From Salinimonas lutimaris (GTDB taxonomy: Bacteria > Pseudomonadota > Gammaproteobacteria > Enterobacterales > Alteromonadaceae), in assembly GCF_005222225.1 (NCBI RefSeq), contig NZ_CP036536.1, forward strand, positions 1,884,001 to 1,948,000: a stretch of 64,000 nt of DNA, given 5' to 3'. Positions 1 through 64,000 of the stretch are shown here, piece after piece. The stretch's first letter is position 1. Every line of letters begins with the position of its first letter. The notes beneath the pieces were generated by a model. The model was not told the DNA's origin, searched no databases, and was given only the letters and a program-made list of their open reading frames with translations. A program made the position numbers and the translations under genes.

Positions 1-275
1 TGGGCGTCGGTATAATCGTCCGGCTCCAGTGTGGCGCTGTCCGGCAGGTCGGGGTCGGCTTTCCAGTAACGGCTGCGGCTTGGCCCGTCGATAGTCTGCG
101 GGGTAACATGGTAGGCCACCCAGTTGGCAAACTTGGTCTGTGCGTTGTTATTGAGAGTGTAGATAGAGCGGGTTAGGGTAGTGCCGTCAATACCGGTGGG
201 ACAACCCAGTACACAATTCGCCGCGGACACCAGCGGACTCAGGCTGGCCAGAACAGTAAAAATTAGCGCTTTCAT
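1..275 (-). CDS. DNA/RNA non-specific endonuclease, N-terminal part (runs off window)
   Basis: The reading frame opens at an ATG at 275-273 and stays open to the window edge, so only about 91 residues are visible. The first 19 residues form a signal peptide (MKAL, hydrophobic core, VSAA). They are followed by NCVLGCPTG and a segment with IYTLNNNAQTKFANWVAYHV and a later LEPDDY. These are the hallmarks of the N-terminal half of secreted sugar-non-specific nucleases of the NUC/Serratia nuclease family. The catalytic DRGH region would lie outside the window. The likely role is degradation of extracellular or periplasmic nucleic acid. The family call is good; activity cannot be judged from the fragment. 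Confidence 0.75.
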   Translation of the reverse strand, partial: MKALIFTVLASLSPLVSAANCVLGCPTGIDGTTLTRSIYTLNNNAQTKFANWVAYHVTPQTIDGPSRSRYWKADPDLPDSATLEPDDYTDA

Positions 276-359
276 TTGTTTTTCCTGATTTTTTTGAATA
301 AATGTAGTGAAAACCTGTCCCAAAGTACAGGCGCTGGATGAAAGCGGGATGAAAGTGAT

Positions 360-1004
360 ATGAAAGGCGGTGACAATAGCGGTGACAATTTAGTGACAGC
401 GGCAGCAAAAAAGCCCGTAACGATGACCTTACCTGAGTGCGGGGCGAGCGCACACAACAGGTTGTGTGACATGACCGCCAGGCTCATTGCAAACAGTGAC
501 TTTCATATGCAGTGTTTGTATGCTGCCGATAAGCTAGGCTTGCATGACTGGATGATTGGTACAGGGTTTGTGCGTAACCTGATTTGGGATCATACTCATG
601 GCAAGGCGTCAGCCACATCGTTAAATGATATCGATTTGATTTACTTTGACCGGCAGCACGCCGATAAACCGCATGATATGATGCTGGAAAAACAGCTTAA
701 TCACGGGGCTGCAAACCCTGTGTGGGAAGTCAGAAACCAGGCCCGTATGCATCTGAAAAAAGGGCACCAGCCCTATCAGAACAGTACCCAGGCCATCAGT
801 TATTGGGTAGAAACCGCCACCTGTGTTGGCGTGCGGCTGGAACAGGGTATGATCAAAATAATAGCGCCGCTGGGGCTGGCGAACAACTGGGCCGGTATAG
901 TGCGCCGTAATCCGGCGTTTAGTGATTCTGCGGTGTTTTTGCAGCGTGTTGCACAAAAGCAATGGCTGAGCACATGGCCACAGCTGAGATTGGATAAGGA
1001 GTAA
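360..1004 (+). CDS. Nucleotidyltransferase-fold protein (COG3575/DUF925 type)
   Basis: A 214-residue soluble protein. Residues 64-73 (WMIGTGFVRN) followed by LNDIDLIYFD, with the Asp pair at 90 and 92, match the metal-binding core of the NTP_transf_6 group. VRNQARMHL follows, also typical of the group. Substrate and biological role are unknown for the family. An ATG at 423 is an alternative start, since the first 21 residues are low-complexity and unlike the rest. The stop is 2 bp before the next gene, so the two are probably co-transcribed. Confidence 0.6.
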   Translation: MKGGDNSGDNLVTAAAKKPVTMTLPECGASAHNRLCDMTARLIANSDFHMQCLYAADKLGLHDWMIGTGFVRNLIWDHTHGKASATSLNDIDLIYFDRQHADKPHDMMLEKQLNHGAANPVWEVRNQARMHLKKGHQPYQNSTQAISYWVETATCVGVRLEQGMIKIIAPLGLANNWAGIVRRNPAFSDSAVFLQRVAQKQWLSTWPQLRLDKE

Positions 1005-1006
1005 CG

Positions 1007-1306
1007 ATGGACGCTGAAAAATTTTTAAATGAATGCGAAGGGCGGATTCGTCTTGTTTATGAAGCGCAGCATCAGGGACGGGGCAAGCCGGAAGACAAAG
1101 CCCGGGTTGAAGGGTTTGTGCATGCCGGGGTGGTGATGAAACTGGTCAGTCGTGAGCAGATTCAGGTGCTGGTCGACAAAGTTCACCTTGAGGTATTCGA
1201 CGAATCCCGGCAAGCCCGGGACGCCCGGCTTGAGCGGCTCAATACCCTGCGCACCACAGACCCGGATAAGTATTTTGACGAGCCGGCTATTAACCGGCGG
1301 CGCTAA
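1007..1306 (+). CDS. Conserved hypothetical small protein
   Basis: 99 residues, acidic and basic in alternation, with no membrane segment and no motif that I recognise. It begins 2 bp after the preceding nucleotidyltransferase-fold gene and overlaps the convergent ExoD-like gene by 4 bp at its end. That tight packing supports a real gene. The C-terminus (TTDPDKYFDEPAINRRR) is strongly charged. No function is proposed. Confidence 0.55.
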   Translation: MDAEKFLNECEGRIRLVYEAQHQGRGKPEDKARVEGFVHAGVVMKLVSREQIQVLVDKVHLEVFDESRQARDARLERLNTLRTTDPDKYFDEPAINRRR

Positions 1307-1887
1307 CCCATCATCTGCATAGCATAATATAACAGCACGCCGGTCCCTGCCTGCAATAATACCCCGACAATGACCGCAGCGCCGTCTTTATAAGTCAGCC
1401 CCAGCGCAGTGACTGTAATGGCCAAAGCAGGCATGGCAGCAGCAAAGGGCATCAGTTCAAGAGGAATCATTGCCAGCGCCATCAGACCACTGAACAGTGC
1501 AAGAAACCGGCGGGAGACCGGGCCGGTAACAGCGTCGAGCCGATGACAGAAAAACTTTTCAAGTCTTTCACACCACGGTCTGGCCTTCTTGACTGCGCGA
1601 TTGAGTTTGTGCTGACTGACCGCCCGGTTTTTCAGCCAGGCGGGTAACCAGGGGGAGTCCCGGCCCGCTACAAGCTGGCTGCAAATTAAAAACAAGGTAA
1701 CGCCACACAGCGAGGGAACCCCGGGAATCGCCCCGGTGGGTAATAATGCTAACAGCGCCGGTATCAGCAACAATGGCCCAAAACCGCGATCTTCAAAGCT
1801 TGCCACTACATCGCCCAGTGACACATCCTGCGCGCTGTTATCATCGGTGAGCACGTCAAGCATGCCGGTGAGTGTTTGATCAGTCAT
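1303..1887 (-). CDS. ExoD-like inner-membrane protein
   Basis: 194 residues. It starts with a soluble stretch, then FEDRGFGPLLLIPALLALLPTGAIPGVPS, the signature region of the ExoD family, followed by several hydrophobic segments (about residues 37-70, 125-150 and 155-190). ExoD was named for an effect on exopolysaccharide synthesis in rhizobia; the molecular function remains unclear. It is convergent with the small gene before it and stands alone on its strand. Confidence 0.7.
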   Translation of the reverse strand: MTDQTLTGMLDVLTDDNSAQDVSLGDVVASFEDRGFGPLLLIPALLALLPTGAIPGVPSLCGVTLFLICSQLVAGRDSPWLPAWLKNRAVSQHKLNRAVKKARPWCERLEKFFCHRLDAVTGPVSRRFLALFSGLMALAMIPLELMPFAAAMPALAITVTALGLTYKDGAAVIVGVLLQAGTGVLLYYAMQMMG

Positions 1888-2071
1888 AAATTCTCCATCG
1901 CACTATTTACGTGCCGCACAGCAAACGGATTAACATGCTGGCAAGACTGAAAAAAACTCACACGCTGGTAGGGGTGGAAAAGCCACGGATATCACGATAA
2001 TTTATACATTCACTGCTATAGTTGTAATAGTACCGGTAACACGGATATTTTCTGACAAGGAATTGCTGCGG

Positions 2072-3970
2072 ATGATACCTACACCTACACGTTGTGCCCT
2101 GGCTTTGATCCTGTGCGCTCTGGCGAGCCCTACATGGGCTCGGCAAGAGCCGGTTTCATCAGGTTCCGCGGCGTTTCCCAGTGCCCCCAACGATCGGATA
2201 ATCCAGCAAATTAAACAATTGCATAAAGAGCCTGCCAGAGTTATGCAGGGTCTCAAAAGTCGTTTGCAAAGTGAACGGGAGGCTGCCAGCCGGGCAGAAA
2301 TCTATTATTTGCTGGCGCTGGGTAACACCCGCCTGAATCAGATTGACGAAGCTTTCGGTGCCATCACACAGGGTCTGAGACTGATGGAAATGGTGGACAA
2401 TGATTTACTGCTGCATCGGATGTTGTTGTCAAAAGCACAGATTCTGGACAAACAGGGAAAAGCCGAAGAAGGTTTACCCTATGTTAACGCGGTAATGCAA
2501 TGGGCTGAGAATGCCGGGGTGACTCAGTTGTATATTGGCGGGCTGATGACCGGTGGCTTGCTGGAAATGCGACTGCATTATTACGACCGCGCGCTGGAAA
2601 AATTGCTGAAAGCCTATCAGCAGGCCAGTGATCATCGCACTCAGATAAGCCCTTCGCATATCGCCGGGCTGATTGCCGATGCCTACCAGAAACGCGGCGA
2701 TTATGCCCAGTCTATCCCGTTTATTGAAGAAGCACTGTCGTTTCATCGTGAGCGTGGCAATAAACTGGTTCAGCCGCGATTTATAATGGAACTGGCGACA
2801 GCGTATAAAAAAACGGCCAACGAAGTTAAGGCATTAAAATTACTGGAAGAAGCCAAAGAGATCGCCAGCGAGCAGGGTAATGGCCAGGCCGTGGCCCAGG
2901 TCGATCTTTCTATGGGGCAGCTGTATCTGCAGCTACAGGATTATGAGAATGCACTTTACTTTTTAGAGCAAGCCGAAGCGGTTATCAAAACCAGTGATAA
3001 TCCCTATGATACGTTTGCGGTGAATTATGGCATTGCCAATGCGTTGTTTCATACGCGTAAATACACCCGGTCGGTGGCATATCTGCAACGGGCAGAAACC
3101 GCCATGACACCGTCGATGGAGCAGGAAACCGTGGCGGCAGATCAGTTACGTGCTGATATTCTGTATGCCCGGGGTGGGCACCGTCAGGCCTACGAATTTC
3201 TGAAAAAAAGTATGAACGGACAGGCCGCGCTGCAACAAAGAGAAAATAACGAATTACTCCTGCGCATGCGTACCCAGTTTGAATCGGCGCAAAAAGAAGC
3301 AGAAAACGAAAAACTCCGCAAGCTGTTTAAAGTGCAGGAAGTGCAGCTTGAAGCAGAAAAGCAGCGTCGTTTTATGAATATCATGATCACGGTACTGCTG
3401 CTGAGCGTGTGTTTACTGCTGGGTTTTATTAATCTTAAACGTCAGTCTTATCAACGAAAACTGGAGCGACTGGCAAACCTGGATACACTGACCGGCCTGT
3501 TTACCCGCCGTAAAATCTTAGAAGAACTGGACGAGCAACTAACCGAACACGCCCGGACTGACAGCCCGCTGGCCGTAGCGATGCTGGATCTGGATTTATT
3601 TAAGCATATTAACGATACCTACGGCCATCAGGTAGGTGACGAAGTGCTGGTGCAGTTCAGTAAACTGGCCAAAAGCGCATTTTACCCGGAGGATATCCTG
3701 GGACGGATCGGTGGCGAGGAGTTTTTATTTATTTTTCCTGATACTACCGCAGAACAGGCTTTAAAAACGTTAAATACCTTTCGCTCTAAGGTTAAGCAGG
3801 TGCCTGACTCGCTCAGTGTGTCCGGCTTATCGGTCAGTGTCTCGGTGGGCCTGATTGAAGTGACCCGGGGCGATGTGGCGGCGGACATTCTGGGTAAAAC
3901 CGATAAAGCCCTGTATCAGGCAAAAGCCGGTGGCCGGGATCGGGTTGCCACGCCCTTTGTTGCCTGCTAA
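2072..3970 (+). CDS. TPR-repeat membrane diguanylate cyclase (GGDEF)
   Basis: A 632-residue predicted c-di-GMP synthase. An N-terminal signal segment (about 1-25) leads to a periplasmic array of TPR-like helices (about 40-370). Then come a charged coiled coil (about 385-430), one membrane helix and a C-terminal GGDEF domain. The active-site motif is GGEEF at residues 547-551. The inhibitory RxxD site that normally precedes it reads YPED, so product inhibition through that site is probably absent. The ATG at 2072 is preferred over the TTG at 2063 because an AAGGAA ribosome site lies at 2057-2062. The ligand sensed by the TPR region is unknown. Confidence 0.88.
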   Translation: MIPTPTRCALALILCALASPTWARQEPVSSGSAAFPSAPNDRIIQQIKQLHKEPARVMQGLKSRLQSEREAASRAEIYYLLALGNTRLNQIDEAFGAITQGLRLMEMVDNDLLLHRMLLSKAQILDKQGKAEEGLPYVNAVMQWAENAGVTQLYIGGLMTGGLLEMRLHYYDRALEKLLKAYQQASDHRTQISPSHIAGLIADAYQKRGDYAQSIPFIEEALSFHRERGNKLVQPRFIMELATAYKKTANEVKALKLLEEAKEIASEQGNGQAVAQVDLSMGQLYLQLQDYENALYFLEQAEAVIKTSDNPYDTFAVNYGIANALFHTRKYTRSVAYLQRAETAMTPSMEQETVAADQLRADILYARGGHRQAYEFLKKSMNGQAALQQRENNELLLRMRTQFESAQKEAENEKLRKLFKVQEVQLEAEKQRRFMNIMITVLLLSVCLLLGFINLKRQSYQRKLERLANLDTLTGLFTRRKILEELDEQLTEHARTDSPLAVAMLDLDLFKHINDTYGHQVGDEVLVQFSKLAKSAFYPEDILGRIGGEEFLFIFPDTTAEQALKTLNTFRSKVKQVPDSLSVSGLSVSVSVGLIEVTRGDVAADILGKTDKALYQAKAGGRDRVATPFVAC

Positions 3971-4039
3971 GCAATCCATCTGCCCCTGACTGGCGTACTT
4001 CTGTGTTTTGTATCAACCAGAACCTGGGCGCCATTGTTT

Positions 4040-6550
4040 ATGCCAACCACTGATCCCGACGAGCTGCGAAACCCACAAAATTGCGTGCGCGTAAAAGGCG
4101 CCAATGTTCATAACCTGAAAAATGTGGATGTAGATATCCCCCGTGATTGTCTGGTTGTGTTTACCGGTATTTCAGGCTCCGGCAAATCATCGCTGGCGTT
4201 TGGCACCGTGTTTGCCGAAAGTCAGCATCGCTATCTGGACTCGGTATCGCCCTACGCCCGCCGCCTGATAAAACAGGCCGAGGAGCCGGATGTTGATGCC
4301 ATTACCGGATTGCCACCGGCGGTGGCGTTGCAGCAGCATGCCCACTCTGGCAGTAACCGTTCTACCGTCGGTAGCCTGACAACCCTGTCTAATGCATTGC
4401 GTATGCTATATTCCCGGGCTGGAGACTATCCGCCAGAGCAATCCATTATTTATGCCGACGGTTTTTCGTCAAATACCCCGCAGGGCGCTTGCCCAACCTG
4501 TGAAGGACTGGGGAAGGTGTATGATGTTACTGAAGCACAGGCAGTGCCCGATCCTTCAAAGACGATCGCCGAAGGCGCAATTGAAGCCTGGCCGGGGGCC
4601 TGGCAGGGAAAAAACCTGCTAAGAGTACTGGTGGCACTTGGCTATGATGTGAATATCCCCTGGCAGCAGTTACCTGAGTCTGAGCGTAACTGGATTTTAT
4701 TTACTGACGATGCGCCCGTGGTGCCGGTATTTCGAAGTTATACGCTGGAAGAGTCCGTAGCAGCTTTAGCGCGGGGTGAGGAGCCGGCCTACAAAGGAAA
4801 ATTTGTCAGCGTGCGCCGGTTTGTACTTGATACGTTTACCGGTAGTCAGAGCGAACGGACCCGGGCGCGGGTAGCCCGGTATCTCAGTGTAGCCGCTTGC
4901 CCGTCGTGTGAGGGTAAGAAGCTGACCCGACAGGCACTATCCGTTACTTTTGCCGGTAAGGATATTGCGGCACTTTGTGCTATGTCATTTGATGATATTG
5001 CCGAGCGCTTGGGCCAGGTCGCACAGGACAGTGCCACCTGGCGGGCTGACCGGGCATTAGTGGCCACCCGGATTATCAGTGACATCGAAAAGCGCATCAG
5101 CACACTGCAGGCGTTAGGTCTTGGATATTTATCGCCGGATCGGACGATTCCCACCCTGTCGCACGGTGAGTTTCAGCGTTTGCGGCTCGCTACCCAGCTG
5201 CGTTCCCAGTTGTTTGGCGTGGTCTATGTGCTTGATGAGCCCTCGGCTGGTTTACATCCCCATGATACACAGGCCTTGTCAGGGATATTGCGGGCGCTGG
5301 TTGAGGCCGGTAACTCAGTGTTTATGGTAGAGCATAATCCGGCGGTAATCCGGCAGGCTGACTGGCTGGTGGATATTGGCCCGGATGCCGGTGAGCATGG
5401 CGGTACGGTGGTCTACAGCGGGCCGGTAAACGGCTTACAGAAGGTGGCCGGATCGCACACGGCACATGCACTGTTCACCGCCACCCAGCCAGCGCCGACG
5501 CCGAGACCTGTCAGACACTGGCTACAGTTACAGGATGTGCAGCACAATACGCTGCACGGGGTGGATGTTTCATTTCCGGTTGGTGTGATGAGCGCGGTGA
5601 CCGGGTTGTCCGGTGCTGGAAAATCCAGTCTGGTCAGTCAGGCGCTCAGTCAGTTGGTACGCGGCGCTCTGGGCTACAAAGTACACGATGACGACGAGGC
5701 AGGGCTGGCGCAACCTGATCTGCAAAGCACGCCGGCGGCCCGCGGCTATATTAGCAGTGGGCTGGAGCATTTTCAGCGCCAGGTTAATGTGGATCAAAAG
5801 CCCATCGGACGAACTCCACGCTCAAATCTGGCCACGTATGTGGGTATGTTTACGGCGATTCGTAAATTATTTGCCGCCACGTCACAGGCCCGGCAAGCAG
5901 GTCTGGACGCCGGCCATTTTTCGTTTAACCTGCCCAAGGGGCGTTGTTCGCATTGTGAGGGTGTGGGGTTTGTCAGCGTAGAGCTGTTATTTATGCCCAG
6001 CATCTATGCGCCGTGTCCGCAATGCCATGGGCAGCGATATACGCCCGACATTCTGGCGATTTCCTACCAGAGTTTATCGATTGCGCAGGTGCTGGATTTA
6101 ACCGTGGATCAGGCGCTGGATTTTTTTGCCGGCGAAACCGGAATCTGTCACAGCCTGAATACCCTTGCGCAGGTGGGCCTGGGATACCTCAAACTAGGTC
6201 AGCCAGCCACCGAATTATCTGGTGGTGAAGCGCAGCGAATCAAACTGGCCAGTGAGCTGCAGCGCGGTCAGCAAGGGCACACTCTGTATATTCTGGATGA
6301 ACCCACCACAGGACTGCACCCGGCTGATAGCGAACGCCTGATGACCCAGCTTCACCGGCTGGTGGATGCGGGCAATACCGTGGTGCTGGTAGAACATAAC
6401 ACCCGGGTCATTGCCGGCTGTGACTGGGTGATAGATATGGGCCCGGGGGCCGGTGATAAGGGCGGTAAGATAATAGCCCAGGGTACTCCACAAGAAATAA
6501 GCCAGTTACCAGACAATCTGACCGGGCAATACCTGAGCACCTATTTTTAA
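4040..6550 (+). CDS. UvrA-like ABC ATPase (second-type, shorter UvrA)
   Basis: About 836 residues, roughly 100 shorter than classical UvrA. It has two ABC modules: Walker [14 protein letters not shown] near residue 43 and [10 protein letters not shown] near 520, signatures [12 protein letters not shown] and [12 protein letters not shown], and Walker B motifs [11 protein letters not shown] and [11 protein letters not shown]. Cys clusters CPTCEG, CPSCEG, CSHCEG and CPQCHG form the zinc modules. The short length and divergent first module (LSHGE in place of LSGGE) fit the UvrA2/drug-resistance branch more than the repair UvrA. It may still bind damaged or drug-modified DNA. A TTG at 4034 is an alternative start; the ATG at 4040 is taken. 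Confidence 0.85.
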
Positions 6551-6611
6551 CGAAAATTGCCACGCTCTGACATGAATGTTAGCGCTGGCTGTTAGTTTGC
6601 GGTCAGTGAGA

Positions 6612-6975
6612 TCAGAACTGATAGCTTGCCGTTACACGCGCACGTCGCGGCGTACCCGGCTGTACCCGAACGTCTGAAAACGAGTTGGTGTAGTGCTCTT
6701 TGTCAAATAGATTACTGACTTCGGCTTTTATCGTCAGATTATCCAGCGGCTCAATCTCAACAAAAGCGCGTACTGTGGTATAGCTGGGCAGGTAGAAGTC
6801 AGTAGCGGTCTGACCCAGCCGTTCATCTACGTACAGCAAGCCGGTACCAACACGTAGCGGCATGTCACCGACACTAGTGGCTTTAGCGAGCAAAATGCTG
6901 AGCTGATTTTCAGGGCACGTTAAGCAGAGGATCCCCATCTTCAATGGCGGCGACAAAGTTTGCATCAGCGGCTAA
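6612..6975 (-). pseudogene. C-terminal remnant of a TonB-dependent siderophore-type receptor, frameshifted
   Basis: Read leftwards, the frame shows a barrel end: YLPSYTTVRAFVEIEPLDNL, then SNLFDKEHYTNSF and the terminal PGTPRRARVTASYQF. This is the usual end of ferric-siderophore TonB receptors. A second frame (about 6917-6975) supplies the preceding segment DANFVAAIEDGDPLLNVP and meets a TGA where the first frame takes over. A single extra base in the CCC near 6917 explains the break. No upstream plug domain is present; the homology stops abruptly at about 6975, against the transposase fragment. It is a dead gene end. Confidence 0.7.
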
Positions 6976-7304
6976 GCAGGATTATACAGTGTTACGTCTT
7001 GCGTTTTTTTCTGCGCAGTCAGTTTTTCAAGGCTGACGATAGTTTTAAATTCGGATTCAATGCCACTCACTAATGCATTCCAGTCAGTCTGTTCCAGCCC
7101 GACACGGGAAAGAATAGGCCTGGCGTCATCAGCAATTTTACCTCGCTTGTTAGGGTGAAAGTGGCGCCCGGTTAACTCGACCAGGGCGATATAGTCTTCC
7201 AGCCGAAAAGGGAGTCCGTCGGGTATGTTTTCAGATGGATTTCCTGCAAATGTCAATAGTTGGCCAGTCTGATGTTGGGTTGTAGCAGCGTAACCTATTA
7301 CCAC
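6972..7304 (-). pseudogene. C-terminal fragment of a REP-associated tyrosine transposase (RAYT)
   Basis: 110 residues containing IPDGLPFRLEDYIALVELTG and then HPNKRGKI, which resemble the C-terminal region of IS200-like REP-associated transposases. The catalytic HUH and Tyr motifs lie in the N-terminal part of such proteins and are missing here. The fragment lies between the native ssrA terminator and the TonB receptor remnant, so it belongs to the chromosome flank, not to the integrated element. I infer that an old insertion and deletion removed most of both genes. Confidence 0.55.
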
Positions 7305-7337
7305 AGAAAGTTTTAATTCACGGTCAACAGTACTAAC

Positions 7338-7366
7338 AAAAAAGGCCCGCCAGATGGCGAGCCTTT
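7338..7366 (-). terminator. Native ssrA terminator, displaced from ssrA by the element
   Basis: On the minus strand there is a 12-bp stem with one G.U pair (AAAGGCTCGCCA, loop TC, TGGCGGGCCTTT) followed by six T residues. It lies a few bases beyond the left copy of the att repeat. Before integration it would have stood directly after the tmRNA CCA end, so it is best read as the original ssrA terminator. It is now about 7.2 kb away from ssrA. Confidence 0.75.
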
Positions 7367-7370
7367 GGTG

Positions 7371-7395
7371 TTGGTGGAGCTGGCGGGATTTGAAC
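7371..7395. repeat. attL: left copy of the 25-bp ssrA 3'-end direct repeat
   Basis: These 25 bases are identical to 14532-14556, which form the acceptor end and T-arm of the tmRNA gene. They are the crossover region expected of a tyrosine integrase. The bases before and after differ between the two copies, which sets the repeat length. Confidence 0.92.
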
Positions 7396-7411
7396 TATCC
7401 ATTTTTCTCAT
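7396..7411 (-). other. Detached 5' end of the element's replication gene (start codons)
   Basis: On the minus strand, an in-frame TAA (7426-7424) is followed by ATG at 7411-7409 and ATG at 7402-7400, then GAT, and the frame enters the att core. If the two att copies are recombined, this frame joins the open frame of the replication gene at 14556 exactly (7 + 380 bases before the codon at 14176, i.e. 129 codons from ATG 7402). In the integrated state this short piece is separated from the rest of the gene by the whole element. Confidence 0.75.
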
Positions 7412-7441
7412 AAATTCATATGTTTAGGATTTTAAAGAGGA

Positions 7442-8101
7442 TTATTTGGAAACTCTTCTTTTACCGTGAATCAAAATACAATCCGTTAAATTATGAAAAT
7501 TGCTGTGAGGGTTACTTAGAGGAGTCCCTTGAGCCTCATGTTCTTTCTCCAACCTTATAGCGCCGCGTTTTGCTTTACTATACATAGAAAATAATGTTCG
7601 AGCGCATACTTTTTTACCATTTTTTTCGGAGTAAGGTTCGTGAAGATCCCTAAGTTTTCTCTGTGCTGCGTGCCTATCTAAGTGGGCTGATGAGGTATCG
7701 TAATGAAATATCGGCCATATTTCAAAGCAAGGGTTTGAAAAAGCAACTTTTATTTCATTTTGCTCTGCTAAGTCAAAGGCTTGGGGGATGTTTGGATGCT
7801 CATCCTTATCAAAAACTGCCCAGACCTCAAATATTTTATCTAACGGGTCTCTCGATTTACGAGCAAGCCTTTCCTGTTTTTGCTTTTCTGTTTTAGCTCT
7901 TCGTACTACTGATGTTGGTACACCTGCACCACCAACTAATACAAGCTCAACCAAGCCGTTTCCGGCGCACTTAGCAAAGTTAATAATATAGTCTGGCTCA
8001 GAGTTTTCGCCTTCACAGACAATTATCAGTTTAGGTTTTGGGCTTTTACTTCCGACTTTTCTCGAAATCTTTGATTCCTTTCTGAGTCCTTTCCTAGACA
8101 T
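7442..8101 (-). CDS. rloB: RloB-like protein (AbiLii-type), partner of the adjacent ATPase
   Basis: 219 residues. The N-terminus is basic, then a Toprim-like core begins with KLIIVCEGENSEPDYI (conserved Glu pair), followed by an acidic pair in EVWAVFDKDEH and later SNPCFEIW. These are features of the RloB family. RloB partners an AAA ATPase in RloAB/AbiL abortive-infection modules. Its start overlaps the end of the ATPase gene by 8 bp, so they are translationally coupled. I infer that it is the nuclease-like effector. In the excised circle the replication gene would start about 30 bp downstream of its stop. Confidence 0.75.
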   Translation of the reverse strand: MSRKGLRKESKISRKVGSKSPKPKLIIVCEGENSEPDYIINFAKCAGNGLVELVLVGGAGVPTSVVRRAKTEKQKQERLARKSRDPLDKIFEVWAVFDKDEHPNIPQAFDLAEQNEIKVAFSNPCFEIWPIFHYDTSSAHLDRHAAQRKLRDLHEPYSEKNGKKVCARTLFSMYSKAKRGAIRLEKEHEAQGTPLSNPHSNFHNLTDCILIHGKRRVSK

Positions 8102-9383
8102 CCAACTCCCCCCAATCTATGAACTTATCTAAGACTGGTACTCCTCCAAACCTACCTTCCAAATAGCCCTTTCCAATATTTACTTTGCTATTTACTTTGT
8201 ATTCTAACATTGAGGTAAGAGATGTTTCACCGTAAATATTTCTATCAGTAAACCAAACTTGATCTTTTCTAATTTCATTGTGCGAAAGAAGTGTAGATTC
8301 ATGAGTGCTAAATAGTAATTGAGCCCCATTTTTATTAATATTTTTGTCTAAAAATATATCCAGTATTCTTTTGGTAATAAGCGGGTGTAAACTTGACTCA
8401 AGCTCGTCTACAACAAATATTCCACCTTCATCTATAACTTCAAAAACTTCTGTAAGTATTGAGATAAGAGCGCGAGTACCTAAGCTTTCATCATTAATTG
8501 CAAAGTCAACAATCTCATTTTCATGATTTCTCTTTTTAATAATAATTTTTTTATTGACTAAGCTTTCTTCTGGAAACTCCATGTCAGTATCAAAATTTTC
8601 ACTTAATACTTCGTAAAGTTTTTTCGATAATTCTATCGACTTAGGATCTTGCTCTACGCTGCTAACTTCTATATCTACAATCTCTAAATCTAAGTCTTCT
8701 AAAAATCTAGTTATTCTTTTCGTATTTTTATTTTTTTCGATAGCCTCTGCTAATTTTCTCTCACTAAGATCACTTCCAAACCTAAACTTAAATGATTCAA
8801 AGATGGCCTCAGTTAACTCGATAGATTTCTCATGTTCGAATCTAAGTGCCGCATAAGATAAGAATAGATCTGACTCCTTTATAGATGTAGAAATTGTTTT
8901 ATTCTTACCCTTGAAATCATTTCCAAAATAAAACTGATTCTTTTCAGAACGTTCAAAAAGAGTTTTCCTGGAACGTCTCTTTGAATAGCTATACTCATAA
9001 AGCCACTCTTCTGTGAAAGCCCTTCCTTTTATTTTAAAACCATAGTTGTAATGAACATTGTTTACTACAATGTCAATATCGAACGTCGAGGGCTTATCTA
9101 AGTACTCTGGAATTAACTTAAAGGTACTTACTTTTGGTTTTCTTTTCCCGCCGTCCGCATAAAGTACACAATGATAGAAAAACCTAATTGCTTTTAGGAC
9201 GTTAGTTTTTCCAGAATTATTTGGGCCATAAATCGCTGCAACAGGTAGAGCTGCGTCTATCCCCTTGCCCATGTCAATTAGTAAAGTATCGGTGTTTTGT
9301 TTAAGCTGTTTAGAAGCAGTTAATAGAATCTCTTGATATTCAGAAAATGATCTAAAGTTTTCAAACCCAAATCGTAATAGCAT
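8094..9383 (-). CDS. rloA: RloA-like AAA ATPase (AbiLi-type, OLD/SMC-like)
   Basis: 429 residues. Walker A is GPNNSGKT at 53-60, after the conserved N-terminal LRFGFENFRSF. The C-terminal half holds INDESLGTRALISIL (signature region), Walker B with GIFVVDELESSLHPL, and the switch FSTHESTLL. This is the AAA_15/21 type ATPase found with RloB or other nuclease partners in anti-phage modules. The middle is a charged insertion rich in Lys and Glu. The coding sequence is strongly AT-rich compared with the chromosome, consistent with transfer. It is probably the sensor or regulatory ATPase of the pair; the phage trigger is unknown. Confidence 0.8.
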   Translation of the reverse strand: MLLRFGFENFRSFSEYQEILLTASKQLKQNTDTLLIDMGKGIDAALPVAAIYGPNNSGKTNVLKAIRFFYHCVLYADGGKRKPKVSTFKLIPEYLDKPSTFDIDIVVNNVHYNYGFKIKGRAFTEEWLYEYSYSKRRSRKTLFERSEKNQFYFGNDFKGKNKTISTSIKESDLFLSYAALRFEHEKSIELTEAIFESFKFRFGSDLSERKLAEAIEKNKNTKRITRFLEDLDLEIVDIEVSSVEQDPKSIELSKKLYEVLSENFDTDMEFPEESLVNKKIIIKKRNHENEIVDFAINDESLGTRALISILTEVFEVIDEGGIFVVDELESSLHPLITKRILDIFLDKNINKNGAQLLFSTHESTLLSHNEIRKDQVWFTDRNIYGETSLTSMLEYKVNSKVNIGKGYLEGRFGGVPVLDKFIDWGELDV

Positions 9384-9451
9384 AATCTTCCTATTTGAGT
9401 GGCTAACTCTTAAATTCGAGCTTAAAGCTCATATATTGCCCTTAGAGTATA

Positions 9452-10519
9452 TCATTGTTGCTGTGATATCCACCTTCCATAAACTTTTCTAATCATTCCC
9501 CAATCTGCATGGCCCATTTGCTTCGCAACCCACATTGGATTTTTTCCTTGAGACAACATCATTGAGGCGTAGGTATGACGACACTGGTAAGGGTACCGGT
9601 AGGTTATTTTTAACTTTTCTAGAGTGGGTTTCCAGACGTATTTTCGCAACCCGTCAGCGTATTTGTAGTCATTCATAGTCTTAGGATCAATAAAAACTCT
9701 CTTATTATCAATATAAATTGTGGTTTTTAAACTCTGTATTGCTTCGATGGCTACAGGATGCAGCTCTACTGTTCTGATACTCCCCGCCGTTTTCGGAGCT
9801 TTTTCAATACCAGAAGTTATATTAACCCTAATGTGAGCGACTTCACGATCCAAATCCAAATCTTCCCATCTCAAGCCGAGTAGCTCGCCTGTTCTTAACC
9901 CTGTGTAGAAAGCAAACTGAAAAAATTGTGAGTAGGGTACCGGTAAAGCATTGAGAATCCGTTTGATTTCGTCTTTGCTGAAAGGTTTGGGTTCTTTAGT
10001 ATCTTGCTTATAGCGCTCTATCCTTTCGACTGGATTCTTATCAATCACTTCATCTTGATAAGCACATTTGAATATCTGATTTAAAACATTCCGAGCTTCA
10101 TTTATCGACTTCGCAGAAAGTGAGCTTTCTGACGCCCATTCGTCAAACATGCTGGCCTTGAACTCCGTTAGCTGAAGGGTACCCCAGTTAGGTTTGATAT
10201 AAGAATTATATTTCTGAGAGTAGCCGCGAACAGTCGTATGCGACCACCGACGCTGTTTTTGTTTAAACCAGATATTTGAATAGTCGTGAATAGTATATTC
10301 GCATTGTTTATCGAAAGCCTTCTGAATGATTTTGCTGGTTGAGAACTTATCAGCGAGAGATTTATCGCTCATGCTGATAGCAAATTTGTATATGGATTCT
10401 TGTTCTTCAACCCGCTTAAGAGCTGTTTTGTTATGAGGAGCAGGGACGGTTTCTCTGTAACGCTGATGCCCCAAGGTAAAGTCGATGACATATCCACCTT
10501 TTACTACTTTTACACTCAT
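9452..10519 (-). CDS. int: Tyrosine-family site-specific integrase
   Basis: 355 residues. It has an N-terminal arm-binding region, a SAM-like core-binding domain (about 95-180) and a C-terminal catalytic domain. Visible active-site parts are the Arg in FYTGLRTGELLGLRWEDL, the Arg-His of QCRHTYASMM, the GHADW box and the nucleophile Tyr in RKVYGRW near the end. It is presumed to recombine the 25-bp ssrA repeat. It overlaps the preceding small DNA-binding gene by 4 bp (ATGA), so the two form an operon. Confidence 0.93.
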   Translation of the reverse strand: MSVKVVKGGYVIDFTLGHQRYRETVPAPHNKTALKRVEEQESIYKFAISMSDKSLADKFSTSKIIQKAFDKQCEYTIHDYSNIWFKQKQRRWSHTTVRGYSQKYNSYIKPNWGTLQLTEFKASMFDEWASESSLSAKSINEARNVLNQIFKCAYQDEVIDKNPVERIERYKQDTKEPKPFSKDEIKRILNALPVPYSQFFQFAFYTGLRTGELLGLRWEDLDLDREVAHIRVNITSGIEKAPKTAGSIRTVELHPVAIEAIQSLKTTIYIDNKRVFIDPKTMNDYKYADGLRKYVWKPTLEKLKITYRYPYQCRHTYASMMLSQGKNPMWVAKQMGHADWGMIRKVYGRWISQQQ

Positions 10520-10698
10520 TTTGCATTTTCCTTAAACCACTGATAAACCATTTCAACGACAAAAATCAGTTTGCCGTCAGGTGCTTTGTAATAATGTTCA
10601 TTCTTTATCCACACGCCTTTCTTGACCTTCATATGAATTGCTCCCTTTGAGTAACCGGTCAATTCGGCAAGCTTTTCGGTTGTGACCATCGCGTTCAT
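10516..10698 (-). CDS. Small helix-turn-helix protein, possible excisionase or AlpA-like regulator
   Basis: 60 residues. VTTEKLAELTGYSKGAIHMK is a MerR/AlpA-like winged helix-turn-helix, followed by a short beta wing (APDGKLIFVVEMVYQWF). It sits directly upstream of int with a 4-bp overlap. A recombination directionality factor or int activator is the likely role. Starts at 10698 and 10689 are both possible. The region upstream (10699-10792) separates it from a divergent gene and should hold both promoters. Confidence 0.65.
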   Translation of the reverse strand: MNAMVTTEKLAELTGYSKGAIHMKVKKGVWIKNEHYYKAPDGKLIFVVEMVYQWFKENAK

Positions 10699-10792
10699 AT
10701 TTGTGTACCTCTGTATCGATTGCAGGGCTAGCTTGGTCTCAAAAGGTTTGTTACAACAGTCACATGACGGGTTGTATACGGGTACTACGAAT

Positions 10793-11731
10793 ATGGAAGT
10801 TGAGGAAAAACAGGATGTTGAAGATTTGGAACAGTCGCTTAGATTTGCTAAAAAGTTCTTCCAAATTCACACGCCACAATTAGTTGGAGACCAAATCGGT
10901 GAGGTATTGGTTCTCAAAACACTTGAGCTCATTCAGTCCGAAGCAGTTAATGAGTCGCACTATTATTTCAGGGCTGCTGAAATTTTTGAGCAAATAAACG
11001 GTGAAAAAAACTCAGAGAAAGCTCGGCGCTGGATGAAGTCTCATGATGAAAACTTGGTGGCGCTTTTTGCTCAAACATCAGACCTAAATGTTGGACTAGC
11101 GGATAAGGGTCTATGCACGTTATCAATCGAGAGAATTGAACATAAAGGTGGTAAGCCAAATCAGTGGCGAATTCGGACGGGTAGGGAACGAGTAAAATCT
11201 GCCAACAGAAATGATGCTGCTGATATTAGATACATTGTGACGGCCCTACATGATCCGATGCCATGGGCGAAGCCGTTTATGAATGCGATTTTGTCACCAC
11301 GAATTCTTATCACCGCAGGTCTCACATTACTTACATTAGTCATTATTCCAATATACACGCTACTTGGCATAATTGACTGGTCGAGTAAGCCGATAGCCAC
11401 TTCCGTGGTTGTACTCGGTATCTTTGCAGGGTTAATGTTTCATCGGTTACACGAATTAATGAATAAAGGTGTTACTGAATTTCCTGTACTTTGGTCTAGA
11501 AAGCTAGGGCGAAACAAATTGTTCCTGTCTACATCATCAGGTGTTGAAAATAATCCGCTTGGAATGAAGGCTGTGACCATTGAAGCCAAGTGTTCAATCT
11601 GTGGCGAGGATCTAATAATCGATAAGAGCAGAGAGTTTCATGGTCGCTACATTGGAAAATGCAGAATTGCCCCATCTGAACATGTTTTCTCTTTTGACCA
11701 TGTTACCAAGCGGGGTAAGCTTCTGCGGTAA
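10793..11731 (+). CDS. Uncharacterised membrane protein of the element
   Basis: About 312 residues from the ATG at 10793. The open frame begins at 10682, but that stretch overlaps the divergent regulator and is hydrophobic without a plausible ribosome site. The N-terminal half is soluble and helical with many charged residues. Two adjacent membrane helices follow (about 200-222 and 234-252). The C-terminal domain has a CSICGEDL pair and a later Cys, suggesting a small metal site. It is the only gene of the element on the plus strand. I do not recognise the family. Its position beside RloA/RloB makes an accessory defence role possible, but nothing in the sequence shows it. Confidence 0.6.
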   Translation: MEVEEKQDVEDLEQSLRFAKKFFQIHTPQLVGDQIGEVLVLKTLELIQSEAVNESHYYFRAAEIFEQINGEKNSEKARRWMKSHDENLVALFAQTSDLNVGLADKGLCTLSIERIEHKGGKPNQWRIRTGRERVKSANRNDAADIRYIVTALHDPMPWAKPFMNAILSPRILITAGLTLLTLVIIPIYTLLGIIDWSSKPIATSVVVLGIFAGLMFHRLHELMNKGVTEFPVLWSRKLGRNKLFLSTSSGVENNPLGMKAVTIEAKCSICGEDLIIDKSREFHGRYIGKCRIAPSEHVFSFDHVTKRGKLLR

Positions 11732-11788
11732 CTTAGTTCGTTAAAGGTCAGGTTGTTAAAGAGCTATTTGGATTTCAAATTTGGCAAA

Positions 11789-12244
11789 CTAAGACTTAAC
11801 ATCACTTAAGCGCGGCTGTGCTGTTTGCCATGAACTTTCGTTACTATCTGATGATGAAGCGGGAACCGCCACGAGCTGTTTGAACTCGATAATCTCCATT
11901 TTGTATTTTTTATTCCCAGACCATGTATGGAAATGTTTGCGGGCTTCACTGATATTATTAAATACAGCGGCTTTACTCATTTTGCAGATACGCTGCTTTT
12001 CAGAAAGATAAAGACCATCCTCGTAATGGAAGTGCCAGGGCCAACTATCAGCATGAGCAGGTTCGTAGATACCAACTTGAAAAAACGATTTCTGTACGTA
12101 CTTGTCTCTTAATTCTTCATAGGCGTCGGCAATATTTCGGTATGCCCTTTGCCATTTGCCAGGATGTTTACTTTTGAGCGCCTTAATAAGACGCCTTGTT
12201 TTTGCTTTGTGTAGCAGTACATTAAAGAGTTCTTCGTCTGTCAT
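11789..12244 (-). CDS. Uncharacterised element protein
   Basis: 151 residues, soluble, with a basic helical N-terminus (HKAKTRRLIKALKSKHPGKW) and an aromatic-rich middle (WPWHFHYEDGLYL). The C-terminal tail is Ser-rich and probably disordered. No known motif seen. It lies 20 bp after the SEC-C gene on the same strand and is likely co-transcribed with it and the replication gene. Confidence 0.5.
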   Translation of the reverse strand: MTDEELFNVLLHKAKTRRLIKALKSKHPGKWQRAYRNIADAYEELRDKYVQKSFFQVGIYEPAHADSWPWHFHYEDGLYLSEKQRICKMSKAAVFNNISEARKHFHTWSGNKKYKMEIIEFKQLVAVPASSSDSNESSWQTAQPRLSDVKS

Positions 12245-12264
12245 TATTCATACCGCCATAAGAC

Positions 12265-12675
12265 TTAAACAAACTGTGGTTGAGTCTGAAAACGTACTGC
12301 ACCATGATTTTTCATTGAAAATTCAAAAGCAGCTTCTAAGGTACTGAAAGGGCCGGCTAACTGAATATCTGAACAGTTACCAGTAGTCACAATCACATGA
12401 TCAGTTTCGAACTTATCCGTGTTGTGCATTTCGTTTAACGATTTAGCTGCACCAGTTGAGAGTAAGGATACAAGACAGCAAACGGCTTCTTGGTCGAGAT
12501 CAAACGGTGACATATCTGGCGCACGCTCACGGTTAAAGCCAATATATTGCTCTTTTGGCAGGCTGGCATTATTAGATTCATCTCGTACGAAATGCGCTTC
12601 TGAGATATCAATGCAGCAATGCTTAAACTTCTTACCACTGCCACAGGGGCATTTTTCATTTCTTCCGGTTTTCAT
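12265..12675 (-). CDS. SEC-C motif protein
   Basis: 136 residues. The N-terminus is a classical SEC-C zinc-binding motif, RNEKCPCGSGKKFKHCC (residues 5-21), as found at the end of SecA and at the ends of many stand-alone proteins. The remainder (about 40-136) has no motif I recognise. Role unknown; the motif can mediate protein or nucleic-acid contact. It is probably in one transcript with the replication gene upstream and the 151-residue gene downstream. Confidence 0.65.
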   Translation of the reverse strand: MKTGRNEKCPCGSGKKFKHCCIDISEAHFVRDESNNASLPKEQYIGFNRERAPDMSPFDLDQEAVCCLVSLLSTGAAKSLNEMHNTDKFETDHVIVTTGNCSDIQLAGPFSTLEAAFEFSMKNHGAVRFQTQPQFV

Positions 12676-12738
12676 TTTTTTCTTTCTCGTTTTGGGTTAG
12701 TACAGTTATTTACACAAGTCCAAGATACCTTCGATTTT

Positions 12739-12836
12739 GGCAGGCACGCGGTCACCGCGTGTCTGCCTGCAACCTTCGGTGACCCGCCGAGCCCGGCTCG
12801 ACTGCTCGTCCGTCCCGTGGGGCGGGCGGGCAGTCG
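12739..12836. other. GC-rich cluster of hairpins at the 3' end of the replication gene, possible origin
   Basis: Three foldable units follow one another. At 12739-12767 two 14-base arms surround a single C with one mismatch. At 12788-12800 the arms are CGAGCC and GGCTCG. At 12799-12836 two 18-base arms pair with three T.G wobbles, all with T in the left arm, so the plus strand folds best. The block is strikingly GC-rich inside an AT-rich element and overlaps the last codons and stop of the replication gene. In phage P2 the origin lies inside gene A, so a rolling-circle origin is a fair guess. None of the stems has a T-run, which argues against a plain terminator. Confidence 0.45.
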
Positions 12837-14556
12837 CCCAGCTCAGCAGGTGACGATATGAGCGTCCAGCCTTTATCAGCTATCAGGTATTTGGCAGTAA
12901 CAGAAAGGATTGTTCTAGGCTTGTTGTTGTAAGCGTAGTTAGATAGCAGCTTGGGATCGATATCCTCGAACATGGCCTTAATTTGCTTTTCATACTCAAG
13001 AATGAAAGGACGTTCAGCTTTACGTTTGTTATTGCCGCCCATCATTATTATGTAAGCAAGCCAGTCAGAGGAATCTGCTGCCAGTCGAAGTTGGTCTAGC
13101 CCTGCATCTTCAATTTTTCCATCAATTCGGCGCAGTTGACGCCACAACGAAACGGAGGGAAGGCCAAAGAATTGAAATTGTCTGATTTTGAATAGTGAGG
13201 CCCAAGCTGTAATTCTTGAGGCTGCAACTTTGGCATCATTGCCGTATTTGTCAGTATCTAGGTATTCACCATCGATATTCTTACAGATATATTTAGCTAT
13301 ATAGTCCTGTGCAGAGCCTTTCTCATCTTTGATTTGCTCAGCTTTAAAACGACTATTCTTTGCTCCGTTTTCATTACCCTCATGCTCCATGGCATAGTGG
13401 CGAAGAATTTCTGTGACTCGCAGTACTTTTTCGGGTGGCATGAATAACATCAAATGCCAGTGAGGGGTACCATCGTGATGCGGTTCAACAACGCGTAATC
13501 CGTATACTTTGATTTCTTCTCTATCGAACTGTGCTCGCGCTTTTCGCCACTGCGAGTTTAAGTACTCGCTGGCATCTTTGACTGATAGTTTTTGATGTTT
13601 AGGATTCGGCTTACCTGATTTGTAGTGTGAATGATACTTTGATGGTGTGGTTAGTGTGTAAAACCAGCCACAGTCACCTTGTAACTTTGAAAACTCCTCT
13701 GTGCCTTTAACGCGGACCATGAGTTCAGCACGTCTTATTTTCGGGTTTGAAACGTTGGAATTGTATGCATCCAACATTGATATAAGCTCCCCATTAGCAC
13801 TGCAAAACCATTTGTTCTCCATGAAAGCGTGAGCTTGTTCTTTTTCCCATTGATGCTGTTTGAGTCTATCGACGCTGCAATACGCACTTTTCGCTTGATT
13901 GATAAGGTCAAGTTGTCGGCGTACCTCTTCCATCTTTTGCGTAGCCAGTGTCTTTATCTTTTTAAACCAGAACTTTTCAGAGCGCAGTAGGTGAAGGGCT
14001 TCGGTCTGTGACATATCATCAGATATAGAAAACCCGTAACGACTGAACTTAGACCTGCAAAAGTGAAATGCCGCCTCGGCACTCATGTGCGCTGTATCTC
14101 TCAGGCACTGGAGCGCTTTCTGTTTAGCAAACATTTTTAATTCGGAAATATCGTTCGACAGATTGAGATCAGCCACTTCAAGTTGCCTGTCTAATCTGGC
14201 AAGGAAACGATTCGCTTCGATATAGCTCTTTTGTCTACTAATTCTGAGGTATTTATGTGCTACGTCATAAGCGATAGGCGATAACTTATCGAAAATGCGT
14301 TTGCGGAATAAATGACATTCTCGTGTACCGATGCCGCTGGTAAGCGAATCAGGTGAGGTGACAGATTCACGACATACAGATACAGATTCACGACATACAG
14401 ATACAGATTCACGACTCTTTGAAGCCCTTTCAGGAACAAAGGAGAACGATTGGTGGTTAGATTGAAATTCGCTGGAAGCAGCGTTTTTAGAGGGATAGAG
14501 CGGTCTAGAAAGTTCTAGACCGCATCTGGTATTGGTGGAGCTGGCGGGATTTGAAC
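12752..14556 (-). CDS. P2 gpA-type HUH replication endonuclease, 5' end cut off at attR
   Basis: Counting from the in-frame GTG at 14176 there are 474 residues. The HUH motif is PHWHLMLF (His 239 and 241) and the two-Tyr motif is YIAKYICK (Tyr 292 and 296), as in phage P2 protein A. Such enzymes nick the origin and start rolling-circle replication. The frame stays open upstream of 14176 through attR into ssrA (stop at 14596-14594) with no ATG, GTG or TTG. The upstream residues (ECHLFRKRIFDKLSP, then IEANRFLARLDRQLE) look like the normal N-terminal domain, so 14176 is internal. In the excised circle the frame gains ATG 7402 or 7411 and encodes 603-606 residues. As integrated, the gene has lost its start and upstream region. 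Confidence 0.8.
14361..14415. repeat. 21-bp tandem repeat, 2.6 copies
   Basis: Units at 14361-14381 and 14382-14402 are identical (ACAGATTCACGACATACAGAT) and a third partial copy covers 14403-14415. The period of 21 keeps the replication frame and encodes a repeated RESVSVC heptapeptide on the minus strand. It may be a protein linker or an iteron-like protein-binding site. Confidence 0.8.
14500..14523. repeat. Perfect 11-bp inverted repeat beside attR
   Basis: Arms GCGGTCTAGAA and TTCTAGACCGC are separated by AG, 8 bp from the att repeat. There is no T-run on either side. It could be a binding site for the integrase partner or the replication protein, or a weak substitute terminator for ssrA transcription. 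In the circle it lies within the early codons of the replication gene. Confidence 0.75.
14532..14556. repeat. attR: right copy of the 25-bp repeat, forming the ssrA 3' end
   Basis: Identical to 7371-7395. It restores the tmRNA acceptor and T-arm, so integration keeps ssrA intact. The frame of the replication gene reads straight through this copy. Confidence 0.92.
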
Positions 14557-14890
14557 CCGCGTCCAGAAAATGTCTACTTTTGGTACTACATGCTTAGTTT
14601 GTCTTTTGTTTAACTACTTTAGACCCCGACAAACAGGGTTCCTGGTAGCTGTCCTGATACTATTTCGCGGTTCAACCTCAGGAGAGTTTCCCTCGCTAGT
14701 TTGCTTAGATGACCTTCCGAATCCACGCTAGCAAACAAAGCTGTGGTGGAAGGGCCTATACCGGTTATTAAGCGGCTAGTGCGTAGTTTTCGTCGTTTGC
14801 GACTATTTAAATGCGGCTTTTTTAAGAGGCAAACCGCACCTCTGCATGCACCTCCAGCGTCCTAGATCCTGTCGAATCCTAATCAGCCCC
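14533..14890 (-). ncRNA. ssrA: tmRNA (trans-translation RNA)
   Basis: 358 nt. The 5' end is GGGGCTGATTAGGATTCGAC and the 3' end carries the T-arm and a genomically encoded CCA. The tag frame (14800 down to 14768) reads ANDENYALAA followed by two stop codons (TAA TAA), which directs tagged proteins to ClpXP/ClpAP. tmRNA works with SmpB, whose gene is 1.6 kb away. The 3' end is the attachment site of the element. The native terminator now lies beyond the element, so transcripts may read into it before 3' processing. Confidence 0.97.
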
Positions 14891-14897
14891 GGAAGTC

Positions 14898-14926
14898 ATT
14901 TGCTTAAACATTGCTATCAATGTCAA
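14898..14926 (-). promoter_or_regulatory. ssrA promoter
   Basis: On the minus strand TTGACA (14926-14921), a 17-bp spacer and GCAAAT (14903-14898) stand 7 bp before the tmRNA 5' end. The -35 box is a perfect consensus; the -10 box matches it in only three of six positions. Confidence 0.6.
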
Positions 14927-15164
14927 AACGAACCCGTAGTCTAGCGTTAATTACTGCACTACACAAGCGATTATCACTTGTTGCTGAACTAACTGGTCAC
15001 AATTTTACCAAGTGATATCAATTACTTTGCGAACAGAAACAATAATGGGTGCGGTTGTGAGAAACACAACCCCTGCGTGAAAATTTGTAAAGATGCAATT
15101 TAGGGCAATTACCGCTAAAGTATGGCAAATTTTTTCAGCCAACCAGGTAAGCCACCACATTACC

Positions 15165-16409
15165 ATGAGTTCACAGTCAGTAGTATTCGACCCACTCACT
15201 CTACCATGCGGCAAAGTGTTGAAAAACCGGGTAGTTAAAGCCGCCATGGAAGAAAATATGGCGGCTACCGGCTGCCTGCCCGATCATAATTTGTTTTCGC
15301 TGTATCGGTACTGGGCGCACGGCGATCTGGGCATGGTGATCACCGGCAATGTCATGGTAGATCGACAGGCCATGACGGGCGCCGGTGGTGTTGTACTGGA
15401 AAAGCAAACCTGTATTGAGCCATTTGTACGCTGGGCTAAGGTGATAAAGTCTGGTGGTGCGTGCGCGGTGATGCAAATCAATCACCCGGGACGTCAGGTG
15501 TTCAGGGCTGTCAGTGCCACTGCGCTGGCGCCGTCTGAAGTGCCATTAAAAATGGGCCAGTATACCAAGCAGTTTGCGCAGCCCCGTGAAATGACCTGCG
15601 AAGACATTTACGCAGTTACCCAGCGTTTTGTTGATACGGCTAAAAAAGCCCAGCAGGCCGGTTTTGACGGGGTTGAGATTCACGCAGCTCACGGCTATTT
15701 ACTGGCGCAGTTTTTGTCTCCGCTAACCAATCAGCGGCAGGACCAATGGGGCGGGGCACTGGCAAATCGCGCCCGGTTGCTGCTTAATATTGTTAGCCAG
15801 ATAAAGGCGGTATGCCATAGCGGGTTTTTGGTTATGGTAAAACTTAACGCGTCTGATTTTCAGCGCGGCGGGTTAACCCTGGACGAAGCCAAAACCATTG
15901 TGGGTTATCTCAATAAACTGGATATTGATTGTGTTGAGGTGTCGGGCGGTAATTATGAAGCACCGGCCATGCAGGGAAAAAGTGGCGATGAGCAGGTATT
16001 GGGTAAACATGGGTATTTTACTGAGTTTGCTGCTCAGATAGCTCAGGTGGCCACCATGCCGGTGATGACGACCGGCGGAATTGTATCCTTGCGCAGTGCC
16101 GAGCAGGTGCTCGCTCAGGGATGTGAATTGCTGGGAATGGCCAGCGCCCTGGCAACCACCCCGGATCTGGTCAGAAAATGGCAACAAATGCCTGGGTATA
16201 AAGGCAGTATTCCTGACTGCGACTGGCAGGATAAAACCCTGGCCAGCATAGTGAAGATGTCGATGGTACGACGTCAGTTACGGCGTCTGGGCAATGATTT
16301 ATCTACCATGCGATCACCACGGCCATTATGGAGCCTGATACTGGATATGTTACACCGTCAGCGCCAGGTAAGGCGCTTACGACGCGACAAGCAAAATGCC
16401 GGAGAATAA
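15165..16409 (+). CDS. NADH:flavin oxidoreductase, Old Yellow Enzyme family
   Basis: 414 residues from the ATG at 15165; the longer frame from 15093 adds a stretch unlike the family. A TIM barrel binding FMN is indicated by FDPLTLPCGKVLKNRVVKAA at the start, the MQINHPGRQ segment, and GFDGVEIHAAHGYLLAQFLS with NQRQDQWGG. MTTGGIV and the later GCELLGMASAL provide the phosphate-binding end. Substrate unknown; relatives reduce activated alkenes. It stands alone between ssrA and smpB. Confidence 0.85.
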   Translation: MSSQSVVFDPLTLPCGKVLKNRVVKAAMEENMAATGCLPDHNLFSLYRYWAHGDLGMVITGNVMVDRQAMTGAGGVVLEKQTCIEPFVRWAKVIKSGGACAVMQINHPGRQVFRAVSATALAPSEVPLKMGQYTKQFAQPREMTCEDIYAVTQRFVDTAKKAQQAGFDGVEIHAAHGYLLAQFLSPLTNQRQDQWGGALANRARLLLNIVSQIKAVCHSGFLVMVKLNASDFQRGGLTLDEAKTIVGYLNKLDIDCVEVSGGNYEAPAMQGKSGDEQVLGKHGYFTEFAAQIAQVATMPVMTTGGIVSLRSAEQVLAQGCELLGMASALATTPDLVRKWQQMPGYKGSIPDCDWQDKTLASIVKMSMVRRQLRRLGNDLSTMRSPRPLWSLILDMLHRQRQVRRLRRDKQNAGE

Positions 16410-16426
16410 AAGCCCGGGAATCTTAA

Positions 16427-16460
16427 TAAAAAAGGCAGCCTGATTATTGCAGACTGCCTT
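16427..16460 (-). terminator. smpB terminator
   Basis: Minus strand: AAGGCAG, a 15-base loop region containing further pairing, CTGCCTT and a run of T. It lies just after the smpB stop. Confidence 0.65.
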
Positions 16461-16470
16461 GTTCATCAAA

Positions 16471-16950
16471 TTACACGCTATGTTTCATCACCCGTTCTTT
16501 CTGGCGCTGCCAGTCACGGTCTTTCAGAGTATCGCGCTTATCTTTGGTGTCTTTACCTTTTGCCAGGTAAATTTCCAGTTTAACCCAGCACTTTTTCCAG
16601 TACATGGCCGTGGCCACAATGGAATAACCCTGACGGTCTCTGGCGCCCATCAGGCGGTCCAGCTCGCGTCGGCTAAGCAGCAATTTGCGGGCACGCTCTG
16701 GTGCACAAATTACATGCGTAGAAGCCTGTTGTAAGGGCGTAATTCGGCAGCCGACCAGATAAGCTTCGCCATTTTGGATGATGACATAGTTATCTGTGAT
16801 GTTGACTTTGCCATCACGAATGCTTTTGATTTCCCATCCCTGCAACTCCATGCCGGCTTCAAACTTGTCTTCAAGGTGAAACTCATGGCGTGCTTTTTTG
16901 TTCAGCGCGATGGTACCGCCGGTATTTTTGTTTGCTTTGTTCTGTTTCAT
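16471..16950 (-). CDS. smpB: SsrA-binding protein SmpB
   Basis: 159 residues, the usual length. Typical features are [36 protein letters not shown], the Leu-rich [14 protein letters not shown] and a basic tail ([15 protein letters not shown]) that enters the ribosomal mRNA channel. It binds tmRNA and delivers it to stalled ribosomes. It is divergent from ratA, as in other gammaproteobacteria. Confidence 0.97.
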
Positions 16951-17129
16951 AGCCCGCTATTATACTGATTGTACAGACAATGTCTTTAGCTAGTCTTGCC
17001 TGAACGTGATGCATTTACTGATGATACAACAGATATGGGGCAAAACATTCAAAATGCAAAGTCTAGGTTAAGCAAATCGACTCGTGGTAGACTATACGAC
17101 AGTTTTTTCAATGAAGTTAGTGAAGTTTA

Positions 17130-17561
17130 ATGCCGACGATTCAACGCAGTGCGCTAGTGAACCATAGCGCACAAGCTATGTACGACTTAGTCAACGATGT
17201 GGAATCTTATCCGCAGTTTCTGCCCGGTTGTAAAGACAGCAAAGTGATGGGCCGTGATGATGCCTCCATGCAGGCCGCTCTGCTGGTCTCCAAAGCCGGC
17301 GTTAAGCAGTGGTTTACAACCCAGAATACGCTGGAGCCAGCCCGTCATATTCACATGAAGCTGGTAGACGGTCCGTTTAAGCGCCTTTCAGGCGGCTGGA
17401 CATTTTCTCCGCTATCCGACGAAGCCTGTAAGATTGAACTGAACTTGGAATTTGAATTCACCAGTAAGCTTACCGAACTGGCATTTGGTAAAGTGTTTAA
17501 TGCGCTGGCTGCCAGTATGGTAAAAGCCTTTACCGACAGGGCAAAACAGGTTTATTCATGA
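17130..17561 (+). CDS. ratA: RatA/PasT family START-domain protein
   Basis: 143 residues. [33 protein letters not shown] and the C-terminal [20 protein letters not shown] are those of the RatA/Coq10 family. In Escherichia coli it has been reported to interfere with 70S ribosome assembly; the Coq10 relation suggests quinone binding. It overlaps rnfH by 4 bp, which is the standard pair. Confidence 0.93.
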
Positions 17562-17905
17562 ACCGGGTCATTAATACAGAAGTGGCTTATGCTGAGCCGC
17601 AAAAACAGTCGATTATTGATGTTGCCATTGCTGAAGGGGCGACGGTGAAAGAGGTAATCGAAGCATCCAGAATTACTGATCTGTACCCTGACATTGACTT
17701 AAGCAGCACCAAAGTGGGGATATGGAGTCGGGTGGTAAAGCTTACCGATGTTGTGGCCGACGGTGACAGAATTGAAATTTACCGTCCGTTGATTGCTGAT
17801 CCAAAAGAAGTACGTAAACGGCGTGCTGAAAAAGCGGTTAGTGAAGGAAGAGCGGACAAGGTCACCGGCGGGCGACCTAATCCACTTAAAGGTCAGAACG
17901 ACTAA
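17558..17905 (+). CDS. rnfH: RnfH family ubiquitin-like protein
   Basis: 115 residues with a beta-grasp domain: [60 protein letters not shown]. The partner of ratA; the family has no settled molecular function. The C-terminus ([12 protein letters not shown]) is flexible. Translation is coupled to ratA. Confidence 0.92.
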
Positions 17906-17921
17906 CCCGGCATAACCGGGC

Positions 17922-18401
17922 TTACAGGTTTTTGTCCGAAATACTCCCCACCTCAAGAAACGGTGATGCATCAATTTTCTCTGCATCCATCATGGTAGCA
18001 ATGCGTTGCATGGTTGCTACCATCTGACTTTGTTCCCATTCTTTAAGGTCGTTGAAACGGTCAATAAAGTGTTCCTGTAACGGACGCGGCGCATGTTCCA
18101 GCGCCTCATTTCCCAAGTCCGTAAGGTGAACACTCACCTTACGTTTGTCCTTGGTACTTCGTATGCGTTGTGCAAGCCCTCTGTTTTCCAGACGGTCAAG
18201 AATATTGGTTATGGTGGCGGGGCTAAGGTTAATACTCTCAGCAATTTCACGCACCATCACACCGGGGTTACCTTCAATATTTTGCATCACCATAAGTTGC
18301 GGGCCGGTCAGACCCACATCCTTACTTAACTGCTTGCTACGCAAATCTACTGCGCGGATAACACGCCGAAGTGCTACCAGTAATTCCTCTTCTTTACGCA
18401 T
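17922..18401 (-). CDS. MarR family transcriptional regulator
   Basis: 159 residues with a winged helix-turn-helix: GLTGPQLMVMQNI, VREIAESINLSPATITNILD (recognition helix) and RSTKDKRKVSVHLTDLG (wing). It lies 28 bp after the BCCT carrier on the same strand, so it may be its co-transcribed regulator. Ligand unknown. Confidence 0.9.
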   Translation of the reverse strand: MRKEEELLVALRRVIRAVDLRSKQLSKDVGLTGPQLMVMQNIEGNPGVMVREIAESINLSPATITNILDRLENRGLAQRIRSTKDKRKVSVHLTDLGNEALEHAPRPLQEHFIDRFNDLKEWEQSQMVATMQRIATMMDAEKIDASPFLEVGSISDKNL

Positions 18402-18429
18402 ACAGCTGTCCTGTCGTCTCCTGTTTTGA

Positions 18430-20403
18430 CTACTTCATCAAGTGTAGGAAGTGCTGATGTTTATGATAATGATCGATCACATCGTTAATGATCGCCAGTT
18501 TAGACCAGCCCATAATATCATAATTCTGACCACCTTCGCCTAAATGCACCTCTGCCCGGCAGTAGGTACTCTCGTCAGTCGCCACAGCTTCACCATTTTC
18601 ATTAGGTACAAACTCAGGCTGATCTTCCAGCGTCAGATATACACCATAGATAAAGTTGGTTTCATCGCCCATGTCTACGGTCAGCGCAATAGAATCCTTA
18701 TCTTTTTCTATATTCACATCAAATCCATGACTGGTGAATTCTTCATGCACTTCTTTAAGAGCAGGTTCAGCCACCTTTTCAATAAAACGACGAACGGTTT
18801 TCTCATTGGGGAAACTAATCGTGTTTTCCAAACGATTACGCCAGTCTTTATCAGCTTCATTGGCGGTGGGTTGTACGGAGGTCATTTGCAGGCTTTCACG
18901 TTTGTAGGTGTCGACCTTCAATGCCTTGAACAGCCCGTACATGGCCAGCAGCAAGACTATTGAGAATGGCAGTGCAGCAATAATTGTCATCGTCTGCAAG
19001 GCTTCCAGTCCGCCGGCATACAGTAATATCGAACCAACAATACCTACCGTCAGGGCCCAGTAAACACGCTGCCACAATGGGGTATCGTTGTGACCGTTTG
19101 AGCACAGCATATCAACTACCATGGCACCGGAGTCACAGGAGGTCACGAAGAAAATCATTACCATCACCATCGCCACAATCGTCAGTACCGATGACCATGG
19201 GAACTTTTCCAGGAACACAAAGAGTGCCACCGAAGAGTCGTCGGCTACCATAGTTGTAAGCTTGTCAAAACCCTGATTGACCACCAGATCAATGGCGGCA
19301 TTGCCAAAGATAGTCATCCACAGCATAGTGAAAGCGGTAGGGATCAACAGCACACCGATAACAAATTCACGAATGGTACGGCCGTAGGATACACGTGCGA
19401 TGAACAGGCCAACAAACGGCGACCAGGCTAACCACCAACCCCAGTAGAAAATCGTCCAGCCACCAATCCAGTCGGTTTTGTCGTAGGCATACAGATTCAG
19501 GGTGTTACGCACAATATCAGACAGATACGCACCGGTGTTTTGCAGATACGCCTGCAGCAGGAATACAGTAGGGCCCAGAATGAAGATAAATAGCAACAGC
19601 AGAATAGCCAGCGCCATATTGGTTTCTGATAAACGGCGAATGCCCTTATCCAGACCGGTGGCAACTGACACTATCGCCAGCAGTACCACAAAGCCCATTA
19701 CCATGACCTGAACACCTTCGCCTTTGGGTACACCAAACACGTAGTTCAGACCAGAGTTAATCTGCTGAGCTCCCAGTCCCAGTGAGGTAGACACACCAAA
19801 GATGGTCGAGGTAACCGCGAAGATATCTACGATATGACCGGGCCAGCCGTAAATTTTATCACCAATGATCGGATACAGTGCAGAGCGCAGCGTAAGCGGC
19901 AGATTATGTCGAAACGCAAAATAACCCAGCACCATGGCGACCATAGCGTAGATGCCCCACGCATGCAGACCCCAGTGGAAAAAGGTGGTTTTCATGGCTT
20001 CGCGCATGGCAGCCACTGTTCCCGGATCCGCGCTGGGCGGTGTTTGAAAATGCATGATGGGTTCGGCCACGCCGAAGAACATCAGACCAATCCCCATTCC
20101 CGCTGCGAACAGCATCGAGATCCAGGTTGGCATAGAAAACTCGGGTTTCGCATGGTCCGGACCAAGCCGTAATTCACCAAAGCGGGAAAAACCCAGAAAA
20201 ACTACTGAAATCAGTATTACCGCTACCGTCAGAATATAAAACCAGCCACCGTTAGTTACGATAGCGGATTGAGCACTGTCAAACACGTTTTTAGCATAGT
20301 CTGACCCGGCAGCAGCAAAAATCAGCAGGGCGAATATTAGTAATGATGAGGTAATGAATACCTTTTTGTTCAAATAGCCTTGTTCGGCATTTTCACTGCT
20401 CAC
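18430..20403 (-). CDS. betT: BCCT family transporter, BetT-like (choline or betaine)
   Basis: 657 residues. Twelve membrane helices fill about 15-500, with the family markers MFFGVAEPI, HWGLHAWGIYAM, the Trp-rich WTIFYWGWWLAWSPFVGLFIA (aromatic substrate cage) and SCDSGAMVVD. A cytoplasmic tail of about 150 residues resembles the osmosensing tail of BetT. Import of choline or glycine betaine for osmoprotection is likely; the exact substrate cannot be fixed from the sequence. Confidence 0.88.
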   Translation of the reverse strand: MSSENAEQGYLNKKVFITSSLLIFALLIFAAAGSDYAKNVFDSAQSAIVTNGGWFYILTVAVILISVVFLGFSRFGELRLGPDHAKPEFSMPTWISMLFAAGMGIGLMFFGVAEPIMHFQTPPSADPGTVAAMREAMKTTFFHWGLHAWGIYAMVAMVLGYFAFRHNLPLTLRSALYPIIGDKIYGWPGHIVDIFAVTSTIFGVSTSLGLGAQQINSGLNYVFGVPKGEGVQVMVMGFVVLLAIVSVATGLDKGIRRLSETNMALAILLLLFIFILGPTVFLLQAYLQNTGAYLSDIVRNTLNLYAYDKTDWIGGWTIFYWGWWLAWSPFVGLFIARVSYGRTIREFVIGVLLIPTAFTMLWMTIFGNAAIDLVVNQGFDKLTTMVADDSSVALFVFLEKFPWSSVLTIVAMVMVMIFFVTSCDSGAMVVDMLCSNGHNDTPLWQRVYWALTVGIVGSILLYAGGLEALQTMTIIAALPFSIVLLLAMYGLFKALKVDTYKRESLQMTSVQPTANEADKDWRNRLENTISFPNEKTVRRFIEKVAEPALKEVHEEFTSHGFDVNIEKDKDSIALTVDMGDETNFIYGVYLTLEDQPEFVPNENGEAVATDESTYCRAEVHLGEGGQNYDIMGWSKLAIINDVIDHYHKHQHFLHLMK

Positions 20404-20711
20404 TTATTCATCCTTCTGTTAATTAAACAAAGACCCAAACGGAATCGTCCCAGATTTGAGTACGGCGGAATATACGCGAAGGAACATTAAATTTAAACTT
20501 TTGTAGTAATTATTAGTGTTCAAGTTGATTTTTGAGTGAAAAGTGTGCGAACTTTTATAAGAGTGTTCTAAAATTAGCCGACAGCCCGCTAAAAACAATA
20601 AATGGCTGTGGTGAAAAGCAGGATGGAACACGCGTGATGTCGTATCTGTGCAAACAGTTAAGCCACAAAAACGGCAACATCATCTATAAAAGTAAAGGAA
20701 ACACACCAATC
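20404..20711. other. Intergenic region between divergent BCCT carrier and TonB receptor genes
   Basis: 308 bp, AT-rich. It should hold both promoters, but I see no pair of boxes good enough to assign. An AAAGGAAA run at 20694-20701 precedes the TonB receptor start. No gene is seen; an open frame from 20532 is only an upstream extension of the receptor. Confidence 0.5.
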
Positions 20712-23417
20712 ATGAAAAAGTCTCAACTTAGTTGCGCTATATTGGCTGCGCTGGCGGGCTTGTCTGTGCACGCTCAGGAGGAGTCTTCAGGGCAGGCTAA
20801 AATTGAAACCATTGAAGTCACCGCAACCAAACGGGCAGAGTCGATCCAGGATGTGCCGGTTGCCGTTACAGCGCTAAACGGCGAAGCACTGGAGAATATG
20901 GGTATTGATAATTTCCAGGATTATGTGGAGTTTCTGCCCAATGTCACCTTTCAGGGTACCGGCCCCGGCCAGAATGAAATTTACATTCGCGGCGCCGCCA
21001 CCACCCAGTCCAATATCATGCTGTCTTCAGTTCAGGCCTTACAGCCTTCTGTGGCATTTTACTTAGATGATCAGCCTGTATCGATGGCTGGCCGTAATTT
21101 GGATGTTTATGCCACCGATGTACAGCGGGTAGAGGTTCTGCCGGGGCCGCAGGGAACCCTGTTCGGAGCCAGTTCACAGGCTGGTACTATCCGGCTTATT
21201 ACCAACAAGCCCCGGCATGACGCCTTTGCCGCCGGCGTTGACACAAATTTGTCGTTTACCAAAGATGGTGAAATGAGTAATGCACTGGAAGCTTACTTTA
21301 ATATGCCATTGTCAGACGACCTGGCGGTACGTGTGGCAGCTTACAACGATAAACAGGGTGGCTGGATAGACAATGTGCCTAACGTGCCCGGTGAGGGCGG
21401 TTATATTGGTAGTGCCCAGGTTATCAACCGCATTTCCGGTGGTCCGCTTGCCGATGCTGCTGCGATGGATGCCAACCGCATCACCAACCCGGATATTTCC
21501 TCAAACACTGAGGCGGCCGTGGTCTCCCCGCAAAACGATGCATTGGTAGAAGAAGACTTTAATGATGCGGTGTATGCCGGCGCGCGACTTGGCCTGAGTT
21601 ATCATATCAATGATGACTGGAAGCTGCTGGTGCAGCACACTCAGCAAACGCTGGACACCGAAGGGGTATTTGCCTACGACCCGACGCTTGATGGTGAGCA
21701 GTCAGCGCTGCGCTTTCAGCAGGAAGAAAACAAGGATGAGTTCGGGCTGACCACCTGGACGCTAGAAGGGCGCCTGAACAAGCTTGATCTGGTGTACACG
21801 GGTGGTTATCTGGACCGTGAGATTGATACGCTGGCTGATTACACCGGCTATACTAATGGGGGTTTGTTTTCAGCCTATTATGTGTGTAATCACTATGATA
21901 CGCCGGACAATACCGCTGATGAGCGCTGTCTGGACCCGACCAAATATTTTAAAGAAGACACCAGCACTACTCGTAATACCCATGAACTGCGTTTTAACAC
22001 CACCATGGATACGCCGTGGCGTGTTACCGCCGGCTTGTTTTATGACGAGCAGGAAATTGCCACAGTAGGCCAGTTTAAAATTGCTAACACCGAGATGACA
22101 ACATTCGGGTTTGATAATCTTCAGCGAACTCTGGTGGGCAATGAGGGTATCAACAGCGATGGCGGTCCGTTTCCTTCTGAGGTCAGTTTTATCAACGACA
22201 TAACCCACACTATTGAGCAGATAGCGGTATTCGGGCAACTGGAATATGATCTGACCGACACCATTACCGCCAGTGTGGGCGCGCGGTGGTATGAAATTGA
22301 TGATATTTACGAAGGCTCTACTTCTACCGTGGATGTAAGTCGCCGGATTCGTGCGTTTGGTACCATGGATGCCGATGAACTGGCAGCTGTCGGGCTGGAC
22401 CCGGAAGCGGTTAATGCTGCAGTACAAAGCGGCCAGTTGCAGGTAGATTTGCTTGATGATGATGGCGTGCTCACCGTGGATGACACAATATTCAAGTTCT
22501 CACTGGACTGGAAGGTCAATGAAGATGTACTGCTGTTTGCCAACTACTCGGAAGGCTTCAGACCACCGGTAACCAACCGGGTGGGAGGAGGTTTATCTTC
22601 CAATCAGGCCGGCAAATTCGAGAATTTCCGTATTCCGGTGTATTCCACCACCGATACGCTCGACAACTATGAACTGGGTTTGAAAGGTGATTTTCTGGAC
22701 GGGATCCTGCGCGTGAATGCAACGGCGTACTACTCAGAAATCACCGACCTGCAGACTTCCCGGTTTGACCCGACCAATATCTCGTTTCTGGTCTTTACCG
22801 ACAACGTAGGCGATGCCGAAATTCAGGGGCTGGATGCCAATATTACCTGGCTGGCTACCGATAATCTGGTGGTGAATGCGGCATTTAGTCTGCTGGATAC
22901 CGAGCTGACCCGGGTTAACTCAGAGCTTGAAGGCATTGCAGCCGGAGTGGGCACTGAACTGCCATACTCAGCAGGCTTTTCCGGGAACGTGAATGCCCGC
23001 TATTTCTTCGAGGTGTTTGATGGTAAACAGGGCTATTTGAACGGCTCTGTCAGTTATACCGGGGATCGTTATGCCGGCATGGTAATGGACGCCTACGTTA
23101 TGGAGGATGCCACCCAGCTGATTTACGGTACCGGCTCGGGGCTGAAAATTGAGCAGCATGCTGATGTTTATGAAGGCGTGACCTATGCGGATGCCAATGG
23201 CGATACCTTTCGTGGTGGCCGCTATGTACAGGAGTCCTATGTGCTGGCTAATCTGGCGGTTGGGGTGACCAACGATGCCTGGAAGGCCGAGCTGTACATC
23301 GATAATGTATTTGATGAACATGCGGTACTCAATATTGATACCCAGCAGTTTACACCTAAAGTGGTGACTAACCGGCCCCGTACCATCGGTTTGCGGTTCT
23401 CCTATGATTATTATTAA
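20712..23417 (+). CDS. TonB-dependent outer-membrane receptor
   Basis: 901 residues from the ATG at 20712, which starts a clear signal peptide (MKKSQLSCAILAALAG, cut after VHAQ). The upstream part of the frame is not signal-like and was left out. The plug domain follows with IETIEVTATKRAESIQDVPV and IYIRG, then DVQRVEVLPGPQGTLFGASSQAG, and a 22-strand barrel occupies the rest. NYELGLKGDFLDGILRVNAT and the final RPRTIGLRFSYDY are typical. Substrate not predictable. A terminator follows directly. Confidence 0.93.
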   Translation: MKKSQLSCAILAALAGLSVHAQEESSGQAKIETIEVTATKRAESIQDVPVAVTALNGEALENMGIDNFQDYVEFLPNVTFQGTGPGQNEIYIRGAATTQSNIMLSSVQALQPSVAFYLDDQPVSMAGRNLDVYATDVQRVEVLPGPQGTLFGASSQAGTIRLITNKPRHDAFAAGVDTNLSFTKDGEMSNALEAYFNMPLSDDLAVRVAAYNDKQGGWIDNVPNVPGEGGYIGSAQVINRISGGPLADAAAMDANRITNPDISSNTEAAVVSPQNDALVEEDFNDAVYAGARLGLSYHINDDWKLLVQHTQQTLDTEGVFAYDPTLDGEQSALRFQQEENKDEFGLTTWTLEGRLNKLDLVYTGGYLDREIDTLADYTGYTNGGLFSAYYVCNHYDTPDNTADERCLDPTKYFKEDTSTTRNTHELRFNTTMDTPWRVTAGLFYDEQEIATVGQFKIANTEMTTFGFDNLQRTLVGNEGINSDGGPFPSEVSFINDITHTIEQIAVFGQLEYDLTDTITASVGARWYEIDDIYEGSTSTVDVSRRIRAFGTMDADELAAVGLDPEAVNAAVQSGQLQVDLLDDDGVLTVDDTIFKFSLDWKVNEDVLLFANYSEGFRPPVTNRVGGGLSSNQAGKFENFRIPVYSTTDTLDNYELGLKGDFLDGILRVNATAYYSEITDLQTSRFDPTNISFLVFTDNVGDAEIQGLDANITWLATDNLVVNAAFSLLDTELTRVNSELEGIAAGVGTELPYSAGFSGNVNARYFFEVFDGKQGYLNGSVSYTGDRYAGMVMDAYVMEDATQLIYGTGSGLKIEQHADVYEGVTYADANGDTFRGGRYVQESYVLANLAVGVTNDAWKAELYIDNVFDEHAVLNIDTQQFTPKVVTNRPRTIGLRFSYDYY

Positions 23418-23455
23418 GCCATTGACGGCATTATAAATAGTTGTTGTACACTGAT

Positions 23456-23487
23456 ACGGCAAGCCCGCGATGGGCTTGCCGTTTTTA
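23456..23487 (+). terminator. TonB receptor terminator
   Basis: ACGGCAAGCCC, loop GCGAT, GGGCTTGCCGT and T-run. The upstream ATG at 23470 of the next frame lies inside it, which argues for the later start at 23506. Confidence 0.85.
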
Positions 23488-23505
23488 TTTGACCAGCCGG
23501 TAGTT

Positions 23506-25473
23506 ATGAATACACAAGAACAAACACAGTTAAACATGCTTAAAAAAGCGCTGATGCAGTCACAGTATGCGACGGTTATTGCCCAGTGTGACGACGTGCT
23601 GGCCAGCCTGACATCACCTGAAGCGATGCGTGAAGCCCGCTATTGCAAAGCCGTGGCGTATCGCCTGAGCGGGCAGCCAGACCTGGCACTGCATGATTTA
23701 CAGCAGCTGGTAACTGATTTTCCCGATTATGGCCGGGCCTATCAGGAGCAGGGCTATTGCTACCAGCGCCAGGGCGAGGATCAAAACGCCACTTATGCGT
23801 TTTATCAGGCGACCCGGTTTAACCCGGCACTGCTGGCGGCCTGGCAGCAACTGGAGCAGGCGTACCAGCGCGACAATCAAATCCGGGCCCTGCAGCTGGC
23901 TCAGCAGCAAATCTCTTTTTTAACCTCGTTGCCCAAGCCTTTGCTGGGGGCAACAGACCTACTGCACGATGGGCAACTGTTTAAAGCCGAGCAGGTTTGC
24001 CGTCAATACTTGCAAGCCAATAAACATGATGCCGAGGCAATGATGCTGCTGGCAGAGATTGGCATGCAGCTTAAAGTTTACAGTGACGCCGAATTTTTAC
24101 TGGAAAGCTGCGTCACGCTTTATCCGGATAACGACCGGGCGGCAGCAGCTTATCAGGCGCTGTTATCCAAACTGGGTAAGTTTCCACAGGCGGTGAAACA
24201 GGCCCGCAGACGCCTGCAAAACCAGCCACACAATATGACGATTCAGGCCGGGCTGGCTCATGCGCTGGTGGGCGTCGGCGCGCTTAACGAAGCGATTGAA
24301 TTGTACCGCACATTACTGGCCGACCAACCGGCACGTCCGGCACTCTGGGTGGCACTGGGTCACGCCCTGAAAGCGGCCGGAGATACCGTTGGCGCGATTG
24401 AAGCTTATCAGCAGGCGGCCCGGCAGGCACCGGATTTTGGTGACGCTTACTGGAGCCTGGCCAATACCAAAACCTACCGGTTTGATGATGCCATGATTGA
24501 ATCCATGGTGGTTGCGCAGCATGGCAGTACCGTCAAACTGGAAGATAATATTCATCTGTGTTTTGCGCTGGGCAAAGCACTGGAAGACAACAAGCAGGCT
24601 GATCAGGCATTTAGCTATTATCAGCGCGGTAATGCATTAAAGCGTAAAACCCTGCGTTTTGATATCAGCCGTACCGAGGCGGCGCTTGAGGCGCAGCAGC
24701 AGGCGTGTCAGGCGCCCATGTTTGCTCAGCCTGGTGGCTGTCATGCCCCTGATCCTATTTTTATTGTGGGACTGCCGCGGGCCGGCTCAACACTGCTTGA
24801 GCAAATCCTGGCCTCTCATTCTATGGTGGACGGCACCATGGAACTGCATGATATTCTGGGAATTGCCAACAGCCTGAGTCATCAGGGCAACGCCTATCCG
24901 TTTAACCTGGCCCGGCTAAGTGATGCGCAGTGCCAGGCACTGGGCCAGCAGTATATAGAGCAAACCCGGGCCTATCGTAATGGCGCGCCATTTTTTATTG
25001 ATAAAATGCCCAATAACTTTATTCATATCGGGCTTATCAAGCGTATTCTGCCCAAGGCCAGAATCATTGATGCACGGCGCGATCCGGTAGCCTGTTGTTT
25101 TAGTGGTTACAAACAGCTGTTTGGCGAGGGGCAGGAATTCAGCTACAGCCTGCGTGATATCGGCCGTTATTACATCGCTTATGAAAAACTGATGAACCAC
25201 TGGCACCGTGTGTTACCAGGCCAGATACTGACTGTACAGCATGAAGCGGTGATTGATGATCTCACCGGCCAGGTCAAGCGACTGCTGGCATTTTGCGAAC
25301 TGCCCTTTGAGCAGGCCTGTGTGGACTTTCACGTCACCAGAAGGGTGATAAAAACGCCCAGCTCTGAGCAGGTGCGCCAGCCTATTTATCGTAGCGGTAT
25401 GACCCAGTGGCAGCAGTTTGAAGCTCATCTGGGCCCGTTGTTTGATGTGCTGGGGCAGCGTACAAACCGCTAA
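23506..25473 (+). CDS. TPR-repeat sulfotransferase family protein
   Basis: 655 residues. The first 390 or so are TPR repeats. The C-terminal domain begins with FIVGLPRAGSTLLEQIL (about residue 420), the 5'-phosphosulfate loop of PAPS sulfotransferases. RIIDARRDPVACCFSGYKQLF (about 520) provides the 3'-phosphate site. FIDKMPNNF and LGPLFDVLG are also seen. The architecture is like tyrosyl-protein or glycan sulfotransferases fused to TPR. It follows the receptor gene but after a terminator, so it is probably its own unit. Acceptor unknown. Confidence 0.82.
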   Translation: MNTQEQTQLNMLKKALMQSQYATVIAQCDDVLASLTSPEAMREARYCKAVAYRLSGQPDLALHDLQQLVTDFPDYGRAYQEQGYCYQRQGEDQNATYAFYQATRFNPALLAAWQQLEQAYQRDNQIRALQLAQQQISFLTSLPKPLLGATDLLHDGQLFKAEQVCRQYLQANKHDAEAMMLLAEIGMQLKVYSDAEFLLESCVTLYPDNDRAAAAYQALLSKLGKFPQAVKQARRRLQNQPHNMTIQAGLAHALVGVGALNEAIELYRTLLADQPARPALWVALGHALKAAGDTVGAIEAYQQAARQAPDFGDAYWSLANTKTYRFDDAMIESMVVAQHGSTVKLEDNIHLCFALGKALEDNKQADQAFSYYQRGNALKRKTLRFDISRTEAALEAQQQACQAPMFAQPGGCHAPDPIFIVGLPRAGSTLLEQILASHSMVDGTMELHDILGIANSLSHQGNAYPFNLARLSDAQCQALGQQYIEQTRAYRNGAPFFIDKMPNNFIHIGLIKRILPKARIIDARRDPVACCFSGYKQLFGEGQEFSYSLRDIGRYYIAYEKLMNHWHRVLPGQILTVQHEAVIDDLTGQVKRLLAFCELPFEQACVDFHVTRRVIKTPSSEQVRQPIYRSGMTQWQQFEAHLGPLFDVLGQRTNR

Positions 25474-25535
25474 ACCGGTACGGCAGATTAATCACATAAT
25501 AAGCAGGCAGACCGCTATGGCGCCTGCCCGTGAGT

Positions 25536-26348
25536 TTAATACTTGCGTCGCTGCAGTCCTGTTTCAGCCAGAATTTTGGCCGAGATTTCCTCAATAGAAA
25601 ACCGGGTACTGTTTAAAAACGGAATTTTTTCCCGGCGGTACAGGTTTTCTACTTCACGTAACTCCATCCGGCACTGTTTAAGTGAGGCGTAGCGGCTGTT
25701 TGCGCGGCGCTCGGAGCGGATCTGACTAAGCCGTTCAGGGTGAATCGTCAGCCCGAACAGCTTGTGCTTGTAAGGCCGTAAAGCCGGCGGCAACTTCAGC
25801 ATGTCGCCCATATCTTCCTCGGTGAACGGGTAATTCGCCGCTTTGATGCCGTATTGCAGCGCCAGGTAAAGACTGGTCGGGGTTTTACCGGAGCGGGATA
25901 CGCCTACCAGAATAATGTCAGCATTGGCATATTCTTTAAGGTTAGAGCCGTCATCATTGGCCAGGGCGTAATTTACCGCTTCAATCCGTATATCGTAGGT
26001 TGTTTCATGAATACTGTGGGTGCGGTGTTTTTCCGGTTTGGAAGGCACGCCCAGTACTTTTTCCAGCGGCGCAACAAACTGGTCGAGAAAATTATAATTA
26101 ATTCCCACCGAGCGGGCGATAATTTTACGGACATCCGCATTCACAATTGTATAAAAAACGAGCGGTCGCTCTCCGCTATCTTGAAAACTTTCAGAAATTC
26201 GTTCCAACACCCGGTAGGCGTGTTCTTCGTCTTCAACAAACGGAATTGTTTTGTGGTCAAATTGCATCGGGAACAGAGATAACAAGGCATGCCCGAATAC
26301 TTCAGAGGTAATTGCAGTGCCATCGGAAATGTAAAAAGCTGTACGCAC
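25536..26348 (-). CDS. ppsR: PEP synthase regulatory protein (bifunctional kinase/pyrophosphorylase)
   Basis: 270 residues of the DUF299 family. MRTAFYISDGTAITSEVFGH begins the fold, and the P-loop is GVSRSGKTPTSLYLALQYG (about 150-168). It reversibly phosphorylates PEP synthase at Thr, using ADP for inactivation and phosphate for reactivation. It is divergent from ppsA, which confirms the assignment to PpsR and not to the PPDK regulator. Confidence 0.95.
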   Translation of the reverse strand: MRTAFYISDGTAITSEVFGHALLSLFPMQFDHKTIPFVEDEEHAYRVLERISESFQDSGERPLVFYTIVNADVRKIIARSVGINYNFLDQFVAPLEKVLGVPSKPEKHRTHSIHETTYDIRIEAVNYALANDDGSNLKEYANADIILVGVSRSGKTPTSLYLALQYGIKAANYPFTEEDMGDMLKLPPALRPYKHKLFGLTIHPERLSQIRSERRANSRYASLKQCRMELREVENLYRREKIPFLNSTRFSIEEISAKILAETGLQRRKY

Positions 26349-26365
26349 AACCAGTCCTTAAGTGT

Positions 26366-26380
26366 TGTAATTAATTTACA
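26366..26380. promoter_or_regulatory. Putative HexR operator between ppsR and ppsA
   Basis: TGTAATTAATTTACA is a near-perfect palindrome of the HexR type (TGTAAT-N3-ATTACA). It lies 186 bp before the ppsA start and 18 bp before ppsR. HexR is known in Shewanella and relatives to control gluconeogenic genes; here the site suggests control of ppsA. Confidence 0.6.
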
Positions 26381-26551
26381 GAATTAATAAATGTTTTACT
26401 TTTAAATTTTCTCCATTCTATGATGGTTTTGTCGAAAAGCCAGTACCACTAAAGACTTAGTTGTCTACACTGGTGTAAGACACACACGTAGTGAAAACAG
26501 AAAGTCGTCCTGACGGACTCATTATAGACATAAAAGCTGGAGGCTCGGGCT

Positions 26552-28921
26552 GTGCAAGAACACGTATTGTGGTATCAAGAGTTGGGGATGCATGATGTTA
26601 ACCGGGTGGGCGGTAAAAATGCATCGTTAGGAGAAATGATTTCGAATCTGGCCAATGCCGGGGTGCAGGTGCCAGGCGGTTTTGCAACAACGGCTGATGC
26701 CTTCAACCAGTTTTTACTGCAAAGTGGCCTGGATGCCCGGATTCATGAAGTGCTGGACGCACTGGACGTGGATGATGTGAACGCACTGACCGAAGCAGGT
26801 AAGAATATTCGGCAGTGGATTATCGATACGCCGTTTCAGCCAGAATTTGAAAAAGCCATCAGTGAAGCCTTTGTTACCCTACAGGGCGATGCAGGCGAAG
26901 AAGCATCCTTTGCGGTACGGTCTTCTGCTACCGCTGAGGATATGCCGGATGCTTCATTTGCCGGTCAGCAGGAAACTTTCCTGAATGTAAAAGGCTATGA
27001 TGCCGTTATGGTGGCCATCAAGCACGTATTTGCCTCACTGTTTAACGATCGTGCAATTTCTTATCGTGTACACCAGGGCTACGACCATAAAGGCGTGGCG
27101 TTATCAGCTGGTGTACAGCGCATGGTCCGCAGTGACATTGCTTCTTCAGGTGTAATGTTCACCATCGATACCGAGTCAGGCTTTGAAGATGTGGTGTTTG
27201 TCACAAGCTCGGTTGGTCTGGGCGAAATGGTCGTACAGGGCGCGGTGAACCCGGATGAATTTTATGTGCACAAGCCTACACTGGAAAAAGGTTTACCGGC
27301 GATTGTTCGTCGTAATCTGGGCAGCAAGCTGACCAAGATGATTTACTCAGACGATGCCTCTCACGGTAAACAGGTCTCCATTGTGGATGTTGAGCGTGCC
27401 GACAGCATGAAGTTCTCGCTGACCGATGACGAAGTACAGGAACTGGCCAAACAGGCTGTCATTATTGAACAGCACTACAAGCGTCCAATGGATATTGAGT
27501 GGGCCAAAGACGGCACTGACGGCAAACTCTACATTGTACAGGCCCGTCCGGAAACGGTACGCAGTCGTGAAGACAGCCAGACCATTGAACGCTTTCAGTT
27601 AAAAGGCCAGAGCAATATTATCTGTGAAGGGCGTGCCATCGGGCACAAAATCGGTGCAGGTACTGCCAAGGTACTGGGCTCAATTGAGGAAATGGATAAA
27701 ATTCAGGCTGGCGATGTGCTGGTTACGGACATGACCGACCCGGACTGGGAGCCGATCATGAAAAAGGCCTCGGCCATAGTGACTAACCGTGGCGGTCGTA
27801 CCTGTCACGCAGCAATCATTGCCCGCGAACTGGGTATCCCTGCGGTCGTGGGCTGTGGCAATGCTACAGACTCGATTCAGACCGGTGATGAAGTCACCGT
27901 GTCATGTGCTGAAGGGGATACCGGCTTTATTTACAATGCCCAGCTGGAATTTGATGTGGTGACATCACGCATTGATTCCATGCCGGACCTGCCGCTTAAA
28001 GTGATGATGAACGTGGGTAACCCGGATCGCGCTTTTGATTTTGCCCGTTTGCCAAATGAAGGGGTGGGGCTGGCTCGCCTTGAATTCATTATTAACCGTA
28101 TGATTGGTGTGCATCCTAAAGCACTGCTGAATTTTGATGATCAGCCTGAAGAGCTGAAAGAAGAAATCAGCGACATGATTGCTGGTTATGATTCACCCAC
28201 TGAATATTACATTGAGAAACTGGTTGAGGGGATCAGCACCATCGGCGCTGCTTTTGCACCGAAAAAAGTGATTGTGCGGATGTCTGATTTCAAATCCAAC
28301 GAGTATTTCAACCTGGTGGGTGGTTATCAGTACGAGCCGGATGAAGAAAACCCGATGCTTGGCTTCCGTGGTGCAAGCCGTTACGTGTCTGAAGAGTTCC
28401 GTGACTGCTTTGCGCTGGAATGCGAGGCCATTCGGCGGGTACGTAACAAAATGGGACTGACTAATGTTGAAATCATGATTCCGTTTGTGCGCACAGTGGA
28501 AGAAGGGCAGCAGGTAATTGATTTGCTGGCTGAGGAAGGTCTGGTACAGGGCGAAAACGAATTACGTGTCATTATGATGTGTGAACTGCCGTCCAACGCG
28601 CTGCTGGCGGATAAATTCCTGGATATCTTTGACGGTTTCTCAATTGGCTCGAACGACCTGACACAGCTGACGCTGGGTCTGGACCGTGACTCTGGCTTGA
28701 TTGCGCATCTTTTTGAAGAGCGTAATGAAGCTGTGAAAGCCCTGCTGTCTATGGCGATTCAAACCGCCAAGCGCCGGGGTAAATATGTTGGGATCTGCGG
28801 CCAGGGGCCGTCGGACCACGAAGACTTTGCCGCCTGGCTGGTACAGGAAGGCATCGATTCATTATCTCTGAACCCTGACACAGTGGTAGAAACCTGGTTA
28901 TACCTGGCGGAAAACCACTAA
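26552..28921 (+). CDS. ppsA: Phosphoenolpyruvate synthase
   Basis: 789 residues, full length. It starts at GTG with GGAGG at 26539-26543. N-terminal ATP-grasp part: [12 protein letters not shown] and [20 protein letters not shown]. The central phosphohistidine domain carries [21 protein letters not shown]. The C-terminal PEP/pyruvate barrel carries [20 protein letters not shown] and CGQGPSD. It makes PEP from pyruvate and ATP and feeds gluconeogenesis. It is regulated by PpsR next door, and by HexR if the adjacent palindrome is functional. Confidence 0.97.
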
Positions 28922-28950
28922 ATAATAATAATAACAACACACTCAACGTA

Positions 28951-28980
28951 AAGAAGCCGCATTATGCGGCTTCTTTTTTA
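28951..28980 (+). terminator. ppsA terminator
   Basis: GAAGCCGCA, loop TT, TGCGGCTTC followed by six T. Confidence 0.9.
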
Positions 28981-29009
28981 GGTGCTGGCTGTTAAAAAAT
29001 AAGCTGGAA

Positions 29010-29225
29010 TCAGCGTAACTTTCTGGCCAGCAACCAGGCATCAACGCGTCGTGCACTGCGCGCTGTAGAGCGCTGAAACCAAACCAGCCAGCCACGGGCC
29101 CGGGGCCAGTCGTAGCTCAACAACACCAGGCCGGAAATTACCAGCAAGGTGGAGCCCGGTATAATAGTGAAAATGATGCCGGCAACAAACAACAACCCGC
29201 CCAGCGTCAGTCTGAGTAATTTCAT
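29010..29225 (-). CDS. Small membrane protein of the PGPGW type
   Basis: 71 residues. Two hydrophobic helices (about 5-20 and 24-40) flank IIPGSTLLVISGLVLLSYDWP, matching the PGPGW family of small inner-membrane proteins, followed by a basic tail. Function not known. Confidence 0.6.
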   Translation of the reverse strand: MKLLRLTLGGLLFVAGIIFTIIPGSTLLVISGLVLLSYDWPRARGWLVWFQRSTARSARRVDAWLLARKLR

Positions 29226-29361
29226 ACTACTGCGTTGTCCTTATCCAAAACTTATAATCTGCTAACCCTGACATTACTGTGCCTGCACGCACCGCGCAAA
29301 CAAGCTTGTGTAAACAAGTGTGTCAGCTTACTGCGTAGGCTGTATTGTCGGCACTTGCTTG

Positions 29362-29817
29362 TCAGTGCAGCCGGCTGACATCCGGCAGACGGAACTTATT
29401 AATCGGGCAGCTCATAGGCAATCTGGCAATACCTGCGTCCATGAATGCCGGACCAGCCGGCCGAAACCCCAGTTCGGTATGATATTCCACACTGGTTAAA
29501 TCACAATGCAGGGTGACCTGGGCTATCTGAATGGCGGTTGCCTGTTCCAACAAGGCTGAAAACAAGGTCTTGTAAACTTCAAGGTTACGAAAGCCGAGTA
29601 AAATAGCAACCCGGCCAATTTCGCCGTTACGGGTAAGCCGGGCCGTGGCTACCGGTTTGTTATCTGCGCTGACAATAATATGAAATGCCTGTTCATCATC
29701 ACTGTCAAATTCAGCACTGCGTGGTAATTGCCACTCCAGTACAAAGACCTTTTCACGAAGTTTAACAAGCTGCTCCCGGGCACTCGCCCAGTCTACGGTT
29801 TTGATGCTATAAGCCAT
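29362..29817 (-). CDS. GNAT family N-acetyltransferase
   Basis: 151 residues. LREKVFVLEWQLPRSAEFDSDD resembles the ElaA/YjcF group. PVATARLTRNGEIGRVAILLGFRN contains the acetyl-CoA loop area, and VEYHTELGFRPAGPAF is the usual C-terminal strand and loop. Acceptor unknown. It is 46 bp downstream of roxA on the same strand. Confidence 0.8.
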   Translation of the reverse strand: MAYSIKTVDWASAREQLVKLREKVFVLEWQLPRSAEFDSDDEQAFHIIVSADNKPVATARLTRNGEIGRVAILLGFRNLEVYKTLFSALLEQATAIQIAQVTLHCDLTSVEYHTELGFRPAGPAFMDAGIARLPMSCPINKFRLPDVSRLH

Positions 29818-29863
29818 ACCACGCCTGCCTCCCTGTAGTGCAGTCCTTGCGGATGTGTTTGAC

Positions 29864-31006
29864 TTACTCCAGGGAAATGTCCTCCAGTTCCCAATAGCCC
29901 TTATTAACCAGTATAGCTAATAGTTCAAAAAATGCACAGCCTGTTGTATCCAGCCAGCTGTCATCAATCACGTCACCCTCGATCAGACGAATGCAATTAT
30001 CCTGCATAGTGGCGGCTACCGTGAACATCTCGCCATTGACATAAAAGTCAAAGGTACTGCTGTGTGGGGCAGGCTGACGATAAACCGGGCGGGTTCCAGG
30101 ACTGCGGTATACCAGCTGACCGTTGTTCAGAGCGTCTTGCAAAGAGGCGGCGGTAGCCAGCGTATCGGGCACCATTTCCGGAAGGTGCTGATCGCTGAGC
30201 ATGCGCATCAGGCTGGTTTGCCATTCTGGTTTCTCCAGCGCGTTTTGCAGCAGACGGGTCAGTTGTTGTAAATCGGCATCCTCCACCAGAGCAGGCCGTA
30301 CAGCCTGTGCCCGGGCCGGGTCTGTGAAGCGCTGGCTGTCGGTGGGCTGTTCTTCAAATACCGCAGTCAGTGTATCACTGAGCTGGGCCTGGTCAGGGGC
30401 ACGAAAGCCGACCGAATAGGTCATGCAGTCTTCCAGCGCTACGCCATCGTGTGGCCAGCCGGGAGGAATATACAAAATATCGCCCGGCTCGAGCACCACA
30501 TCCAGTACCGGTTCAAACGGCGCAATCTGCTGGAGCTTTGGATGAGGATAAACCGCCTGATGCTCGCCTGGCCGGCCTACCTTCCAATGTCTGCGTCCTT
30601 TACCCTGCACCAGAAAAACATCGTACTGGTCCAGATGCGGACCAACACCGGCGCCCTGGGTGGCAAAGCTGACCATCAGATCATCCATACGCCAGTAAGG
30701 CAGAAAGCCAAACGCATCCATCAACAGGGCTGCTTCGTCTACGTAACGGTCGACCGCCTGAACCAGCAGCGTCCACTGGTCTTTACAGACCTCGGAAAAG
30801 TCATCAAACGGCCCTGCGGTCATTGTCCAGTCATTGTCTTTATGACTGATAATACGACTATCCACTTCTTCCATTTCACTGAGACCGGCCAGATCGTGCT
30901 CATCCAGAAAGTCTGCAAAATGGTCGAATCCACGACGGATCACAAAGGGTTGTTGTTGCCAGTAAGATTTTAGAAAGGCGGCGGTGTCCAGATTTAATGT
31001 AAACAA
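29864..31006 (-). CDS. roxA: Ribosomal protein uL16 3-hydroxylase (JmjC oxygenase)
   Basis: 380 residues of the RoxA/YcfD cupin family. The Fe(II) ligands are the His and Asp of GPHLDQYDVFLVQGKGRRHW and the His of YIPPGWPHDGVAL. It hydroxylates an Arg of ribosomal protein uL16 using 2-oxoglutarate and oxygen. The C-terminal winged helix region ends with FFELLAILVNKGYW. The start appears to be TTG at 31006; no ATG is near in frame. Confidence 0.9.
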   Translation of the reverse strand: MFTLNLDTAAFLKSYWQQQPFVIRRGFDHFADFLDEHDLAGLSEMEEVDSRIISHKDNDWTMTAGPFDDFSEVCKDQWTLLVQAVDRYVDEAALLMDAFGFLPYWRMDDLMVSFATQGAGVGPHLDQYDVFLVQGKGRRHWKVGRPGEHQAVYPHPKLQQIAPFEPVLDVVLEPGDILYIPPGWPHDGVALEDCMTYSVGFRAPDQAQLSDTLTAVFEEQPTDSQRFTDPARAQAVRPALVEDADLQQLTRLLQNALEKPEWQTSLMRMLSDQHLPEMVPDTLATAASLQDALNNGQLVYRSPGTRPVYRQPAPHSSTFDFYVNGEMFTVAATMQDNCIRLIEGDVIDDSWLDTTGCAFFELLAILVNKGYWELEDISLE

Positions 31007-31046
31007 AGGCTACTCGGTTATAAACTTTTCGCCATTGTAAAACAAA

Positions 31047-32300
31047 TCACACCACTTTGCGCAATACCGGATGACCGCGATAACGTGCATCATAGTCCTG
31101 GTACTGGCCAGGCTCATAAGGAGACATCAAGTCACCGCGTAAAATATCCGCTGTTACCGGACAAACGGTAACTTCATCCGGCTGCCCAAACTGCTCCAGC
31201 CGGGACGCCAGATTGACGGTTTTACCCCAGATATCAAAATGGGGTTTGTGGTTACCAATAATACCGCCGGTGACCGCACCGGTGGCCATTCCGACCCGCA
31301 CTGACAAATCAATATTAAGCCGTTCACGCAGCGTTGCGACAACATCGATGATGGCAAAAGCAAAATGACACAGGCGGGTGGCATCTTTGCCCGCCGGAGG
31401 AATCGCATTGCGGCGGATAATAGGCACCCCGGTCGCAGCCATATATTCATCGCCGTTGGTTTTGATTTTTTCCACGCCATAGCGCATAGCAATATCATCA
31501 AACTGCAGGTACAGGTTATTGAGCAGGGCAACCACTTCTTCATCATCGAACCGCTCACTCAGTCCGGTGTAGCCGCGTAAATCCGCAAACAGCACACTGA
31601 CGGTGTCCAGCTTACGGGTTTCGCCAACCTGCCAGTAGTCAGCCGGGTTGTCCGGGTCTCTGGGCAGGAGGCTGGCAACCAGTGAACTGTCCAGGCCGCG
31701 CATGATGGCATTGCCGGCCTGGCGGGCCCGCACCGTGCGTAACAGATAAAGGCTGCCAATTCCCAGCACCAGGCTGTTAAAAAAGCGCACCGACTTCCAC
31801 ACTTCACCTTCAGGTAAAATGATGAACAGTTCTGTACCCAGAAAAGTAATCAGAAAAAACAGCTCACTGATCTGCTGTGCCTGTTTTTCTTCCTGGCGGA
31901 AAAAATAGTCACAACCCACCATGGCCAGTAGCAGAAAATACTGCAGACCGGTATCAGCACCCCACAATAGGGATGTGGTAGCGATCGCTGAGCCTACAGC
32001 GAGTAAAAACAAGCTGCGCGAGAGCCTGAAGTGCTTAAGGCGTTTTCCCTGCATTAAAACAATAAGGCTGGTAAACCAGGCTGAATGCAAAGTGAAATTA
32101 AGTAATATGAGGGTAGAGGCTTCACCGGCCACATACTCAAGATAAAATGAGTATGACACCAACACCAGCAGCGCGGAAAAACTTAAATTAAGTATCAGTT
32201 TTTCTCTGACATCGGTATTGCCTGATTGATTCCTGATCACAGCCATCCTTACGTCGTTTGACTGTTTGACCGGCGCGCCGGACAAACATGTATCTTCCAT
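31047..32300 (-). CDS. Membrane-bound class III adenylate/guanylate cyclase
   Basis: 417 residues. About six hydrophobic segments occupy 30-185, then a class III catalytic domain. The metal-binding Asp residues are in SVLFADLRGYTGLSERFDDE and KIKTNGDEYMAATGVP. VRVGMATGAVTGGIIG, and DIWGKTVNLASRLEQFG with the conserved Asn and Arg, complete the active site. The Lys before TNGDE favours ATP, so cAMP is the likely product. The signal it senses is unknown. Confidence 0.85.
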   Translation of the reverse strand: MEDTCLSGAPVKQSNDVRMAVIRNQSGNTDVREKLILNLSFSALLVLVSYSFYLEYVAGEASTLILLNFTLHSAWFTSLIVLMQGKRLKHFRLSRSLFLLAVGSAIATTSLLWGADTGLQYFLLLAMVGCDYFFRQEEKQAQQISELFFLITFLGTELFIILPEGEVWKSVRFFNSLVLGIGSLYLLRTVRARQAGNAIMRGLDSSLVASLLPRDPDNPADYWQVGETRKLDTVSVLFADLRGYTGLSERFDDEEVVALLNNLYLQFDDIAMRYGVEKIKTNGDEYMAATGVPIIRRNAIPPAGKDATRLCHFAFAIIDVVATLRERLNIDLSVRVGMATGAVTGGIIGNHKPHFDIWGKTVNLASRLEQFGQPDEVTVCPVTADILRGDLMSPYEPGQYQDYDARYRGHPVLRKVV

Positions 32301-32343
32301 AATACTAGATCATTTTTTGGCTGGTGATAAACCCGTTTATATC

Positions 32344-32370
32344 GCGGCGCACTTAGCAGAGATGCGCCGC
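32344..32370 (-). terminator. Possible purB terminator hairpin
   Basis: GCGGCGCA and TGCGCCGC pair around an 11-base loop just after the purB stop. There is no T-run on the minus strand, so this is a weak call. Confidence 0.35.
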
Positions 32371-32380
32371 AGGTACAGGG

Positions 32381-34397
<2,017 letters not shown>

Positions 34398-34398
<1 letters not shown>

Positions 34399-35549
34399 CA
34401 ACGGATATAACTCTCTATAATCGCACCACCCAGACAGACTTCATCCAGATAGAAAACAGCAGACTGACCCGGCGTAACGGCTTTTTGCGGCTCATCAAAC
34501 ATGACGGTGACCTCATCATTACCGCCAGGCGTGATAGTGCAGGGAATATCCTGCTGACGGTAGCGGGTTTTTACCACCGCTTGTAGAGGCGTCACCAAAG
34601 GTTCACGACTGACCCAGTGCAACTGATTGGCAATCAGGCCATTGGAAAACAGGCGTGGATGGTTGGCACCCTGACCGACAATCAGAACATTTCTGGCTAC
34701 GTCTTTGTCAACCACATACCAGGGATCATCACCATATTTGGCCAGACCGCCAATATGCAGGCCCTTACGCTGACCTAACGTGTGGTACATCAGGCCTTCG
34801 TGCTGACCAATCAGTTCGCCTTCAGCGGTTTCAATCTCACCAGGTTGGGCAGGTAAAAACTTGGACAGAAAATCTTTAAATTTACGTTCACCGATAAAAC
34901 AGATGCCGGTTGAGTCTTTTTTATCCGCGGTGACCAGGCCTTGTTCTTCAGCAATCCGGCGCACTTCTGGTTTTTCCAGTTCACCCACCGGGAACAGGGT
35001 TTTGCCAATATGTTCATGGCTCAGGGTATACAGGAAATAGCTCTGGTCTTTGTTATTGTCCAGACCACGCAGCATCTGCCACTTGCCATCCACCAGGCGG
35101 CGCTGTACATAATGACCGGTAGCGATAAAATCAGCGCCCAGATCTTCAGCAGCAAATTCCAAAAAGGCTTTAAATTTGATTTCCTTGTTGCACATAATAT
35201 CCGGATTCGGTGTACGACCCGCTTTGTACTCAGCCAGGAAATACTCAAATACATTATCCCAGTATTCGGCAGCAAAATTGATGGTGTGCAGGTGAATGCC
35301 CAGCTTATCGGCAACGGCCTGGGCGTCAGCTAAATCTTCAGCTGCGGCGCAGTATTCATCGTTGTCGTCTTCTTCCCAGTTCTTCATGAACAAGCCTTCT
35401 ACCTGATATCCCTGTTGCTGAAGCAAATAGGCAGAAACCGATGAATCAACACCGCCGGACATACCGACAATGACTTTTTGTTGTTCAGGGGATTTGGGAG
35501 CTGTTGTGTTTGTTGTCACCTTACTATCTTCACTTTCAATATGGTTCAA
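34398..35549 (-). CDS. mnmA: tRNA-specific 2-thiouridylase
   Basis: 383 residues. The PP-loop is [18 protein letters not shown] (about 26-43). The catalytic Cys residues lie in [12 protein letters not shown] and [12 protein letters not shown]. The C-terminal [10 protein letters not shown] and PGQSAVFYL are typical. It thiolates the wobble uridine of tRNA Lys, Glu and Gln. First gene of the mnmA-hflD-purB operon. Its N-terminal 20 residues are longer than in E. coli, so a start at GTG 35519 is possible. Confidence 0.95.
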
Positions 35550-35642
35550 TTTGAGGTCGCGAAGTCTACCAGATTTTCACTTGTATGACACGACCAACTT
35601 GCTGGCAATATAAGGCCACTCAGACCAATTTAAACCTATATA

Positions 35643-36194
35643 TTACATTTCAAAAGACAGGTATTCGCCGTTGCCAATACCATCGATTGTCCAGTTTCCA
35701 ACCCGATAACGAATCAGTCGCAAAGTAGGATAGCCCACATGGGCCGTCATACGTCTGACCTGCCGGTTACGGCCTTCACTGATGGTAATGCTTAGCCAGC
35801 TGGTGGGAATATGCTGGCGAAATCGTACCGGGGGATTACGAGGCCACAGAGCCGGCTCATCAATGCGTCTGACTTTAGCCGGCCGGGTCATGCCGTCTTT
35901 TAATTCTACGCCTTCACACAGTGCTTTAATGGCCGCTTCATCCACCTCTCCCTCAACCTGAGCATAATAGGTTTTGCTGGTTTTATTGGCCGGGTTAGCC
36001 AGCTTGTGCTGCAGTTTGCCATCGTCGGTCAGCACCAGTAGTCCTTCTGAGTCACGATCCAGCCGGCCCGCTGCATACACCCCGGGAAGGGGAATAAAAT
36101 CTTTGAGCGTTGGCCGGCCCTCACCATCGGTAAACTGCGACAGCACATTAAACGGCTTATTAAACAACACAACAGTAGTGGGGGATGCGGACAT
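35643..36194 (-). CDS. rluE: 23S rRNA pseudouridine synthase RluE
   Basis: 183 residues. [20 protein letters not shown], the catalytic Asp in [19 protein letters not shown], and [24 protein letters not shown] define the RluB/E/F group. There is no S4 domain, as in RluE. It lies beside icd and mnmA, the same order as in E. coli. Confidence 0.9.
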
Positions 36195-38823
<2,629 letters not shown>

Positions 38824-38844
38824 GTCATTTACCCATTAACGATT

Positions 38845-38870
38845 AAAGCCGGCATCTGCCGGCTTTTTTA
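38845..38870 (+). terminator. icd terminator
   Basis: AAAGCCGGCA, loop TC, TGCCGGCTTT and a run of T. Confidence 0.9.
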
Positions 38871-39214
38871 TGCTTGGTCAGTAAGCGGCAAATCATATTG
38901 CCACCTTTTAGCAGGTGTAAGGCAATGCTTGAGTCAGTGGCTACAAAAGCGCATTGCTACAAAATGGTGCCACAAAGCGGTGCAGCTGCCTGGTAATGGA
39001 CGGCAAGCCGGGCCTCCATTCACCAGCAACCAACGGGAAAAGTACGCACAAAGCCCTACGAAGTCACTGGCACACCATAAACAGAATGGCGTTGGACGAG
39101 GTTCATAAAGCAAAGACGTTTTGAATCTTACCGGCAGACTGCCTGACAGAGGGGGGGAGGGAGATAAAGAAAAAGTTAATAGTGAAATCTGAATGCCCGT
39201 TTTTGTAACGAGCA
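38871..39214. other. Region without recognisable gene between icd and cspD
   Basis: About 345 bp between two terminators. An open frame at 38934-39215 on the minus strand has no ribosome site and no protein-like pattern. A G-rich run (39151-39163) is the only notable feature. It may be a remnant; nothing is assigned. Confidence 0.4.
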
Positions 39215-39257
39215 TAAAAAAGGCCTTTAGCTGGAATTGCCAGAAAAAGCCCTTTTG
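39215..39257 (-). terminator. cspD terminator
   Basis: Minus strand: a stem with an inner CTGG/CCAG pairing and an outer AAAGGGC/GCCTTT pairing, imperfect, followed by six T. Confidence 0.55.
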
Positions 39258-39277
39258 GCAAAAAAGTCTTTTAAAAC

Positions 39278-39496
39278 TTAACGCTCTGGTTCGTCAACAA
39301 TTCCAATATTTTCAGCGTGAAGACCTTTAGGGCCTTGCTGTACATCGTAAGTGACTTCCTGGCCTGCTTTTAGCGAACGATATCCATCCATCTGGATTGT
39401 GGAGTAGTGGGCAAAAATGTCCTCACCACCATCTTCAGGAACGATAAAACCAAACCCTTTTGCGTTGTTAAACCACTTAACTTTACCAACCGCCAT
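39278..39496 (-). CDS. cspD: Cold-shock domain protein CspD
   Basis: 72 residues. GKVKWFNNAKGFGFI and DIFAHYSTIQMDGYRSL carry RNP1 and RNP2 (the latter HYST rather than the more usual HFSA-type), and VTYDVQQGPKGLHAENI ends it. It binds single-stranded nucleic acid. Divergent from clpS, as cspD is in E. coli, which supports the symbol. Confidence 0.88.
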   Translation of the reverse strand: MAVGKVKWFNNAKGFGFIVPEDGGEDIFAHYSTIQMDGYRSLKAGQEVTYDVQQGPKGLHAENIGIVDEPER

Positions 39497-39699
39497 ACTT
39501 CGACTTCCTCTTAATCCTTGAACTCACAAAGTAATGCCCCCACAATAGATTTGAAGGGCAGGTATGCTTGCATGCGTCACTTCATGCAGGCATAGTCAGA
39601 CTGTATGTATTTTGACCATTAAATGTCAAGCGTATTTTAAAGAATTAATCGGAATCAAAAAATTCAGCGTAATATACGCTTAAGCACTATCCTAATACT

Positions 39700-40020
39700 A
39701 TGAGTAAAGACAACGCGATCAGTATCGAAAAAGAAAAGTTACGTGAAGCGCAGCGTAAGAAAGCGCAGCCGCCTCCGATGTTTAAAGTGTTGTTGAACAA
39801 CGACGATTACACGCCAATGGACTTTGTAATCGAAGTGCTCATGCATTTTTTCAATATGGATGCTGAAAAGGCCAATCAAACTATGCTCACCGTGCATTAC
39901 CAGGGTAAGGCTGTGTGTGGCATATATACTGCAGAGATTGCAGAAACAAAAGTGATGCAGGTCAACCAGTACGCACGTAAGAATCAACATCCTCTCATGT
40001 GCACCATGGAGCAGGCGTAA
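39700..40020 (+). CDS. clpS: ClpS, adaptor of ClpAP
   Basis: 106 residues. [20 protein letters not shown] contains the N-degron pocket residues, then [27 protein letters not shown]. It delivers N-end-rule substrates (Leu, Phe, Tyr, Trp) to ClpA. It is 26 bp before clpA. The window also encodes Aat and Ate, the transferases that create such N-degrons. Confidence 0.96.
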
Positions 40021-40046
40021 GTCAACTAACCTATAGGGCGAGCAAT

Positions 40047-42326
40047 ATGTTGAATAAAGAATTAGAGCAAACGTTGAACGAAGCTTTTGTGTTTGCCAGA
40101 GAACACCGCCATGAATTCATGACAGTTGAACATTTACTGCTGGCATTAATGGACAACACCTCGGCGCAGGAAGCCCTCAAAGCCTGCGGTGCCGATATTG
40201 ACGCAATCAAAAACGAATTGATTGAGTTTGTAAAAGATACCACGCCGTTAATTATGGATGATCAGGCCAACGATCGTGAAACACAACCCACTCTTGGATT
40301 CCAGCGTGTGCTGCAACGGGCGGTGTTTCATGTACAGTCATCCGGTAAAGATGAAGTGACCGGTGCCAACGTGCTGGTGGCCATTTTTTCTGAACAGGAA
40401 TCTCAGGCTGTTTATATTCTGAAAAAATCAGACGTCACCCGTCTTGATGTGGTGAACTTTATCAGTCACGGCGTCAGTAAAGCCGAAGACGATGAGCCGG
40501 CTGCCGGTAATGAAGCGGCCGAAGAAGGGGCCGAGGGCGAAGAGGGCGGTTCAGCGCTGAGCAAATACGCAACCGATCTTAATCGCCATGCCAAAGAAGG
40601 CAAAATTGACCCGTTGATTGGCCGTGACTCTGAGCTGGAACGCACGATTCAGATTCTGTGTCGTCGCCGTAAAAATAACCCGCTGCTGGTGGGTGAGGCC
40701 GGTGTGGGTAAAACAGCGATTGCTGAAGGCCTGGCTTATCGGATTGTGAATGACGACGTTCCCGAAGTAATTGCTGAAAGCACGGTGTATTCGCTGGATT
40801 TAGGCGGCCTGCTGGCTGGCACCAAATATCGCGGAGATTTTGAAAAGCGTTTAAAAGCCATTCTTAAAGAACTGTCTAAAGATGAAAACGCGATTCTGTT
40901 TATTGACGAGATCCATACTATTATCGGTGCCGGTGCGGCATCTGGCGGGGTAATGGATGCATCTAACCTGCTTAAGCCAAAACTAAGCAGCGGTGAACTG
41001 CGCTGCATTGGCTCCACCACGTATCAGGAATATCAGGGTATCTTTGAAAAAGACCGGGCACTGGCGCGCCGGTTCCAGAAAGTCGATGTGATTGAGCCTA
41101 GTGTAGGCGATACCACCAAGATTCTGATGGGTCTGAAGGATCGGTACGAGTCGCATCACAGTGTGCGTTATACGCAAAAAGCACTGGCGGCGGCGGCAGA
41201 ACTGTCGGCCAAGTACATTAATGAGCGTCAGCTGCCGGATAAGGCCATTGACGTGATGGATGAAGCCGGTGCCAGTCAGCGTCTGCTACCGCAGTCCAAA
41301 CGTAAGAAGACTATCAACGTCAGCGATATTGAGCAGATTATTGCTAAGATGGCCCGTATCCCGGAAAAATCCGTTTCAGCATCCGACATGGAAGTGCTGA
41401 AAAATCTGAGCCGCGACCTGAAGATGATGGTATTTGGCCAGGATAATGCGATTGAGTCACTGACCGATGCTATACACCTGTCACGTTCCGGTCTGGGGAA
41501 CGAAGACAAGCCGATTGGCAACTTCCTGTTTGCCGGTCCGACCGGGGTAGGTAAAACCGAGGTCACTCAGCAACTGGCCAAGATTATGGGCGTTGAACTG
41601 CTGCGCTTTGATATGTCTGAGTATATGGAGCGTCATGCGGTAAGTCGTCTGATTGGTGCTCCTCCCGGTTACGTGGGTTATGACCAGGGTGGTTTGCTGA
41701 CCGATGCGGTGATTAAAAACCCATACTCGGTTGTTCTGCTGGATGAAATTGAAAAAGCGCACAGCGATATCTACAACATTCTGTTGCAGGTCATGGACCA
41801 TGGTACGTTGACGGATAACAATGGTCGTAAGGTCGATTTTCGTAACGTTGTAGTGGTGATGACCACCAATGCCGGTGTGCAGGAAACGGTGCGTAAATCT
41901 ATCGGCTTTAAGCAGCAGGATCACAGCCATGATGCCATGTCGGAAATCAACAAGGTATTTTCCCCGGAATTCCGTAACCGGTTAGATGGCATTATCTGGT
42001 TCAATCACCTTGAGTCAGACGTTATTCTGCAAGTGGTCGATAAGTTCATTATTGAGCTACAGGCTCAGCTGGATGTGAAAGGCGTATCACTGGAAGTAAC
42101 CAGCGAAGCCCGCGCCTACCTGGCAGAGAAAGGCTATGACCGCTCTATGGGTGCGCGTCCGATGGCCCGTCTGATCAAAGATGAGATTAAGAAAGTGCTG
42201 GCTAACGAACTGTTGTTTGGTGAGCTGAGCAAGGGGGGCAATGCAAAAGTGGATCTGAAAGACGATAAACTGGCCTTTATCTACTCTGGTGTTGAAAGCC
42301 AAAAAGAACAAACCGAAGCCAATTGA
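40047..42326 (+). CDS. clpA: ATP-dependent Clp protease ATPase subunit ClpA
   Basis: 759 residues from the ATG at 40047 (MLNKELEQTLNEAF); the frame before it overlaps clpS. The N domain is 1-140. There are two AAA modules: Walker A GEAGVGKT with Walker B ILFIDEIHT, then GPTGVGKT with VVLLDEIEKAH. The ClpP-binding IGL-type loop is expected near the IGF of KSIGFKQQDHS. An acidic linker (about 155-180) precedes the first module. Unfolds substrates, including tmRNA-tagged proteins, for ClpP. Confidence 0.96.
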   Translation: MLNKELEQTLNEAFVFAREHRHEFMTVEHLLLALMDNTSAQEALKACGADIDAIKNELIEFVKDTTPLIMDDQANDRETQPTLGFQRVLQRAVFHVQSSGKDEVTGANVLVAIFSEQESQAVYILKKSDVTRLDVVNFISHGVSKAEDDEPAAGNEAAEEGAEGEEGGSALSKYATDLNRHAKEGKIDPLIGRDSELERTIQILCRRRKNNPLLVGEAGVGKTAIAEGLAYRIVNDDVPEVIAESTVYSLDLGGLLAGTKYRGDFEKRLKAILKELSKDENAILFIDEIHTIIGAGAASGGVMDASNLLKPKLSSGELRCIGSTTYQEYQGIFEKDRALARRFQKVDVIEPSVGDTTKILMGLKDRYESHHSVRYTQKALAAAAELSAKYINERQLPDKAIDVMDEAGASQRLLPQSKRKKTINVSDIEQIIAKMARIPEKSVSASDMEVLKNLSRDLKMMVFGQDNAIESLTDAIHLSRSGLGNEDKPIGNFLFAGPTGVGKTEVTQQLAKIMGVELLRFDMSEYMERHAVSRLIGAPPGYVGYDQGGLLTDAVIKNPYSVVLLDEIEKAHSDIYNILLQVMDHGTLTDNNGRKVDFRNVVVVMTTNAGVQETVRKSIGFKQQDHSHDAMSEINKVFSPEFRNRLDGIIWFNHLESDVILQVVDKFIIELQAQLDVKGVSLEVTSEARAYLAEKGYDRSMGARPMARLIKDEIKKVLANELLFGELSKGGNAKVDLKDDKLAFIYSGVESQKEQTEAN

Positions 42327-42367
42327 TAAGAGGCCGGTGGGGTTTCCCCTGCCGGTTTTCAGCCAAT

Positions 42368-42396
42368 AAAAAACCCGGCCATGGCCGGGTTTTTTC
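42368..42396. terminator. Bidirectional terminator between clpA and infA
   Basis: A-run, perfect palindrome CCCGGCCATGGCCGGG (42374-42389), T-run; serves both converging genes. Confidence 0.9.
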
Positions 42397-42419
42397 TTAT
42401 AAGATTCTTACTTACTGAA

Positions 42420-42638
42420 TTATCTTGCGCGATAAATGATACGGCCTTTAGTCAGGTCGTATGGAGTCATTTCAACAGTAACTTTGTCACCCGTTAAGAT
42501 ACGGATATAGTTTTTGCGCATTTTACCGGAAATGTGCGCCGTTACCACGTGGCCATTTTCCAGCTCTACGCGGAACATTGTGTTTGGAAGCGTATCAAGA
42601 ATGACGCCTTCCATTTCAATAGAATCTTCTTTTGCCAT
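42420..42638 (-). CDS. infA: Translation initiation factor IF-1
   Basis: 72 residues: [20 protein letters not shown], the [22 protein letters not shown]-fold and [15 protein letters not shown] end. Full length. It occupies the ribosomal A site during initiation. Same neighbourhood as in E. coli (clpA-infA-aat). Confidence 0.98.
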
Positions 42639-42710
42639 GTATAGCAGTTACCTCAGTAAGTCAAAATTTTGCCGCGCAGACATTAACCAATCTGGGGCGT
42701 TATGTAAAGT

Positions 42711-43424
42711 TTAAAGGCGACTTTTTTCCGCACGATGCCATTTATTACCAAAAAAACGCTCATTTGGAACAAATTTGCCTTTGTAATTCATCTTATTGCA
42801 GCTGTCGATTTGGTAACCCAGATACAGATATTGTTTCTGCTGTTCCCGGGCATGCATTATTTGCTGCATGATCATCCAGCTACCAAGAGAATAAGTCGTA
42901 TAGTCGGGGTCAAAAAACGTATACAGGGCTGAGAACGCCTGTTGGTCTGTCCCGTTATCAATATCATCAGTCACAGCCACGGCAATCAGGGAATCGCCGT
43001 CATAGGCTTCTATAAAGACTGGTGACTTCCAGTTACACAGCACAAAACTGTCAAACTGGCTACGACTGGGTGGATACATTGTACCATCGGCATGCCTGTG
43101 ATTGATATAGCGCTCATACAGAGGATAGTAATTCTCTTTCGGAGCCCGGGTCAGAACCGAAGAAAAAGCGCGATTTTTACTAAGCAGCCGTTTCAGGCTT
43201 TTGCTGGGGGCAAATTCATTCACCAGCACCCGCAGCGATTGGCAGGCCTGACAGGTTGGACAGTGGGGCCGGTAAATCTGCTCACCACTGCGCCGGAAGC
43301 CGGCCTGAATCAGCTGACCGTAACGCCAGGCAAGATCCTGATCTTTTTCTGCAAATACCAGCAGCTGTTCGTGCTCGCCGGGTAAATAACTGCAGTCAAA
43401 TGCTTGAGTAATGCCAAATTTCAT
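42711..43424 (-). CDS. ate: Aspartate/glutamate leucyltransferase
   Basis: 237 residues from the ATG at 43424 (MKFGITQAFDCSYLPGEHEQ). CPTCQACQSLRVLV contributes the Cys cluster and YPPSRSQFDSFVLCNW the core; LGYQIDSCNKMNYKG is the usual C-terminal block. It is of the ATE/Bpt type that adds Leu to N-terminal Asp or Glu, making N-degrons for ClpS. The start overlaps the aat stop (ATGA). Confidence 0.93.
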   Translation of the reverse strand: MKFGITQAFDCSYLPGEHEQLLVFAEKDQDLAWRYGQLIQAGFRRSGEQIYRPHCPTCQACQSLRVLVNEFAPSKSLKRLLSKNRAFSSVLTRAPKENYYPLYERYINHRHADGTMYPPSRSQFDSFVLCNWKSPVFIEAYDGDSLIAVAVTDDIDNGTDQQAFSALYTFFDPDYTTYSLGSWMIMQQIMHAREQQKQYLYLGYQIDSCNKMNYKGKFVPNERFFGNKWHRAEKSRL

Positions 43425-44170
43425 GGGGTAATAACCTGCTTTTGCCAGCAACACGCATATTCCGGCGAAATATTACCGCTACTATCGAGCGTCTCATTAT
43501 GCTCCCGCAAACGGGATATAAAAGATTCCCGGCTAATCGTCTGCGCGCCCAGTGTCGTCAGATGCTCAGTAGGCAGCTGGCAGTCTATAAACGCCATGCC
43601 TTTGTTCTGCATATGATTTACCAGTGCATACATAGCAAGCTTAGACGTATTTGTGGCTTTGTGAAACATGGATTCACCACAAAATATCCGGCCTACGCCA
43701 ACGCCATATAAGCCACCCACCAGCTGCCCGTCACTGTCCCATACCTCAACAGAGTGGGCTAGTCCAGCCTGATGCAGGCGTACATAGGCTTGCTGCATCT
43801 CGGTAGTGATCCAGGTGTCGGTAGATTCCGTGTCTGAATCAGGATGCCGGCGAGGAACGGTTGAGCAGGCAGCTATCACCTGATCAAACGCCTGATTTAA
43901 GGTCACCTGGTAGCGCTGTTGACGGACCAGCTTGCGCAGGCTTTTTGATGCATGAAAATGATCAAGTTCGATAATCGAGCGGGGGTCTGGTGACCACCAC
44001 AAAAGTGGCTCCTGTTCGCTGAACCAGGGAAAAATCCCTTTTGAATAGGCCTCAAATAAGCGGCCTTCACTTAAATCAGCACCAAAAGCCAGCAAGCCGT
44101 TAGGTTCATCCAGCGCGGTGTGCACTGGCGGAAACGGTGAAAATTGTGTCAGGTAAGGAAGTTCTATCAT
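43421..44170 (-). CDS. aat: Leucyl/phenylalanyl-tRNA--protein transferase
   Basis: 249 residues. EPNGLLAFGADLSEGRLFEAY, GIFPWFSEQEPLLWWSPDPR and GGLYGVGVGRIFCGESMFHK are family signatures. It adds Leu or Phe to N-terminal Lys or Arg. Coupled to ate by a 4-bp overlap, forming with clpS-clpA a compact N-end-rule cluster. Confidence 0.96.
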   Translation of the reverse strand: MIELPYLTQFSPFPPVHTALDEPNGLLAFGADLSEGRLFEAYSKGIFPWFSEQEPLLWWSPDPRSIIELDHFHASKSLRKLVRQQRYQVTLNQAFDQVIAACSTVPRRHPDSDTESTDTWITTEMQQAYVRLHQAGLAHSVEVWDSDGQLVGGLYGVGVGRIFCGESMFHKATNTSKLAMYALVNHMQNKGMAFIDCQLPTEHLTTLGAQTISRESFISRLREHNETLDSSGNISPEYACCWQKQVITP

Positions 44171-44283
44171 AAAACTGCGATACTAATGCGGCCTGTACTG
44201 ATAATAACGAGAATACTGTGTTTATTGAGCGTAAGGCAAGTCTAATAAAATAGTTTACTGAAGTGAAGCAGGGCAGGGCCTGA

Positions 44284-44312
44284 GCAAAAAAATGCCCGCA
44301 TTATGCGGGCAT
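44284..44312 (-). terminator. trxB terminator
   Basis: Minus strand: ATGCCCGCA, loop TAA, TGCGGGCAT and seven T. Confidence 0.85.
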
Positions 44313-44344
44313 CAGGTAGTAAAAGCACAAATTATTATGGCTGA

Positions 44345-45358
<1,014 letters not shown>

Positions 45359-45542
45359 TTAATTAGGGGCGATTATCGCACATTCAATGGTGGTAAAACT
45401 ATGTCGTTACTCAATCAATGCAATCTATATTTCCCGTATTGTTACATTGTGTAATGAGCTATAATCAATATAACGCTGTATATATGGTTACAAAACTTTC
45501 CTGATAGCGTTGTAAATCAAGCCGTTCAAGCGAGGTAGTGCT

Positions 45543-45992
45543 ATGGCACGTTCAGTCATCACATTGTTCCAGGATGGTCAGCAGTATATGAAAACCTGGC
45601 CGGTTAAAAAGGAACTGTATTCGTATTTTCCTGAGTGCCGGGTCATTACTGCCACGCGTCTGGCCATCTCCACCATGCCGCCACTGGCGGTGGTCTCTTG
45701 TGCCATGCTGTTCAACACAATGGGCATGGACTATTTGCCACAGACGCTGGCCATTGGTGCATTTTTTCTGAGCCTGCCTTTACAGGGACTGCTATGGCTG
45801 GGTCACCGTTCAAATCAGGCGCTGCCACCGGCATTAAAACATTGGTATATGGAAATTTACGCCAAACTGCAACAGGAAGGTTGTCGCATCGGCGCCAGAA
45901 AATCTCAGCCAAAATACAAAGAGCTCGCGTCGGTGCTAAAATCTGCGTTTGACCAGCTCGACAGTGTTTTTACCCGCGGCCAGTTTGACTGA
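45543..45992 (+). CDS. yfbV: UPF0208 membrane protein YfbV
   Basis: 149 residues. DGQQYMKTWPVKKELYSYFP, two membrane helices (about 45-62 and 68-88) and a C-terminal FDQLDSVFTRGQF match YfbV. In E. coli it limits the Ter macrodomain; whether this holds here is unknown. Confidence 0.85.
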   Translation: MARSVITLFQDGQQYMKTWPVKKELYSYFPECRVITATRLAISTMPPLAVVSCAMLFNTMGMDYLPQTLAIGAFFLSLPLQGLLWLGHRSNQALPPALKHWYMEIYAKLQQEGCRIGARKSQPKYKELASVLKSAFDQLDSVFTRGQFD

Positions 45993-46023
45993 CAGACACT
46001 GTTTACCTTTATCACTAACGCCA

Positions 46024-46521
46024 TCATTCAGCGATGGCGAGTGTCTGAGCACATCGCCTGCAACGATAACTCTGCTCACCTCTTAACACTTTATTGTGCC
46101 TTCGTATCCCCAGTTCCAGAGGCCCGCATTTACAGTAATAGGTCACGGTATTAAGTTTTAGCGGGCTTAAATCAAACTGGTGCGTGGTGGTGGCGGGTAC
46201 GCCAAAGACCTGCTCCATCACATACTGCCATTCCCGGCCATGGGGTTTGACCCGCCCAAATCGCTGATAAACCACAAGATGACTGACTTCATGGGGGATG
46301 ACATGATCCAGAAATGCCTGGCGGTTATGCAGATACAGTATCCGGTTAAGATTAATGACGTTGGTTGTCAGGTTAGCGGTGCCGGCATTCTTGCCGGACT
46401 TTTTCCAGGTCAGCCGGGGCAAGGTAAAGGCCTGTTCAAACTGTTGCTGCGCATGCAAAAACAGCGCATGAATGCGCTGTTCTGCCTGAACAATGTCGTG
46501 CCGGGTCAGTGTGTCTGTCAC
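46024..46521 (-). CDS. sprT: SprT family zinc protein
   Basis: 165 residues. The metallopeptidase-like motif is HEVSH in FLDHVIPHEVSHLVVYQRFG, and a C-terminal zinc ribbon is seen (YYCKCGPLELGIRRHNKV and YRCRRCAQTL). SprT-like proteins resemble the eukaryotic SPRTN protease; the bacterial role is poorly known. Confidence 0.88.
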   Translation of the reverse strand: MTDTLTRHDIVQAEQRIHALFLHAQQQFEQAFTLPRLTWKKSGKNAGTANLTTNVINLNRILYLHNRQAFLDHVIPHEVSHLVVYQRFGRVKPHGREWQYVMEQVFGVPATTTHQFDLSPLKLNTVTYYCKCGPLELGIRRHNKVLRGEQSYRCRRCAQTLAIAE

Positions 46522-46558
46522 ATCAACCCCGGCACTGGAATGTCACGGTAAGGTTCAT

Positions 46559-48421
46559 CTAGTGAACCTTACATTGTAAACACAGTACATAAACGCCCAT
46601 CGGATCGTTCATCTTGCTCACACTGTGGTATTCACTAAGCATTTGCTTCACCAGACCCATCATCGGGCTGTTACTGTCTGCAAACTGTGTTTGCGCAGCC
46701 CAGACCATGGCCTGACCAAACAGGTTTTTCCAGAACATTTCCTGAGGGCTCAGTTGGCGCTGCTCATACACCACATCATAATTTTCCAGTTCGGCCATGT
46801 CGCCGGCGGCAGCTACGGCATCATCCAGTGTACCCAGTTCGTCCACCAGGCCCAGCTCCAGTGCTTTTGAGCCAATCCACACGCGGCCCTGGGCAATATC
46901 GTCAACCTGCTGGGGTGTCATATCGCGATACTGACCCACCATGCTGATAAACTGATGGTAGCTCGACTCTACACTACGCTGAATAATCTGGCCAAAGCGG
47001 GGATCCAGTTTACGGGTGGCCGACAGACCGGCCATTTCAGTTGAGCCCACACCATCACTGCTGATACCGACATAATCCAGAGTATCCTCAAAGGTCATGA
47101 ACATACCAAATACACCAATAGAGCCGGTAATCGTGCTGGGCGAGGCAAAGATTTTATCCGCCGGCGCTGAAATCCAGTAGCCACCTGATGCAGCATAGGT
47201 ACCCATAGATACCACCACCGGTTTACCGGCTTTTTGCAATTCCAGCACTTCCTGTCTGATAACCTCAGAGGCAAACGATGAGCCTCCCGGCGAGTCAACC
47301 TGCATGACTACCGCTTTGACAGTGTCATCCATACGCGCCTGACGCAGCAGTCTGGCCGTGCTGTCACCACCAATGGTGCCGGCTTTTTGTTCGCCATCAA
47401 GGATCTCACCTTTGGCCACCACAATAGCAACCTTATCCATACCGTTGGCAGGCATGGCCATTGGCGGATTTATCACTTTAAGATAAGCATTCAGTGAGGT
47501 GGTGTTGACCGTCAGGTCGGTGTCGTCGCGTCCCACCAGTGCGGCCAGTTCTTCGCGAACCTGGGTGCGGGTTTTCAGTGCATCAACCCAGCCATTATCT
47601 AGCGCATACCGGGCAAAATCACCGCCAGCCTCATTGAATTTATCCAGCAGTACATCCAGCTTTTCATCGAAATTGGCTTCATCCATGTTACGGGCTGCTG
47701 CCACATCCTGCTTATATTGCGCCCAGTAGCTATCCAGCCATTCCCGGTTAGCCTGTTTAGCGGCATCAGACATATCATTGCGCATGAAAGGCTCAACCGC
47801 CGACTTATAGGTACCGACACGGAAAATATGGGTGGTAATTTTGAGTTTTTCCAGCATGTCTTTAAAGTACAGGCCATAGCGCCCGTAGCCTTCAAGTAAC
47901 AACGCACCCATTGGATTTAAATAGACATGATCAGCATGAGAAGCCAGATAATACTGGTCCTGTGAATAGTAATCACCAATGGCATAGACCGGCTTGCCGG
48001 AGGTTTTAAAATCATCCACCGCCCGGGCCACGGTGCGCAGTTTATCCAGACCGCCACCCTCAAACGCTTTTAAGTCCAGTACCATTGCCTTGATACGCTT
48101 ATCTTCTTTTGCATTTTCAAAGGCTTTGACTAAATCCTGCACCAGCATTTCCGGATTTTCCGGCTCATCACCAAACGCTTCCTGCATAAATTCTTCAAAC
48201 GGGTCTACGGCTTCTTTTTCAATCACCAGCCGGCCTTTGAGATTCACATACAACGCACTGTCCGGACGGACCGAAACAGGTTCCTTGTCAGCCGACAATG
48301 CAATAATGATTGCCACCAGAATAAAAATAAAAATGACATTGAAAAATAATTTGCGGGTAAAGTTGAGGACCGTCCATAGCCCTACAAACAGGGATTTTGT
48401 CCAGCTTCCTTTGGCTGCCAT
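46559..48421 (-). CDS. sppA: Signal peptide peptidase SppA, 67K type
   Basis: 620 residues from the ATG at 48421. The frame runs on to 49096, but that part is antisense to the DoxX gene and is not protein-like. A membrane anchor (about 25-45) precedes two homologous protease domains. The general base Lys is in FRVGTYKSAVEPFMRND and the nucleophile Ser in DSPGGSSFASEVIRQE. It degrades leftover signal peptides in the inner membrane. Confidence 0.93.
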   Translation of the reverse strand: MAAKGSWTKSLFVGLWTVLNFTRKLFFNVIFIFILVAIIIALSADKEPVSVRPDSALYVNLKGRLVIEKEAVDPFEEFMQEAFGDEPENPEMLVQDLVKAFENAKEDKRIKAMVLDLKAFEGGGLDKLRTVARAVDDFKTSGKPVYAIGDYYSQDQYYLASHADHVYLNPMGALLLEGYGRYGLYFKDMLEKLKITTHIFRVGTYKSAVEPFMRNDMSDAAKQANREWLDSYWAQYKQDVAAARNMDEANFDEKLDVLLDKFNEAGGDFARYALDNGWVDALKTRTQVREELAALVGRDDTDLTVNTTSLNAYLKVINPPMAMPANGMDKVAIVVAKGEILDGEQKAGTIGGDSTARLLRQARMDDTVKAVVMQVDSPGGSSFASEVIRQEVLELQKAGKPVVVSMGTYAASGGYWISAPADKIFASPSTITGSIGVFGMFMTFEDTLDYVGISSDGVGSTEMAGLSATRKLDPRFGQIIQRSVESSYHQFISMVGQYRDMTPQQVDDIAQGRVWIGSKALELGLVDELGTLDDAVAAAGDMAELENYDVVYEQRQLSPQEMFWKNLFGQAMVWAAQTQFADSNSPMMGLVKQMLSEYHSVSKMNDPMGVYVLCLQCKVH

Positions 48422-48665
48422 AAATAGTACTACCTTTTGCGTATGATGTTGCTTAATGGTATCGAAACCCTTTGGAATCGCTAGTTTAAATTGTAATGAA
48501 TTGTAATAAAACTGGTCTTCGCACGATTTGATGTATCCGCAGGACAGGTGACACAAAACGGGGCCGTACTTCCTGCTGTACAGCCTGTGCTTTGTACAAA
48601 AATGAAAGAAATCCCACGATTTCCAGTTCTTATTGTGAACAAATGATAATGATCGGATAGTCATC

Positions 48666-49277
48666 ATGCCAATACTTACAACTGCACGACACTGGCTCAC
48701 ACTTACGGCACACCATCTGGAATTTATCCCACTACTGTTACTCCGGTTGTATCTGGCTCCGGTCATGATGCAGGCAGGCTGGAATAAACTGATGGGTTTC
48801 GATAACACGGTTGCCTGGTTTGCTAACCCTGACTGGGGACTTGGTCTGCCAGCCCCTGCAGTGCTGGCAGCCCTGGCTGCCGGTACCGAGCTGATTGGCG
48901 GGGGACTATTACTGCTGGGGATGCTGACTCGCCTGGTGGCTATTCCGCTTGCCGTGATAATGCTGGTTGCAGCGCTGACGGTGCACTGGGAAAATGGCTG
49001 GCTGGCGATTGCCGATGCTTCGTCCTGGCTGGCTGATGGCACCATTTTATACAATGAATCGGTGATGGATGCGCCGCAAAAGCTGGCCGCTGCCAATCAG
49101 CTGCTCAGTGAACACGGGCATATTGACTGGCTGACATCGAGCGGCAAACTGGTGGTGCTGAATAACGGCATTGAGTTTGCCGCCACCTATTTTGTCATGC
49201 TGCTGGTGCTATTTTGTTTCGGGGCCGGAAAATATGCCAGTCTGGACTACTGGCTGGCCCCAAAAAAGGCAGATTGA
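48666..49277 (+). CDS. DoxX family membrane protein
   Basis: 203 residues, four hydrophobic helices. LLLRLYLAPVMMQAGWNKLM and GTELIGGGLLLLGMLTRLVA match DoxX. An insertion of about 50 residues lies between the third and fourth helices. Function not established. It is divergent from sppA. Confidence 0.78.
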   Translation: MPILTTARHWLTLTAHHLEFIPLLLLRLYLAPVMMQAGWNKLMGFDNTVAWFANPDWGLGLPAPAVLAALAAGTELIGGGLLLLGMLTRLVAIPLAVIMLVAALTVHWENGWLAIADASSWLADGTILYNESVMDAPQKLAAANQLLSEHGHIDWLTSSGKLVVLNNGIEFAATYFVMLLVLFCFGAGKYASLDYWLAPKKAD

Positions 49278-49345
49278 TCTGGCCTTTTACCAGCGCCCTA
49301 CGTACGATATCGTTTTCATTACAGGTAATAAAAACAGGAGTGGTA

Positions 49346-49897
49346 ATGGACGCGCTAGAGCTGCTATTAAACCGTCGCTCACAACCCAGGCTCACTGCGC
49401 CGGCTCCGGCTGGTGAGGCACTGGAAAATATCAAACAGGCCGCGCTGCGGGCCCCTGATCATGGTGCGCTGATGCCCTGGCGTTTTATAGTGTGCGAAGG
49501 CGAGGGCAGAGAGAAGCTGGGTAGCCTGTTTGAGCAGTCCGCGATTGATAATGGCAAGAGCGAAAAAGAAATCGACCGCGCTCCGCAACTTCCTTTACGG
49601 GCCCCGATGGTGATTGTGGCAGTGGCCAAATACAGCGACAGCCCGAAAGTGCCGCGGGTAGAGCAAATTGCCTCTGCATCCTGTGCGGTGATGGCTATGC
49701 AGATGGCAGCGCAGGCGCAGGGCTTTAACGGGATCTGGCGAACCGGGGCCTATGCACAGTGTGACTATGTGCGCAGTGAGCTGGGACTGGCAGAAGATGA
49801 CGAGCTGGTAGGTTTTTTGTATCTGGGTACCCCCGCTATCGAGACACCGTCTGCGCCTAAACGAGTATCAGACGACTTTTTCGAGCACTGGTCGTAA
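49346..49897 (+). CDS. ydjA: Nitroreductase family protein (YdjA-like)
   Basis: 183 residues from ATG 49346, with AGGAG at 49335-49339. LLLNRRSQPRLTAPAPAGEA, ALRAPDHGALMPWRFIVCEG and GFNGIWRTGAYAQCDYVRS are typical of the short YdjA type, which binds FMN as a dimer. Substrate unknown. The neighbourhood of sppA is shared with E. coli. Confidence 0.88.
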   Translation: MDALELLLNRRSQPRLTAPAPAGEALENIKQAALRAPDHGALMPWRFIVCEGEGREKLGSLFEQSAIDNGKSEKEIDRAPQLPLRAPMVIVAVAKYSDSPKVPRVEQIASASCAVMAMQMAAQAQGFNGIWRTGAYAQCDYVRSELGLAEDDELVGFLYLGTPAIETPSAPKRVSDDFFEHWS

Positions 49898-49901
49898 CAA
49901 T

Positions 49902-49940
49902 AAAAAAGCCGGTGCATGCAACATGCCCCGGCTTTTTTTC
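49902..49940. terminator. Bidirectional terminator between ydjA and pyk
   Basis: A-run, GCCGG and CCGGC outer stem with a GCATG/CATGC inner stem, T-run. Confidence 0.88.
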
Positions 49941-49957
49941 AGTCAATGTGACAACGA

Positions 49958-51394
49958 TTAGTCTACTTTGACAATTTTCATCGCATTGGTAGCGCCGATT
50001 TTTTCCATTTCGTCACCGTAGGTCATGACCACTGTATCACCGGGTTCAACCTGGCCCAGTGCTTTAAGTGCATTCATGACATCCAGCTTCAGCTGGCCCG
50101 GCTCGCTGGCTTCAGAGTCAAAGAACACCGGCTTAACACCGCGGTATAAGGCCATCATGTTCAAAGTATCAGTGTGGCGTGACATGGCAATGATAGGCAG
50201 CGCCGTGGTCATGCGAGACATCAGCTTGGGTGTATTGCCACTTTCTGTCAGGGCAATAATGGCACGTACACTAGGCAGGTGGTTTGCTGCATAAACCGCT
50301 GACAGCGCAATGGTTTCACTGACTGTTGAGAACGTGTCATCCATGCGGTGCTTAGACAGCTTGATGCTTGGGTGAGTTTCAGCGCCTTCACAAACCCGGG
50401 CCATTGACGACACGGTTTCAACCGGGAAGCTGCCTGCTGCTGTTTCGGCTGACAACATCACCGCATCGGTGCCATCAAGAACAGCGTTGGCCACATCCAT
50501 CACTTCGGCACGGGTAGGCATTGGGCTTGAAATCATCGACTCCATCATCTGGGTCGCAGTGATAACCACTTTATTGAGCTGACGAGAACGGGCGATCAGT
50601 TTTTTCTGTACCCCCACCAGCTCAGCATCACCAATTTCCACGCCCAGGTCTCCACGGGCAACCATCACCGCATCAGAAGCGATAATAATGTCGTCCATGG
50701 CTTCATCAGTGGCAACGGCTTCTGCACGCTCTACCTTGGCACAGATCTGGGCTTTACAGCCTGCTGCTTCGGCCAGTTCACGGGCATAGTTTAAATCTGC
50801 GCCACTACGCGGGAAAGAAACGGCCAGGTAATCAACGCCGATCTGCGCCGCCGTTTTAATATCTTCTTTGTCTTTGGCGGTCAGTGCTTCGGCAGACAGG
50901 CCACCGCCCTGACGGTTGATTCCTTTGTTGTTTGACAGCTTGCCGCCAACAGTGACTTTGGTGTGGACTTTACGACCTTCAACCTCAGTTACCTGAAGCT
51001 GAATACGACCGTCGTCAAGTAGCAGGATATCGCCGGTGGCGACATCATCGGGCAGGGCTTTGTAGTCAATCCCCACGCTGTTCTGGTCACCGGCGTCGCG
51101 GTCCAGTTCTGCATCCAGGGTAAAGGCGTCGCCGATATTCAGGTTGATAGCACCATCTTTAAAGCGGGCTACACGAATTTTAGGACCCTGCAGGTCACCC
51201 AGGATTGCAACATATTTTCCAAGGTTAGCAGCGGCCTGGCGAACGCGTTTGGCGCGTTCGATGTGGTCTTCGGCCTGTCCATGAGAGAAATTCATGCGTA
51301 CAACATTGGCGCCGGCAGCAATAATGGCTTCGATCATTTCCAGGGAATCTGTCGCGGGACCTAAGGTGGCAAGGATTTTCGTTCTTCTGCTCAT
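49958..51394 (-). CDS. pyk: Pyruvate kinase
   Basis: 478 residues from the ATG at 51394 ([17 protein letters not shown]). [18 protein letters not shown], the active-site Lys in [25 protein letters not shown] and [16 protein letters not shown] are the family blocks. It resembles the PykA-type isoform. Converts PEP to pyruvate with ATP formation. It opposes PpsA; both genes have HexR-like sites. Confidence 0.95.
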
Positions 51395-51489
51395 AATTAT
51401 TATGTCGCTATGTTTGCTCGTTAGAGATGAAAGGCAAAGCGATCTTAACGCAAACTTAAGAACATGTCCCAATTTGTGTAATCACTTTA

Positions 51490-51504
51490 CGTAATTTTAT
51501 TACA
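51490..51504. promoter_or_regulatory. Putative HexR operator upstream of pyk
   Basis: CGTAATTTTATTACA, a TGTAAT-N3-ATTACA palindrome with a single change from the consensus outer base, about 96 bp before the pyk start. A weaker overlapping copy (TGTAATCACTTTACG) begins at 51477. Confidence 0.55.
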
Positions 51505-51682
51505 ATATAGTAGTGGAATCTTGCATTAATGTGAATTGTGTAGAATTTTTTTCAAACTGGATGTACCAGTTAGTTCTCACTCAGTGATGCAGATTACGGC
51601 AGCACGATGGTGTATATGAACACAATACAGCCAAAAAGTTTCAGTGTAACTGGTAAGAGGTGAGAAGCGGACCAACCCAATA

Positions 51683-51710
51683 ATAAAAACGCAGCACCAT
51701 GGCTGCGTTT
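51683..51710 (-). terminator. hexR terminator
   Basis: Minus strand: AAACGCAGC, short loop, GCTGCGTTT followed by T residues. Confidence 0.8.
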
Positions 51711-51738
51711 GTTCAAAGATTGTTTAGAGCGGCATGTG

Positions 51739-52587
51739 TCATTCCCGACGCTCAAACCGAGAGCCGCGCAGGGTGTCTTTTACCCGTTTCAGGTTTTCCC
51801 GAAACTTATTGCCCCGGCGTAAGGTAAACCCCGTAGCCAGCACATCCACCAGGGTCAGCTGGGCAATGCGCGAGGCCATAGGCATATACATATCGGTGTC
51901 TTCAGGGACCTCGAGCGACAATACATAGCTGCATTCTTTGGCCAGCGGACTGTCACCAGAGGTAATGCCGACGACGGTGGCATCATTGTTGCGGGCGATC
52001 TGGGCTATTTCCACCAGACTCTTAGTCCGGCCGGTATGCGAAAATAGCACCACAACATCGCCATCGGTGCAGTTCATGCAGCTCATTCGCTGCATTAGAA
52101 TATCTTCAAAATACACTACCGGTACATTAAAGCGGAAAAACTTATTCAGGGCATCGTGGGCTACAGAGGCAGAGGCACCTAAACCAAAAAAAGAAATTTT
52201 TTGTGCCTGGGTTAACAGATCAACAACCCGGTTTACCACGTTTACATCGATAGACTGTCGAGCCACCTCAAGCGATGCCATGGTCGATTCAAAGATTTTA
52301 TTAGTGTATTCCTGCGGTCCGTCGTTTTCATCTACATGACGGTTTACATAAGGTGTACCATTTGCGAGGCTTTGAGCCAGATGCAGTTTAAAGTCCGGAA
52401 ACCCTTTCGTGTCCAGACGACGACAAAAACGATTAACGGTTGGCTCGCTGACATCTGACATTTTTGCCAGGGTGGCAATGCTGGAGTGAATAGCGGTTTG
52501 AGGGTTTGACAGAATAATTTCTGCAACCTTTCTTTCAGATTTGCTGAAAACACTTTTGTTCTGGGTTATTTTTTCAAGAATATTCAT
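51739..52587 (-). CDS. hexR: HexR, RpiR-family regulator of central carbon metabolism
   Basis: 282 residues from ATG 52587. The helix-turn-helix is ATLAKMSDVSEPTVNRFCRR (about 40-60). The SIS domain has KISFFGLGASASVAHDALNK and VVLFSHTGRTKSLVEIAQIA. HexR senses the Entner-Doudoroff intermediate KDPG. It is divergent from zwf with a palindromic site between them, the classical arrangement. Confidence 0.94.
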   Translation of the reverse strand: MNILEKITQNKSVFSKSERKVAEIILSNPQTAIHSSIATLAKMSDVSEPTVNRFCRRLDTKGFPDFKLHLAQSLANGTPYVNRHVDENDGPQEYTNKIFESTMASLEVARQSIDVNVVNRVVDLLTQAQKISFFGLGASASVAHDALNKFFRFNVPVVYFEDILMQRMSCMNCTDGDVVVLFSHTGRTKSLVEIAQIARNNDATVVGITSGDSPLAKECSYVLSLEVPEDTDMYMPMASRIAQLTLVDVLATGFTLRRGNKFRENLKRVKDTLRGSRFERRE

Positions 52588-52753
52588 ACGGCTAAAGCAC
52601 TTAGTCAATTGTTCGGGCCACTGCTCAAACGCCTATACTACTAAATGTCGTCGTTGAAACAAGAAAAATGTAATTTTTTAACAGTTTTACTTACAAAATC
52701 TGCCCTCATTTTAGCAGGCTCTTTTGCAGATGTATGGATGGTTAATACAAAGT

Positions 52754-52768
52754 TGTAATTTTACTACA
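52754..52768. promoter_or_regulatory. Putative HexR operator between hexR and zwf
   Basis: TGTAATTTTACTACA, a near-palindrome of the HexR type, 91 bp before zwf. A second, less regular copy, TGTAATTTTTTAACA, is at 52669-52683, nearer hexR, and could serve autoregulation. Confidence 0.6.
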
Positions 52769-52859
52769 TTTGGTGTTAACTATGGGGCAATACCATCAGG
52801 GTAACTGTATACTTTGCCTGTAAACAGTGGCTCTACTACTTATAAAGAAGGTCGACAAT

Positions 52860-54353
52860 ATGGTAATGGATAATTCATTTGAACCCTGTGATTTTGTGCT
52901 GTTCGGCACAATGGGTGACTTGTCGCGGCGTAAACTGTTACCGTCGCTATATCAGCTGGAAAAAGCCGAGCTGATTCATCCTGACACCACCATCATCGGT
53001 GTAGCCCGTCAGGAAATGAGCAAAGAAGATTATATCAGCGAAGTAAAAGCCAATATCGAAAAGTTTGGCGAGAAAAAACTTTGTGAAGAGACCTGGGCGC
53101 GTTTCAGTGAGCGTCTGCAATATATTCAGATCGACATGAAAAATATCGACAGCTACCAGCAACTGGACACCGCTGTTGACCCTGATCGCGTGATGGTGTG
53201 CTACCTGGCCACGCCGCCGGCTATTTACGGCGATATCTGTCGCGGTCTGCACGGCTGCAATATTATTGACAGCAGCGTACGTGTGGTACTGGAAAAACCC
53301 ATCGGTCACGATCTGGGCTCTTCAAAAGTGATTAACGATGAGGTCTCTGAGTACTTCAACGAATCACAAATCTACCGCATCGACCATTATCTGGGTAAAG
53401 AAACAGTACTTAACCTGATTGCTCTGCGTTTTGCCAACTCTATCTTTGCTACCAACTGGGATCACAACTGCATTGACCATGTGCAGATCAGTGTTGCCGA
53501 ATCGGTGGGCATTGAAGGGCGCTGGGGTTATTTTGATGACGCCGGTCAGATGCGCGATATGGTGCAAAACCACCTGTTACAGATTCTGAGCCTGGTCGCC
53601 ATGGAGCCGCCTGCGACGCTGGATGCTGACAGTATCCGTGATGAAAAACTCAAAGTGCTTAAAGCACTGCGTCGCATTGATGCCTCAAACGTGAATGACA
53701 CCACTGTACGTGGTCAGTACACGGCGGGTTTTGTTAAGGGTAATGAAGTGCCCGGGTATCTGGAAGAAGACGACGCCAACACCCGCAGCAAAACCGAAAC
53801 TTTTGTGGCCATCAAAGCGGAGATTGACAACTGGCGCTGGGCCGGTGTGCCATTCTACCTGCGTACTGGTAAGCGTATGCCAACCAAGGTTTCTGAGGTT
53901 GTCATTTACTTTAAACGTCAGCCGCACAATCTGTTTGGTGACAGCTTCAACAGCCTGCCGCCCAATAAGCTGGTGATTCGTCTGCAGCCTGACGAGGGTG
54001 TTGAAATCACCGTGATGAATAAGGTGCCGGGACTGACCAGCTCGGGCTCCATGGATCTGCAAAAATCCAAACTGGATTTGAGTTTCTCAGAAGCCTTCTC
54101 TGAAGAGCGTATTCCCGATGCATACGAAAAGCTGCTGCTGGAAGTGATGCTGGGTAACCAGGCACTGTTTGTACGCCGCGATGAAGTGGAACACGCCTGG
54201 AAATGGGTAGATTCTATCTTAGAAGCATGGAAACACTCTGCTGAGCCACCAGAGCCTTATCAGGCAGGTACCTGGGGGCCGGTTGCCTCAATTGGTCTGC
54301 TGGCACGGGAAAACCGCAGCTGGTATGAAAGCAAACTGACAAAGAAGAAATAA
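52860..54353 (+). CDS. zwf: Glucose-6-phosphate 1-dehydrogenase
   Basis: 497 residues from ATG 52860, preceded by AAGAAGG. FVLFGTMGDLSRRKLLPSLY is the NADP site and RIDHYLGKETVLNL carries the catalytic His and Lys. FYLRTGKRMPTKVSEVVI is the substrate region. First enzyme of the operon feeding the Entner-Doudoroff pathway; one base separates it from pgl. Confidence 0.97.
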   Translation: MVMDNSFEPCDFVLFGTMGDLSRRKLLPSLYQLEKAELIHPDTTIIGVARQEMSKEDYISEVKANIEKFGEKKLCEETWARFSERLQYIQIDMKNIDSYQQLDTAVDPDRVMVCYLATPPAIYGDICRGLHGCNIIDSSVRVVLEKPIGHDLGSSKVINDEVSEYFNESQIYRIDHYLGKETVLNLIALRFANSIFATNWDHNCIDHVQISVAESVGIEGRWGYFDDAGQMRDMVQNHLLQILSLVAMEPPATLDADSIRDEKLKVLKALRRIDASNVNDTTVRGQYTAGFVKGNEVPGYLEEDDANTRSKTETFVAIKAEIDNWRWAGVPFYLRTGKRMPTKVSEVVIYFKRQPHNLFGDSFNSLPPNKLVIRLQPDEGVEITVMNKVPGLTSSGSMDLQKSKLDLSFSEAFSEERIPDAYEKLLLEVMLGNQALFVRRDEVEHAWKWVDSILEAWKHSAEPPEPYQAGTWGPVASIGLLARENRSWYESKLTKKK

Positions 54354-54354
54354 G

Positions 54355-55047
54355 ATGGCACTAACTGAAAAATTATTCGACAGCGCTGACACGCTGGCAA
54401 CCGAATTTGCCCAGACGCTGACTGATATTCTTAAGGCCGGGATTGAGGCGCGCGGTCGTGCCAGCCTGGTGGTCAGTGGCGGCCGTACGCCGGCGGCGTT
54501 GTTTAATACACTGAGCAACACCGACCTGGCATGGGATAAAGTCGATATCACCCTGGCAGATGAGCGTTGGGTGGATGAAGATCATGATGCAAGTAATGCT
54601 GCATCAGTACGCAAAAACCTGCTTCAAAATAAAGCGTCGGCAGCTAATTTTGTCACGCCCAAAACCGCTGATGCTGATGCCAATGATGCTATTGCAGAAG
54701 TTGAAAACCGTATTTCCAGCTTTTCACAGCCATTTGATGCGCTGATCCTGGGCATGGGTGAAGACGGTCATACAGCGTCACTGTTTCCGTGCTCAGAGCA
54801 GGTGGCAGACGGGCTGAACATGAGCAGTGGTAAAATCTGCATTGCGGTACAGCCAACTACGGCACCGCATCAGCGTATCTCGCTGACACTGCCGGCACTG
54901 CTGAACAGCCGTAACATCTTTTTACACCTGACCGGTGACGCCAAAAAAGAGGTTCTTAAAGACGCTCTGGCAAACAATACCGAACTTGAAAAACCCGTTA
55001 CCGCAGTCGTCAACCGGGCTCCGGTCACACTAATGTGGGCGCCCTAG
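54355..55047 (+). CDS. pgl: 6-phosphogluconolactonase
   Basis: 230 residues. SLVVSGGRTPAALFNTLS, DITLADERWVDEDHDASNA and ILGMGEDGHTASLFPCSEQV are the family motifs. Hydrolyses 6-phosphogluconolactone. 1 bp after zwf, 9 bp before edd. Confidence 0.95.
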   Translation: MALTEKLFDSADTLATEFAQTLTDILKAGIEARGRASLVVSGGRTPAALFNTLSNTDLAWDKVDITLADERWVDEDHDASNAASVRKNLLQNKASAANFVTPKTADADANDAIAEVENRISSFSQPFDALILGMGEDGHTASLFPCSEQVADGLNMSSGKICIAVQPTTAPHQRISLTLPALLNSRNIFLHLTGDAKKEVLKDALANNTELEKPVTAVVNRAPVTLMWAP

Positions 55048-55056
55048 GAGATTACG

Positions 55057-56886
55057 ATGAATAACCAAATCGCTGAAATTACTCAGCGCATTATTGAACG
55101 CAGCAAAGATACCCGCAAAGCGTACCTGGCTAAAATTGAGCGCGCTCGTCGTCAGGGCCCGTTCCGTGGCGAGTTGTCCTGCGGTAACCTGGCTCACGGG
55201 TTTGCTGCCTGTGGCGCTGAGGAAAAGTCTGACCTGCGCAGCATGACCAAGTCGAATATTGCCATTGTTTCGGCTTATAACGACATGCTTTCAGCACACC
55301 AGCCGTATGAAACATATCCGGCGATGATTAAAGACGCCATTAAGCAGGTAGGCAGTGTAGCGCAGTTTGCCGGTGGTGTACCGGCGATGTGTGACGGCGT
55401 TACCCAGGGTAATGCCGGCATGGATCTGAGCCTGATGAGCCGCGATGTGATTGCGCAGTCGGCGGCTGTGGCGCTGTCGCATAATATGTTTGACGGTGCC
55501 CTGATGCTGGGGATTTGCGACAAAATCGTGCCCGGACTACTGATGGGCGCGCTGTCATTCGGACATCTGCCTACTGTATTTGTTCCGGCCGGCCCGATGC
55601 CCTCTGGTTTGCCAAATAAAGAAAAAGCCCGTGTTCGTCAGGAATTTGCCGAAGGCAAAGTAGGTCGCGATGCGTTGCTTGAGGCTGAATCACAGTCTTA
55701 CCATTCTGCCGGCACCTGTACGTTCTACGGTACGGCAAACTCTAACCAGCTGGTTGTGGAAATGATGGGTCTGCACCTGCCAGGATCTTCATTTGTGAAT
55801 CCGGGCACACCACTGCGTGATGCGCTGACCAAAGCCGCCGCGGTTCAGACTACCCGTCTGACTGACCTGACCGACAATTACACGCCCATCGGCCATATTG
55901 TTGATGAAAAAGCGATGGTAAATGGTCTGGTCGCACTACTGGCAACGGGTGGGTCGACCAACCACACCATGCACCTGATTGCTGTTGCCCGTTCTGCCGG
56001 TATCCTGATTAACTGGGATGATTTTTCTGAAATCTCCAATGCGGTACCACTGCTGACCCGTATCTACCCTAATGGTTCTGCCGATATTAACCACTTTGTG
56101 GCAGCCGGTGGTATGGCGCTGTTATTCAAACAGCTGCTGGATGCCGGACTGATGCATAACGATGTGAAAACCATCTGTGGTGATGGTCTTGACCGTTACA
56201 CCAAAGAGCCGCGTCTGGAAGATGGCGAGCTGGTTTGGCGCGATGGAGCTGATACGTCTCATGATCCTGAAGTATTTGCTTCTGTGGCAACGCCGTTTAA
56301 GCCCGATGGCGGCCTGAGCGTACTGGACGGAAATCTGGGCCGTGCTGTGATTAAGACCTCTGCGCTGCCAACACCGCATTGTCACATCAAGGCACCGGCG
56401 GTGGTATTTGAAGATCAGTTTGAGCTGGATGGCGCGTTTAAAAACGGCGAGCTGAATAAAGACTGTATCGTGGTCGTTCGCTTCCAGGGACCATCGGCTA
56501 TCGGTATGCCTGAACTGCACCGCCTGACGCCACCACTGGGTGTGCTGCAGGATCGCGGCTACAAAGTGGCGCTGGTTACAGACGGACGTATGTCCGGCGC
56601 ATCCGGCAAGGTACCGGCAGCAATCCACGTTACCCCTGAAGCATTTAACGGCGGCCTGCTGGCCAAAGTTCACACCGGCGACATGGTAGAGCTGAACACC
56701 CAGACCGGTGAACTGACCCTGTGCGTTGAGCAGGCAGAACTGGATGCCCGTGAACCGGCCGTGGCACAACTGGCCAGCCATCATGAAGGCATGGGCCGGG
56801 AAATGTTCGGTGGAATGCGCTCTGTACTGACCGGTGCAGAAGAAGGGGCATGTTCATTGTTTTATACCCAGGAGCAGGCTAAATGA
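55057..56886 (+). CDS. edd: 6-phosphogluconate dehydratase
   Basis: 609 residues. Iron-sulfur dehydratase of the IlvD/Edd family: [60 protein letters not shown], the [11 protein letters not shown] motif and [20 protein letters not shown]. It makes KDPG. Overlaps glk by 4 bp. Confidence 0.97.
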
Positions 56887-57836
56887 GTGACATGTTCGTC
56901 GCTGATGTTGGCGGGACCAATGCGCGTCTCGCCCGGGTAACCGAATCTGGTGTGGCAGATATTAAAAAATATATCTGTAATGACTTTGCCAGCATTGATC
57001 TGGTTATCAAAGCGTATTTTGACGATATGCCGCAACATAATTTTACTCGCGGTTGTATTGCGATTGCCTGCCCGGTACTGGGCGATTTGGTGGAGATGAC
57101 CAATCACAGCTGGGCGTTTTCCCAGACGGCACTCAAACAGCAGCTGCGCCTGAATGATTTATACGTAATTAACGATTTCACCGCGGTAGCGCATTCGCTG
57201 CCTACGCTTGGCAACGAACAGGTCGTGCAGATTGGAACTGGTACAGCGTTAGAGAGCGGCAATATAGCGGTGTTCGGACCGGGTACTGGCTTAGGGGTTG
57301 AGCACATTACCATGACGACCTCTGGCTGGCAGACGCTGGACGGTGAGGGCGGTCATGCAGATTTTGCACCGGTGGATGAAACCGATGTAATTATCTGGCG
57401 TTATTTGCAAAACCTGCATGGCCGGGCGTCTGCAGAAGAAGTGATGTCAGGGCGTGGTATTCTCAATATCTATCATGCGCTGGCGCAGGCAAAAGGCAGT
57501 GACGTAAGCTTTACCGATCCTGCCGAGGTGACCTCACGAGCACTGGATGGCAGCTGTGAGATTTGTGAATCTGCGCTGCGTCAGTTCTGCCGAATCATGG
57601 GCAGCTTTGCCGGTAATCTGGCGCTGAATATGGCGACCACCGGTGGTATTTTTATTGGTGGCGGGATTGCCAACCGGTTTGCTGACTTTTTACAAGACAG
57701 TGATTTCCGTGCACGTTTTGAAGCCAAAGGGCAGATGAAACATTACGTAAAAGATATCCCGACTTATCTGATTGCTGAGCCCGATCATGGCTTATTGGGT
57801 GCCTCAGCCTATCTTAAACAACATACTGCGAGTTAA
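56883..57836 (+). CDS. glk: Glucokinase
   Basis: 317 residues. [16 protein letters not shown] is the phosphate-binding loop and the catalytic Asp is in [31 protein letters not shown] and [15 protein letters not shown], then [13 protein letters not shown], complete the E. coli-type (hexokinase-superfamily, non-ROK) enzyme. Supplies glucose-6-phosphate to the operon. Confidence 0.96.
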
Positions 57837-57838
57837 TC

Positions 57839-58483
57839 ATGACAACAAACTGGAAATTATCCCCGGCGGAAATCTTTGCGGCTGGCCCCGTTGTACCAGT
57901 ACTGGTAATTAACGATGTGGAAAAAGCCGTACCGCTTGCCAAGGCGCTGATGGCGGGTGGGATTAAAGTGCTTGAGGTGACGCTAAGAACACCAGTGGCA
58001 CTTGATGTCATCAAACGTATTGCGCAGGAAGTACCCGATGCACTAATTGGTGCTGGTACGGTGACCAATGCCCAGCAGCTTAAAGAAGTGGTTGAGGCAG
58101 GCGCTAAGTTTGCTATCAGTCCGGGTATGACCAGTGATCTGCTTAAAGCGGGTCACGAATACGATATTCCGTTGATCCCGGGTATCTCATCAACATCTGA
58201 TCTGATGACTGCCAAAGACGCCGGATATTCATTTTTGAAGTTCTTCCCGGCAGAAGCCTCTGGCGGGGTGAAAGCGATTAAGTCAATCAGCGGCCCGTTC
58301 CCGGACGTAACGTTCTGCCCAACAGGTGGTATCAGTCTGGCCAACTACAATGACTACCTGGCGCTGAAAAATGTGGTGTGTGTCGGTGGTTCATGGGTAG
58401 CCCCCGATGATGCGATTGACTCAGGCGACTGGGAGCGTATTACAACCCTGGCCAAAGAAGCAGTTGCCGGCGCAAAAGCCTAA
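57839..58483 (+). CDS. eda: KDPG aldolase (2-keto-3-deoxy-6-phosphogluconate aldolase)
   Basis: 214 residues. [59 protein letters not shown] and the Schiff-base Lys in [30 protein letters not shown] binds phosphate. It splits KDPG into pyruvate and glyceraldehyde-3-phosphate, last gene of the operon. Confidence 0.97.
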
Positions 58484-58504
58484 ACCCACTGTGAAATGTT
58501 AAGA

Positions 58505-58536
58505 CAAAAAAACCAGCGGAATGCTGGTTTTTTTAT
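58505..58536. terminator. eda terminator (also usable for the mutarotase gene)
   Basis: AAACCAGC, loop GGAAT, GCTGGTTT with an A-run before and T-run after. Confidence 0.85.
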
Positions 58537-58552
58537 GTCTGAAAACAGGTCT

Positions 58553-59398
58553 CTAGCAGATGGTTTGAACCAGGCTGTGACTGTCTTGCGGCGCCAGCGT
58601 GACACCGTCGGTACAGGCGGTTTCCACGCAGACCATGTGCTTATAGCCAAACGCATCCATATCCGCGATACTGGCCGCGCCCAGCCACGGGTTCCAGATA
58701 ACCATTGAATCGTGACCTGATGACACCACCCGGGTTCTGGCCAGATCTTTTTCGCTGATCACCACCTCAGGCGTAGCATGCTGGTGAATCCGATCGGTCT
58801 CGCCACTGATTTTATAAGGCTGCGGAGTGGTTTTTACTGCCCAGTTTTCCAGTTTGTCCTTGTATTCACCCTCAATGCCGGTAAGCGTGACATGCTGGAT
58901 GTCATCTACCTGGAAATAGCTGTGCAACGCAGTATTAAAGGTAAAGGGAACCAGTCCGCTGTTGGTGGTTTTCAGGGTGACTGTCAGAGTCTCCGCCACT
59001 TCAATAGTGAGCGACACATTACAGTCATACTCAAAACCATTGCCCCGGGTAAAGGTAGGACGCAAGACCAACAAGGTGCCGCTATCGGTATCTTCACTGT
59101 GCTGAATTTTCCACACCTGTGAGCGCAGATAGCCGTGGGCAGGTAACTGACCTTTTTCGCGACCATGGTCATCACTGAACCAGGGCCAGCATACGGGAAT
59201 ACCACCCCGGATGGGCTTTTCCCCACTGAGCACAGCATGGGGGCTGAGCCATAGACGCTCCTGGCCATCCTGTTTAGGAATATAAGACAGAATATGCCCA
59301 CCGAATAAGCTGACCCGGGCAGTGGCAAATGCGTTATCGATATCTAAAAAGGTAACGCCGGAGACTTCGCTGACCTGGATGCTTTGTGCAATACTCAT
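58553..59398 (-). CDS. yeaD: D-hexose-6-phosphate mutarotase (YeaD-like)
   Basis: 281 residues of the galactose mutarotase fold. GEKPIRGGIPVCWPWFSDD with HGYLRSQVWKI supplies the active-site region, FNTALHSYFQVDDIQ the catalytic His, and VVISEKDLARTRVVSS follows. Interconverts alpha and beta glucose-6-phosphate. Convergent with eda; it sits beside gap, as yeaD does in E. coli. Confidence 0.9.
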   Translation of the reverse strand: MSIAQSIQVSEVSGVTFLDIDNAFATARVSLFGGHILSYIPKQDGQERLWLSPHAVLSGEKPIRGGIPVCWPWFSDDHGREKGQLPAHGYLRSQVWKIQHSEDTDSGTLLVLRPTFTRGNGFEYDCNVSLTIEVAETLTVTLKTTNSGLVPFTFNTALHSYFQVDDIQHVTLTGIEGEYKDKLENWAVKTTPQPYKISGETDRIHQHATPEVVISEKDLARTRVVSSGHDSMVIWNPWLGAASIADMDAFGYKHMVCVETACTDGVTLAPQDSHSLVQTIC

Positions 59399-59453
59399 AG
59401 AATAAATGTCCTGCCTTGTACATGACGTAAAAATTGATTATACGTTATAGAAT

Positions 59454-59489
59454 AAAAAAAAGGTGCGAGAAATATCGCACCTTTTTTGT
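59454..59489 (-). terminator. gap terminator
   Basis: AGGTGCGA and TCGCACCT around a six-base loop, flanked by A-run and T-run; on the minus strand it follows gap. Confidence 0.85.
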
Positions 59490-59526
59490 TATTTCTTGTG
59501 ACCTTAGACCAGAACAGTCGTTCGGC

Positions 59527-60531
<1,005 letters not shown>

Positions 60532-60762
60532 CTATAAATGAGTGAGTGAAAAAAAATTACGTAAAGTATGGATCAAAATGGCATACTTAGCAAAACAAAA
60601 AGCAAATATGTTGCTTAATTACGAAAAAGCAACTATGCAAACGTATTCAGTTTCGCGAACCCCTGACTTTCAACAATAATGTTAAAAGTTTGTAGGGTAG
60701 CGAAAAATATGCTTTATCATAGGCATGCGCTACATCACCGTCTGTTACAGGAATACGATTCA

Positions 60763-62970
60763 ATGACAAATAATGTGTTGCAAACCCTGGTAGAGATGCG
60801 TGGCATCGAGTCCAACTACGTCGATGCCTGGGGCAAACCTGCCACAATTGCCCAGAGCAGCAAAGCAAAGCTTCTTAATGCGCTGGGATACGACACCAGT
60901 AATGATGAGGCTGTTGTTGCTCAGCTTGATACTGAGGCCTCTCAGTACTGGCAGAATCCGTTGAACCCGGTGCTGGTTACCCGGGTGTCTGAAACCTTAC
61001 AGTTTCCGTTACGGTTACCAATTGATTTGGTGAACGATACCTACACTCTGGTTCTGACTACCGAAAGCGGTCAACAGTTCACTCAAACTATTACTCCGGT
61101 AGACACTCAACTGATCAATGTGGCTGAGCTGGACGGCGTAGAGTTTCAGGAGTATGTCGCCGCTTTTGATCAAACCGTTGAGCCTGGCTATCACCGTATC
61201 GCGTTATTTGTTGAAGGTGATGAAGAAGAGCTGGCTGCGATGCGCCTGATTATGGCACCCGATTCCTGTTTTATGCCTGAGCCGATTAAGCAGGGTAAAA
61301 AGATCTGGGGCCTGAGTGTACAGCTGTATTGTGTCAGAAGTGAAACAAACTGGGGCATTGGTGATTTTTCCGATTTAAGCCGCCTGGTGAAAGAAGCGTC
61401 TGCCAACGGGGCTGACTTTATTGGCCTTAATCCGATTCATTCACTGTATCCGGCCAACCCGGATGCGTGCTCGCCCTATGGCCCCTCATCACGTCGCTGG
61501 CTGAACTTCCTGTATCTGGATGTCACGGCCATTGAAGGTTATCAGGATGCTGATATTCAGGCACTGGTAAACGATACGGCGTTTACCGAGCGACTGGCCC
61601 ATGCCCGCAATACAGAGTACGTAGACTATGGTGCTGTTTCTGCCCTGAAACTGGAGATTCTAAGCGCCTTATTCAAAAAGTATCAAAAACAGCATCTGCA
61701 AAAATCCTCGGCGCAGAAAAAAGCTTTTGATGCGTTTATTGAAGAGGGCGGGGAAAGCCTGAACATGCTGGCTGTATACGATGTCATGCAGGAACAGCTG
61801 AAACAGGAAGGTAAACCAAGCTGGGGCTGGCCGGTATTCCCGCAAAAATTCAGTGAGTTTCATAAACCGGATGTGGCCAAGTTTGCCAAAAAACATGCCG
61901 CCCGGGTGACCTTCTATCAGTTTTTGCAATGGCAGGCCGCGCAACAGCTGGAGGCTGCTAATCAGGTTGCGGTGGATGCCGGCATGACCATTGGTATCTA
62001 CCGCGATCTGGCCGTAGGTGTCAGCGAGGGCAGCGCTGAAATCTGGGGCAACAAAGATTTGTACTGTGTAGATGCCAGCGTGGGTGCACCGCCGGATATT
62101 CTGGGCCCGCTGGGACAGAACTGGGGATTACCACCTATGGATCCCAAACGTCTGTACGAGCAGGGCTACCAGCCTATCATTGATTTATTCTCATCCAACA
62201 TGGCCTCTGCCGGTGCGCTGCGTATTGACCATGTCATGGCGCTATTACGTTTGTGGTGGGTACCCAAAGGTGATCATGCCCGCGATGGCGGCTATGTATA
62301 TTATCCGGTGGATGATTTACTGGGGATTCTGGCGCTGGAAAGTCATCGTAATCAGAACCTGGTCATTGGCGAAGACCTGGGCACAGTGCCAGATGAGATC
62401 CGTGGCAAACTGGCTGACAATGGTATCTACTCCTATCGGGTATTTTTCTTTGAGCAGGCCGAAGACGGCGGATTCTTCTCACCGTCTCATTATCCGGTTC
62501 AGTCGATGTCGACCCTGACCACCCACGACATGCCGACCCTGATTGGCTACTGGCATTGTCTGGATCTGGAACTGGGCAGAGACCTGGGGCTGTATCCGAC
62601 AGAAGAAATCTTAAGTACGCTGTACGCCAGCCGTCATGACAATAAACAATCGATTCTTGATACTCTGCACGGTCATGGGTCTGTGGATGACAGCGTTGGG
62701 CGGGATGTGGAATATACCGGTATGACCGAGGCGCTGAACTTTGGTTTACAAACTCATATGGCCACCGGCTCCAGTGCTCTGCTTAGTTTGCAGCTGGAAG
62801 ACTGGCTACAAATGGATAAACCTGTCAATATTCCCGGTACGTTCGATGAATACCCGAACTGGAAGCGTAAATTAAACCGGAATCTGGAAGACATCTTTAC
62901 CGATGACAAGCTGACCGGTCTGGCCGGGCGTTTAACGCAGGCCCGTCGGGATGCCTCTACCGATAAATAA
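60763..62970 (+). CDS. malQ: 4-alpha-glucanotransferase (amylomaltase)
   Basis: 735 residues from ATG 60763 (MTNNVLQTLVEMRGIESNYV). An N-terminal all-beta extension (about 80-170) is followed by a GH77 barrel. ADFIGLNPIHSLYPANPDAC, GIYRDLAVGVSEGSAEIWG, the nucleophile Asp in ALRIDHVMALLRLWWVPKG, the acid/base Glu in NLVIGEDLGTVPDEIRG and the Asp in TLTTHDMPTLIGYWH are all present. Transfers maltodextrin segments. glgB follows 77 bp later. Confidence 0.95.
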   Translation: MTNNVLQTLVEMRGIESNYVDAWGKPATIAQSSKAKLLNALGYDTSNDEAVVAQLDTEASQYWQNPLNPVLVTRVSETLQFPLRLPIDLVNDTYTLVLTTESGQQFTQTITPVDTQLINVAELDGVEFQEYVAAFDQTVEPGYHRIALFVEGDEEELAAMRLIMAPDSCFMPEPIKQGKKIWGLSVQLYCVRSETNWGIGDFSDLSRLVKEASANGADFIGLNPIHSLYPANPDACSPYGPSSRRWLNFLYLDVTAIEGYQDADIQALVNDTAFTERLAHARNTEYVDYGAVSALKLEILSALFKKYQKQHLQKSSAQKKAFDAFIEEGGESLNMLAVYDVMQEQLKQEGKPSWGWPVFPQKFSEFHKPDVAKFAKKHAARVTFYQFLQWQAAQQLEAANQVAVDAGMTIGIYRDLAVGVSEGSAEIWGNKDLYCVDASVGAPPDILGPLGQNWGLPPMDPKRLYEQGYQPIIDLFSSNMASAGALRIDHVMALLRLWWVPKGDHARDGGYVYYPVDDLLGILALESHRNQNLVIGEDLGTVPDEIRGKLADNGIYSYRVFFFEQAEDGGFFSPSHYPVQSMSTLTTHDMPTLIGYWHCLDLELGRDLGLYPTEEILSTLYASRHDNKQSILDTLHGHGSVDDSVGRDVEYTGMTEALNFGLQTHMATGSSALLSLQLEDWLQMDKPVNIPGTFDEYPNWKRKLNRNLEDIFTDDKLTGLAGRLTQARRDASTDK

Positions 62971-62975
62971 CTGTC

Positions 62976-62998
62976 AGGCCCGTATTCGGGCCTGTTTT
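62976..62998 (+). terminator. Hairpin between malQ and glgB
   Basis: AGGCCCG, loop TATT, CGGGCCT then GTTTTATTTT. Probably a partial terminator. Confidence 0.6.
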
Positions 62999-63047
62999 AT
63001 TTTGCTGACAGTCAGCGTATTGTCAGTCAGCTGTACAGGAGTACTTT

Positions 63048-64000
63048 ATGCAAGTTGAGCAGCAGTTGGCCTGGGCCAAATGTGCAAATCCGTTTTCTGT
63101 TTTAGGGCCACACAAGGCCAAAAAAGGGGTGGAAATTCGTGCCTGGCAACCCGGGGCGAAAAGCATCAGTGTCAGTCTGGCGGGCAATAAGAACGTGCTG
63201 GCAACGCTGAGTGCGCAGCCTCAGGATGGTTTGTTTGCCGGTCTGGTTGAAGGTTTACCCCCTGGCCAGCTGTATCAGCTCAACATTACCACTGCCCAGG
63301 GTACTTCAGTGGTTATCGACCCCTATCAGCTGCAGGATGAAGCCTTTCACGCGGTGCACTTTATCGATCACACGCCGGCCAATCTTTACCGCCAGGCGGG
63401 TGCTCAGCTGATTGAACTTAACGGCGTCAGTGCCACCCGTTTTTGTGTGTTTGCTCCCAATGCGTCAGCTGTTTCGGTGATCGGTGACTTTAACCGCTGG
63501 GATGGTCGTTTGCATCCGATGCAAAAAACCGATATGGGTTACTGGGTGCTGGTTATACCTGGGATGGCTGCCGGCCAGCGTTACAAGTATCAGATTAAGG
63601 ATGCCTTTGGGCACGATCTGCCCCATAAGGCGGACCCGCTGGGTTATTACGCTGAGCAGTATCCGTCACATGCATCAGTAGTGTGGGACCACAACAGCTA
63701 TGAATGGCAGGATAGTCAGTGGATGGCTGGCCGGGCCAAAGACAAGTACACCAGCCCTATGAGCATTTATGAAGTGCATCTTGGTTCGTGGCGTAAACCG
63801 GGTGATGAGCGCCGTTATCTGAACTATCAGGAGCTCAGCGAAACGCTTATTCCGTATGCAGTGGATATGGGTTACACCCACCTGGAGCTGCTGCCGGTGT
63901 CAGAACATCCGTTTGACGGTTCATGGGGATATCAGCCGGTTGGGATGTTTGCACCGACCAGCCGTTTCGGCAACCCGGATGAATTCAAGGCATTTGTTGA
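63048..64000 (+). CDS. glgB: 1,4-alpha-glucan branching enzyme, N-terminal part (runs off window)
   Basis: 317 residues visible, starting at ATG 63048 with AGGAG at 63036-63040, and open to the window end. An N1 domain comes first (NPFSVLGPHKAKKGVEIRAW), then the CBM48 domain with RFCVFAPNASAVSVIGDFNR and WDGRLHPM. MSIYEVHLGSWRK and YTHLELLPVSEHPFDGSWGY open the GH13 barrel. It makes alpha-1,6 branches in glycogen. The catalytic residues lie beyond the window. Confidence 0.94.
   Translation, partial: MQVEQQLAWAKCANPFSVLGPHKAKKGVEIRAWQPGAKSISVSLAGNKNVLATLSAQPQDGLFAGLVEGLPPGQLYQLNITTAQGTSVVIDPYQLQDEAFHAVHFIDHTPANLYRQAGAQLIELNGVSATRFCVFAPNASAVSVIGDFNRWDGRLHPMQKTDMGYWVLVIPGMAAGQRYKYQIKDAFGHDLPHKADPLGYYAEQYPSHASVVWDHNSYEWQDSQWMAGRAKDKYTSPMSIYEVHLGSWRKPGDERRYLNYQELSETLIPYAVDMGYTHLELLPVSEHPFDGSWGYQPVGMFAPTSRFGNPDEFKAFV

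What the first reader, a model, noticed from the sequence alone, without database searches (positions are those of the whole stretch)
7396..14556. Replication initiator gene split by its own attachment site: integration removes its start, excision rebuilds it
Seen: the HUH endonuclease frame (12752-14176) continues open upstream through attR (14532-14556) into ssrA with no ATG, GTG or TTG before a stop at 14594-14596. Joining the two 25-bp repeats in silico leads the frame, without a stop, into the element's left end: ATG at 7402 (and 7411), with an in-frame TAA further out. The join is in frame (7 + 380 bases = 129 codons), giving 603 or 606 codons, 30 bp downstream of rloB. The upstream residues look like the normal N-terminal domain of gpA-type proteins. 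Inference: the chromosomal copy cannot express full-length Rep, which would avoid rolling-circle firing from the chromosome; only the excised circle regains it, behind the xis-int-rloA-rloB genes. The closest known logic is integration-dependent immunity in mycobacteriophages, where attP lies in the repressor gene. I know of no description of this for a gpA-type initiator.
Basis: partly seen in the sequence, partly recalled or inferred. Interest (0 to 1): 0.9.

Follow-up and report, generated by a model that had tools for sequence, protein, structure and literature searches.

The report
Replication gene beheaded by chromosomal integration
A family of small mobile DNA elements in marine bacteria carries its integration site inside the first codons of its own replication gene, so the copy sitting in the chromosome has no start codon and, by the sequence evidence, only the excised circle can make the replication protein.

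Summary
The Rep frame (PF05840) runs open from 12752 through attR into ssrA with no ATG/GTG/TTG before 14176; the other att copy, 7161 bp away, has in-phase ATGs at 7402 and 7411.

It is not a one-off. In 18 of 18 elements with both ends identified, a rep-frame ATG (16) or GTG (2) opens into the second att copy, against 3 and 0 of 18 in the other frames. Twenty-one split Reps form one clade without any of 66 unsplit Reps. Codons before the first internal start are conserved as protein and predicted to fold. In-frame ATGs after the core are rare: 2, against 31 and 27 in other frames. A conserved 23-bp site at the end of rep matches the annotated P2 replication nick site, so the integrated copy keeps its origin and lacks only Rep's start.

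Shown: integration removes the start. Inferred: Rep is made only from the circle. Not shown: circle, protein, benefit.

attP inside repressor or integrase genes is known, as are excision-assembled replication operons; my ten literature searches found no initiator used this way. New variant of a known kind.

The parts
7341..7366 (-). terminator-like hairpin on the host side of attL, probably the ssrA terminator displaced by the element
   Evidence: 5 terminator-like sites in 7200-15100 against 7.0 expected in shuffles, so the scan alone proves nothing; lies within 7336-7395, which is continuous with ssrA in the empty site of G268 (L202)
7371..7395 (.). att core, copy 2 (left end of the element, attL)
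   Evidence: 25-bp exact repeat of 14532-14556
7396..7411 (-). rep start codons stranded at the left end: ATG at 7411 and 7402, in phase with the rep frame across the att core
   Evidence: sequence, frame tallies
7442..8101 (-). RloB / AbiLii, cargo
   Evidence: PF13707 1.7e-30; PADLOC AbiLii 7.8e-21
8094..9383 (-). RloA / AbiLi ATPase, cargo
   Evidence: PF13304 5.2e-34; PADLOC AbiLi 3.5e-81
9452..10519 (-). tyrosine integrase
   Evidence: PF00589 2e-17, PHROG 1 2.4e-64; same cluster in 13 of 14 elements compared
10516..10698 (-). excisionase-like (xis)
   Evidence: PHROG 539 2.3e-7, no Pfam match; same cluster in 12 of 14
10682..11731 (+). divergent conserved protein of unknown function (true start may lie downstream)
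   Evidence: no Pfam/PHROG/PADLOC match; same cluster in 10 of 14 elements
11789..12244 (-). small ORF of unknown function
   Evidence: no match; only in the window among 14
12265..12675 (-). SEC-C motif protein
   Evidence: PF02810 1.6e-9; same cluster in 5 of 14
12702..12724 (-). 23-bp conserved site, probable rolling-circle origin (Rep nick site), intact in the integrated copy
   Evidence: only match in the window with up to 3 mismatches, 0 in 100 shuffles; at most 2 mismatches at the 3' end of rep in 20 of 21 split Reps; matches the annotated P2 nick site
12752..14531 (-). rep body, gpA/P12-type HUH initiator, without a start codon in the integrated state
   Evidence: PF05840 9.8e-83; PHROG 91 4.1e-137; open frame
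14174..14176 (-). first possible start (GTG) in the integrated state; using it would remove four predicted helices
14361..14402 (.). 21-bp tandem duplication (7 codons, keeps the frame) inside the rep linker, absent from L223
14532..14556 (.). att core, copy 1 (attR): 3' end of ssrA and part of the rep frame
14533..14890 (-). ssrA (tmRNA), co-directional with rep and directly upstream of it

Best explanation
A roughly 7.2-kb integrative element in ssrA of an Alteromonas-type genome, one of a family whose attP lies inside the 5' end of its rolling-circle initiator gene. In the circle, rep would begin with a short leader at the element's left end (ATG 7402 or 7411), cross the att core as codons, run through a flexible linker and reach the folded Rep. 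Integration by Int into the 3' end of ssrA cuts rep in that leader: the start stays at attL, and the body is left at attR behind ssrA with no start codon, while its origin (12702-12724) stays intact. Excision by Int/Xis puts the start back, directly behind xis-int-cargo on the same strand. The likeliest outcome is a recombination-controlled on/off switch for Rep. The chromosomal copy should be untranslatable even if ssrA transcription runs into it, because the ssrA terminator has been moved 7 kb away; only the excised circle can replicate. Shown here: gene content, att repeats, phase, loss of the start, conservation, single-clade ancestry, origin-like site. Inferred: excision in vivo, translation across attP, ssrA read-through, use of the origin-like site, and the benefit of not nicking the chromosome.
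For: Phase and starts: 18 of 18 elements, against 3 and 0 of 18 in the other frames. 21 split Reps form one clade with 0 of 66 unsplit Reps inside, SH-like support 0.99 (88 aligned, L167 dropped for gaps). Constraint upstream of the first internal start. Four predicted helices there, block-mean pLDDT 61 rising to 92, with the 57 residues next to the core below 50. Frame-specific shortage of starts in the 70 codons after the core: ATG 2 against 31 and 27, 18 elements; ATG/GTG/TTG 13 of 1400 codons in 20 split Reps against 191 of 4620 in 66 unsplit; 2 of 46 Val codons there are GTG. Origin-like site kept in the integrated copy, matching the annotated P2 nick site. Precise empty site in G268 (L202). 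L223, Rep 96.7% identical, different spacing (6526), keeps an in-frame ATG at its own left end. The 21-bp duplication in the linker keeps the frame. Two other ssrA-inserted islands (L221, L226) close that frame 18 and 7 codons after the core. Conserved order rep ... xis-int-cargo, cargo on rep's strand in 12 of 13 elements with int.
Against: No circle or attP junction was seen in nature. The DNA search of plasmids gave no match. Protein searches of plasmids and phages gave 69 and 324 records, none at 60% identity or covering 80% of the query. Of 80 best viral contigs kept from a capped list, one (L078) is of this kind, and it is integrated. No clear Shine-Dalgarno sequence stands before the left-end ATG in the window (context, by eye). 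The linker is weakly constrained: window vs L223 has 0 synonymous and 5 non-synonymous changes between core and domain, and the 14 codons after the core show pN/pS up to 2.2. Two of 18 elements have GTG, not ATG. Lack of a start is weak evidence alone: L197, outside the clade and with no att repeat found, lacks one for 133 codons. Some split Reps have early internal starts (L050 TTG at codon 1, L061 TTG 19, L056 GTG 25, L051 ATG 28, L047 ATG 30). Start shortage could partly reflect the amino-acid make-up of the linker. L060 shows no origin-like site within 250 bp of its rep stop.
Confidence: 0.82

Rival explanations
1. The integrated copy makes a shorter, active or regulatory Rep from an internal start (GTG 14176 in the window), as the mycobacteriophage BPs repressor is active in its truncated prophage form.
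For: A GTG exists at 14176 and the Phage_GPA match lies downstream of it. BPs precedent (PMC4557955, passages). Some members have earlier internal starts.
Against: The first internal start falls at very different codons, 1 to 134 after the core in 18 aligned rows, so no short form is conserved. In-frame ATG is scarce only in the rep frame. Starting at 14176 would drop four predicted helices that are under constraint.
Confidence: 0.1
2. The arrangement is real, but its point is coupling rather than silencing: circularisation places rep last behind xis-int-cargo, and loss of the start in the chromosome is a by-product that the N-terminal linker tolerates.
For: xis, int and cargo run toward rep in 12 of 13 elements with int; L059 has several cargo ORFs the other way. 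The linker is weakly constrained. SNJ2 has a replication operon assembled by circularisation (PMC13107129 section 24).
Against: A by-product would not predict the shortage of in-frame starts after the core (ATG 2 against 31 and 27; 13/1400 against 191/4620).
Confidence: 0.2
3. Chance read-through of an open frame across attR, or a decaying pseudogene.
For: Many Rep matches in the family search are partial.
Against: 18 of 18 in phase; one clade; purifying selection on both sides of the first internal start.
Confidence: 0.02
4. Rep starts at a near-cognate codon inside the element, so integration does not silence it.
For: L197, outside the clade, also lacks ATG/GTG/TTG for 133 codons, so unseen starts may occur among relatives.
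Against: In the window the only CTG/ATT/ATC/ATA between the core and the conserved GIGT motif is one ATC at the motif itself, without an evident Shine-Dalgarno by eye.
Confidence: 0.05

Closest known systems
Integration-dependent immunity of mycobacteriophage BPs and relatives (PMC4557955, passages seen)
   Same: attP inside an ORF, so integration changes the product
   Different: There the repressor loses its C-terminus and the short form is the active one; here the gene is the replication initiator and it loses its start
Archaeal suicidal integrases, SSV1/pTN3/pT26-2 (PMC8371274, abstract and 12 passages seen)
   Same: att site inside a gene that integration splits; the review also proposes a single origin within one superfamily
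   Different: There the integrase itself is split, and the review calls such recombinases exclusively archaeal; here int stays whole and rep is split, in bacteria
Haloarchaeal provirus SNJ2 (PMC13107129, section 24 and passages read)
   Same: Excision and circularisation join replication genes to the integrase operon; a new ORF spans attP
   Different: There the initiator (ORF19) and the attP-spanning ORF26 are different proteins; here Rep's own reading frame is completed by the junction
Inoviruses XacF1 (ORF12) and phiRSS0 (ORF13) (PMC4076744, PMC3816273, passages seen)
   Same: attP lies inside a phage gene that integration splits or shortens
   Different: Possible regulator genes, XerCD/dif integration, C-terminal truncation in phiRSS0
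ICEKp1 state-dependent promoter switching (PMC13023037, abstract and section list seen)
   Same: Integration displaces the RNA gene's terminator so a host RNA-gene promoter reads into the first gene of the element
   Different: Acts on transcription of int; here translation of rep is lost
P2 gpA / PM2 P12 initiators (PF05840)
   Same: Protein family of the Rep; origin-like site matches the annotated P2 nick site and, with 3 mismatches, a site inside PM2 gene XII
   Different: P2 gene A and PM2 gene XII are annotated as whole genes; P2's annotated attP lies beside int, not in A

Membership tests
gpA/P12-type HUH replication initiators (PF05840, PHROG 91) | Profile match over the catalytic region | tested here: met
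   PF05840 278 bits, cut-off 31.4; PHROG 91 4.1e-137
gpA/P12-type HUH replication initiators (PF05840, PHROG 91) | Catalytic HUH motif and tyrosine motif | tested here: met
   PHWH (H378, H380) and YIAKY (Y431, Y435) invariant in 18 rows; that these are the catalytic motifs is recalled
gpA/P12-type HUH replication initiators (PF05840, PHROG 91) | Origin with nick site inside or next to the initiator gene | tested here: met
   12702-12724; homologous to the annotated P2 nick site by sequence; nicking not shown
gpA/P12-type HUH replication initiators (PF05840, PHROG 91) | Nicking and rolling-circle activity | not testable with these tools
   no assay
Site-specific integrative element | Tyrosine integrase, excisionase, att repeats, empty site | tested here: met
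Site-specific integrative element | Excision as a circle | not testable with these tools
   no reads; no circular record of this kind found
Integration-dependent switch (attP inside an ORF, BPs kind) | attP within a coding frame that integration interrupts | tested here: met
   18 of 18 elements
Integration-dependent switch (attP inside an ORF, BPs kind) | The split gene is a repressor and gives immunity | tested here: not met
   the split gene is an initiator
Suicidal integrase elements | Integrase gene split by att | tested here: not met
   int 9452-10519 is whole and internal
PM2-like provirus (Corticoviridae) | Virion structural genes | tested here: not met
   none of the 8 element ORFs scanned matched a structural Pfam or PHROG family; relatives were not scanned for this
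Phage satellite (PICI/P4 kind) | Induction and packaging by a helper phage | not tested
   no packaging or capsid-remodelling match among the 8 ORFs; helper dependence cannot be read from sequence

The most novel reading that the evidence does not exclude
Chromosomal integration itself is the off switch of replication. A whole clade of elements, several of them carrying anti-phage defence genes, has kept attP inside the leader of its rolling-circle initiator, kept the origin intact in the chromosome, and avoided in-frame starts downstream, so that Rep exists only when the element is a circle and no repressor of rep is needed.
Probability: 0.7. Interest if true: 0.85.

Novelty: new variant of a known kind. 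Interest (0 to 1): 0.78.

Why it matters
An integrated element with a rolling-circle origin must keep its initiator from nicking the chromosome. Usually a repressor is assumed to do this. Here the topology of the DNA appears to do it: the gene has no start unless the ends are joined. It is a simple genetic AND-gate (excised, and operon expressed), kept across one clade in at least two bacterial families, and directly testable by PCR, start mapping and int removal. It also warns annotators: in the integrated state such Reps are open frames without starts and would be called truncated or mis-started.

Tried and rejected
Tried: (a) plasmid and phage collections for a circular form with whole rep: 69 plasmid and 324 phage records with related Reps, all under 60% identity and none covering 80% of the query (30 rows of each seen); no DNA match in plasmids. 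(c) L051, a 5.6-kb contig that begins inside the core, was suspected to be a circle; its ends do not overlap and host flank follows its second core, so it is integrated. (d) L049 and L055 have Reps no longer next to ssrA: tmRNA lies about 22 kb and 37 kb away, read as later insertions at ssrA. I labelled both split for the tree; L055 has lost a recognisable core and was left out of the start count. (e) L058 and L060: second att copies by short repeats only, dropped from the final tally. (f) L057, L228: contig ends, no second att copy available. (g) Non-split Reps near ssrA: L198 lies 362 bp from tmRNA with its own ATG and falls outside the clade. (h) Class-level search: 7 of 369 genomes matched at E <= 1e-120; the six loci other than the window's genome (L189-L194) show no split at tmRNA. 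(i) The order-level search with A1 is inflated: A1 rows include residues encoded by ssrA, so weak hits near 1e-4 are probably tmRNA genes; only its strong hits were used. (j) Chance, pseudogene and suicidal-integrase readings were rejected for the reasons given. (k) My first reading of the PM2 'cleavage site' annotation as its origin was dropped: the conserved site lies elsewhere in gene XII.

Limits: only the best-scoring loci of each search were opened (74 of 295 genomes matched; 23 regions fetched, 16 of them split Reps). Most papers of subscription journals are not in the library, so absence from print is only as good as the ten searches (one search returned nothing).
Full report
What is there. 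The element runs from 7371 to 14556, between two exact 25-bp copies of the ssrA 3' end, with ssrA itself at 14533-14890 on the minus strand. It carries, in order from the left: AbiL-type defence genes rloB and rloA, a tyrosine integrase, an excisionase-like gene, a divergent conserved gene, two small genes, and rep. The genome is one 4.12-Mb contig. Its genus is Alteromonas by inference: two genomes listed as the same genus hold contigs of 45,507 and 189,512 bases whose Reps are identical to those of L003 (A. confluentis) and L004 (A. oceani), on contigs of those same lengths. In G268 the ssrA gene continues straight into the sequence that in the window lies beyond attL (61 bp, 95%), which gives the empty site (L202).

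The observation. The rep frame is open from 12752 to 14593 and has no ATG, GTG or TTG before 14176. With a spacing of 7161, the ATGs at 7402 and 7411 are in phase with it. I kept the pieces apart throughout.

It is conserved. Searches of 295 genomes of the family, one genome scan, 394 genomes of the order, 59 of the genus and viral contigs gave more elements in which rep's frame reads through the 3' end of ssrA. In the tree set, 17 of the 21 split Reps lie directly at a tmRNA gene. In 18 elements with two identified att copies a rep-frame start opens into copy 2 in all 18 (16 ATG, 2 GTG), 1 to 13 codons before it; the other frames have one in 3 and 0 of 18. The spacing varies from 4.65 to 9.07 kb. 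L223 shows the point well: its Rep is 96.7% identical to the window's and its spacing differs, yet it has its own in-frame ATG. One member, L196, is from another family of the order. Two other islands at ssrA without this Rep close the frame after 18 and 7 codons (L221, L226).

One origin. In a tree of 87 Reps (88 aligned, one dropped for gaps) the 21 labelled split form one clade holding none of the 66 others, support 0.99. Labels were set before the tree. L049, L051, L055 and L078 are in it although not directly at a tmRNA gene.

Upstream residues are real protein. For window vs L003 and L004, pN/pS over the 53 codons before the GTG at 14176 is 0.17 and 0.10; vs L046 and L047 it is 0.35 and 0.31. 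The model of the frame from just after the core (592 residues, 24-row alignment) has mean pLDDT 79. Residues 1-57 are below 50. Helices at 60-66, 70-82, 84-100 and 103-116 lie before the GTG (residue 119), with block means of 61 for the first and 83-92 for the rest. So the att core sits in a flexible leader, and a start at 14176 would cut into the fold. The linker itself is poorly conserved, and conservation just after the core may be due to DNA sites rather than protein.

Starts are avoided. In the 70 codons after the core, 18 elements together have 2 ATG in the rep frame against 31 and 27 in the others. For 20 split Reps, ATG+GTG+TTG is 13 of 1400 codons; for the first 70 codons of 66 unsplit Reps it is 191 of 4620. 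GTG is 2 of 46 Val codons. Linker composition may explain part of this, and five members do have starts within 30 codons.

The origin stays behind. A 23-bp site at the 3' end of rep (12702-12724, minus strand) is the only such match in the window (0 in 100 shuffles). Within 250 bp of the rep stop it occurs with at most 2 mismatches in 20 of 21 split Reps (17 exact; L060 lacks it), and with at most 3 in 12 of 14 unsplit Reps examined. In phage P2 the one match in 9.5 kb, with 3 mismatches, covers 29889-29912 of the record, which contains the annotated nick site at 29892. I therefore read it as the rolling-circle origin. If so, the integrated copy has an intact origin and lacks only the start of its initiator, which is the state in which a trans-acting full-length Rep would be harmful.

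How it most likely works. Integrated: ssrA transcription may run into rep, since a terminator-like hairpin lies beyond attL (7341-7366) and ICEKp1 shows such displacement at a tRNA gene (PMC13023037 abstract); without a start, no full-length Rep is made. Excised: xis, int and cargo run toward the rejoined rep start (cargo on rep's strand in 12 of 13 elements with int), so Rep would be made as the last product. Excision, transcription and translation are inferred.

Cargo. Where I looked, the slot between int and attL holds defence-type genes: AbiL (window); a type VI retron-like reverse transcriptase in L047, PD-Lambda-2 B in L052 and PDC-S02 in L004. Eight cargo proteins were scanned; three had no match, and one had only weak coiled-coil-like matches.

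Known or new. attP inside an ORF that integration alters is known for phage repressors and regulators and for archaeal integrases; assembly of a replication operon by circularisation is known for SNJ2. The paper on PM2-like prophages was searched for att terms in its text and has none (PMC1950889). I found no description of an initiator gene completed by attP in ten searches (listed under Tried and rejected). The mechanism kind is known; the gene, the loss of the start rather than the tail, and the clade are new to me.

Noticed in passing
12702-12724 (-) and the 3' end of rep in related loci: Hyper-conserved 23-bp site at the end of gpA-type rep genes of very different elements; matches the annotated P2 nick site. 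Useful as a marker of rolling-circle origins.
   Followed up: yes
G000:C1:88447-89499 (outside the window; L002, L068): A second, unsplit Rep of the same superfamily in the same genome, with its own ATG (39% identity); a natural control, and a possible source of Rep in trans.
   Followed up: partly
L047, L052, L004 between int and attL: The cargo slot of the elements carries different defence-type genes (type VI retron RT, PD-Lambda-2 B, PDC-S02), so this family is a shuttle for defence genes.
   Followed up: partly
14497-14524 and the first 40 bp after the core in several relatives: Repeated TCTAGACC-like motifs directly after the core, by eye; possible integrase or Xis arm sites inside the rep coding sequence.
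   Followed up: no
10682-11731 (+): Divergently transcribed conserved protein of unknown function, same cluster in 10 of 14 elements, no family match; a candidate regulator of excision.
   Followed up: no
L049 (G180) and L055 (G083): Reps of this clade separated from ssrA by about 22 and 37 kb, as if later islands inserted at ssrA; in L049 an in-frame GTG from the neighbour happens to abut the core.
   Followed up: partly
L197 (G736:C31): An unsplit-clade Rep with no ATG/GTG/TTG for its first 133 codons and no att repeat found; start unexplained.
   Followed up: no
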